A DNA stretch of 33,272 nt from an uncultured Alphaproteobacteria bacterium (GTDB lineage: Bacteria; Pseudomonadota; Alphaproteobacteria; CAAHEQ01; UBA3637): the NCBI GenBank assembly GCA_947629595.1, contig CANREI010000004.1:1-33272 (forward strand), read 5' to 3'. How positions within the stretch are numbered: the stretch's first letter is position 1; the number at the start of each line of letters is the position of its first letter. The position numbers and the translations under genes are program-made. Shown here in pieces: positions 1 through 33,272 of the stretch. The notes under the pieces were generated by a model, which saw only the letters and a program-made list of their open reading frames with translations, had not been told where the DNA came from and made no database searches.

Positions 1-285
1 TCGCGTTCTCTCGTGCCGTTTAACCGAGATAACGTTGAAAAATATCATTTTGCCTATTGGCATATCGGCATTTATGTTTATCGGGCGACGGCGTTACGCA
101 AAATTGTTTCGCTGCCGGTCGGCGTATTGGAAAATATTGAAAAGCTGGAACAATTACGGGCGCTGGAAAACGGCATGAGTATTTATGCGCTCATTGTTCC
201 CTCCGTCAAGCTGATTGAAGAGGCACCGGCCGATATCAATACACCGCAAGAATTGGCAGACGCTCAAAAATATTTCACGTTATAA
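1..285 (+). CDS. kdsB: 3-deoxy-manno-octulosonate cytidylyltransferase, C-terminal fragment
   Basis: The frame is open from the first base and only the last ~94 residues are in the window. KdsB activates Kdo with CTP to CMP-Kdo for lipid A inner core synthesis in the cytosol. What is seen: 'SRSLVPFNRD' at the edge matches the family's 'SRxxIPxxRD' segment, followed by 'HIGIYVYRA', 'EKLEQLRALENG' and a final 'INTPQELADA' resembling the family's 'VDTPEDLxxV' close to the C-terminus. The ORF-track start at base 13 is only an internal Met. The gene ends 19 nt before ffh, so the two may be co-transcribed. It implies an LPS-bearing outer membrane. Confidence 0.9.
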   Translation, partial: SRSLVPFNRDNVEKYHFAYWHIGIYVYRATALRKIVSLPVGVLENIEKLEQLRALENGMSIYALIVPSVKLIEEAPADINTPQELADAQKYFTL

Positions 286-304
286 ATCATCCGGAGGAGA
301 ATCA

Positions 305-1723
305 ATGTTTACAGGACTATCGGAACGACTGAACACCGTTTTTGACAAATTAACCCGTCGGGGCGTGTTAACGGAAAGTATGGTTGATGAAACCATGCGG
401 GAAATTAAAATTGCCCTCTTGGAAGCCGATGTTGCCCTGCCCGTCGTGAAATCTTTTATTGCCGACGTGCGCGAAAAAGCCGTCGGTGCCGATGTGATTA
501 AAACCGTTTCACCGGCACAAACGGTGGTGAAAATCGTGCACGATTCTCTGGTTCAATTATTGGGCAACACCGAACCTTTAAAATTACTGCCGCATCAACA
601 AAACGTGATTTTAATGTTGGGACTTCAAGGTTCCGGCAAAACAACTTCTTCGGCAAAGCTTGCTAAACGCCTTCAAAAAGAAGGAAAAAAAGTTTTGTTG
701 GCCTCATTAGATGTTTATCGTCCGGCCGCTCGTGAACAATTAACGGAACTGGCCCGCCAAAACGATTTACCCGTTTTATCGATTGAGGCAAACGAAAAGC
801 CGCTGCAAATTACAAAGCGTGCGTTACAAACGGCGCGCGATAATTTAGCCGATGTGCTTATTTTGGATACTGCCGGTCGGTTGCACATTGATGAAGAAAT
901 GATGCGGGAACTGATGGCCGTTCGCGACTTGGCCAAACCGATTGAAAGCTTGTTGGTGGTTGATGCGCTTATCGGACAAGACGCCTTGAATGTTGCCGAG
1001 CAATTTCATCAAAAAATCGGCATTACGGGCACAATTTTAACGCGTATCGACGGTGATTCCCGCGGCGGTGCCGCTTTATCCATGCGCGCCGTTACAAAAA
1101 CGCCCGTTCGCTTTTTGGGTGTGGGCGAAAAAGCCGATGCGCTGGAAGTGTTTGATGCCAAACGCATTGCCGATCGCATTTTGGGAATGGGCGACGTGGT
1201 CGGGCTGGTTGAAACGGCCATGGAAAAAATCAATCAGGAGGAGGCACAAAAAGCAGCCGAACGCATGATGAGCGGCCATTTTGATTTAAACGATATGCTT
1301 TCGCAAATTCAACAAATCAACAAAATGGGCGACATTAAAGGCATTATGAAAATGATTCCGGGACTTTCCAAACTGCAAAGCAAACTGAATGCGGCCGATA
1401 TTGACAACAAAATTATTAAACATCAGGAAGCCATTATTCTCTCCATGACGCCCAAAGAGCGCAAAAATCCCGATATATTGAAAGCCGCCCGAAAACAACG
1501 CATTGCGGCGGGCGCCGGCGTGCAGGTGAGTGATGTCAATCGCTTGTTAAAACAATTCGAACAAATGGCACAAGTGATGAAATATTTTAAAAAAGCAGGC
1601 CCGCTCGGTATGATGGGTATGATGAAAAAAATGAATGCTTTAACCGGCGGCAATCTGCCGAATACGGGCAACTTTGAGGGTCAACTTCCCTCCTCTTTTA
1701 AATATAATCCGTTTAAAAAATAA
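305..1723 (+). CDS. ffh: Signal recognition particle GTPase Ffh (SRP54)
   Basis: Ffh binds signal sequences of nascent membrane proteins with SRP RNA and delivers ribosomes to FtsY at the inner membrane. I chose the ATG at 305, giving 472 residues, because it follows a strong 'GGAGGAGA' ribosome binding site and starts the canonical N domain ('MFTGLSERL'). The longer ORF-track start at 215 lies inside kdsB. Visible order: N domain (~1-95), G domain with P-loop 'GLQGSGKTT', 'DVYRPAA', 'DTAGRLHID' and 'TRIDGDSRGGA', then the Met-rich M domain from 'GMGDVVGL' to a tail with 'GMMGMMKKM'. Length is normal. It is followed by a separate promoter for rpsP, so it probably belongs to a kdsB-side transcript. 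Confidence 0.97.
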   Translation: MFTGLSERLNTVFDKLTRRGVLTESMVDETMREIKIALLEADVALPVVKSFIADVREKAVGADVIKTVSPAQTVVKIVHDSLVQLLGNTEPLKLLPHQQNVILMLGLQGSGKTTSSAKLAKRLQKEGKKVLLASLDVYRPAAREQLTELARQNDLPVLSIEANEKPLQITKRALQTARDNLADVLILDTAGRLHIDEEMMRELMAVRDLAKPIESLLVVDALIGQDALNVAEQFHQKIGITGTILTRIDGDSRGGAALSMRAVTKTPVRFLGVGEKADALEVFDAKRIADRILGMGDVVGLVETAMEKINQEEAQKAAERMMSGHFDLNDMLSQIQQINKMGDIKGIMKMIPGLSKLQSKLNAADIDNKIIKHQEAIILSMTPKERKNPDILKAARKQRIAAGAGVQVSDVNRLLKQFEQMAQVMKYFKKAGPLGMMGMMKKMNALTGGNLPNTGNFEGQLPSSFKYNPFKK

Positions 1724-1753
1724 ACATTTTCTTCCTTTTTTGGTGTTTTTTGC

Positions 1754-1782
1754 TTGACGAATAAAAAAGAGTATGGTATAAA
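1754..1782 (+). promoter_or_regulatory. sigma-70-type promoter of the rpsP-rimM-trmD-rplS operon
   Basis: TTGACG (1754-1759) and TATAAA (1777-1782) are separated by exactly 17 nt. The predicted start near 1789 leaves a 135-nt leader before rpsP. Confidence 0.75.
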
Positions 1783-1788
1783 AAGCCA

Positions 1789-1923
1789 TCTTTCATAAAC
1801 TGGAATGGTATTTTCAGTCTCTAAGGAGATACATCAATCCGCGATGGTTCGTGCATTGGTGCGATTATTCCGTATACGGTTTATGAACGGTAAACATAAA
1901 AACAATGAAAGGAATAAAAATAT
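1789..1923 (+). promoter_or_regulatory. Structured 5' leader upstream of rpsP
   Basis: The predicted untranslated leader can fold around a long-range stem: TTCATAAAC (1792-1800) pairs with GTTTATGAA (1879-1887), and GGAAT (1802-1806) pairs with ATTCC (1867-1871). Inside is a small hairpin, GTCTC/GAGAT, near 1817-1831. The rpsP Shine-Dalgarno lies downstream of this fold. Autogenous control by a ribosomal protein is a plausible role but is inference; I cannot match it to a named leader family. Confidence 0.45.
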
Positions 1924-2379
1924 ATGTCAGTACGTATTCGTTTAGCCCGCGGCGGTTCTAAAAAACGTCCGGTTCATAAAATTGTTGTTGCCGATAAACG
2001 CGCCCCGCGTGACGGTCGGTTTATTGAAGCATTGGGATCATATAATCCGTTATTGCCCAAAGATCATGCCGATGCTTTGCGCGTGAACGTTGAAGCGGCG
2101 AAAAAATGGATGGCACAAGGTGCCGAATTAACCGAACGGGTGCAAAAACTTTTTGCCTTAATCGGTTTAACGGAAAAACCGGCCATTCACGAACAACCGA
2201 AAAAATCGGCGCCGAAAGCCAAAGCCCAAGAACGGTTGAAAGAAGCTCAAGAAAAAGCCGCTGCCGCTCGTGAAGCGGAAGAAGCTGCCGCGCGGGAAGC
2301 CGAAGAAGCCGCCAAAGCGGCGAAGGAACAACCGGCAGAAACGCCGGCGGAAGCAACACAGGAACAACCTGCCGAATAA
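1924..2379 (+). CDS. rpsP: 30S ribosomal protein S16
   Basis: S16 is an assembly protein of the small subunit body. Residues 1-80 match the family: '[26 protein letters not shown]' type start (shown here only in part by '[13 protein letters not shown]'), '[13 protein letters not shown]' and '[11 protein letters not shown]'. At 151 residues it is almost twice the usual ~80; the extra ~65 residues are an Ala/Glu/Lys-rich, probably helical or disordered tail ('[20 protein letters not shown]'). Such low-complexity extensions are common on alphaproteobacterial S16. It is the first gene of the operon, preceded by 'GAAAGGAATAAAAATAT', with rimM 10 nt downstream. Confidence 0.97.
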
Positions 2380-2389
2380 GGAATAAAAA

Positions 2390-2905
2390 ATGTCCCAACT
2401 CGTCTGTATCGGTCAAATCATCAATGTTCACGGCGTGAAAGGCGCGGTTAAAATTAAATCGTATCTTTCAAATCCCATGGATATCGGCACATTTGAATCG
2501 GTTACGGATCAAAAACAAAAACGATTCTTCAAAATTAAAGCATTGAATCAAAAACAAGGCATTGTTTTGGCACGCATTCAAGGCATTGAAACGCGTGAAG
2601 ACGCCGAAACTTTAAAAGGCACTTCTCTTTATATCGAACGCGCTCAATTACCGAAAGAAAAAGCAGATGAATATTACTACTGCGATTTAATCGGGTTAAC
2701 GGTTTATCATGGGGGGAAAGTGTTCGGCAAGGTGTTATCGGTGGAAAACTTCGGTGCCGGCGATATTATTAACATTCAATTATCGAACGGCAAAGTTTTT
2801 CCGTTTGATTTTTCAAACGCAACGTTTCCGGTTGTTTCCGTTAAAGACGGATATATGGAAATTTGCTTGCCGATCGGGCTGGAAGGAGTGTTACATGAAA
2901 ATTAA
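2390..2905 (+). CDS. rimM: Ribosome maturation factor RimM
   Basis: RimM assists 16S rRNA processing and assembly of the 30S head, acting with S19. The 171-residue protein has the N-terminal RimM barrel ('IGQIINVHGVKGAVKI', then 'LKGTSLYIERAQLP') and a C-terminal PRC-barrel ('YYCDLIGLTV', 'VLSVENFGAGDIINIQ'). It starts 10 nt after rpsP behind 'AAGGAATAAAAA' and its last 11 nt overlap the start of trmD, consistent with translational coupling in the conserved rpsP-rimM-trmD-rplS operon. Confidence 0.95.
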   Translation: MSQLVCIGQIINVHGVKGAVKIKSYLSNPMDIGTFESVTDQKQKRFFKIKALNQKQGIVLARIQGIETREDAETLKGTSLYIERAQLPKEKADEYYYCDLIGLTVYHGGKVFGKVLSVENFGAGDIINIQLSNGKVFPFDFSNATFPVVSVKDGYMEICLPIGLEGVLHEN

Positions 2906-3599
2906 CGTGTTAACGCTTTATCCGGAAATGTTCCCCGGCTTTTTGGGGTATTCGCTGGCAGGAAAAGCTTTAAGCGAAGGAAAATTCAGCTTTAATGTGG
3001 TGAACATTCGTGATTTTGCCACCGATAAATATAAATCGGTTGATGATACGCCTTTCGGCGGCGGCGCCGGTATGATTATGAAACCGGACGTTGTCGACGC
3101 GGCGTTAAAATCCGTTTACAAAAGCGGTCCGATTTATTATCTCTCGCCGCGGGGCGACGTTTTTCGTCAACAAACGGCGCATGAATGGGCAAAATTAAAC
3201 GAAATAACGTTTTTGTGCGGACGATTTGAAGGAATTGACCAGAGAATTCTTGAAAAATGGCAAATTAAAGAAATCAGTGTCGGCGATTTTGTCTTGTCGG
3301 GCGGCGAACCGGCGCTGTTAACCATGTTAGATGCGGTTGTCCGCCTCTTACCGAGTGTTATGGGAAATGAAACCTCTCAATATGACGAAAGTTTTGAAAA
3401 CGGTTTATTGGAATATCCGCAATATACAAAACCGCAAAATTGGGAAGGTTATCAGGTTCCGGAAGTTTTGGTATCGGGGCATCACGCCAAAATTAAAGAG
3501 TGGCGTTTGGCACAATCGCTTGCATTAACCAAAGCAAGAAGACCGGACTTGTGGGAAAAATATCCGGATCGGAATAAATATGAAAGGAAAGTATCATGA
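2895..3599 (+). CDS. trmD: tRNA (guanine-N1)-methyltransferase TrmD
   Basis: TrmD methylates G37 of tRNAs with a G36G37 anticodon context using SAM, preventing frameshifts. The ATG at 2895 (234 residues, normal length) is chosen over the ORF-track start at 2709 because it begins the canonical '[17 protein letters not shown]' and has 'GGAAGGAG' just upstream. Visible motifs are '[14 protein letters not shown]', '[13 protein letters not shown]' and the SAM-binding trefoil-knot segment '[12 protein letters not shown]', then '[19 protein letters not shown]'. It overlaps rimM by 11 nt and rplS by 4 nt (ATGA). Confidence 0.97.
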
Positions 3600-3973
3600 A
3601 CTTAATTAAAGAATTGGAAAATGAACAAATCGCCAAATCAGGCAAAAAAATTCCTGATTTCAAAGCGGGCGATACCGTTAAAATTATGTATAAAATTGTT
3701 GAAGATAAAGGTCGTGAACGCTTACAGGCTTATGAAGGCGTTTGCATTGCCCGTCATAACGACGGCTTAAATTCTTCCTGTGTTATTCGCAAAATTTCAT
3801 TCGGCGAAGGCGTGGAAAGAATTTTCCCCTTATATTCACCGAACGTTGCCAGTATTGAAGTTGTCCGTCGCGGTAAAGTAAAACGCTCTAAAATTTACTA
3901 TCTGCGCAAATTATTCGGTAAAGCGGCGCGTATCAGTGAAGAAAAAGATAAAGCCGAAACAACGGAAGAATAA
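3596..3973 (+). CDS. rplS: 50S ribosomal protein L19
   Basis: L19 sits at the 30S-50S interface. The 125-residue protein has the family hallmarks '[20 protein letters not shown]', '[10 protein letters not shown]', '[22 protein letters not shown]' and '[20 protein letters not shown]'. A short acidic tail ('[11 protein letters not shown]') follows. The start codon overlaps the trmD stop (ATGA) with 'AAAGGAAAG' as ribosome binding site. It is the last gene of the operon; a terminator follows within 20 nt. Confidence 0.97.
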
Positions 3974-3988
3974 GTGTGACTTATTTAT

Positions 3989-4028
3989 CAAAAAAAATGC
4001 CCCGCTTTTTCAAACGGGGTATTTTTTT
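3989..4028. terminator. Bidirectional intrinsic terminator between rplS and lepA
   Basis: CCCCG (4000-4004) pairs with CGGGG (4015-4019), flanked by an A-run upstream and a T-run downstream that extend the stem. The geometry works on both strands, fitting the convergent rplS and lepA genes. Confidence 0.8.
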
Positions 4029-4046
4029 AAAAGACGCTTGATTTTT

Positions 4047-5849
4047 TTATTCATCGCCGATTTTTAAAGCTTGAATAAAGGCGCTTTGCGGAATTTCCAC
4101 ATTACCGAATTGCCGCATTTTTTTCTTGCCTTCCTTTTGTTTTTCCAACAGTTTGCGCTTTCGGGTGATATCACCGCCGTAACATTTTGCCGTCACATCT
4201 TTTCGAAAAGCGGCAATATCTTCGCGGGCAATAATCTTGCCGCCGATACTGGCTTGAATGGGAATTTTGAATTGATGACGCGGAATGAGTGTTTTTAAGC
4301 GTTCGCAAATTTGCCGTCCGCGTCTTTCCGACTGGGAACGATGCGCCAAAAATGCCAACGCATCAACCTGCTCACCGTTCACCAAAATATTCACGCGCAC
4401 CAAATCACTTTTTTCATAATCGGATACTTCATAATCGAAACTGGCATAGCCGCGAGAGATGGATTTCAACCGATCATAAAAATCAAACACAATTTCATTC
4501 AGCGGCAAATGATAAACAGCCATGGCACGATTACCGACATACGTTAAATCTTTTTGCACGCCGCGCCGTTCGGAACAGAGTTGTAAAATACTGCCCAAAT
4601 AGTCATCGGGCGTTAAAACGGTTGCCTTGACCCAGGGTTCTTCAATAAATGCAATGCTGCTCGGATCGGGCATATCGGCGGGATTATGCGTGACAATTTC
4701 CGTGCCGTTCGTTAAATGCACTTTATAGGCAACCGACGGCGCGGTGGTGATTAAATCCAAGTTAAATTCCCGACTTAACCGCTCTTGAATAATCTCCATG
4801 TGCAAAAGCCCCAAAAAGCCGCACCGAAAGCCCTGCCCCAAGGCGGTGGATTTATCGGGCGAAAACTGAAAAGCGGCATCATTCAGCTGCAATTTTCCCA
4901 ACGATTCTTTTAAGTTTTCATAATCGCTCATATCCACGGGGAACAGGGAGCAAAACACAACGGATAAGCTGGGCTTAAAGCCGGGAAGCGCGGTTTGCGT
5001 CGGATTTTTATCATCGGTAATGGTATCACCGACCCGCGTTTCACCGATGGATTTAATACCGCAAATAATAAATCCGAGCTCACCTGCGGCCAAAGAATCG
5101 CAATCGGTCATTTTAGGGGTAAAAACACCCAAGCGCTCAACTTTATAAACGGCTTTCGTTGCCATCATTCGAATGGACAAGCCTTTTTTCAAAACGCCGT
5201 CAATCACGCGCACCAACACAATAATGCCCAAATACGCATCATACCACGAATCCACCAACATGGCTTTTAAAGGCGCCGCTTCATCGCCTTTCGGCGCCGG
5301 CAGCCGATGAACGATTGTTTCCAACACCTCGTCAATACCGATTCCCGTTTTTGCCGAAATCAGCGGTGCATCATGCGCATCAATGCCGATCACATCTTCA
5401 ATTTGCGTTTTAACCCGATCGGGATCGGCCGCCGGCAAGTCAATTTTGTTAATCACCGGCACAATTTCATGATCGGCATCTAACGCTTTATAAACATTGG
5501 CCAGCGTTTGCGCTTCAACCCCTTGTGTTGCATCAACCACCAAGAGCGACCCTTCGCAAGCCGCCAAAGATCGACTGACTTCATAGCCGAAATCCACATG
5601 CCCCGGCGTATCAATTAAATTTAAAATATAAGTTTCGCCGTTTTGCGCCCGATAATTCAACCGCACGGTTTGCGCCTTAATGGTAATGCCCCGTTCGCGT
5701 TCAATATCCATATTATCCAAAAGCTGTTCTTTCATTTCCCGATCGGAAACGGCACCGCATTTTTGAATAAGCCGATCCGCCAACGTGGATTTGCCGTGAT
5801 CAATATGCGCCACAATGGAAAAATTGCGAATATGCGATAAATCTGACAT
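4047..5849 (-). CDS. lepA: Elongation factor 4 (back-translocating GTPase LepA)
   Basis: LepA is a ribosome-associated translational GTPase implicated in ribosome biogenesis and stress translation. The 600-residue length is normal. Visible: G1 'AHIDHGKST', switch region '[13 protein letters not shown]', G3 'DTPGHVDF', G4 'NKIDLP', the EF-G-like domains ('[14 protein letters not shown]') and the LepA-specific C-terminal domain ('[10 protein letters not shown]', '[25 protein letters not shown]' region). Start at 5849 is supported by 'AAAAAGGAATTATAA' upstream and the conserved N-terminus '[14 protein letters not shown]'. It has its own promoter. Confidence 0.98.
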
Positions 5850-5880
5850 TTATAATTCCTTTTTCAAAACCGATGAAGGC

Positions 5881-5909
5881 ACTATACCCGAAACACGGTT
5901 AAAAATCAA
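5881..5909 (-). promoter_or_regulatory. Promoter of lepA
   Basis: On the minus strand TTGATT (5909-5904) and TATAGT (5886-5881) are 17 nt apart, about 32 nt upstream of the lepA start. A CCCGAAA/TTTCGGG inverted repeat overlaps the spacer and could mark the end of the upstream transporter transcript. Confidence 0.65.
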
Positions 5910-5933
5910 GTTTTTTCGGGATTTTCTTTTCAA

Positions 5934-6533
5934 TTAAAACACCAAATGCAATAAAATACCGAAAAGAGCGCCCGAAATCATAATTTGAATCATGGAAAGG
6001 CGCAATTTCAACGCACTGAAAAAAGCAAGCAGCGCTATAACCGTTTCAACGGGATTAACGGCAAAGCCTTGTAAAGAAGCCCCCGCGGTGATAAAGTCAA
6101 ACAAGCGCCTCCACGGAACGGGTTGCGTAAAAACCGACATACCGGCAAACAACACAATCGCATAAGAAATCATGGCAACGCCCGCATAGCGCACCCCTTT
6201 TAATATGCCTTGCATAAAAAGCGTTTTTTCCAATCGATCCAAAACGGTAATGGCGCAAAACGACAGGAAAACAGTGGGCAACACAAGCCCCAACGAGGCT
6301 GCCAAAGCCCCTAAAATACCCCGTTGCGTAAAACCGATCCATGTGGCCGTGTTTAAACTGACGGCACCCGGCGTGATTTGCGATAAAACAAGCAAATTGC
6401 CGAATGCGTCTAATGAAAAAACAGGATTTTCTTCCACAAAAGTTGTCATCAACAGCGGAATAATCATATAACCGCCGCCGAACAAAACCACGCTGAATTT
6501 GGCAAACTGACAAAACAAAAAAAGACTACTCAT
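5934..6533 (-). CDS. Half-size chromate-type transporter (CHR family), second subunit
   Basis: A 199-residue, very hydrophobic inner-membrane protein of the short-chain CHR family, members of which work as pairs of homologous half-transporters. Seen: an N-terminal 'FCQFAKFSVVLFGGGYMIIPLL' type segment and the CHR signature 'SQITPGAVSLNTATWIG'. The full-length ChrA has two such domains in one chain; here they are two genes. The start at 6533 overlaps the end of the preceding CHR gene by 8 nt, so the two are almost certainly made together. Chromate/sulfate antiport is the family assignment; the true substrate in this host is unknown. Confidence 0.85.
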   Translation of the reverse strand: MSSLFLFCQFAKFSVVLFGGGYMIIPLLMTTFVEENPVFSLDAFGNLLVLSQITPGAVSLNTATWIGFTQRGILGALAASLGLVLPTVFLSFCAITVLDRLEKTLFMQGILKGVRYAGVAMISYAIVLFAGMSVFTQPVPWRRLFDFITAGASLQGFAVNPVETVIALLAFFSALKLRLSMIQIMISGALFGILLHLVF

Positions 6534-7143
6534 GTTTTTTCTCCTTGAAGAAGAGCTTTTTTTGCTTCTTTAAAATTAAAAAGAATCCGACGGGCATGGA
6601 AAACATAATTACATAAAGCGGATATACGTTTGCCATCAGTAAAATCAGCAAAATTAAAATAATGAGCCCGTCCCAAACGGAATGAATAATCTCTTTTCCC
6701 AAGCGCCACGCCGTTACGGCAAAAACGCCCGTTACTGCCGAGCGAATACCCGAAAAACCGCTTGTAATGTAAGGATTATTCGGACTTAAATCCGGAAAAA
6801 AATAAGCAATCGAACAAATAATCAGCAAGGAGGGAATCATCACACCGATTAAGGCCGCCACCGAGCCGATAAATCCCGCTATGCGCGAACCGACATATAA
6901 CGACGCATTCACGGCAATTAACCCCGGCACGGTTTGCGTTAATACCACCATATCCAATATTTCTTTTTTATTGAGCCATTTATGTTTGCGCAAAAAAACT
7001 TCTTCAATCACGGGTAACATGGCCAATCCGCCACCCACCACGAATAAGGCAATTTTAAAAAAGGTACAGAATAAAACCCGACACCGAACAATCAGCTCTT
7101 TTTTTGTTATTTTTTCAGGTGTTGTTTGAAACGATTTTCTCAT
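6526..7143 (-). CDS. Half-size chromate-type transporter (CHR family), first subunit
   Basis: A 205-residue membrane protein with the CHR-domain signatures 'FKIALFVVGGGLAMLPVIEE' and 'TQTVPGLIAVNASLYVGSRIAG', followed by further hydrophobic helices and a Lys-rich end ('KKQKKLFFKEKKHE'). It is the N-half partner of the following 199-residue paralogue. Its ATG overlaps the stop codon of the upstream repeat-protein gene (ATGA, 4 nt), so its translation is probably coupled to that secreted protein. The likely role is export of chromate or another oxyanion; the link to the repeat protein is unexplained. Confidence 0.85.
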   Translation of the reverse strand: MRKSFQTTPEKITKKELIVRCRVLFCTFFKIALFVVGGGLAMLPVIEEVFLRKHKWLNKKEILDMVVLTQTVPGLIAVNASLYVGSRIAGFIGSVAALIGVMIPSLLIICSIAYFFPDLSPNNPYITSGFSGIRSAVTGVFAVTAWRLGKEIIHSVWDGLIILILLILLMANVYPLYVIMFSMPVGFFLILKKQKKLFFKEKKHE

Positions 7144-9287
7144 TTTTGAGACAGAGCCGTTTTTTGCGCTGCTTTTTCATCTTTCGAAGCGTCTTTGACC
7201 TCTTTTGCCTTAACGGCGTTTTTATTCGCTTCGGCTTTCGAGGCTTCTCCGGCTTTTTCATCTTTTGAAGCTTCTTTTGCCTCTTCCGCCTTTACCGGCT
7301 CTTGAACCGCTTCGGCTTTTGGGGCTTCACCTGCTTTTTCATCTTTGGAAGCCTCCCCTTTTTTGCTTGTTCTTAACAATTCGTCCGTTTTGAATTCCAT
7401 TTCCAAAACAAGCTGGCCGTTTTCATCAAAAATTTGAGCAATACCGTCTTTTTTACCCTCTTTAAAATGCGCGATGCTTCTTAAAACACCGTTTTCAAAA
7501 TAGGTGCGACTTTCGCCGTTTAACAAATTATCACGATATTCATCTTCGCTTTGTAACTTGCCGTTTGCATGATAAATGCGTTGTTTTCCCTGCATTTGCC
7601 CGTTCACATACGCCGCATCGATGTGAATTTGTCCGTCGGGATAATATTGTTTAAATTCCCCGTCCGGCACATTATTCTTTAAAATGGTTCTGGAATTCAG
7701 CTGTCCGTTTTCATAATAGGTGGCAAACTCACCGTTTTGCTCGCCGTTTTGATAAAGCGCCGTTGTTTGCACTTGTCCGTTTTGATAATAAGCAATAAAA
7801 GGTCCGCTTTGAACACCGTTTTCAAATGTTTTTTCCGCCGCCAGCTGACCGTTTTCATAATATTCCTGTGATTTTCCCACCGCTTGTCCGGCACGCATAA
7901 CCACATGCGATTGCAAATTACCGTCAGAAAAATACGTGTTCATTTCACCGTCGGGCAAATCGTTTTTATAATGCAAATCCATTTTAATTTGCCCGTTTTG
8001 ATAATAAGCTTTTGCCGTACCGTCTTGCTTACCGGCTTTAAAATAAACCTCGTTTTCCAAACTTCCGTCGGGATAATAAGATTTACTCACACCGTCAATT
8101 AAATCGGCCTTATAAGTTTCTTCCTGCTGCAAGGCACCGAAATCATAATACGACTTGGAAACGCCTTCTTTAAAGCCGTCTTTATAATGCTCTTCCGATT
8201 GTAACTGTCCGTTTTCATAATAAGTTTTAACAATGCCTTCCGGCCCTTGCGGTTTAAACAACCCCTCGCCTTTGAGCTTGCCGTTCGGATAATATTCTTT
8301 CACTTCGCCGTTTAATTCGCCGTTTGTAAAATGACGCTCCAACAATAATTGCCCCGTTTCGCTAAATGCCTTATCCGTTCCGTCTTTCAAACCGTTTTTG
8401 TAATTCGTTTCAAAGTGCAATTGTCCCGACGGATAATAAATGCGCGAAACTCCTTCGGGTTTTCCCATTTTAAAAGTTGTTTCGTTTAACAATTTACCGG
8501 TATCATAGTAGGAAACGGCTTTATCAATCAAAAGCCCCTGATAATACATTTCAATCGTTTGAATTTGCCCGTTTTCATAATAGGTTCGACTTTCCCCGTG
8601 CGGTAATCCGTTAAAGAAATGCGTTCTTGCCAACAGTTTGCCCTCTTTTGTTTTTTCCTGCACAATACCCGTGAGCGGCATTTTACCGTTTTTCACATAA
8701 AAAATGCCGTTATTAAAGAAAATTTCATCTTTGGTAAAAGTGGGCAGTTTCATTTTTTTATCCGCAGAGGCTACGGGTTGCATCTCTCCCTCGGCTTGCG
8801 GACTGATATTCACAACCGGCTTAAAGCCCGTCGGCTCGTTTTGAGCAATATCCTGCACGGGGGCCGTCGGTTTCGAAGTCGGCACAACTGCCGTCGGTTC
8901 CGGCTTGACCAACGGTGCCGTTTGCAACACAGGCGCTAAACGAACGGCCGGCGCGGGGGACGACACAGCCGGAACAGTCTGCCCTGCTTTTGAAGGAACG
9001 GCGGGTGTTTTCATGACCGGTGCGGGAACAACGGTACCGTTTGCCGCGGGCATAACCATTTGAGTCGGTGCCTGAATTTGATGAACGGGAACGGCATTCC
9101 CCGCGGCGGGAACCTGTCCCATAACGGAAGCCGATAAAGATCCGGAAGAAAGCGGGCGCACGGCACGCGTCGGCTGAATGTTTGCCGCTTCCCGTAACGC
9201 CGCCGCATTGCTGACAACCTGTGCTTCAACGGATACCGTGCCGAAAAGCAACCCGCTCATTAACGCCATATTAAAAACTTTATTCAT
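7140..9287 (-). CDS. Secreted YwqK/MORN-type repeat protein
   Basis: I place the start at 9287 (715 residues) rather than 9404: this ATG has 'AAGGAG' five nt upstream and opens a clear signal peptide ('MNKVFNMALMSGLLFG...VEAQ', no lipobox Cys). After it come a Pro/Ala/Val-rich linker (~residues 25-170), about 18 tandem repeats of ~24 residues with the consensus 'YYxNGQLxxExxYKNGxxxG' (~190-645), and a Lys/Glu/Ala-rich tail with repeated 'ASKDEKAGEA'. The repeat is that of 'YwqK family antitoxin' / MORN_2 proteins, usually surface or periplasmic; no enzymatic motif is seen. It heads an overlapping unit with two CHR transporter genes. Function unknown. Confidence 0.8.
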   Translation of the reverse strand: MNKVFNMALMSGLLFGTVSVEAQVVSNAAALREAANIQPTRAVRPLSSGSLSASVMGQVPAAGNAVPVHQIQAPTQMVMPAANGTVVPAPVMKTPAVPSKAGQTVPAVSSPAPAVRLAPVLQTAPLVKPEPTAVVPTSKPTAPVQDIAQNEPTGFKPVVNISPQAEGEMQPVASADKKMKLPTFTKDEIFFNNGIFYVKNGKMPLTGIVQEKTKEGKLLARTHFFNGLPHGESRTYYENGQIQTIEMYYQGLLIDKAVSYYDTGKLLNETTFKMGKPEGVSRIYYPSGQLHFETNYKNGLKDGTDKAFSETGQLLLERHFTNGELNGEVKEYYPNGKLKGEGLFKPQGPEGIVKTYYENGQLQSEEHYKDGFKEGVSKSYYDFGALQQEETYKADLIDGVSKSYYPDGSLENEVYFKAGKQDGTAKAYYQNGQIKMDLHYKNDLPDGEMNTYFSDGNLQSHVVMRAGQAVGKSQEYYENGQLAAEKTFENGVQSGPFIAYYQNGQVQTTALYQNGEQNGEFATYYENGQLNSRTILKNNVPDGEFKQYYPDGQIHIDAAYVNGQMQGKQRIYHANGKLQSEDEYRDNLLNGESRTYFENGVLRSIAHFKEGKKDGIAQIFDENGQLVLEMEFKTDELLRTSKKGEASKDEKAGEAPKAEAVQEPVKAEEAKEASKDEKAGEASKAEANKNAVKAKEVKDASKDEKAAQKTALSQK
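7366..8720 (-). repeat. Tandem ~72-bp coding repeats (YwqK/MORN type)
   Basis: About 18 copies of a 24-codon unit ending in 'xG' with internal 'YYENGQL'-like cores. Copies are diverged at the DNA level, so this is an old array rather than a recent expansion. Confidence 0.75.
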
Positions 9288-9314
9288 AAAAACTCCTTTT
9301 ATAAAAGTGTTATT

Positions 9315-9343
9315 AAAATAGCAGATTACACAATTAAAATCAA
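9315..9343 (-). promoter_or_regulatory. Promoter of the repeat protein / CHR transporter unit
   Basis: Minus-strand TTGATT (9343-9338), 17-nt spacer, TATTTT (9320-9315) with a TG one base upstream of the -10 (extended -10). It lies 28 nt before the chosen start codon and supports the start at 9287. Confidence 0.6.
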
Positions 9344-9390
9344 TCTTTTTTATGTTATTTTTAAATATTTTCTTATTTGATAAATCTTCC

Positions 9391-9419
9391 TTGACAGAAA
9401 ACAAGGCTTTTGATATTTT
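9391..9419 (+). promoter_or_regulatory. Promoter of the methyltransferase gene
   Basis: TTGACA (9391-9396), 17-nt spacer, TATTTT (9414-9419) preceded by TGA (extended -10). The predicted transcript starts ~17 nt before the ATG at 9442, with 'AGAAGGAA' as ribosome binding site. Confidence 0.7.
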
Positions 9420-9441
9420 AAAAACAAGAAGGAATTTTTGA

Positions 9442-10002
9442 ATGGAATATTTTGTTTTTTTGATTCTTTTAATCGGATACGCGGCTCTTTTTTATGTTAT
9501 TTATTCCGTTTATTCGCTTTTGAAAGGGCGATTCGGCGTTTTTGCGCCTTATGTGCCGAGTGTGGGAAAATCAAAAAAGAATATGCTTGATTTGGCACGC
9601 GCGGAACTTCTTCAAGCCGAAAAACAAATGACGGTTATCGATTTGGGCAGCGGCAGCGGCTCATTATTGCTGCCTTTGGCAAAAGAATTTCCCGATCATC
9701 GTTTCATCGGCATTGAATATGATTGGATTTTAATTCTGGTTTCTTTGTTTCGATCGCGCAAACTCAAAAACATCGAGTGGCATAAGCAAAATTTTATGAA
9801 TTATTCCTGCGAAAAAGCCGATATTGTTTTTTGTTATTTGTTAAAGACAATGCAGGAACGCGTGGGGCTGAAACTGGCCCGTGAAATCAGCGATTCCTGC
9901 GTTGTCATTACGGAACTTTATCCCGTCAATCATTTGCGTCTTGTCAAAGCCGTCAAACCGGCATTCAACTTGGGTATTCCGGTTTATAAAATGCGCAAAT
10001 AA
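9442..10002 (+). CDS. Membrane-anchored class I SAM-dependent methyltransferase (FAM173-like)
   Basis: The 186-residue protein starts with one hydrophobic helix (~3-27), then 'YVPSVGKSKKNMLDLA', and the SAM-binding motif I 'VIDLGSGSGSLLLPLA' (~66-81) with the acidic motif II residue in 'IGIEYDW'. Layout (N-terminal anchor, 'PxVPS', 'DLGSGxG') resembles the FAM173/ATP-synthase-c-lysine methyltransferase family, whose bacterial members are uncharacterised. The substrate here is therefore unknown; a lysine of a membrane protein is a guess from the family. It is a single gene with its own promoter, convergent with the CsoR-like gene 4 nt away. Confidence 0.7.
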   Translation: MEYFVFLILLIGYAALFYVIYSVYSLLKGRFGVFAPYVPSVGKSKKNMLDLARAELLQAEKQMTVIDLGSGSGSLLLPLAKEFPDHRFIGIEYDWILILVSLFRSRKLKNIEWHKQNFMNYSCEKADIVFCYLLKTMQERVGLKLAREISDSCVVITELYPVNHLRLVKAVKPAFNLGIPVYKMRK

Positions 10003-10006
10003 GGTG

Positions 10007-10294
10007 TTAATTTTCAAACCGTGAAAATAATTCGCACACTTCTTTCAAAGCTTTTTCGCGCTCTTTTTCATTGTCAAACGAACGGCAGACATATTCTTTT
10101 AAATACATATTCAACAAATTACTTTCAACGGCTTTAACGGCACCGCGTACGGAACGTAATTGCGTTAAAACATCAGAACGGTTTCGCCCCGCCTCCAACA
10201 TTCTTTTAACGCCTTCGATTTGCCCGATAATCCGATTTAATTTCGGCAATTGCGACATCGGATTTATCTCTTTTTGTTTCGACAGTATTTTCAT
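10007..10294 (-). CDS. CsoR/RcnR-family (DUF156) transcriptional regulator, atypical ligands
   Basis: A 95-residue all-helical protein with the family core 'KLNRIIGQIEGVKRMLEAGR' and 'DVLTQLRSVRGAVKAVESNLL'. I choose the ATG at 10294 because 'CAAAAGGAAT' sits 8 nt upstream; the ORF-track start at 10327 has no ribosome binding site, and 10258 is a further option. Family members repress efflux genes and release DNA on binding Cu(I), Ni(II) or formaldehyde. Here the first CsoR Cys is Ser ('RSDVL') and the His/Cys pair is 'MYLKEY', so the standard copper site is absent; a Cys follows in 'YVCRSF'. The inducer cannot be predicted. No metal efflux gene is adjacent. Confidence 0.8.
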   Translation of the reverse strand: MKILSKQKEINPMSQLPKLNRIIGQIEGVKRMLEAGRNRSDVLTQLRSVRGAVKAVESNLLNMYLKEYVCRSFDNEKEREKALKEVCELFSRFEN

Positions 10295-10476
10295 TGTATT
10301 ATTCCTTTTGTTACCCTTCAATCCCATTGATTGAACAACTTTATCATAAAAAAAGAAAATATTTTTGTCAATAAAAAACGATAATATTTTTTTAAAAAAG
10401 AAATAAAATTATTTTAAGTTTTTTATAAAATATTTATTTATCAATATATTATTTAAAAATATAATTTGTTAATAAA

Positions 10477-11430
10477 TTATTGATTAGTTTCATTATTTAT
10501 ATTTGAATCGCTTCGAATATGATTTTTCAGGAAATAAATGCCCAAATAAATCAATGCCAAAAAGAACGGCAGAAAGAAATAAACGGCCCGATAGACGAAC
10601 AAACTGGCCAAAACAGCGCCCTTTTCTGCCATAGCATGCGGAAAAAGCAATAAAAACAATGATGTAAAAACGCCCAATCCGCCCGGTACCTGCGATACCA
10701 GCGCCGTTACTTGTGCAATGGTATAAACAATAAAAACCGGCAAAAAGGGCGTTTCAAGATGATAGCGCAAAACAGAATAAAAAACAACCGATACCAAAAA
10801 GTTATCGGCAAACCCCACCAATAATTGTAATCCCGTTAATCTTTTTGACGGCGCTTTTAAGGTAACGCCGCCAATGCGAACGCTTCGTTTTGACTTGATG
10901 ACCCAAAACCAATAACCCGAAAAAGCACAAACGATGAGAATTGAAACGCCGTAATATGTTTCCAAGTGCGCTTGATCGGTTAACGCGGGCGTGAACGGCG
11001 TTAAAAGCGTGGCAATCACGTAAATCAGACCCATTCCCATAAAAAGCGTTAATGTTTCAAAGGCAATCAGCAGTAAAATTTGCGCGCGCGGAAGCCCGAG
11101 CGGCGTATAAAACAAATATCGAACGGCACCGCCCGAAATAAAGGCATGCCCCACCGTATTACTGACGGCAAAACCGACGGCTGCGGTTTTAAACACCGTT
11201 CGAAACGGCAGTTTATATCGAATGTAATCCAATGCCGACACATCGTAACAAGCCAACACAACAAAATCGGCAACAACGAAAAAACAGGCAATCAATAACA
11301 CCCAAAGCGGCGTTGAACTCATTAACTGCCATACTTTTTCCCATCCCGCTTTTTCCACTTCTTTGATAATCAACCAAAGAGCCAAACCGAAAAAGAAAAA
11401 ACTGATAAATTGAATGATTCGATTGAACAT
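10477..11430 (-). CDS. LPG-synthase-TM / UPF0104 family membrane protein
   Basis: From the ATG at 11430 the protein has 317 residues and about eight hydrophobic helices. It resembles the integral membrane domain shared by MprF N-termini and UPF0104 proteins: 'FISGGAVRYLFYTPLG' and 'SQVPGGLGVFTSLFLLLFP' near the C-terminal half are the recognisable segments. The MprF C-terminal aminoacyl-transferase domain is absent, so lysyl-lipid synthesis is unlikely; lipid translocation or hopanoid/glycolipid transport has been suggested for such stand-alone proteins. The longer ORF start at 11613 would overlap the porin gene and cross a terminator. The ribosome binding site before 11430 is weak. Confidence 0.7.
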   Translation of the reverse strand: MFNRIIQFISFFFFGLALWLIIKEVEKAGWEKVWQLMSSTPLWVLLIACFFVVADFVVLACYDVSALDYIRYKLPFRTVFKTAAVGFAVSNTVGHAFISGGAVRYLFYTPLGLPRAQILLLIAFETLTLFMGMGLIYVIATLLTPFTPALTDQAHLETYYGVSILIVCAFSGYWFWVIKSKRSVRIGGVTLKAPSKRLTGLQLLVGFADNFLVSVVFYSVLRYHLETPFLPVFIVYTIAQVTALVSQVPGGLGVFTSLFLLLFPHAMAEKGAVLASLFVYRAVYFFLPFFLALIYLGIYFLKNHIRSDSNINNETNQ

Positions 11431-11448
11431 TTGAAAAAATCCGATAAA

Positions 11449-11481
11449 AAAACGGCGGATAACGGTTTTATCCGCCGTTTT
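11449..11481 (-). terminator. Intrinsic terminator after the porin gene
   Basis: A perfect 14-bp inverted repeat (AAAACGGCGGATAA / TTATCCGCCGTTTT) with a 5-nt loop and T-run on the minus strand, starting 6 nt after the porin stop codon. It lies only 18 nt before the start codon of the UPF0104 gene. Confidence 0.85.
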
Positions 11482-11486
11482 ATTTT

Positions 11487-13475
11487 TTAGAACATCATTG
11501 TTGCGCGAATGGAAGCAACCGTTGCCGTATTCGATTTTTGATTCAAGCCGGGATTGATGTAAAACTGCACATCCGGCGTGATGGTCATAAACGAGCTGAT
11601 GCCCCACGCCCAATAAGCTTCCAACATATTTTCAACCGAGCGCGACCCTTCTCCGTTTACGCCTTTATCCAGCTTATTCACGGCACCCGCAAAGCCGATT
11701 TGATCCAAGGCGTTTCGATTGAGCGGATTATTATAAACGCCGCCCAACACATATGACTGACGAATACCGTTTACGCCTTTATTCACACCGTTGGCACGCA
11801 TAAACAAAGCTAATTTTTGCCCCATATTTTGTTGGGCATTCACGCTCCACCCTTGTGTTTTTTCCGGCTGTGCCTCAACGGACGGCTGATGATAGAGCAG
11901 CACGCTCAAAGTTGCCTGTCCCAATTTATTTTTCGGGTTAATCGTTCCGCTGACAAATGACGTAAACTTTTTGCCCCAATGATTTGTGGAAATATTGTTG
12001 CCGTCAATGTTTTGCGCATCTTGTCCGCCGGCAGATATACTCCAAAACGGATCAGGCGATACGGTTAAATAACCGCCTAAACTTGCCGACGGATAGGTAC
12101 TTGTTGCGTTTTGCGAAAACGATTCGTTGACAAAGTTAATTTGTTGGTTCGAATCGTAAGTCGTTCCGTCAAAATTATACATCGGAAACTGTCCGAGCGT
12201 TACGCTGAGCCAATTTAATTTGCCGGGCATTTGATGCGTATAACTTAATTCATAGAAATAGTTTGCTTTTGTCGTATAATCGTTTAAAGGCGTTACCACT
12301 CCGATATTACTGCCGAGTTCGGCACCGTTACCGTTCCAATAGCGCACCATTTCATACGCCAGGTTGGCCGAACCGCTGCCCCATGTATCCGACTGAAACA
12401 TATCCCATGTGGCGGCACCGTAATATTGCGTTTGCCACGGGGTAATATGCCCCGACGGCGCCCCGCGTTGCCCCATCAAAGAAACATCTAACGTATAAGA
12501 CAAACCCGTTTCTTTCAACAACTCGTTTTTTGCTTGCGCATAAGCGTTGGCCCAGCTGTTCACATCTTTATCGGCCCGACTTAAAAAAGAAGGGCTTGTT
12601 GCCTTTCTGCCGCGTGCCGTTTTCCCGTGTACAATCGGCACCGGATGCGTTGTTTCATCAGCGTTTAATACCGGAACATCGCCGGCGGATTTTCCGTTCG
12701 GGCACGTTTTTTCTGCCATGGCCTTCTTATTCATTCCATCACCGCCGTTTCTGCCTTGAATGTTATTTTGAAGCGACATCGGCTTACCGGCATCTTTCAC
12801 AACAGGTTTTACAGGTTGTTTTTGCGCAGGTATTTTAGCGGAAGGCTCCTTTACACCGTACGTTTTTTGCAGGGCCTCCTGATGCAGGCGTGATGCCTTT
12901 TCTTCATTTGTTTCCGTTATATTTTGCCACTTTTCTTTGGTCCCTTCTTTCACGTCTTGCCATGTTTCTTTGGTTCCCTCTTTCACATCTTCCCATTTTT
13001 CGGCGGTAGCGTCTTTCACATCACTCCACTTTTCGGCCGTTGCATCTTTTATGTCACTCCACTTTTCGGCGGTAGCGTCTTTCACGTCACTCCACTTTTC
13101 GGCGGTAGCGTCTTTCACGTCACTCCACTTTTCGGCGGTAGCATCTTTTGTTTTTTGCCACGTATCGGAAGCGCTTTCGGAAAGTGATTTTTGCTTTTGA
13201 ATATTTAATTGTTCCCTTTTCACGGCGCGATCCCGCACCAATTGTTTTTGCGTGCGGTTCAGTTTTTCGGCTTTGGGACTTTTTTGAACAGCTGCCTCAA
13301 TTTGTGCCTTATTTTGTTCCGTTTGAACGGGATGCATCGGCGCTGCCCGACTACCGGTTAACCGATACGGCGGTGTACCGTTTGCATCAGTCGGTTGCAT
13401 TTGTGCCGTTGCTTCCTGCGCCCAACATAAAAAACTTAAAATACCCGTTAAAAAATAAAAGTGTGCTTTTTGCAT
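11487..13475 (-). CDS. OprB-like outer-membrane porin with N-terminal 11-residue helical repeats
   Basis: The 662-residue precursor has a signal peptide (~1-24, ending 'EATA-Q'), a charged helical region, seven tandem 11-residue repeats ('KDATAEKWSDV', residues ~108-184), a Lys/Pro linker, and a C-terminal beta-barrel (~310-662) ending in Phe ('ATMMF'), as barrel proteins do for BAM recognition. Barrel segments such as 'WDMFQSDTWGSGSANLAYEM', 'AGGQDAQNIDGN' and 'EAYWAWGISSFMTITPDVQFYINPG' resemble the carbohydrate-selective porin OprB family, where the last strands carry 'TPxxQYIxxP'. The N-terminal repeats could span the periplasm or touch peptidoglycan; that is inference. 'GGGGGAATTTTATT' precedes the ATG. 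A terminator follows. Confidence 0.7.
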   Translation of the reverse strand: MQKAHFYFLTGILSFLCWAQEATAQMQPTDANGTPPYRLTGSRAAPMHPVQTEQNKAQIEAAVQKSPKAEKLNRTQKQLVRDRAVKREQLNIQKQKSLSESASDTWQKTKDATAEKWSDVKDATAEKWSDVKDATAEKWSDIKDATAEKWSDVKDATAEKWEDVKEGTKETWQDVKEGTKEKWQNITETNEEKASRLHQEALQKTYGVKEPSAKIPAQKQPVKPVVKDAGKPMSLQNNIQGRNGGDGMNKKAMAEKTCPNGKSAGDVPVLNADETTHPVPIVHGKTARGRKATSPSFLSRADKDVNSWANAYAQAKNELLKETGLSYTLDVSLMGQRGAPSGHITPWQTQYYGAATWDMFQSDTWGSGSANLAYEMVRYWNGNGAELGSNIGVVTPLNDYTTKANYFYELSYTHQMPGKLNWLSVTLGQFPMYNFDGTTYDSNQQINFVNESFSQNATSTYPSASLGGYLTVSPDPFWSISAGGQDAQNIDGNNISTNHWGKKFTSFVSGTINPKNKLGQATLSVLLYHQPSVEAQPEKTQGWSVNAQQNMGQKLALFMRANGVNKGVNGIRQSYVLGGVYNNPLNRNALDQIGFAGAVNKLDKGVNGEGSRSVENMLEAYWAWGISSFMTITPDVQFYINPGLNQKSNTATVASIRATMMF
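12925..13155 (-). repeat. Seven tandem 33-bp coding repeats in the porin gene
   Basis: Seven 33-bp units encode the 11-residue motif KDATAEKWSDV. The units at 13057-13089 and 13090-13122 are identical and neighbours differ at only a few bases, so the array is prone to copy-number change. An 11-residue period with A/E/K/W suits a right-handed coiled coil or LEA-like helix. Confidence 0.9.
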
Positions 13476-13611
13476 AATAAAATTCCCCCATCATAAAAAT
13501 TGAAGTGATAAAAAAAACATCAAACAATTGACTAGGTCTTTTCCTGCGACAAATGCAACAAAATAAAGTCGAAAGAATATAAATTTTTCCGCTTAAATGA
13601 AATTTATTCGA

Positions 13612-15843
13612 TTAAGAATCCGATGACTGATCCGGTAAAACGGTTATAATATGCAAATCGGATATGCGCGCCATTTCGTCGTCTTTTCGGACAATATAAG
13701 GCGGAATGGGCGGGGCCGGCTTTAATTCCGATCGCTTTTTATATTCCGGCACTTTATCGTAAAGCGGCGTTGTTACTTTGTTAATCGGTCTGTCCAAATG
13801 GCCGGCATATAAAACAAGTTGTTTGTTGGGCGCCATACTTAACAAACCGCTACCGCTTACGACCGAATCGGCTAATGTTTTAATTTTGCGCTTAATCGGG
13901 AAATATAAATCAAAACCCACCTTAACCTGTTTGGGCCCCGGCAGTAAAGGACCCGTCCAATCGAACCAACTCCATGAGCGATCATAAGAACTTCTGTCCA
14001 CTTTGGTATAAGGCGTAATGCCTTTTGTTAACACATTTCTTGTTTCGGGATTATTTTGACGTTTAATAATTTTAGCTGCCACCGAGCTCATAATAATATC
14101 GGCTGTTTCCTGACTGTATTTTGAAGAAATTTGATGCCAATCCTGCACGCAAACCAAAAATTTGTTTTGTTTCACCCGTCCGAAAATAATCCCGTCCGTA
14201 ATGCTTTCCAGCGAAGGCATATGTTGAAATTCATCTAAAATAAAGCCGACGGAACACGGGCCGACTTTGCCCTCCCCGGGGCCGTATAACATTAAATACT
14301 GCGTGGACATGTTAATAAACAAGGTACTTAACAAAACGGAAGACTTTAAATCTTCATACGGTACCGACATATAAATGGTCACCGGTTTATATTGTCCGGT
14401 TTCTTTATCTTTAATGCCGCGCAATTGTTCATAATTGAAATCGTTTAACGACGTGCGACACCGAACGGCGGAATTTTTAAAAATATTCACGCCCGACAAA
14501 GCCATTGACATGACCGAACCGCGTTGCTTATCGGGCAAACTCAATACTTGGTTTAATTCCAAAAGCGTGCGTCTGCCATAACCGTAATAAGCCGTTTCCA
14601 ACACGATTTTTTCAAAAATCATTTGCCACGCATCTAAATCCAAGGCCGCTATATCCTGATTTTTCTGTCGCTCGGCAATTTCCGCATTACACCGAATCTG
14701 GGCGGTATTGATAATATCCAGCAACATGGCAAAACAGGCATCATGTCCGTGCCACTCCGCGGGAATTAAATCCCAGGTGCCGACGGGCAAGTAATTATTC
14801 AAGGTGATTTTATGTTGTTTGGCCTTTTCTTTGGCGGCCAAAACTTCGGGAAAATCCCGCATGGATTCATAATAGGTTATTAAAATATCATAATCTTCAT
14901 CATCCATGGCTTTGTTTTTAATTCGCGACAGGAAATAATCATTTGCCTGCGCCTGATCAACTTTTCCGCATAAATAGCCGGCTAATCCCGTTAAACACCC
15001 CCGTCCCGTTTTAACCCAATACGGATCGGTGCCGGAAGGGCCGTCGGGAATTAAAAAAGAAATCAAATTATCGATATACCCTTCCCGCCCGTCTTGTAAC
15101 GACGGCAAATTGCCGGGACCGATCGGATTCCAAGACGGCCAATAAATGCCTTTTTCTTTATGATCTTTTCCCATCCAGTTCATTTTAAAGACAGGCCCGA
15201 GCGTTGCCCGATAACCGCTTGTTAATTTTGCAATTTCACCTTTCGGATCATGAATAATGAGCGTTGAATCCGTATCCTCCAAAATAGAGGGAATAATCAC
15301 GCCCATCGTTTTTCCCGACCCCGGCGCGCCGATACAAAAAACCGATCGACAATCCGGCATTTTCATTTTTCGATCGGCAAACAAACCCAACAACAAATGC
15401 TTGCCTGCATATAAACCCATTTTTTCAATATCTTTTGCCGAAGCTTCGCGTCCGTCGCCAAATCGTTGCGGAAACAAATAATACGGATTGGCATGACAAA
15501 TCCACAATTCATAAAAGAAAAAAGCCCCCATGGCAATGAGCGGAAAACGCCACGCGGCAAAACTGTACCAGTTAAAATGATGCGGTTCATCAAACCAAAA
15601 CAGCTTAAACCACCGCCAATAATCCGATAAAGGCAAACTGAAATGCCCTTGAAACACTTTGGTGAAATAAGCGGCATAAATTTCAAAAAGATTATTTTCA
15701 AAATGCGAAGAAATAACCTGTGAGAAAGGCAAACAAATTAAGGCGCACACCCAAAACAGAACAAAACCCAATAAAGCGCGCCATGACCACCATTTCAGGC
15801 AGTTTCTGGTTGATATTTTTTCGGGCGCCCATCTGATAACCAT
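13612..15843 (-). CDS. VirD4/TraG-family type IV coupling ATPase
   Basis: A 743-residue protein with two N-terminal membrane segments (~22-42 and ~98-115), Walker A 'GAPGSGKT' (~172-179), the nearby 'HDPKGE', Walker B 'FILDEFQHMPS' (~534-544) and 'VQDWHQI'. Family members are inner-membrane hexamers that hand substrates (DNA-protein complexes or effectors) to a type IV secretion channel. No other T4SS or relaxase gene is in the window. It starts 2 nt after the pentapeptide-repeat gene, with its 'AAAGGA' site inside that gene, so the two are co-translated. A large insert (~300-420) between the Walker boxes is typical of the all-alpha domain. Effector export rather than conjugation is possible but not shown. 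Confidence 0.9.
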   Translation of the reverse strand: MVIRWAPEKISTRNCLKWWSWRALLGFVLFWVCALICLPFSQVISSHFENNLFEIYAAYFTKVFQGHFSLPLSDYWRWFKLFWFDEPHHFNWYSFAAWRFPLIAMGAFFFYELWICHANPYYLFPQRFGDGREASAKDIEKMGLYAGKHLLLGLFADRKMKMPDCRSVFCIGAPGSGKTMGVIIPSILEDTDSTLIIHDPKGEIAKLTSGYRATLGPVFKMNWMGKDHKEKGIYWPSWNPIGPGNLPSLQDGREGYIDNLISFLIPDGPSGTDPYWVKTGRGCLTGLAGYLCGKVDQAQANDYFLSRIKNKAMDDEDYDILITYYESMRDFPEVLAAKEKAKQHKITLNNYLPVGTWDLIPAEWHGHDACFAMLLDIINTAQIRCNAEIAERQKNQDIAALDLDAWQMIFEKIVLETAYYGYGRRTLLELNQVLSLPDKQRGSVMSMALSGVNIFKNSAVRCRTSLNDFNYEQLRGIKDKETGQYKPVTIYMSVPYEDLKSSVLLSTLFINMSTQYLMLYGPGEGKVGPCSVGFILDEFQHMPSLESITDGIIFGRVKQNKFLVCVQDWHQISSKYSQETADIIMSSVAAKIIKRQNNPETRNVLTKGITPYTKVDRSSYDRSWSWFDWTGPLLPGPKQVKVGFDLYFPIKRKIKTLADSVVSGSGLLSMAPNKQLVLYAGHLDRPINKVTTPLYDKVPEYKKRSELKPAPPIPPYIVRKDDEMARISDLHIITVLPDQSSDS

Positions 15844-15845
15844 AT

Positions 15846-17555
15846 TTATCCTTTCGTTTTTCCCTTAACCGGACGCATATTCTGCGCTTTGCCGATAACC
15901 CGCATCGGCCCTTTTTCACGCACAATTTGAGATATTTCTTCAATCGTATAACCGGCATTCGTTAAATCGCGGACAGTTTCTTCATCATCCGTCGGCTTAA
16001 CGGGTTTCGCCGGTTTTGCGCGCTGCGACGCTGTTTCTTCATAAGCCGACCGCATTTCTTCTTCCCGTTTTTCAAGTTCTGCCTCTCGTTTTAAACGCTC
16101 TTGTTCGGCATAATAGGCATTTTTTGCCATTTCGGCCGTTACTTTGATTTCGGCTTTCTTTTCCTGCGCTTCGGTATGCGACACAATCATTTGCGGAACA
16201 TTTTCCGAAGAACGATTTAAAGAAATAACCTTTGGCTCCGCCGCTGTCGGCATTTGACGAACGGAAACAGGCATTTCTTTTTTATTGAAATCAGCCGAAT
16301 TGTTTTCAAATGCTTGCCGTTCAAAGAAAGAATGCTTTGCGAAATCAAGCGTTTCTTTTTTATTTGAAAGGCTTGTTTCATTTTTCGGCTTTGTTTGAAG
16401 GATCACTTGTTTCGGCGCTTGCTCAACAGATTGATTGCCTGCTTGACTTTCCGCTTGCGCCCTTGATTGCAAAATCGATAAAGGCGCTTTTTTATCTGAT
16501 ATTTGTTCGCCTGTTTGCTTATCCGGCACAGGTTTTTGTTCTTTGGTTTCAAAATTTTCTTTTAAGGCTTGATTTTCGGTTAAAATTTTGGCTTTTGATG
16601 ATGCTTGTTTTTGTTCAGGTTCTTCTTGTAATTTCTTTTGGCGTTCAGCCTCTTTTTGTGCTTGTTCTTTATGAAATTTTTGAAGCCCCCAAGCGCGGTT
16701 TTCTTCCCGTTCGGGCTCTTTTTTCAACGGACGCCGACTGTTTTTTGTTGGCGCGCCCTTTTTCTTTTTGTTTTTAACTTGTTCCTGTCGATATTTTTCA
16801 AGGGCTTCTTCCCGATCCAGCATGATTTTACGACACAATCTTTCGCGTGTTTTTTCTTTTGTTTTTCTCACATCCAAACAATAACTGTTCCAACCGCTTA
16901 AACTCATCAGCTGCTTCGGATCAATATAGGTGCCGCATAAATTGATACCGTCCAACGCAAAAACGGATAAATCAATATCGGTTAAGTCTACTTTGGAAAA
17001 ATCCAACCGCCGCACATCCAAACAAATCAAATCTTCTTTCGAAAGCGTGCGAATATCAAGCTCTCCGCTTTCAATCAGACGAATGATTTTTTCAAGCTCC
17101 GTTAAATATTTTTCGGCTTCTTCATCAAAAAAGGCTTTTTCCGTTTTGTTATGCTTAAAAAACGTTCGTTTAAAAGTAGCGCCCGAAAAATCACAGCCGC
17201 TCAAATCAGAATCTTCAAAATAAGCCTCATCGAAGCAACAGTTTGAAAAATCGGCATTTTGTGCTTTTGTTTTATAAAAAACGGCGCCTTTAAAGTTACA
17301 CCCGTCAAACAAACCGCCCGATAAATCGGCACCTTTGAGATTCAGCCCCGAAAAATCACATCCCGATAAGGTTTTACCGCTGCGCACCGCTTCAATCAAC
17401 CGAACGGATCGTTCATCGGAACGATAATCCTTGCGCTCGGAGGGCAGAACAAACGCAGATCCCTCTTTTTGCCCTAAGGAAAAATAAATCATATCGGCAT
17501 CGGTTACTTTCACGTCTGCCGTTTTTCTTTCCGGTCGTTTTAATTCTTGTTCCAT
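15846..17555 (-). CDS. Pentapeptide-repeat protein with long charged coiled-coil/disordered region
   Basis: From the ATG at 17555 it has 569 residues. Residues ~60-135 form pentapeptide repeats ('CDFSGLNLKGADLSG', 'ADFSNCCFDEAYFEDSDLSG'), interrupted by a helix ('EEAEKYLTELEKIIRLI') and resumed at ~185-215 ('LDFSKVDLTDIDLS'). From ~240 it is Lys/Glu/Gln-rich, probably disordered or coiled-coil, ending with a short ordered-looking segment 'VRDLTNAGYTIEEISQIV' and a basic tail. No signal peptide or membrane helix. The upstream Met codons (17606, 17573) add an unlikely Phe-rich stretch and lack a ribosome binding site. It is coupled to the VirD4-type ATPase, so it may be an adaptor or substrate of that system; function unknown. 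Confidence 0.75.
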   Translation of the reverse strand: MEQELKRPERKTADVKVTDADMIYFSLGQKEGSAFVLPSERKDYRSDERSVRLIEAVRSGKTLSGCDFSGLNLKGADLSGGLFDGCNFKGAVFYKTKAQNADFSNCCFDEAYFEDSDLSGCDFSGATFKRTFFKHNKTEKAFFDEEAEKYLTELEKIIRLIESGELDIRTLSKEDLICLDVRRLDFSKVDLTDIDLSVFALDGINLCGTYIDPKQLMSLSGWNSYCLDVRKTKEKTRERLCRKIMLDREEALEKYRQEQVKNKKKKGAPTKNSRRPLKKEPEREENRAWGLQKFHKEQAQKEAERQKKLQEEPEQKQASSKAKILTENQALKENFETKEQKPVPDKQTGEQISDKKAPLSILQSRAQAESQAGNQSVEQAPKQVILQTKPKNETSLSNKKETLDFAKHSFFERQAFENNSADFNKKEMPVSVRQMPTAAEPKVISLNRSSENVPQMIVSHTEAQEKKAEIKVTAEMAKNAYYAEQERLKREAELEKREEEMRSAYEETASQRAKPAKPVKPTDDEETVRDLTNAGYTIEEISQIVREKGPMRVIGKAQNMRPVKGKTKG

Positions 17556-17599
17556 GGCTTCATTATAACACATAATCTTAAAAAAGAAACAAAAAAAAG

Positions 17600-17628
17600 A
17601 TGACAACTTAAAATTCTTGTGATATGAT
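17600..17628 (+). promoter_or_regulatory. Promoter of the lspA-pgi-mutL run
   Basis: ATGACA (17600-17605), 17-nt spacer, TATGAT (17623-17628) preceded by TGA (extended -10). lspA starts 20 nt downstream with 'GAAAGGAAAAAG' as ribosome binding site. Confidence 0.65.
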
Positions 17629-17648
17629 GAGCCGTTGAAAGGAAAAAG

Positions 17649-18104
17649 ATGATTTATCTGATTGGCTCACTGGCCGTTATACTGGATCAATTAACGAAAT
17701 ATTTGGCCGTTTCGTATCTGCCGGAACATCAATTTGTTCCCGTTTGTCCTTTTTTCAATTTCTTTTTAACTTATAATAAAGGCGTGAGCTTTTCGTTTTT
17801 ATGGTCGGATACGGCTTACGGACCTTATGTGTTAAGCCTGCTTTCACTCATTATTTGTCTCGGTCTTGTTTACTGGATAACCCGCGAATCCGATCAATTT
17901 ATGAAAGCTTGTTTGGCATTGGTGTTGGGCGGTGCGCTCGGCAACGTTATTGATCGCGTGCGAATCGGCAGCGTTATTGATTTTCTTGATTTTTATTATC
18001 ATTCTTATCATTGGCCCGCCTTTAACATAGCCGATACGGCTATTTGTTGCGGGGCGGGTCTTTTATTTTTTAAACTGTTTTTACAAAAGAAGGAAAAAAA
18101 ATGA
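17649..18104 (+). CDS. lspA: Lipoprotein signal peptidase (SPase II)
   Basis: LspA is the inner-membrane aspartyl protease that cleaves prolipoproteins before the lipidated Cys. The 151-residue protein has four membrane helices and both catalytic Asp motifs: 'GNVIDRVRIGSVIDFLDF' and 'FNIADTAI'. An upstream 'NKGVSFSF' matches the conserved 'NxGxAFS' loop. The final ATGA overlaps the next gene, which itself encodes a lipoprotein, a fitting pair. Confidence 0.97.
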   Translation: MIYLIGSLAVILDQLTKYLAVSYLPEHQFVPVCPFFNFFLTYNKGVSFSFLWSDTAYGPYVLSLLSLIICLGLVYWITRESDQFMKACLALVLGGALGNVIDRVRIGSVIDFLDFYYHSYHWPAFNIADTAICCGAGLLFFKLFLQKKEKK

Positions 18105-18310
18105 AAAAAATACTCTTTATTGTTCCGTTACTTGTTATTCTCAGCGCATGCAGTGAATCAAAGCCGCCGTTGGAAAGCACACAAATTGTTGACGGCAAAT
18201 CCATTGTTATGCCGCCCGAGTTTTATGTTTTACCCAAAGCATCAGCCCCCGCAAGCACCTCCGAAAATGCGACCGCATCCGATAACAATCAATCAAAAAT
18301 AAAAGGATAG
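18101..18310 (+). CDS. Small lipoprotein, DUF3035/BamF-like remnant
   Basis: A 69-residue protein with a lipoprotein signal peptide and lipobox 'ILSAC' (Cys ~17), so the mature protein has about 53 residues. The only recognisable segment is '[15 protein letters not shown]', resembling the 'PLxxPPdfxLxxP' motif of alphaproteobacterial DUF3035 lipoproteins, which commonly follow lspA. It is much shorter than typical DUF3035 members, ending in a Ser/Ala/Asn-rich, probably disordered stretch. Start overlaps the lspA stop by 4 nt. The family assignment rests on gene order plus one motif and is tentative; that it is a lipoprotein is secure. Confidence 0.75.
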
Positions 18311-18314
18311 AATC

Positions 18315-19928
18315 ATGATTCATACGACCTTGTCGGAACACGCCGAAACCGTTCGCAAAATGAACTTACGCCAAGCTTTTCGGGAAGATGAAAATCGCTT
18401 TCAAAAGTTTTCCGCTTCATTTGAAAACCAAATTTTATTGGATTATTCCAAAAATCTCATTACCGATGAAACCATGGCACTTTTGCTTCAATGGGCAAAA
18501 GAAGCGCATTTAAAAGAAAAAATCAATGCCATGATGCAAGGCGAAAAAATTAACACAACGGAAAATCGGGCGGTGTTACATATCGCCTTACGCAATCGGG
18601 ATAATCACCCGATTGAGGTTGACGGTAAAGACGTTATGCCCGAAATTAACCGCGTGTTGGAGCAAATGCACCGTTTTTCCGATCAAGTGCGCAACGGTTC
18701 GTGGAAAGGCGCGACGGGAAAAGCCGTAACGGATGTTGTAAATATCGGCATCGGCGGTTCCGATTTGGGGCCGGCCATGGCTCACGATGCTTTGGCCTTT
18801 TATCGCATTGATTCCCTTCGCTTTCACTTCGTTTCCAACGTTGACGGAACGGATATTGCCGAAACATTGAAAAAATGCAATCCCGAAACAACGCTTTTTA
18901 TTATTTCTTCCAAAACGTTCACCACGCAAGAAACGCTGACAAATGCGCAAACGGCGCGCAAGTGGCTGGTGCAAAAATTGGGCGAAAATGCCATTGAAAA
19001 GCATTTTGTTGCCGTTTCCACCAACAAAGAAGGCGTTGAAGCCTTCGGAATCAATCCGGAAAATATGTTTGTTTTTTGGGATTTTGTCGGCGGTCGCTAT
19101 TCGCTTTGGTCTGCCATCGGTTTATCGCTGATGATCGGAATCGGTTATACGCATTTTACGGAAATGCTCGCCGGCGCACACGCCATGGATAAACATTTTC
19201 AAGAAACACCGTTCGAAAAAAATCTGCCGGTTATTTTGGGCGTTATCGGTGCCTGGTATGCCTCTTATTTGGGTGCCGAATCTTATGCCGTTTTGCCTTA
19301 CGATCAATATTTGCATCGTCTGCCGGCTTATTTGCAGCAATTGGATATGGAAAGCAACGGCAAGAGCGTTCAAAAAACGGGCGATGCCGTTACCCTTTCA
19401 ACCGGGCCCGTTCTGTTCGGTGCGGCAGGCACAAACGGCCAACATTCGTTTTATCAGCTCATTCATCAGGGCACGCATCTCATTCCGACCGATTTTATCG
19501 CGCCCGTGTTTTCGCTGAACGAATCGGTGGGACAGCATAATATTTTACTTGCCAATTTTATTGCCCAACCCGAAGCTTTGATGACGGGCAAAACGGCCGA
19601 AGAGTTGCGTGCGCAAGGCGTTGATGAAAAGCTCATTCCGTTTCGCACTTTTTCCGGCAATCGACCGAGCAACACTCTTTTAATTGAAAAAATCACGCCT
19701 TACACTTTCGGAGCCTTAATTGCTTTATATGAACATAAAGTGTTTACCCAAGGCGTTTTATGGAACGTGAACAGCTTTGATCAATTCGGCGTTGAGCTCG
19801 GAAAACAGCTGGCGAAAAACGTTTTAACGGAGCTTGTCGATTCCACTCAACCGCTTCATCACGATTCCTCCACCAATGCGCTCATTCAAACCGTTCGGCA
19901 AAAAAGAAAAGGGTTAAAGAATACATAA
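18315..19928 (+). CDS. pgi: Glucose-6-phosphate isomerase
   Basis: Pgi interconverts glucose-6-phosphate and fructose-6-phosphate in the cytosol. The 537-residue protein carries '[15 protein letters not shown]', phosphate-binding 'SKTFTTQET', and both PGI family signatures: '[15 protein letters not shown]' and '[16 protein letters not shown]', followed by '[17 protein letters not shown]'. Length and order are normal for the larger proteobacterial type. It starts 4 nt after the lipoprotein gene behind 'AAAAGGATAGAATC' and runs into mutL 15 nt downstream, so it shares the lspA transcript. Confidence 0.98.
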
Positions 19929-19943
19929 AGGAATGAAAAGCTG

Positions 19944-21821
19944 ATGTCCATTCGATTATTACCGCAAAATCTGATCAATCAAATCGCTGCCGGCGAAGTG
20001 GTGGAGCGCCCTTCCTCCGCCTTAAAAGAATTGATTGAAAATGCCGTTGATGCCGGCGCCACAAGAATTGACATTAAAATTCAAAACGGCGGTAAAACCT
20101 TTTTTTCCGTAACGGATAACGGCAAAGGTATGACGAAAGAGGAATTAACGTTGGCCGTTGAACGGCATGCCACCAGCAAATTACCGCATGACGACTTGTT
20201 TGAAATCAATTTTTTGGGGTTCCGCGGTGAAGCCCTGCCCTCCATCGGTTCGGTTGCCAAATTAAGTATTTCGTCACGCACGCCCGATTCGGCGGAAGCA
20301 TGGAATATTAAAGTTGAAGGCGGCCATAAGTTTCCGCCCGTGCCGACAGCGCATCCGATCGGCACAACGGTTGAAGTGAAAGAGTTATTTTTTGCCACGC
20401 CTGCCCGTTTAAAATTTTTAAAATCGGATCAAAGCGAATATTTAAGCGTGAAAGAAATCGTTAATCGCATTGCCATGGCTTATCCGCATATTCAATTTAT
20501 TTTATCCGATGAAAAACGGCAGATTTTAAATTATCCGATTGTGCCGGAACTGTTTGATCGCGTTGCGCAAGTTATCGGTAAATCGTTTCATGAAAATGCC
20601 GTCCCGATTGATGAAGTTTATGATGATATGACTTTAAAAGGCTTTGTCAGTCTGCCCACTTATACGCGTTCAACTGGTGCCGAGCAATATTTATTCGTGA
20701 ACGGTCGTTTTATTCGGGATAAACTTGTAACCGGCGCCGTTCGGGGGGCCTATCAAGGATTGATCGGGCATGATGCCTATCCCGTTCTGGCCTTGTTTTT
20801 AAAGCTTTCCAATGAAAATGTCGATGTCAATGTTCATCCGGCCAAAATTGAAGTTCGTTTTAAAGAAAGTGCCAAAATTCGCGGATTTTTAGTGGCGGCC
20901 ATTCGTAACGCATTGGCGCAAAACGGGTTTAAAACCGCTACCACCATCGGTATCGGCGCTTTGGAAAAAAGTCAGCCGCAATCTTTTCCCGCAAGAAAAC
21001 ATATCTCTGTTTTTGAAAATAATCGGCAAATGCAAATGATGTCCGATGTTGTTTCCGACAAACCGTCAACAAACTGGGCACCCGATTACACATTGCCGCA
21101 TATCGGATACAGCGTTAAAAAAGATTTGCCCGATGAAAAGCCTGAAACGCCCGCATTTTCCGAACCGTACCAAAATGCCGAACCGAATATCGCGCCGAAT
21201 GTTACAAATTTGTCGGAAAACAAGCCGCAAAGCGAAACTTTTCCGCCGCTCGGATATGCCAAAGCACAGCTTTATAAAACATATATTATTTCGCAAACGG
21301 CAGACAGCATTATCATTATTGATCAACATGCGGCGCATGAGCGTTTAACTTATGAAAAGCTGGCGCAAAATATGGCCGATCATGCGCAAACACAGCTGCT
21401 GCTCATACCGGAAGTCATTGAATTATCGCCTGATGAAACAATGATATTAAGCACGCGCGCCAATGAATTAAAAGATATGGGTTTTGTCATTGATGCTTTC
21501 GGGCGAGATTGTGTTGCCGTGCGGGAAATTCCGGCGTTGTTGTCTCAAAGCGACATTCAAAAACTTGTGCAAGATTTAGCCGATACGATTTTGGAATATG
21601 ACGACACCGTTTTATTAAAAGACAAAATGAAAGATATTTGTGCACGCATTGCCTGTCACGGTTCCGTTCGTGCCGGACGGGTTTTAACAATCGATGAAAT
21701 GAACGCACTGCTCCGTCAAATGGAAGAATGCGCAACGGCCGGGCAATGCATTCACGGGCGACCGACATATATTGAATTAAAACTCAACGATATCGAGCGG
21801 TTATTCGGACGCAAAAAATAG
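19944..21821 (+). CDS. mutL: DNA mismatch repair protein MutL (with endonuclease motif)
   Basis: MutL couples MutS mismatch recognition to strand incision. The 625-residue protein has the N-terminal GHKL ATPase: 'IAAGEVVERPSSALKELIENAVDAGA', 'VTDNGKGM', 'ATSKL', 'GFRGEALPSIGSV'. A linker of low conservation (~330-430) separates the C-terminal dimerisation domain, which contains 'DQHAAHERLTYE', the DQHA(X)2E(X)4E metal-binding endonuclease motif, plus 'ACHGSVRAG' and 'CIHGRPT' (family 'CPHGRP'). So strand nicking is likely intrinsic and a MutH is not expected. The start has 'AAAGGAATGAAAAGCTG' upstream. The stop directly abuts the stop of the convergent glycosyltransferase gene. Confidence 0.97.
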   Translation: MSIRLLPQNLINQIAAGEVVERPSSALKELIENAVDAGATRIDIKIQNGGKTFFSVTDNGKGMTKEELTLAVERHATSKLPHDDLFEINFLGFRGEALPSIGSVAKLSISSRTPDSAEAWNIKVEGGHKFPPVPTAHPIGTTVEVKELFFATPARLKFLKSDQSEYLSVKEIVNRIAMAYPHIQFILSDEKRQILNYPIVPELFDRVAQVIGKSFHENAVPIDEVYDDMTLKGFVSLPTYTRSTGAEQYLFVNGRFIRDKLVTGAVRGAYQGLIGHDAYPVLALFLKLSNENVDVNVHPAKIEVRFKESAKIRGFLVAAIRNALAQNGFKTATTIGIGALEKSQPQSFPARKHISVFENNRQMQMMSDVVSDKPSTNWAPDYTLPHIGYSVKKDLPDEKPETPAFSEPYQNAEPNIAPNVTNLSENKPQSETFPPLGYAKAQLYKTYIISQTADSIIIIDQHAAHERLTYEKLAQNMADHAQTQLLLIPEVIELSPDETMILSTRANELKDMGFVIDAFGRDCVAVREIPALLSQSDIQKLVQDLADTILEYDDTVLLKDKMKDICARIACHGSVRAGRVLTIDEMNALLRQMEECATAGQCIHGRPTYIELKLNDIERLFGRKK

Positions 21822-22676
21822 CTATTTCCAATAATCTTTAATCCAAGTTGCCGGTTTTAAATGCTTATACAGTTTTTTAATGCCGCGGGGATATTTTCTG
21901 TCCGTGGGATCGGAACACCAAATGCCTTTTGAAGCGTCTTCCAAATCGGGCAATCCGTGAAAAGCAATCATTTTCAAGCCTTTTATGTCGGGAATTTTCG
22001 GCGACACAAACGACCGCAAATACCACTTGGGCAAGCAATGAAAACGAAAGCTTTTAAACCAATTATCCGGCCAAAAATTTAATTTTCCCCATTTTTCAAT
22101 TACTTTACCGGATAAATATTCCTGCGATGCCGTGTAAAATTTTTCAACCACTTCTTTGGGATGTTCTTCAAAATAACGTTTAATAAATCCCAACGTGCCC
22201 ACAACAAACGAATAACAGCTTGCCTGCCCGACTTTATCCCCTTTGGAATGCCAATCGTTAATAATGTAAAATTGAGTGCCTTTCGGATATTCAAAAAACT
22301 CATCTAAATTGCCCACAATCAGCGAATCCAAATCAAAGAAAAACACTCTTTGGCCGTCCAATCCGCCCAAATGATCATCACACAAAGCAGCTTCTTTGCG
22401 ATATGAATATTTTTGCGCCCATTCTTTTTCGGCGGGATTCACGTTTGTAAATTCGGGCAACGGATGCACGATAATATCGGGATTTAACCCCTCGGGATAT
22501 TCGGTAAAGCAATGAAAATCAATTTTATATTTTGTATTTCTTTTAATCATGGAACACAGTTTATTCACATCATCGGGTCCGTAATAAGTCGGCCCCCATT
22601 TAATGCAAATCACGTTATATTTTTTTGCCGATGAAGTCATTTTTTGATTTTTATTTTCCGATGTTTTTGTTTTCAT
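21822..22676 (-). CDS. Predicted glycosyltransferase (GT-A type, DxD-containing)
   Basis: From the ATG at 22676 (284 residues) the gene has 'GGAGG' 4 nt upstream; the ORF-track start at 22727 precedes the predicted promoter's transcription start region and is rejected. The protein lacks a signal peptide. 'NVICIKWGPTYYGPDDVNKLCSMI' type N-terminus, 'FHCFTEYPEGL' and the 'VFFFDLDSLIVGNLDEFF' segment, with Asp-Leu-Asp as the metal/nucleotide-sugar DxD motif, resemble GT8-like or related GT-A transferases. 'FWPDNWFKSFRFHCLPKWYL' and 'MIAFHGLPD' are distinctive in this family. Substrate and acceptor are unknown; surface glycan or adhesin decoration would fit the neighbours but is inference. Confidence 0.7.
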   Translation of the reverse strand: MKTKTSENKNQKMTSSAKKYNVICIKWGPTYYGPDDVNKLCSMIKRNTKYKIDFHCFTEYPEGLNPDIIVHPLPEFTNVNPAEKEWAQKYSYRKEAALCDDHLGGLDGQRVFFFDLDSLIVGNLDEFFEYPKGTQFYIINDWHSKGDKVGQASCYSFVVGTLGFIKRYFEEHPKEVVEKFYTASQEYLSGKVIEKWGKLNFWPDNWFKSFRFHCLPKWYLRSFVSPKIPDIKGLKMIAFHGLPDLEDASKGIWCSDPTDRKYPRGIKKLYKHLKPATWIKDYWK

Positions 22677-22708
22677 TGAACCTCCGTTGACATATCTGTG
22701 ATTTTTAT

Positions 22709-22737
22709 AGTGTATCGACATCAACAAAATATGTCAA
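22709..22737 (-). promoter_or_regulatory. Promoter of the glycosyltransferase gene
   Basis: Minus-strand TTGACA (22737-22732), 17-nt spacer, TACACT (22714-22709); predicted start ~25 nt before the 'GGAGG' ribosome binding site. Confidence 0.75.
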
Positions 22738-22806
22738 GCTAAAATTATTTACATAAAAATCAGCCGTCGGATTGTTTTTCAAAAGAAAAGCGCCGACGAC
22801 ACCGTT

Positions 22807-22830
22807 AAAAAATCCCCCGAAAAAGGGGGA
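22807..22830 (-). terminator. Intrinsic terminator for the left adhesin transcript
   Basis: On the minus strand CCCCC / GGGGG with a 6-nt T/C loop is followed by ATTTTTT. It lies ~230 nt after the adhesin stop codon, so the transcript would carry a long structured 3' end that includes hairpin element E1. Confidence 0.75.
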
Positions 22831-22872
22831 AGCGGCAGAATAAACTAGGCTTTTTTAATGTTTGCACCGATA

Positions 22873-22942
22873 TTTTCCCTCTATCGGCGGGTGGGACAGA
22901 CGGCTTTATGTCGTCTGTCGCTATGGGCCGATAGGGGGAAAA
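22873..22942 (-). repeat. Nested hairpin element E1 (inverted copy)
   Basis: Outer arms 22873-22888 and 22927-22942 pair over 16 positions with one wobble; an inner hairpin pairs 22895-22904 with 22910-22919 around a TTTAT loop. Read on the minus strand the unpaired bulges are CCATAGC and CCACCC. In that orientation the 25-nt inner hairpin is identical to that of element E4 upstream of the same gene. Confidence 0.85.
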
Positions 22943-22986
22943 TGAGTACGGCATTGCACATTTTCTACCCGAAAAGAGAGGAGAGG

Positions 22987-23046
22987 TGCCCCGCTGAATG
23001 GAAGCCTTAAAGGCGGGGCATCGGGAGGGACGATGGCTTCGTCCTC
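22987..23046 (-). other. Two further hairpins in the 3' region of the left adhesin
   Basis: TGCCCCGC (22987-22994) pairs with GCGGGGCA (23013-23020), enclosing a GCCTT/AAGGC stem. GGACGA (23028-23033) pairs with TCGTCC (23039-23044). Neither is followed by a T-run. With E1 and the terminator they fill the 380-nt gap between the glycosyltransferase and the adhesin; I see no gene here. Confidence 0.5.
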
Positions 23047-23059
23047 TCAAAAGCTGGCC

Positions 23060-24637
23060 TCACTCACATAAGGCATAGTCGAAGCTGCCGTTGCCGCGAC
23101 TGATGTAGTCGAGGTAACCGTTATAGAGGTAGACGCGGTACGCGAAGCAGGAAGAATCATTACTTCCATATGGATCGCTCAACCATAAATACTGGCTCGG
23201 ACGACTGTCTTCCTTCCCGTTATACGCCTTGCTTAATTCCTTCACTCCACTACTTACATCATCACTCGTGCTAGACTTATTACACGCCATCTCTGACCCC
23301 TCTGCATGGCAATATCCATATATACACTCTCCTCCGCTATATTGAATTTTATGCCTACATTGTAATTCAGAAATTGTCACCATGTGTTTATTACCCGGCA
23401 ACGCCTCGCAGAACCGCTTCGCACTCCACCAGGTCATAACCTTTGTTGATATAATGTATTTACTGCTTATATCTCCTGATTTGTTAATATCACTTTCTGC
23501 CTTCCTGCACTCACTCTTATAAGTGTCACTCCCCTCACCAAAGCCTTTGCTCTTATCAAATTCACTTGTGCAACTATATCCCCGATACAAATAGCAATAC
23601 TCTCCCTCTTTGCAATCAGCATTACTCTCGCATTCGCCGATTTTGCAGCGTTGTTTTTCTTCATCCCAATCGGCACATTGGTTGCATGTACCATAATTAG
23701 CGTAATAACCTGTATCGCACCAATAATGCTTCCCGTCTCCTTTTTTATCACAATCACTGTTCGTTCTGCATTCAACACATTGATTACTATACAAAACCGG
23801 CTTATCTTCCGGACATGTGGCAACACATTCACTGCCGTTCCAGTTTGGTGTATCCGGATAAACATTTTTGCAAGTATCACACTTACCCTCGGCGTTACAA
23901 ATCGGATAACTTGAACTGGTGCAATGGCTGTTATCACCGCATGCCGCACACTCTTCTATTTCTTTATTCCAATGCTGACTTGATGAGCATTTGCATTGCC
24001 TTGTCGCTTCATCCCACGGCGCGTCTTCCGGGCAGTTTTTACACGCACCGTCTGCGCTGCAATACCCTTCACACGTTGCCTCATCGCATTCTTTTCCGCC
24101 GCCCGAAACGCCCAAATCTTTGGTCGAAAAGGCTACCATTACTTCATTTTCTTCATTGTCACAAGGGATTTCCGCCGTCTCATAATCTTTACCGTTAATT
24201 TCTAATACGGCCGTATCATCCATGCCGTCTAATAAGGTTGCCAAAGGTTTACACACCCCGGCCGGTATGCCTGATAATGCAAATGAATAGCCCGTTTCTG
24301 TTTCGCCCGGCGTTTCTGTTTCTATATCTTCAAATTCAACCGCAACGCCATAATTTGCATTAAATTTTAAGTGTTTTTCATCATCGTACGGCGAGCCGAG
24401 CAATAATTCTTCCGCCCCTTGCGCAACTTTTATTTTTGCATCGGTGCGCATGAGGTTAATTTCATTCGCGATTTGATTCGCCTGATACCGATTCATGGCC
24501 ATTCTATATCCTGAAATGCCGCCGATTGAAATAACGCCGATAACGGCCAGAACGCCCAGCATTTCAACCATACTACGGCCTTGTTGCGCTTGATTTTCAA
24601 TTTGTTTTAATTGTTTTTTCCTTGTTTTATTGCTCAT
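23060..24637 (-). CDS. Pilin-like Cys-rich protein with C-type-lectin-like C-terminus (left adhesin)
   Basis: A 525-residue protein. A 20-residue basic leader ends in Gly before 'RSMVEMLGVLAVIGVISIGG', a type IV prepilin-like cleavage site with Glu at +5 but Arg, not Phe, at +1. A pilin-like helix and small domain follow to ~residue 180, with 'GVCKPLATLLDGMD' shared with its paralogue. Residues ~185-375 contain many Cys in EGF-like or knottin-like modules ('CPEDAPWDEATRQC', 'CGDNSHCTSSSYPIC'). The end (~395-525) resembles a C-type lectin fold: 'MTWWSAKRFCEALPG', 'YLWLSD', 'CFAYRVYLYNG', 'YALCE'. Likely exported and surface exposed as a pseudopilin-tipped adhesin; this is inference. 'AAAGGAAGCG' precedes the ATG. 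No pilus machinery is in the window. Confidence 0.75.
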   Translation of the reverse strand: MSNKTRKKQLKQIENQAQQGRSMVEMLGVLAVIGVISIGGISGYRMAMNRYQANQIANEINLMRTDAKIKVAQGAEELLLGSPYDDEKHLKFNANYGVAVEFEDIETETPGETETGYSFALSGIPAGVCKPLATLLDGMDDTAVLEINGKDYETAEIPCDNEENEVMVAFSTKDLGVSGGGKECDEATCEGYCSADGACKNCPEDAPWDEATRQCKCSSSQHWNKEIEECAACGDNSHCTSSSYPICNAEGKCDTCKNVYPDTPNWNGSECVATCPEDKPVLYSNQCVECRTNSDCDKKGDGKHYWCDTGYYANYGTCNQCADWDEEKQRCKIGECESNADCKEGEYCYLYRGYSCTSEFDKSKGFGEGSDTYKSECRKAESDINKSGDISSKYIISTKVMTWWSAKRFCEALPGNKHMVTISELQCRHKIQYSGGECIYGYCHAEGSEMACNKSSTSDDVSSGVKELSKAYNGKEDSRPSQYLWLSDPYGSNDSSCFAYRVYLYNGYLDYISRGNGSFDYALCE

Positions 24638-24833
24638 TTTTCGCTTCCTTTCAATGCAAATAGCATAAAATAAACGTACCTTTAATGCAACGCTGATTCC
24701 GGGGTAAAATTACCCTTAAATTTTGGTAAAATGGCCTTTTTATAAACCATTGATATTGCATTAAAAATACCTCAAAATAAATTTTTTTTGAAAAAATCAA
24801 AAAAAAGTGTTGCAAAAATCGTACGTTTTTTTG
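24638..24833 (-). repeat. Left arm of ~200-bp inverted repeat (adhesin leader)
   Basis: Read on the minus strand this matches 25892-26090 on the plus strand over nearly its whole length, ending at the adhesin start codons. By eye I count about 24 differences in about 200 positions. It contains 'CGTACG' sites, a T-tract/A-tract hairpin, a small ORF and the 'GGGTAATTTTACCC' hairpin. Confidence 0.9.
24651..24761 (-). CDS. Short leader ORF upstream of the left adhesin
   Basis: A 36-residue ORF (MQYQ...CYLH) starts 8 nt after GAGGT and stops 13 nt before the adhesin ATG. The right leader has a homologous ORF with the pattern 'MQYQxxIKxxFYQxLRVILP' and 'RCIKxTFILCY'. Most DNA differences change residues, so the conserved thing may be the nucleic acid rather than the peptide. 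It could be a translated leader that controls adhesin expression; not established. Confidence 0.35.
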   Translation of the reverse strand: MQYQWFIKRPFYQNLRVILPRNQRCIKGTFILCYLH

Positions 24834-24843
24834 ATGCATATTC

Positions 24844-24870
24844 AAAAAAAATCGCCTTGATGAGAGGCGA
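24844..24870 (-). terminator. Intrinsic terminator of the predicted ncRNA
   Basis: Minus-strand TCGCCT / AGGCGA stem with a 7-nt loop followed by eight T residues. It lies 83 nt before the left leader ORF and so would isolate the upstream ncRNA from the adhesin transcript. Confidence 0.85.
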
Positions 24871-25050
24871 CCGGAAGTTGGAAACTACTCAAAGGAAATA
24901 GTGCGATATATTGACCAAAAGGCTATTTTATCGCCTTCCGGTCGTTCGATTACTTGCCTTGTTTATAAAAAAACAAGGCTAAAATCTATCCTTTTTCAAG
25001 GATACCTTTGAAAGAGGTTTCCATACCTCGGGGCACACATCACTTGCCTT
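24844..25050 (-). ncRNA. Predicted ~207-nt structured ncRNA
   Basis: The segment is framed by a consensus promoter and an intrinsic terminator on the minus strand and has no credible ORF. Internal stems, minus strand, in order: GAGGT/ACCTC; TATCCTT-GAAA-AAGGATA; GCCTTGTTT/AAACAAGGC; and a perfect 10-bp stem CGACCGGAAG (24868-24877) with CTTCCGGTCG (24935-24944) enclosing ~57 nt. The last stem shares three bases with the terminator stem. An 'AAGGCAAGTRAT' motif occurs twice. I could not match it to 6S, tmRNA, RNase P or SRP RNA. Confidence 0.7.
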
Positions 25051-25056
25051 GCTTCC

Positions 25057-25085
25057 AGAATAAAAGCTTTTCATACCAATGTCAA
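25057..25085 (-). promoter_or_regulatory. Promoter of the predicted ncRNA
   Basis: Minus-strand TTGACA (25085-25080), 17-nt spacer, TATTCT (25062-25057). Predicted start near 25050. Confidence 0.8.
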
Positions 25086-25108
25086 GCAGAAAAAGCAGCA
25101 TCATTTAT

Positions 25109-25177
25109 TTTTTCCTCTATCGGCCCATAGCGGAGCGGCACAGTTGCGCCGCTCCACATCCGCCGATAGAGGGGAAA
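25109..25177 (+). repeat. Nested hairpin element E2
   Basis: Outer arms TTTCCTCTATCGGC (25111-25124) and GCCGATAGAGGGGAAA (25162-25177); inner stem GGAGCGGC/GCCGCTCC; bulges CCATAGC and ACATCC. It is followed by a tail 'CGGCGACAACGTTAAAA' shared with E7 and, more weakly, E1. Confidence 0.85.
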
Positions 25178-25219
25178 TTCGGCGACAACGTTAAAATTTG
25201 ATACATTTTCCCTGCTATT

Positions 25220-25288
25220 TTCTCAATTTTCGGTCCACCGCGCTATTCCACAATAGCGGGATAGCACTTCCCGCCGAAAATAAGAGAG
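25220..25288 (+). repeat. Nested hairpin element E3 (variant subfamily)
   Basis: Outer arms CTCAATTTTCGG (25222-25233) and CCGAAAATAAGAG (25274-25286) pair imperfectly; inner stem CGCTATT/AATAGCG. Bulges 'TCCACC' and 'ACTTCC' are like those of E6, forming a second subtype. Confidence 0.7.
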
Positions 25289-25418
25289 GAAACAAATACA
25301 GTTACCCTCAAAAAATAAATATAATATCAGCCGAAAAGAAAAGAGAGTGCCAACTGCAAATAGAGAAGAAAAATATCGTTTGTCTTTACCACTTCTGCCA
25401 AAATGACAGCCTGACGCC

Positions 25419-25487
25419 TTTCCTCCTATCGGCACATAGCGACAGACGACATAAAGCCGTCTGTCACACCCGCCGATAGAGGGGAAA
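25419..25487 (+). repeat. Nested hairpin element E4
   Basis: Outer arms 25419-25433 and 25472-25487; inner stem GACAGACGAC/GCCGTCTGTC with loop ATAAA; bulges ACATAGC and ACACCC. Its 25-nt inner hairpin equals that of the inverted element E1. A right-half-only remnant ('GCCGAAAAGAAAAGAGAGTG') lies between E3 and E4 near 25331. Confidence 0.85.
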
Positions 25488-25562
25488 AAGAGAGTGCCAT
25501 ATACAGATAACAGAGTGATACATTAAAAAAATAACGCCGCTTTCGGTTCTCTACCTTTTCTT

Positions 25563-25625
25563 TCTCATTCTCGGCACATAGCGGAACGTCACAATTGCGA
25601 CGTTCCACATCCGCCGAGAATGAGA
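25563..25625 (+). repeat. Nested hairpin element E5
   Basis: Outer arms TCTCATTCTCGGC (25563-25575) and GCCGAGAATGAGA (25613-25625) are perfectly complementary but differ in sequence from E2/E4, that is, with compensatory changes. Inner stem GGAACGTC/GACGTTCC; bulges ACATAGC and ACATCC. Confidence 0.85.
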
Positions 25626-25653
25626 GACAGAGACACAATTTTCTTTTCCTGCC

Positions 25654-25722
25654 TTTCTTATTTTCGGCACACCGCGCCGGCGCATATTTCAAGCGCCGCT
25701 ACTTCCCGCCGAAAATAAGAAA
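25654..25722 (+). repeat. Nested hairpin element E6 (variant subfamily)
   Basis: Outer arms TTTCTTATTTTCGGC (25654-25668) and GCCGAAAATAAGAAA (25708-25722) pair perfectly over 15 bp; inner stem CGGCGC/GCGCCG; bulges 'ACACCGC' and 'TACTTCCC' as in E3. Confidence 0.85.
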
Positions 25723-25774
25723 CCGTGCCCAAATGATACCTTTTCTAGCTGTTTTTAGCTGCAAAGTCTCATCA

Positions 25775-25843
25775 TTTCCCCCTGTCGGCCCATAGCGATG
25801 CGCCACTTTCTGCGGCGCAACCCACACGCCGATAGAAGGAAAA
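25775..25843 (+). repeat. Nested hairpin element E7
   Basis: Outer arms TTTCCCCCTGTCGGC (25775-25789) and GCCGATAGAAGGAAAA (25828-25843), with one wobble and two mismatches; inner stem TGCGCC/GGCGCA; left bulge CCATAGC. The tail 'CAGTGACAACGCTAAAA' parallels E2. Confidence 0.8.
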
Positions 25844-25891
25844 TCCAGTGACAACGCTAAAAACCGACATATTTTCCCAATTACCTGTCCT

Positions 25892-26090
25892 CAAAAAAAC
25901 GTACGTTTTTTGCAACACTTTTTTTTGATTTTTTCAAAAAAATTTTATTTGGAGGTAAATTTAATGCAATATCAAAGGGTTATAAAAAGCCTGTTTTATC
26001 AATTTTTGAGGGTAATTTTACCCCCGAATCTGCGTTGCATTAAACGTACGTTTATTTTATGCTATTCGTATACTGAAAGGGAGTCGGAAA
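25892..26090 (+). repeat. Right arm of ~200-bp inverted repeat (adhesin leader)
   Basis: Counterpart of 24638-24833 in opposite orientation, ending at the ATG of the right adhesin. The conserved hairpin GGGTAA/TTACCC is at 26010-26023. No clear -35/-10 pair is visible inside either arm, so the adhesin promoter is undetermined. Confidence 0.9.
25894..25911 (+). promoter_or_regulatory. Palindrome AAAAAACGTACGTTTTTT upstream of right adhesin
   Basis: A perfect 18-bp palindrome. A second palindrome, TAAACGTACGTTTA (26041-26054), is centred 145 bp downstream. The left leader has one-mismatch versions at ~24814-24832 and 24671-24684. Paired sites with a common core suggest binding of a dimeric regulator, possibly with looping; not proven. 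Confidence 0.45.
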
Positions 26091-26119
26091 ATGACAAGAA
26101 AATTAAAAAAACAAATTGA
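25964..26119 (+). CDS. Short leader ORF overlapping the right adhesin start
   Basis: The ATG follows GGAGG by 8 nt and encodes 'MQYQRVIKSLFYQFLRVILP...' for 51 residues, running past the adhesin ATG (26091) in another frame, whereas the left version stops before its gene. The first ~36 residues parallel the left leader ORF. If translated it could couple to or interfere with adhesin initiation. Coding status is uncertain. Confidence 0.35.
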   Translation: MQYQRVIKSLFYQFLRVILPPNLRCIKRTFILCYSYTERESENDKKIKKTN

Positions 26120-27611
26120 AACACGCTCTCAAAGCGGCCGGAGCATGATTGAAATGCTGGGGGTGCTGGCGATTATTGCCGTTCTGTCCATCGGTGGGAT
26201 TGTGGGCTATAAATTAGCTATGAACTACTATCAGGCCGATCAGATTGCGAATGAAATTAACTTAATGCGTAACGATTTAAAGGTTAAATATGCTCTGGGG
26301 AATGAAGAATTGTTATTGGGGGACCCTTATGATGATACACCCGCAGATGAAAATTACAGCGGGCATTTATCAACACAATATGATCGTTATCCCGTTGATT
26401 ATGATTGCATCCGCAAAGACAAAGCAGAATTTTATAATTGTCGCGAAACAGATGCTTATTATATTAAAGTGGGAAATGTTTCGAAAGGCGTCTGTAAGCC
26501 CCTCGCAACGCTTCTTAATGGCATGGACGGTTTAATGTATATGGAAATCAATAAAGAAGTTTATAAAGAAAATGATTTATGCACGAGTGATGAAAATAAT
26601 GAAATTTATATTGAATTTGATGCGGAAGAAGTGAATGGAAACTATGATTCGAATCGTCCCGAAGGTTGGTGCACTGATGATGACGATTGTGACGCTTCAA
26701 GACCTATTTGTGATATAGAAAATAATGAATGCGTGGAATGTATAGATTATACGGATTGCACGGATTCCACCAAACCCCGTTGTAATGTTGAACAAGGTAA
26801 TTGCGAATCGTGTCCGCCGGAAACGCCTAAATGGAACGGCGAAGAGTGTGTGGAATGTTTATCGTCTGCCGATTGCACGAATCTCGATAAACCAAATTGT
26901 AACGCAGGGACAAACACATGTGAAGCATGCCCGCCGGAAAAACCATTATGGAACGGCTCAAATTGTGAAGCTTGCCCTGAAGATGAACCGTGGAACGGCG
27001 AATCTTGCGGATGCAGAAGTAATGATGATTGCGAAACGGATGAATATTGCTCTATGTTGTGGCGTACAGGTGATATATGTCAAATTGCCGAAACAGGAAA
27101 GTGTAAAAAATTAGGCCATTATCAGAAAGAACAGTTTGATAATGAAACCTACTATGTATCAGATGAAACAATGACATGGTGGAGTGCTCAAAATTACTGT
27201 CAAGCCCTTACGCGCACAACAGATTGCGGCGGTAACATGGTGAGTTGGAGCAAACTCAATTTGCAATGCGCCAATGAAATTGTGGTTCAAGATGGTTGTA
27301 AATGCAGTGATGAAAATTGTAATTTGGATCACCAAGTCAAACAATGTCAACGATTAAGTCTCGCCGAAGGTATCCATTTGTATTGCAAAAAAGATACTGC
27401 CGGAACAAGCGGTTCATCAAATATTCCGGATAAACTGAAAACATTACGAGAAACGTTTTTTAACAATGACTCCGAAAGTTTTGTTTGGCTTAATGACGGA
27501 AATAATCCTTGCTATGCGTGGGTTATCGGACCAAACGGAATTGTTACCGCTCGTCCGCGATATTACGGTAGAGATATCTTGGTGAGCGACGGCCATGCCT
27601 TTTGTTATTAA
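26091..27611 (+). CDS. Pilin-like Cys-rich protein with C-type-lectin-like C-terminus (right adhesin)
   Basis: A 506-residue paralogue of the left adhesin. A 16-residue basic leader ends in Gly before 'RSMIEMLGVLAIIAVLSIGG', again with Glu at +5 and Arg at +1. The pilin-like part shares 'ADQIANEINLMRNDLKVK', 'NEELLLGDPYDD' and 'GVCKPLATLLNGMD'. Cys-rich modules (~190-325) recur as 'CPPETPKWNGEECVEC' and 'CPPEKPLWNGSNCEAC'. The C-terminus (~355-506) has 'MTWWSAQNYCQAL', 'FVWLND', 'CYAWVIGPNGIV' and ends 'HAFCY'. The N-terminal third is similar to the left protein; the modules and lectin-like part are strongly diverged, as expected for a variable binding tip. 'AAAGGGAGTCGG' is the ribosome binding site. 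Surface adhesion is inferred from architecture only. Confidence 0.75.
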   Translation: MTRKLKKQIETRSQSGRSMIEMLGVLAIIAVLSIGGIVGYKLAMNYYQADQIANEINLMRNDLKVKYALGNEELLLGDPYDDTPADENYSGHLSTQYDRYPVDYDCIRKDKAEFYNCRETDAYYIKVGNVSKGVCKPLATLLNGMDGLMYMEINKEVYKENDLCTSDENNEIYIEFDAEEVNGNYDSNRPEGWCTDDDDCDASRPICDIENNECVECIDYTDCTDSTKPRCNVEQGNCESCPPETPKWNGEECVECLSSADCTNLDKPNCNAGTNTCEACPPEKPLWNGSNCEACPEDEPWNGESCGCRSNDDCETDEYCSMLWRTGDICQIAETGKCKKLGHYQKEQFDNETYYVSDETMTWWSAQNYCQALTRTTDCGGNMVSWSKLNLQCANEIVVQDGCKCSDENCNLDHQVKQCQRLSLAEGIHLYCKKDTAGTSGSSNIPDKLKTLRETFFNNDSESFVWLNDGNNPCYAWVIGPNGIVTARPRYYGRDILVSDGHAFCY

Positions 27612-27702
27612 AAAACAAGAAAATGAAAGCCTCCGTTATGTAAAAAGACAGTACAAAAAATTGTTCGTTTTATTAAAAACAAAACGTTGATTTTAACCTT
27701 TT

Positions 27703-28095
27703 TTATTTTTGAACGCTCTTCTTGCGGGCTTTGGCCTGCCCTTTTCTTTTTAAACCGCTTTTTAACGCTTTCGGCTTTTCGTTATGATAAACAATTTCGC
27801 TTTTTTCAAACTCTTGCTTAAATGCCGGCTTGGCAATTTTTAACAACACAAAACGCGTAAGCATAAACACGCAGAAAATCAACAAAAGCCGTGCCATATT
27901 CTGCTCGGCAAACAACAGGGCTATAAATATCAGCAAAAAAATGCGTAAAGCGCCCGAAAAGAATAAAATCATCATCGGATGCGTTGATTTTCGCACAATA
28001 CCCATGGTTCGCCAGAGTAAATAAAAGTAAATCAGACATAAAACAACGCCCACAATGAAAGAAACAATTATATCCGAACCCGTTAATAAATGCAT
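27703..28095 (-). CDS. Small membrane protein resembling AtpR/ATP synthase I subunit
   Basis: A 130-residue protein with three hydrophobic helices and a very basic tail ('KSGLKRKGQAKARKK'). The arrangement 'VGVVLCLIYFYLLWRTM', 'HPMMILFFSGALRIFLLIF' and 'LLLIFCVFMLTRFVL' follows the pattern of AtpR-type subunits of N-ATPases (Gly-rich helix, 'LWxT', 'P...SxxxR', 'GFxxxR'). AtpR normally sits inside an atp operon, but none is here; the gene follows the kinase-like gene by 2 nt. The assignment is from hydropathy and sparse residues, so an unrelated small membrane protein is possible. Confidence 0.45.
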   Translation of the reverse strand: MHLLTGSDIIVSFIVGVVLCLIYFYLLWRTMGIVRKSTHPMMILFFSGALRIFLLIFIALLFAEQNMARLLLIFCVFMLTRFVLLKIAKPAFKQEFEKSEIVYHNEKPKALKSGLKRKGQAKARKKSVQK

Positions 28096-28097
28096 TT

Positions 28098-29672
28098 TTA
28101 CTCCTTTTGTTCATTAACATCAATGCTGGCCTGCGCCAAAATTTTAACGGCAGCCGCAATGGTATCGTTTCGCTCCCTGTTTGTGTTAATACAATGCCAA
28201 TCAATCACGCCGATATGCGCCGATAATTGCTCCTCCAGCTGTTCGCTGTTGCGAATGTCCGACGGATTGCGCTTGCGAGTCTTAACCCGTGACAAGCGCA
28301 CATCAAGCGGGGCCTCAATCCAAAGCCCCACAAAAGGCACCGACATTTTTTGCGCCAAACTTTCCACTTTTTTCCGTTCCTTTTCGTTATGAAACAAGGC
28401 ATCTATAATCACGACGGACCCCACGGATAACGCCGTTTGCGCCTGTTGACGCAACACATCATACACCACCTGTTCAAAGGCCGGCGTTTGATATGATTTT
28501 GACAGCTTTTCATTCAAAGGACAACCCGCCATTTGCTTTTTCACCACATCATCGCGCAAAATAACGGCTCCGGGCGCCGGATTTAACAACCCGCCCAACT
28601 CGCGCGCCACACGCGATTTTCCGCTGCCCGAAAATCCGCCGCAGGCAATGAGTGCCGGCTTATTTAAACCCAAAAAGTGAACGGCTAAATTAAAATATCG
28701 TTGCGCGCTTTTTTGCGCTTCTTCTTTTTCTTTATCTGCCACCAGAAGCGATTTGCGCGCGCACATAACCGCTCGTGAAGCCGCCCGCATGGATTGATAT
28801 AACGGCAACAACGGATAACCCGACGTATCATTGGTATACGCCAGATAGTGATTAAATAAAATATTGGCCAGCCGTCTTAATCCGCGCCGTTCGAAATCCA
28901 TCAATAAAGAGGCTAAATCATAAAGCGTATCAATGCAATCCAGCGACTCGTTATATTCAATCGGACTGAAAAATAAATATTTGCCGTTATCTCGGGCAAT
29001 ATTGCTTAACAACAATTCCCCGTGACATTTTCGCACATATCCGCCCTTTTGACGTAACGCAATCAGCGGGGCTTGTCGCGCTAAAAATTGTAAACTCTTT
29101 TGCGTGAGTTTCTGCAAACGCTGCGACGGAATAAACGTTGTGAAATCCGACAAACTGACGGCAATACCTTTAATCACGTTTTGAATATCAGTATAGGACC
29201 ATTTGGTGCGAAACGTTTTGGCTTTGCAATGCAAATCGGCCAGCTGCTCGGCCAAATCCATCACTTCAAAGCGATCAAAATCAGCCTCGGGCAAAATAGC
29301 GCCCAAAATCTCGGATTTTTTAAGCCGCCGCATCACCAAAATCGAATCAACTTCAACACCGACCTGTCCGCCGAAAACAATCTGCCCGTTCGGCAATTGT
29401 CTCACCGAACGAATGCCGATAATCAGGTGGGGTGCATAAACCGTACTGCGACGCATTTCCCGCACACAGGCAACACGCCTTTTTTGCGGCGTTGAAAAAT
29501 CAACATTCGGCAACAAAACCGCGCGTTTGAGTTTTAACACATAATCGCCCGCCAGAAATAACAAGGCAATGTGCGATTGCAACAACTCCACCGACGAGAC
29601 ATGCCATGCGGCCGGATAAATTTCCGGTTGCAACAAAGCCTGAATAATGTTTTCCTGATCGTATAATATCAT
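28098..29672 (-). CDS. Two-domain protein: APH-like kinase domain plus P-loop kinase/ATPase
   Basis: The 524-residue protein matches the layout of bacterial 'bifunctional aminoglycoside phosphotransferase/ATP-binding' proteins (COG2187 + COG0645). The N-terminal part (~1-320) has 'DYVLKLKRAV' (nucleotide-site Lys), and 'CHGELLLSNIARDNG' followed by 'IEYNESLDCIDTLYDLASLLMDF'. The C-terminal part has Walker A 'GFSGSGKS' (~346-353), 'ILRDDVVKKQ' and 'VVIIDALFHNEKER', like gluconate/zeta-type kinases. In the APH part the usual 'HGDLH' is 'HGELL' and the metal-binding 'FDxIEF' is 'FSPIEY', so this domain may be weak or inactive. Substrate unknown; antibiotic resistance should not be assumed. Confidence 0.75.
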   Translation of the reverse strand: MILYDQENIIQALLQPEIYPAAWHVSSVELLQSHIALLFLAGDYVLKLKRAVLLPNVDFSTPQKRRVACVREMRRSTVYAPHLIIGIRSVRQLPNGQIVFGGQVGVEVDSILVMRRLKKSEILGAILPEADFDRFEVMDLAEQLADLHCKAKTFRTKWSYTDIQNVIKGIAVSLSDFTTFIPSQRLQKLTQKSLQFLARQAPLIALRQKGGYVRKCHGELLLSNIARDNGKYLFFSPIEYNESLDCIDTLYDLASLLMDFERRGLRRLANILFNHYLAYTNDTSGYPLLPLYQSMRAASRAVMCARKSLLVADKEKEEAQKSAQRYFNLAVHFLGLNKPALIACGGFSGSGKSRVARELGGLLNPAPGAVILRDDVVKKQMAGCPLNEKLSKSYQTPAFEQVVYDVLRQQAQTALSVGSVVIIDALFHNEKERKKVESLAQKMSVPFVGLWIEAPLDVRLSRVKTRKRNPSDIRNSEQLEEQLSAHIGVIDWHCINTNRERNDTIAAAVKILAQASIDVNEQKE

Positions 29673-29837
29673 TTTATCTTGCCTTTAATTTTTTTATTAT
29701 ATGCCTTTTCAAAAACATTTCAATCTTTTTTTTATTCTCGGCTTTCGAAAATAATCAGTCGGAAGATAAAAATTATTTTTTTCAAAAAAATATACTTTTT
29801 TTTGTTTTTTTCATAGATTTTTTGAAAAATTTGATTA

Positions 29838-29843
29838 TATAAT
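29838..29843 (+). promoter_or_regulatory. -10 element upstream of the DnaJ-family gene
   Basis: A consensus TATAAT lies 27 nt before the ATG at 29870, in a 197-nt AT-rich gap between divergent genes. No good -35 hexamer sits 16-18 nt upstream. 'GAACGGAGATAAAA' is the ribosome binding site. Confidence 0.45.
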
Positions 29844-29869
29844 ATATCAACCGAAGAACGGAGATAAAA

Positions 29870-30820
29870 ATGGCCAATCCTTATGATTTACTGGGTATAA
29901 AAAAAACAGCGACCGCCGATGAGATAAAAAAAGCCTATCGTAAATTGGCGCGAACGTTGCATCCCGATGTCAATCCCGATAAAAGCGCCGCCGATAAGTT
30001 CAAAGCCGTAACGGCAGCATACGACTTGTTATCCGACCCCGATAAACGACGGCGCTTTGATGCCGGTGAAATTGACGGTGAGGGAAATCCCACCCCGTTC
30101 GGCGGCGGATTTAACGGTGCCGGCGGATTCGGCGGCGGGAACGGCTTTCAAGGCGCCCGTTATGCCGGGCATCAAATCAATCCCGAAGATTTAGCTGCCA
30201 TGTTCGGGGGCGGATTCGGCTCATCGGGCGGATTCGGCGGTTTCGACTTTTCCGATTTATTCGGTATGGGACAAGCCGGTGCCGGCAAACGGCGCGCATC
30301 GGCTTCTGAGGAACCGATTGACAATGATATTACCTACACACTCTCCATTCCGTTTGATTTATCCGTCACCGGCGGTGAAACAACCGTTTCACTCGACAAC
30401 GGTAAACGATTGAAAGTGAAAATTCCCGCCGGTGTAACCGACGAATCCGTTTTGCGCTTAAAAGGACAGGGAAAATCCGGTTTCGGTCGCACGGGTGATG
30501 CGCTTATTAAAATTATTGTTCAAAAAAGCACTCTTTACACGCGCGAAGGCAATCATATTCTGGTAACCGTTCCCATCAGCCTGAAAGAAGCGATTTTGGG
30601 TGCCAAAATTACCGTTCCGACTCCTTTCGGTGCCGTTCGAATGAATATTCCGCCCTATTCCGGCAGCGGCAAAGTGTTACGCTTAAAAGGCAAAGGTATT
30701 AAGGATAAAGGCGATTTGTTGGTCACCTTAACCGTGACGCTGCCCGATAAACCCGATACCGCTTTAACCGATTTTATGAAATCGTGGGAGGAACCGTATC
30801 AAAATTTACGGCAGTTTTAA
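29870..30820 (+). CDS. DnaJ-family co-chaperone, CbpA/class II type
   Basis: A 316-residue J-domain protein. The J domain (~1-68) contains the essential HPD in 'RTLHPDVNPDK', which stimulates DnaK ATPase. A Gly/Phe-rich region (~80-135: 'GGGFNGAGGFGGGNGF', 'FGMGQ') follows, then two substrate-binding beta domains ('YTLSIPFDLSVTGGETTV', 'VKIPAGVTDESVLRLKGQG', 'VPISLKEAILGAKITVPTPFG'). The four CxxCxGxG zinc repeats of DnaJ are absent, so it is the CbpA-like second J-protein rather than DnaJ. Single gene; no heat-shock element recognised upstream. Confidence 0.92.
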   Translation: MANPYDLLGIKKTATADEIKKAYRKLARTLHPDVNPDKSAADKFKAVTAAYDLLSDPDKRRRFDAGEIDGEGNPTPFGGGFNGAGGFGGGNGFQGARYAGHQINPEDLAAMFGGGFGSSGGFGGFDFSDLFGMGQAGAGKRRASASEEPIDNDITYTLSIPFDLSVTGGETTVSLDNGKRLKVKIPAGVTDESVLRLKGQGKSGFGRTGDALIKIIVQKSTLYTREGNHILVTVPISLKEAILGAKITVPTPFGAVRMNIPPYSGSGKVLRLKGKGIKDKGDLLVTLTVTLPDKPDTALTDFMKSWEEPYQNLRQF

Positions 30821-30915
30821 TTTTTTATCCGTTTATTTTTGCCGATGATTTGATAAACCCTCATCAATGTTTTTGCAAATTGATTCGATAAAAAATAAAA
30901 ATCCGCGCGATGCAT

Positions 30916-30963
30916 TTTTTTGTCAAATGACAAAAAAGTAAGTACAAAGGAATTACTTTTTTG
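30916..30963 (+). promoter_or_regulatory. Overlapping palindromes upstream of the double-HTH regulator
   Basis: TTTTTTGTCA (30916-30925) and TGACAAAAAA (30928-30937) form a perfect inverted repeat with a 2-nt centre. The right half is reused in a second perfect inverted repeat, CAAAAAAGTAA (30931-30941) with TTACTTTTTTG (30953-30963). TGAC-type half sites recur near 30963 and 31003. They lie ~130-170 nt before the regulator start and ~100 nt after the dnaJ-like gene. Operator and/or terminator are both possible. Confidence 0.4.
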
Positions 30964-31088
30964 ACTAAAAAAAAGCATTTTTTTCACTTTTTTAAAAAAA
31001 AATGACTTTTTTTCAATTTTGTCTATTTCCATCTTTTTAAAATAAGTGTATAGTAAAAAGCAGAATCTAAATTGATGAGGAGAAAACC

Positions 31089-32078
31089 ATGGAAGAAATT
31101 ATTTTCCCAAACCAAATCAGAATGTTTCGGCGTGTTCGCGGTAAAACCATGAAAAGCCTGGCTGATATTTTAAATTTGAGTTTATCGGCCATCAGTAAAA
31201 TTGAAAAAGGCTATCGAAGAATCGATGAGGAACAATTGGCCAAAATTTCCAAATTTTTGGATTGTCCGCCCGAATCGTTGTTTGTATCGGAAAAGTCTTC
31301 CCAACCCGAAGTGATTAAGGCTTGGAAACGGGAACAGGATCGGCGACGGAAAATCAATTCCGGCAGCGGATTAAAAACATTGGGTGCCGGTCTTCGTTAT
31401 TTGAGAGGGCAAAAAGGATTAACCTTGCAAACCGTTTCAAAAGGGGCCAAAATGACCTTATCGGTTTATCATCGCATTGAAATGGGGCAACGTGAAGTTG
31501 ATGAAAAAACATTTAAAGATATTGCACACGCGCTGGGCTTTTCCGAAAGCGATTTACAATTAAAAATTTATGAATTGGATATGTCGGGCGCCTTGGATGA
31601 ATTAAAGCAAAATGAAGGAAAAGGCGGTATTTTTGCCAGCAAAGGCGGCTATAACGATTTACCCGTCAGTCGTTTTATGTTACGGGCGGCCGATTCGCAG
31701 GAAGTCACCGTTCCCATTTTCGGATTTCCGCGTGAAGGCGGGGCCATTCGCATCAATAAAGATCAACCGATCGGCTCGATTTTGTGTCCGTCCAACATGT
31801 CATTTGATCCGCAAATGTATGCCGTTCGAATGAAAGTTCAGGCGTTGGGTGACGTGATTCCCGTTGATTCGGTTTTAGTCGTCTCGCCGCGCACAACCCC
31901 CAAAAAAGGAGACTTGGCCTTATTGCAAATTACGGAAGATGATGTTTTACCGGTTACGGTAACCGATGAAACCGGTGAACAAATTTCCGTATTAAGTCCC
32001 ATTCGGGCCGAAACGTTTACCATTGCCAAACAAAGGTTTGAAAAATTGCATCGAATTGTGATGATTGTGTTTTCATAA
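31089..32078 (+). CDS. Transcriptional regulator with two XRE-type HTH domains and an S24-like C-terminus
   Basis: The 329-residue protein has a first HTH (~8-65: 'RGKTMKSLADILNLSLSAIS', 'IEKGYRRI'), a linker, a second HTH (~98-155: 'RGQKGLTLQTVSKGAKMTLS', 'RIEMGQREV'), and a C-terminal domain (~205-329: 'VPIFGFPREGGAI', 'MYAVRMKVQAL', 'DSVLVVSPRTTPKKGDLALLQI', 'HRIVMIV') with the layout of LexA/CI-type S24 folds. The usual 'GDSMxP' Ser segment reads 'VQALGDVIP', so self-cleavage is doubtful and the domain probably only dimerises or senses. 'GATGAGGAGAAAACC' gives a strong start. It is followed 15 nt later by the repeat protein gene, probably co-transcribed. Target genes are unknown. Confidence 0.8.
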   Translation: MEEIIFPNQIRMFRRVRGKTMKSLADILNLSLSAISKIEKGYRRIDEEQLAKISKFLDCPPESLFVSEKSSQPEVIKAWKREQDRRRKINSGSGLKTLGAGLRYLRGQKGLTLQTVSKGAKMTLSVYHRIEMGQREVDEKTFKDIAHALGFSESDLQLKIYELDMSGALDELKQNEGKGGIFASKGGYNDLPVSRFMLRAADSQEVTVPIFGFPREGGAIRINKDQPIGSILCPSNMSFDPQMYAVRMKVQALGDVIPVDSVLVVSPRTTPKKGDLALLQITEDDVLPVTVTDETGEQISVLSPIRAETFTIAKQRFEKLHRIVMIVFS

Positions 32079-32093
32079 AGAAAGGAACAGAAA

Positions 32094-33272
32094 ATGGATG
32101 AGCGCACACCGCTTGATCAGGATAATCAGCTTTTATATGCGTTTTTAAATCGCAAAAAAACGCGCGATAATCAAGCTGCCGTGACGGCTCAACGGTTAGT
32201 CAATCTGTTTCGCCAACTTTCTTCTTTCAGCCCCGAATTTGTCGCACAATATAATCAAATGCTTTTAGGCGCCAATGATGAAATTCAAATGATGTTACAA
32301 GATATTGTCGGCGGGCCGACCGTTCGGCAATATTTAACCTATCTAAAACAGGCATACGGGCAAGCGGTTAACGAGCAGGAGGGCAGTGAAAAAACGTCTG
32401 TTTCATCCGTGAATACGGGCTATTTACCCTCTGCCGATGATGATACACCGTTTTATAAAACGGCATTGGGTTTTGGCGAAGCGGCTCCCAAACCATCCAG
32501 CGAACCGATTGTTACCATTCAAGATTTTACCAAATGGCAAAAATCACAAGAGGCCTTGATCAGAAAAGCCATGATGGCTCAAAATAAGGCTATTTCAAAA
32601 CTGGCACTGGCTTTATCCGAAAAGAAAAACACTGTCGACAATCAACCGACACCGCCAATTCAATCGGCCTATCCGCAGTCGCCGTTTCATATGCCGCAAC
32701 CCTCAACTCCTTATGTGAATCAAGCCGTCGGAACTCATTTACAATCCGATTTAACGCAATTTGAAGAACCAAATCCGGTTATGCAAAACAGCTTCTCTTC
32801 TTCGGATAACGGCAATCAGCCTGTTTTATCGGAAAACACGGCTGCATCGGAAATATCCGAAACCACAGCACCGCTTGAAGAACCGACAGCATTTGAATCG
32901 TTTGAAGAGACCGCCGCGACAACAGATAACACGTTTAATCTTCCCGAAGAAAGCGTTGAAGCACCTGTTTCGTTTGAAGAAACCGCAACAACAGATAACA
33001 CGTTTAATCTTCCCGAAGAAACCGTTGAAGCACCTGTTTCGTTTGAAGAAACCGCAACAACAACAGATAACACGTTTGCCCTTCCCGAAGAAGCCGTTGA
33101 AGCACCTGTTTCGTTTGAAGAAACCGCCGCGACAACAGATAACACGTTTGCTCTTCCCGAAGAAGCCGTTGAAGCACCTGTTTCGTTTGAAGAAACCGCC
33201 GCAACAACAGATAACACGTTTGCCCTTCCCGAAGAAACCGTTGAAGCACCTGTTTCGTTTGAAGAACCCGCC
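32094..33272 (+). CDS. Uncharacterised protein with acidic 24-residue repeats (truncated by window edge)
   Basis: An open frame from the ATG at 32094 ('AAAGGAACAGAAA' upstream) to the window end, 393 codons without a stop; it is absent from the ORF track because it is unfinished. Residues ~1-110 look globular and helical ('LLYAFLNRKKTRDNQAA', 'LVNLFRQLSSFSPEFVAQY', 'TVRQYLTYLKQAYGQAV'). A second helix-rich part ('TIQDFTKWQKSQEALIRKAM') and a Pro/Gln/Ser linker follow, then acidic repeats 'TDNTFALPEEAVEAPVSFEE'. No signal peptide or membrane helix is seen. It follows the double-HTH regulator by 15 nt, suggesting joint expression. I do not recognise the family. Confidence 0.8.
   Translation, partial: MDERTPLDQDNQLLYAFLNRKKTRDNQAAVTAQRLVNLFRQLSSFSPEFVAQYNQMLLGANDEIQMMLQDIVGGPTVRQYLTYLKQAYGQAVNEQEGSEKTSVSSVNTGYLPSADDDTPFYKTALGFGEAAPKPSSEPIVTIQDFTKWQKSQEALIRKAMMAQNKAISKLALALSEKKNTVDNQPTPPIQSAYPQSPFHMPQPSTPYVNQAVGTHLQSDLTQFEEPNPVMQNSFSSSDNGNQPVLSENTAASEISETTAPLEEPTAFESFEETAATTDNTFNLPEESVEAPVSFEETATTDNTFNLPEETVEAPVSFEETATTTDNTFALPEEAVEAPVSFEETAATTDNTFALPEEAVEAPVSFEETAATTDNTFALPEETVEAPVSFEEPA
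32904..33260 (+). repeat. Five tandem 69/72-bp coding repeats
   Basis: Units begin at 32904, 32976, 33045, 33117 and 33189; four are 72 bp and the second is 69 bp. A sixth starts at the window edge. Units are near-identical, differing by a few substitutions and one codon in the ACA run, so the array is recently expanded and continues beyond the window. Confidence 0.92.

Follow-up and report, generated by a model that had tools for sequence, protein, structure and literature searches.

The window, a stretch of 33,272 nucleotides, corresponds to one complete contig of a MAG (1.34 Mb, 77% complete) and carries three overlapping genes on its minus strand. REP (9287 to 7140), the first gene of the unit, encodes a 715-aa repeat protein of the MORN_2 (YwqK-like) type that is predicted to be exported. 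It is followed by chr1 (7143 to 6526; 205 aa) and chr2 (6533 to 5934; 199 aa), which encode the two halves of a putative short-chain CHR transporter. The stop of REP and the start of chr1 overlap by 4 nt in ATGA, and chr1 and chr2 overlap by 8 nt, ATGAGTAG; the initial annotation had given the coordinates, strand and both overlaps correctly. REP has a Shine-Dalgarno sequence, AAGGAG (9293..9298, minus strand), and chr2 has its own AAGGAG at 6546-6541, within chr1. The junction sequence before the ATG of chr1 holds no clear Shine-Dalgarno sequence. The neighbours of the unit are lepA, a methyltransferase gene and a gene of the metal-sensitive-repressor family (10007-10294), the last of which lies about 0.7 kb past REP, across the divergent methyltransferase gene.

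A promoter of the form TTGATT-N17-TATTTT with an extended -10 TG precedes REP (9315..9343, minus strand). The TTGATT lies at 9343 to 9338 and the extended -10, TGCTATTTT, at 9323 to 9315, with a spacer of 17 nt. It was found in 6/6 genomes in which the three genes are linked (see below), although the gene upstream differs between clades. Indeed, this patch is the sole upstream stretch that aligns G000, of the window clade, with G001, of its sister clade, and the local alignment scores 36 against a maximum of 34 in 500 shuffles (0/500 as good). A generic promoter scan did not list it, as its score fell under the threshold. Thus the extended -10 promoter and the tight coupling behind it, both proposed earlier, hold up: the promoter is sub-threshold in the scan yet conserved with the sister clade, and the ATGA and 8-nt overlaps follow it. 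A promoter in common with the unlinked REP genes was considered and rejected, because TTGATTTT boxes are visible there but the local alignments are unconvincing against shuffles.

The MORN_2 repeat protein

Bacterial MORN_2 proteins are abundant and are frequently labelled antitoxins or virulence factors, but direct functional evidence is scant. REP matches Pfam MORN_2 (PF07661) with 252.8 bits (cut-off 29.6), and its tandem units, above the curated cut-off, place it in the MORN_2/YwqK family. Its N-terminus, read by eye, resembles a Sec signal peptide (residues 1-22; 9222..9287, minus strand), with predicted cleavage between VEA and Q (MNKVFNMALMSGLLFGTVSVEA followed by Q). A similar n/h/c pattern begins the other linked orthologues in the alignment. 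The export suggested in the initial annotation appears likely. The signal is followed by a Pro/Ala/Val-rich, apparently disordered linker (residues 23-178; 8754..9221, minus strand). Residues 1-178 have pLDDT <50 in the AlphaFold model, and in the alignment the linker varies in length among relatives and is mostly absent from unlinked orthologues.

The repeat array spans residues 212-643 (7359..8654, minus strand). Seventeen units are spaced at exactly 24 residues, without an indel, over residues 236-643 (starts at 236, 260 ... 620), and one degenerate unit precedes them. The total of 18 agrees both with an iterated HMM of the unit, built on all loci, and with the count originally proposed. 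The other intact REP orthologues of the genus, linked or unlinked, also have 18 units; the copy in G002 has an in-frame stop. The number of units is fixed but not large. The earlier suggestion that the array is long for its family had to be dropped, given that arrays of 20-30 units occur at MORN_2 loci of other phyla (up to 24-30 in Bacteroidales, Chlamydiae/Parachlamydiales and others) and that a locus in G027, of the same family as the window genome, has 22. Strong purifying selection acts on the repeat region (dN/dS 0.04-0.08 against four relatives).

In the AlphaFold model, residues 179-644 mostly have pLDDT >90 and form a long run of short strands and beta-hairpins, the predicted ribbon fold of MORN proteins. 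A Foldseek search with the model returned MORN1 structures as the closest meaningful folds (target TM about 0.56-0.63), and a sequence search against solved structures gave only weak MORN matches (SET7/9). There were also many fold-search matches to Rhs/teneurin proteins; these superpose poorly (TM about 0.1, rmsd about 40), and we treat them as generic beta-hairpin similarity. Like the eukaryotic MORN1 proteins of Toxoplasma, Trypanosoma and Plasmodium, REP is predicted to be a continuous ribbon, but it is a bacterial, putatively exported protein with only about 17-22% identity to them. The array is followed by a Lys/Glu/Ala-rich tail (residues 645-715; 7143..7355, minus strand) that is predicted to be disordered (pLDDT <50). 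In its long form this tail occurs only in the four genomes of the window clade, where it takes the REP reading frame into chr1.

Among known systems, REP most resembles the Fusobacterium MORN2 proteins and Bacillus subtilis YwqK in being built of 24-residue MORN_2 units, and there are several MORN_2 genes per genome in the family of the window genome, as in Fusobacterium, whose outer-membrane vesicles were found to contain members (PMC10434195). REP differs from both in its long disordered N- and C-terminal tails, its 18 units and its linkage to a CHR pair. Unlike ywqJ-ywqK (PMC8321402), REP has no LXG or other polymorphic toxin gene beside it. We therefore rejected a toxin-antitoxin reading: the neighbours include no cognate toxin gene, and the protein is likely exported.

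The CHR pair and its substrate

Both downstream proteins match Chromate_transp (PF02417; chr1, 134.8 bits; chr2, 103.7 bits; cut-off 28.6), and as adjacent genes for single-domain proteins of about 200 aa they form a short-chain CHR pair, like B. subtilis YwrB/YwrA. Short-chain proteins of this size, and the loss of sulfate through CHR pumps, have been discussed, and the YwrBA pair was regarded as an efflux pump for chromate (PMC8940164). The window pair differs from YwrB/YwrA in standing behind a MORN_2 gene for a predicted exported protein, in having no recognised chromate regulator, and in that its relatives adjoin cysDN and arylsulfotransferase genes. Purifying selection acts on both genes (dN/dS 0.03-0.29). 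A sequence search found no CHR relative among solved structures.

CHR trees separate two types within the family. Two pairs of the window's type adjoin cysD-cysN (G001, contig C7, where chr2 overlaps cysD by 13 nt, and G028, contig C2). A further CHR pair, in G012 (contig C4; not in the tree), also adjoins cysD-cysN and precedes cysD, and in G032, G011, G066, G014 and G024 other pairs lie a few kb from cysD on the same contig. Arylsulfotransferase genes adjoin several CHR pairs, and TauE-family genes are present in the CHR-cysD clusters of relatives. At the level of genomes, cysD occurs in 13/18 with the window's CHR type versus 0/22 without it (Fisher p=7e-7, uncorrected for kinship). The window's own pair is not adjacent to cysDN; the cysD of this genome lies beside an arylsulfotransferase-type gene, an assignment confirmed on the G005 orthologue, with no transporter adjoining. 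We did not detect cysD in the congeners G003, G004 and G008, all of which have the window's CHR type.

Given that related CHR pairs lie beside cysD-cysN and arylsulfotransferase genes, we suspect that the substrate of the window pair is most likely sulfate rather than chromate. Three families of alternative sulfate transporters were sought (SulP, TauE and PHO4). The window clade gave no match to SulP or TauE, and a PHO4 permease is present in 9/10 congeners, including G005, G007 and G009, and was not found in the incomplete G000. This permease might carry sulfate too, so CHR is not the sole candidate. No paper on CHR together with sulfate adenylyltransferase turned up in a literature search. 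The association of CHR with cysDN and arylsulfotransferase genes matters for annotation, as it suggests that some 'chromate transporters' of gut bacteria are sulfate transporters.

Linkage and relocation among relatives

The comparison covered 10 genomes of the genus and 43 of the family, all of them MAGs; the named relatives are uncultured Alphaproteobacteria, of which several come from gut samples of rabbits ('Lapin') and ruminants. The order REP-chr1-chr2 occurs in 6/10 genomes of the genus. In the window clade (G000, G005, G007 and G009) the genes overlap, with ATGA at the REP/chr1 junction, whereas in G001 and G008 a gap of 41 nt separates REP from chr1 and the flanks are wholly different; the G008 locus ends inside chr1 at a contig end. 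Of the six linked genomes, four are very closely related, three of them by name from a single rabbit-gut series; identity among the linked genomes goes down to 72% for REP and 58% for chr1. The linked genomes make up a single clade in the LepA tree (support 85/93), on which linkage takes 1 change versus a shuffled mean of 4.8, and their chr1 halves cluster together (89/92).

Elsewhere the genes are apart. REP is on one contig and the CHR pair on another in G002, G003 and G006 of the same genus and in G014 and G024 of the sister genus, that is, in 5/11 genomes with a REP orthologue, and the unlinked REP has other neighbours on both sides. In the three congeners REP comes after a gene of about 90-99 aa and an HTH gene, behind mnmG, and the CHR pair precedes an amidase gene on a separate contig; in the sister genus REP likewise stands behind an HTH gene, away from CHR. 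G004 has a CHR pair, and no REP orthologue was found there. Across the family, CHR occurs in 36/43 genomes and REP-like genes (E<=1e-30) in 14, so that most CHR pairs occur without REP. Of 80 loci found with a REP profile, just five, all from linked congeners, have a CHR gene in their flanks; none was seen in the fetched flanks of the other 75 (up to 8 kb, often shorter at contig ends). Since no CHR gene was found near these 75 MORN_2 loci and close relatives are unlinked, the linkage is clade-specific and there is no general REP-CHR partnership. An assembly artefact was rejected, since independent MAGs share the order and, at the unlinked loci, different genes flank each side.

Linkage is probably the derived state and its absence the ancestral one, as the REP loci of G002 and G014 have downstream genes in common (families F37, F36 and F35). 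The amidase family that lies 3' of chr2 in unlinked genomes is found behind the HTH gene in linked ones. This adjacency would fit an intermediate cluster, HTH-REP-chr1-chr2-amidase, that REP-chr1-chr2 later left; an exchange of neighbours could also account for it. In the window clade the unit is now flanked by lepA and the methyltransferase gene, and in G001, at an unrelated site, by SDR and HAD genes (the HAD side also in G008). In G001 and G008, rplS, lepA and the methyltransferase gene lie at other, unrelated places, and REP-chr1-chr2 has stayed together. Gene order in this genus is heavily scrambled, and among the flanking adjacencies tested only csoR-like/LPG-synthase-like was also kept. 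That the unit and its promoter patch stayed together through relocation argues for some benefit of co-expression, not for direct interaction.

Interpretation of the unit

On balance we lean towards a recently assembled operon, in which the promoter and translation of the repeat gene drive a sulfate-type CHR heterodimer and REP itself is an ancestrally independent envelope beta-ribbon. In this scenario, the REP-chr1-chr2 transcription unit would have come together a single time, in the ancestor of one clade within a genus of gut Alphaproteobacteria, and the promoter directly before REP would yield one message. REP would be translated from its own Shine-Dalgarno sequence, chr1 most likely by stop-start reinitiation at the ATGA overlap, which its lack of a Shine-Dalgarno sequence fits, and chr2 from the AAGGAG inside chr1. 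Chr1 and Chr2 would then most likely pair as a heterodimer whose natural substrate is probably sulfate or a similar oxyanion. REP may be exported through Sec and form, either within the periplasm or on the outer envelope, a rigid ribbon of 18 beta-hairpins between disordered tails; there it could serve as a structural or binding protein. It probably predates its linkage to CHR and would not depend on it. The resulting co-expression may help, if the cell needs envelope protein and anion transporter at the same time, or may be a side effect of genome shuffling.

The initial annotation had gone further and proposed a joint role, perhaps in envelope handling of an anion. As a general role this did not survive the comparison with close relatives, where the three-gene order breaks down, the very outcome that the initial annotation had named as speaking against it, although the order is retained in six genomes and at two sites, which could itself point to a joint role. 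The anion part gains from a separate line, the related CHR pairs beside cysDN and arylsulfotransferase genes. A true partnership, in which REP serves the CHR transporter as envelope adaptor or scaffold (it might, for instance, hold a partner in the periplasm or outer membrane) and the three proteins act as one system, would explain why order and promoter outlast a change of chromosomal site and why the genes overlap in the window clade; a MORN_2 gene also heads the Mla operon in 10/10 congeners, so that pairing of MORN_2 with transporters recurs in the genus. However, REP and CHR are apart in nearly half of the genomes with a REP orthologue, G004 has CHR and no REP, the 75 other MORN_2 loci have no CHR beside them, most CHR pairs of the family do without REP, and the array has the same 18 units whether linked or not. 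We consider such a partnership unlikely. A joint REP-CHR system is thus possible but not favoured, given that the linkage is clade-specific and REP older than the linkage.

It is likewise rather unlikely that REP reached its place by accident, hitch-hiking before the CHR pair through shuffling, with co-expression neutral for fitness. The scrambled gene order of the genus would allow it, and the pattern of HTH-REP and CHR-amidase in unlinked genomes versus HTH-amidase in linked ones fits an exchange of neighbours, but order and promoter persist at two sites despite the divergence of REP and chr1, and the window-clade chr1, lacking its own Shine-Dalgarno sequence, seems tied to the translation of REP. 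It appears very improbable that the unit is a chromate-resistance operon to which REP contributes as an accessory envelope protein. The Pfam name of the family, the treatment of YwrBA as a chromate pump (PMC8940164) and the metal-sensitive-repressor family gene near REP speak for it. Against it, the scanned neighbours include no recognised chrB-type regulator of the kind expected in a chrBA-type system, the repressor gene is separated from REP by the divergent methyltransferase gene and has an LPG-synthase-like gene as its stable neighbour elsewhere, and related CHR pairs adjoin sulfate-activation genes. Gut anaerobes are, moreover, unlikely to encounter chromate.

For the favoured reading, a recently assembled operon, the wider lesson is that coupling by overlap can arise recently by gene relocation and is not to be taken as a sign of ancient partnership; an arrangement this recent and local is no proof that the proteins work together.

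A second coupling of MORN_2 with a transporter was seen in the same genus, one on which a literature search for MORN_2 with Mla operons found nothing. In 10/10 congeners a different, membrane-anchored MORN_2 gene lies directly before mlaE; wherever the retrieved sequence extends far enough, mlaF, mlaD and an ABC auxiliary lipoprotein gene come next. This coupling is sturdier than the REP-CHR linkage. It raises the prior for an envelope-transport role of the MORN_2 proteins of the genus, and alone it does not tie REP to CHR. It is a doubtful, quite speculative idea that MORN_2 beta-ribbons were repeatedly recruited in this genus as envelope adaptors at the head of transporter operons (Mla in all congeners, CHR in one clade), with the ribbon linking the transporter in the inner membrane with the periplasm or outer membrane. 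More generally, exported or membrane-anchored MORN_2 members that repeatedly head transporter operons point to envelope roles that can be tested.

CHR pairs beside cysD-cysN

Pairs of adjacent short-chain Chromate_transp (PF02417) genes, here CHR pairs, lie directly upstream of cysD-cysN in the related genomes G001 (contig C7; positions 6995-10405 of stretch L248), G012 (C4; L246:4883-10602) and G028 (C2; L247:4672-10396). Given this position, and that arylsulfotransferase genes adjoin the pairs at these loci, the evidence suggests that the CHR "chromate transporters" of cysD-cysN loci are sulfate transporters supplying sulfate activation.

Among the window's genome (G000, C74; L244:578-2999) and family genomes, most of those bearing cysD have it as the sole PF01507 gene. 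A second PF01507 gene, the PAPS/APS reductase candidate, is absent from most cysD-bearing family genomes, and thus activated sulfate may serve sulfation rather than assimilation in most genomes that carry cysD.

MORN_2 and LuxR-type genes

An in-frame TAA splits the G002 orthologue (C14; L009:1465-3105) of REP, the gene for a probably exported MORN_2 repeat protein ahead of the window's CHR pair; the stop may reflect either gene decay or an error in sequencing. Another MORN_2 gene, membrane-anchored, heads an operon continuing with MlaE, MlaF, MlaD and auxiliary lipoprotein genes (G005, C8; L209:4621-9135; further loci in L210, L271, L272 and L070-L076), and every one of the genus's 10 genomes has MORN_2 adjoining MlaE.

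Most of the family has a single copy of a small LuxR-type HTH gene that is paired with a gene of ~90-134 aa (G000, C20; L199:3702-4364); its downstream neighbour varies, being REP, an amidase or others.

Other genes of the window

The OprB-type porin gene (11487-13475) encodes a run of "DATAEKWSDVK" repeats, nearly identical to one another, in the N-terminal half of the protein. A TraG/TraD-type conjugative coupling protein gene (PF02534) lies at 13612-15843, and its place in the gene order is conserved across the four-genome window clade (G000, G005, G007 and G009). The related genes at 23060-24637 and 26091-27611 share the pilin-like N-terminus GRSMVEMLGVLAVIGV, and genes resembling this pair were found again at many loci of the genomes compared.

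What the first reader, a model, noticed from the sequence alone, without database searches (positions are those of the whole stretch)
24844..25085. Independent structured ncRNA with consensus promoter and terminator
TTGACA-17-TATTCT and a terminator with eight Ts frame ~207 nt with four clear stems and no ORF on the minus strand. It lies inside the putative invertible segment. The 10-bp CGACCGGAAG stem overlaps the terminator stem by three bases, so formation of one could influence the other. I cannot assign it to a known housekeeping RNA.
Basis: partly seen in the sequence, partly recalled or inferred. Interest (0 to 1): 0.72.

Follow-up and report, generated by a model that had tools for sequence, protein, structure and literature searches.

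The report
Barcoded C4-type antisense RNA beside pilin
The stretch encodes a real small RNA with the same layout as the antisense 'C4' RNA of phage P1; this bacterium carries two dozen copies, nearly all just upstream of a variable pilin gene and most with a different two-part base-pairing 'address', which suggests a phage control device that was multiplied and put to a use not yet known.

Summary
In detail: 24844-25085 (minus strand) carries a promoter, a strongly structured ~207-nt RNA (z = -6.9) and a terminator. The RNA is not an orphan. Its 3' half matches Rfam sRNA-Xcc1 (RF02221) end to end (42 bits, E 4e-6, below the 53-bit gathering score). Its layout is that of the phage P1 C4 antisense RNA: a 5' pair of short sites (a1, b1), then a three-way junction that shows b' in a hairpin loop and a' in a linker.

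The genome has about 23 full copies, nearly all directly upstream of a prepilin gene. a1/a' and b1/b' change from copy to copy but stay complementary (0 of 20,000 permutations; 9 of 12 pairs show double changes, other helices almost none). Across 152 other RF02221-type units, phage ones carry a third copy (a2, b2) at the start site of antirepressor or SymE genes. So RF02221 works like C4. The pilin copies lack a2/b2 at the pilin start site, like Xanthomonas chromosomal copies, so their target is unknown.

The 'invertible segment' is not supported: its arms are upstream regions of two divergent pilin paralogues. Novelty: new variant of a known kind; closest precedent: 21 C4-like sRNAs in Acinetobacter baumannii.

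The parts
25057..25085 (-). promoter TTGACA-17-TATTCT
   Evidence: TTGACA invariant in 23 copies
24844..25050 (-). ~207-nt precursor RNA (C4-type / sRNA-Xcc1-like)
25014..25029 (-). 5' hairpin GAGG..CCTC whose loop holds a1 (GGAAA, 25018-25022)
   Evidence: stem invariant, loop variable
25005..25011 (-). b1 (TCAAAGG), pairs with b' in the loop
24956..25004 (-). two spacer hairpins (24987-25004 and 24956-24979), the second variable in sequence and length
24869..24943 (-). C4-like domain: closing stem 24935-24943/24869-24877, arm 24903-24934, hairpin 24885-24901
   Evidence: RF02221 full-length match 24861-24943, 42.2 bits, E 4e-6; topology as phage P1 C4
24889..24895 (-). b' guide in hairpin loop (CCTTTGA)
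24880..24884 (-). a' guide in linker (TTTCC)
24943..24944 (-). predicted RNase P cleavage point at 5' base of closing stem (inferred)
   Evidence: by analogy with P1 C4 and A. baumannii C4-like sRNAs (PMC5320573); sRNA-Xcc1 mature length by RACE is 88 nt
24844..24870 (-). intrinsic terminator TCGCCTCTCATCAAGGCGA-T8; stem and loop invariant in all copies
24654..24834 (-). conserved ~180-nt region upstream of the minus-strand prepilin; one 'inverted repeat' arm
25891..26071 (+). matching upstream region of the plus-strand prepilin; the other arm; no C4-like RNA on this side
23060..24637 (-). prepilin-like gene directly downstream of the RNA (525 aa, GRSMVEMLGVLAVIG)
26091..27611 (+). divergent prepilin-like paralogue (506 aa)

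Best explanation
The element is a member of a C4-type antisense RNA class (Rfam sRNA-Xcc1, RF02221), made as a ~207-nt precursor. Its 5' part carries a1 and b1. Its 3' part is a three-way-junction RNA that presents b' in a hairpin loop and a' in a linker, and it ends at a terminator. In the precursor a'/b' pair with a1/b1 in cis. After cleavage at the base of the closing stem, most likely by RNase P, the ~75-100-nt C4-like RNA would be free to block RNAs that carry matching sites. In phage relatives the matching site (a2, b2) surrounds the ribosome-binding site of the next gene. In the pilin-linked copies of this bacterium that site is gone, so the RNA now acts in trans on an unidentified target and/or on a1/b1 of its own precursor. 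Copies differ in their a/b 'address', so each would act separately. Shown: copies, structure, covariation, relation to phage units. Inferred: transcription, processing, antisense action here.
For: RF02221 full-length match. 24 BLAST matches in this genome, 31 and 10 in two congeners, 0-1 in seven others. a1/a' and b1/b' complementary within each copy: 109 of 110 a-pairs; 0 of 20,000 permutations. Over 52 units, 48 have full a1/a' pairing against 21% for mismatched partners; b duplex -6.9 against -1.0 kcal/mol. Pair entropy 1.1-1.3 bits in the two pseudoknots with double changes at 9 of 12 pairs, against 0-0.25 in P1, P4 and P7; independent count by tool. 152 non-redundant RF02221-type units: a1/b1 in 82% against 6% mismatched, a2/b2 in 62% against 3.5%; a2 and b2 end 19 and 9 nt before the ATG. 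Downstream genes are KilA-N, P22_AR, Bro-N, Rha, AntA, ORF6N and SymE. Phage P1 record: annotated a1, b1, c4, a2, b2; b' in the hairpin loop and a' in the linker, same order and topology.
Against: The window copy is below the RF02221 gathering score (42 against 53). The C4 model RF01695 does not match it. No a2/b2 at the pilin start site: own 9.4 against mismatched 9.2. No excess of matching sites in ~160 kb of the genome, and the window's address occurs only twice elsewhere, no more than the control. No transcript data. Permutations do not correct for shared ancestry of the copies.
Confidence: 0.75

Rival explanations
1. It is a cis-acting 5' leader that controls the pilin gene by transcription attenuation: pairing state of a1/b1 with a'/b' decides whether the terminator stops transcription before the pilin.
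For: Pilin lies downstream in the same orientation in 45 of 52 units. In L018, L025 and L027 the T-run is followed at once by the pilin SD and ATG, leaving little room for another promoter. The closing stem and the terminator stem share bases.
Against: In most copies, the window included, ~180 nt of conserved sequence separates terminator and pilin, and the same sequence precedes a pilin that has no RNA (25891-26071), so pilins probably have their own promoter. Attenuation alone does not need copy-specific pairings, nor explain the C4 topology.
Confidence: 0.2
2. The copies are a library of phage-immunity RNAs: each silences the antirepressor of one incoming phage type, as prophage C4 does against a superinfecting phage.
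For: P1/P7 C4 does this (PMC5320573). Related phage units with a2/b2 at antirepressor genes are common. One genome of the same family has an RF02221 unit before a Rha-like gene with matching sites (L033). Addresses differ between copies and species.
Against: No viral contig holds the pilin-type RNA. No phage target with a matching address was identified; short addresses make such a search unspecific. Does not explain the tie to pilin genes.
Confidence: 0.2
3. The RNA is a passenger: it was copied along with pilin cassettes that recombine among loci, and the pairing is kept only because the fold must form.
For: RNA, upstream region and pilin travel together. Orthologous loci in sister species mostly carry different addresses and different pilin C-termini. 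A few copies are chimeric (L020, L333, L357, L358). The number of distinct addresses equals that of random a x b combination.
Against: A passenger would not keep near-perfect pairing in helices that change fastest while the core stays almost invariant.
Confidence: 0.2
4. It is part of a DNA segment that inverts between the two pilin genes.
For: 181-nt inverted repeat, 90% complementary.
Against: The arms are the normal upstream regions of two divergent paralogues and recur in single orientation before many other pilin genes. No IS110-type (Piv-like) recombinase or reverse transcriptase was found in the MAG.
Confidence: 0.03

Closest known systems
sRNA-Xcc1 (Rfam RF02221; Xanthomonas integron sRNA)
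   Same: 3' half matches the model over its whole length; Xanthomonas copies also have a1/b1 upstream and no a2/b2
   Different: below gathering score; described so far as an 88-nt trans-acting sRNA, without the 5' a1/b1 part; here ~23 copies tied to pilin genes
C4 antisense RNA of phages P1 and P7 (Rfam RF01695)
   Same: order a1-b1-[b' loop, a' linker], three-way junction with closing stem, promoter upstream
   Different: no covariance-model match; terminator after the RNA; no a2/b2 at the downstream start site; neighbour is a pilin, not icd/ant
Group 1 C4-like sRNAs of Acinetobacter baumannii (PMC5320573)
   Same: about 20 copies in one genome, precursor with extra 5' region, variable a' loop, probable RNase P processing
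   Different: RF01695 type; 5' region with a conserved loop rather than copy-specific a1/b1; not tied to one gene family
c4-a1b1 motif (Weinberg et al. 2010, PMC2864571)
   Same: a separate motif for the upstream a1/b1 part was noted for C4 in gamma-proteobacteria and phages
   Different: listed for C4, not for sRNA-Xcc1

Membership tests
sRNA-Xcc1 RF02221 | covariance-model score at or above gathering (53 bits) | tested here: not met
   42.2 bits, E 4e-6, positions 1-87 of 87; relatives in other genomes reach 83 bits
sRNA-Xcc1 RF02221 | three-way junction with two inner hairpins | tested here: met
C4 antisense RNA RF01695 | covariance-model match | tested here: not met
   no match at E<=1 in the genome; none in 14 loci at E<=0.01
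C4 antisense RNA (architecture) | a'/b' complementary to a1/b1 upstream in the same transcript | tested here: met
C4 antisense RNA (architecture) | b' in hairpin loop, a' in linker before the closing stem | tested here: met
   window against phage P1
C4 antisense RNA (architecture) | second target a2/b2 at the start site of the downstream gene | tested here: not met
   pilin copies; met in 62% of RF02221-type units elsewhere
C4 antisense RNA (architecture) | 5' end made by RNase P | not testable with these tools
   needs RNA; an RCC motif follows the closing stem in 100 of 135 other units and GCCT in all copies here
bridge RNA / IS110-type guide RNA | DEDD recombinase in the genome | tested here: not met
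   PF01548 absent from a 77% complete MAG
retron or diversity-generating retroelement RNA | reverse transcriptase in the genome | tested here: not met
   PF00078 absent from a 77% complete MAG

The most novel reading that the evidence does not exclude
A phage immunity RNA has been turned into a host address system: each variable pilin gene carries its own C4-type RNA with a two-part combinatorial code (about 9 a-alleles by about 20 b-alleles), so that single pilin loci, or single phages that use the pili, can be silenced without cross-talk.
Probability: 0.15. Interest if true: 0.85.

Novelty: new variant of a known kind. Interest (0 to 1): 0.68.

Why it matters
It gives a mechanism to a widespread RNA family (RF02221) that has been treated as a trans-acting sRNA linked to virulence or to vesicles: the data say it is built and placed like phage C4, with a1/b1 and, in phages and SymE modules, a2/b2 at the start codon. 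It also shows a natural set of dozens of orthogonal antisense pairs in one small genome, and ties a phage-type regulator to a large, recombining pilin family. If the targets are found, it makes the question of what domesticated C4 RNAs do in bacteria directly testable.

Tried and rejected
Invertible segment: arms are paralogue upstream regions. DGR/retron: no reverse transcriptase. IS110/bridge RNA: no recombinase. Pilin start site as target: no locus-specific match. Targets in the flanking ~160 kb: no excess over mispaired addresses. Genome-wide pattern for the window's address: two other hits, equal to the control; one lies inside a pilin CDS, one between genes. Selection for unique addresses: observed number of distinct addresses is what random a x b combination gives. 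Pilin-type RNA in viral contigs: none. C4 model RF01695: no match. Lectin identity of the pilin C-terminus: no Pfam, NCBIfam or PDB support for the window proteins.

Full report
What is there. The minus-strand element has a sigma-70-like promoter (25080-25085, 25057-25062), a ~207-nt RNA and a terminator with eight T (24844-24870). The fold is much more stable than shuffles (z -6.9). One promoter-like hit alone means little in this AT-rich region, but the -35 box and the terminator, loop included, are the same in 23 copies.

Copies. The same genome (1.34 Mb, 151 contigs, 77% complete) holds about 23 full copies at 76-93% identity. In a parsed set from three congeners, 45 of 52 copies have a prepilin gene directly downstream in the same orientation. 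The order is: palindromic hairpins, RNA, a conserved ~180-nt region, pilin. In L018, L025 and L027 the ~180 nt is missing and the pilin start follows the terminator at once. The inverted repeat that suggested an invertible segment is that ~180-nt region, once on each side of two divergent pilins. Two other genomes of the genus have 31 and 10 matches; seven have none or one, short.

Structure. Besides ordinary hairpins, two long-range pairings are conserved: the loop of the first hairpin (a1) with the linker before the closing stem (a'), and the next segment (b1) with the loop of the last inner hairpin (b'). In 22 copies all but one pair forms at a1/a', and no permutation of partners reaches the observed values in 20,000 trials. 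In 52 units the two pairings have 1.1-1.3 bits of pair entropy and double changes at 9 of 12 pairs, while P1, P4 and P7 have 0-0.25 bits and none. The counting tool gives the same picture: 85 cells changed on both sides against 29.5 +/- 4.2 in shuffles and at most 28 in slid controls. The copies are related, so these numbers are not independent trials; the slid control and the contrast between helices are the stronger arguments.

Family. The 3' half matches Rfam sRNA-Xcc1 over its whole length at 42 bits, below the curated 53. The family occurs in 18 of 38 relatives and in 58 of 399 genomes drawn from the phylum, up to 83 bits. Reading ~60 of these loci showed the same a1/b1-b'/a' plan, each with its own letters, and often a third set, a2/b2, around the SD of the next gene. 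In 152 non-redundant units found by an exact core pattern, a1/b1 is present in 82% (6% in mismatched pairs) and a2/b2 in 62% (3.5%). a2 ends 19 nt and b2 9 nt before the ATG, 4 nt apart, in 83 units. The next genes are phage antirepressor types and SymE. Annotated phages agree, for example an anti-repressor gene at the site in Smp131 and KilA-N genes in Vibrio phages.

Comparison with phage P1. The P1 record annotates a1, b1, c4, a2 and b2; its C4 RNA shows b' in a hairpin loop and a' in the linker before the closing stem, with a1/b1 upstream in the same order. This is the plan of the window RNA. C4 is cut from a precursor by RNase P and blocks the start site of icd/ant (PMC5320573). The C4 model RF01695 does not match here, so 'works like C4' is well supported while 'is RF01695' is not. 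Of the open-access papers that name sRNA-Xcc1, only one also names C4 antisense RNA, and it lists the two as separate families. The original 2011 paper was not available, so I cannot say that the link was never made.

What the pilin copies do. They lack a2/b2 at the pilin start, like chromosomal Xanthomonas copies. No excess of matching sites was found in the sequence at hand. The address of a locus is not stable: loci with the same flanking genes in sister species mostly have different addresses, and their pilins differ too, so cassettes are probably exchanged between loci. The number of different addresses per genome is no higher than random combination of a and b alleles gives. I therefore commit to a C4-type antisense RNA with a lost or distant target, and leave open whether it serves pilin control, immunity or its own regulation.

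Limits. The assembly is a fragmented MAG and some copies lie at contig ends; chimeric copies may be assembly errors. No expression data were available. Protein searches did not confirm the lectin idea for the window pilins.

Noticed in passing
window 25110-25177, 25419-25487, 25561-25630, 25775-25845, 22873-22941: Family of ~65-nt imperfect palindromes (TCGGC-CATAGCG ... CACATCCGCCGA) clustered around pilin loci throughout the genome; no Rfam match, role unknown.
   Followed up: partly
L020, L333, L357, L358: RNA copies whose 5' and 3' halves carry non-matching addresses: natural recombinants or assembly chimeras.
   Followed up: partly
pilin genes at L013-L032 and L327-L364: Large prepilin family with similar N-terminus (72% over 60 aa) and very different C-terminus (23%), some with many EGF-like repeats (L029); loci with the same flanks in sister species hold different pilins, as in cassette exchange.
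   Followed up: partly
L123 200-700, L171 450-900, L087 around 1501-1800: RF02221-type RNA upstream of SymE genes with a2/b2 at the start site, which looks like an antisense-controlled SymE module unlike the known SymE/SymR pair.
   Followed up: partly
L035, L038, L039 downstream of the RNA: Small lipoprotein family behind RF02221-type RNAs in relatives of this bacterium, with partial a2/b2 match in L039.
   Followed up: no
window 32816-33217, minus strand: ORF made of 24-aa tandem repeats (NVLSVVAAVSSNETGASTASSGRA) at the window edge.
   Followed up: no
L082 2372-2494 and 2791-2857: Two TwoAYGGAY RNA matches just above cut-off near an RF02221 unit.
   Followed up: no
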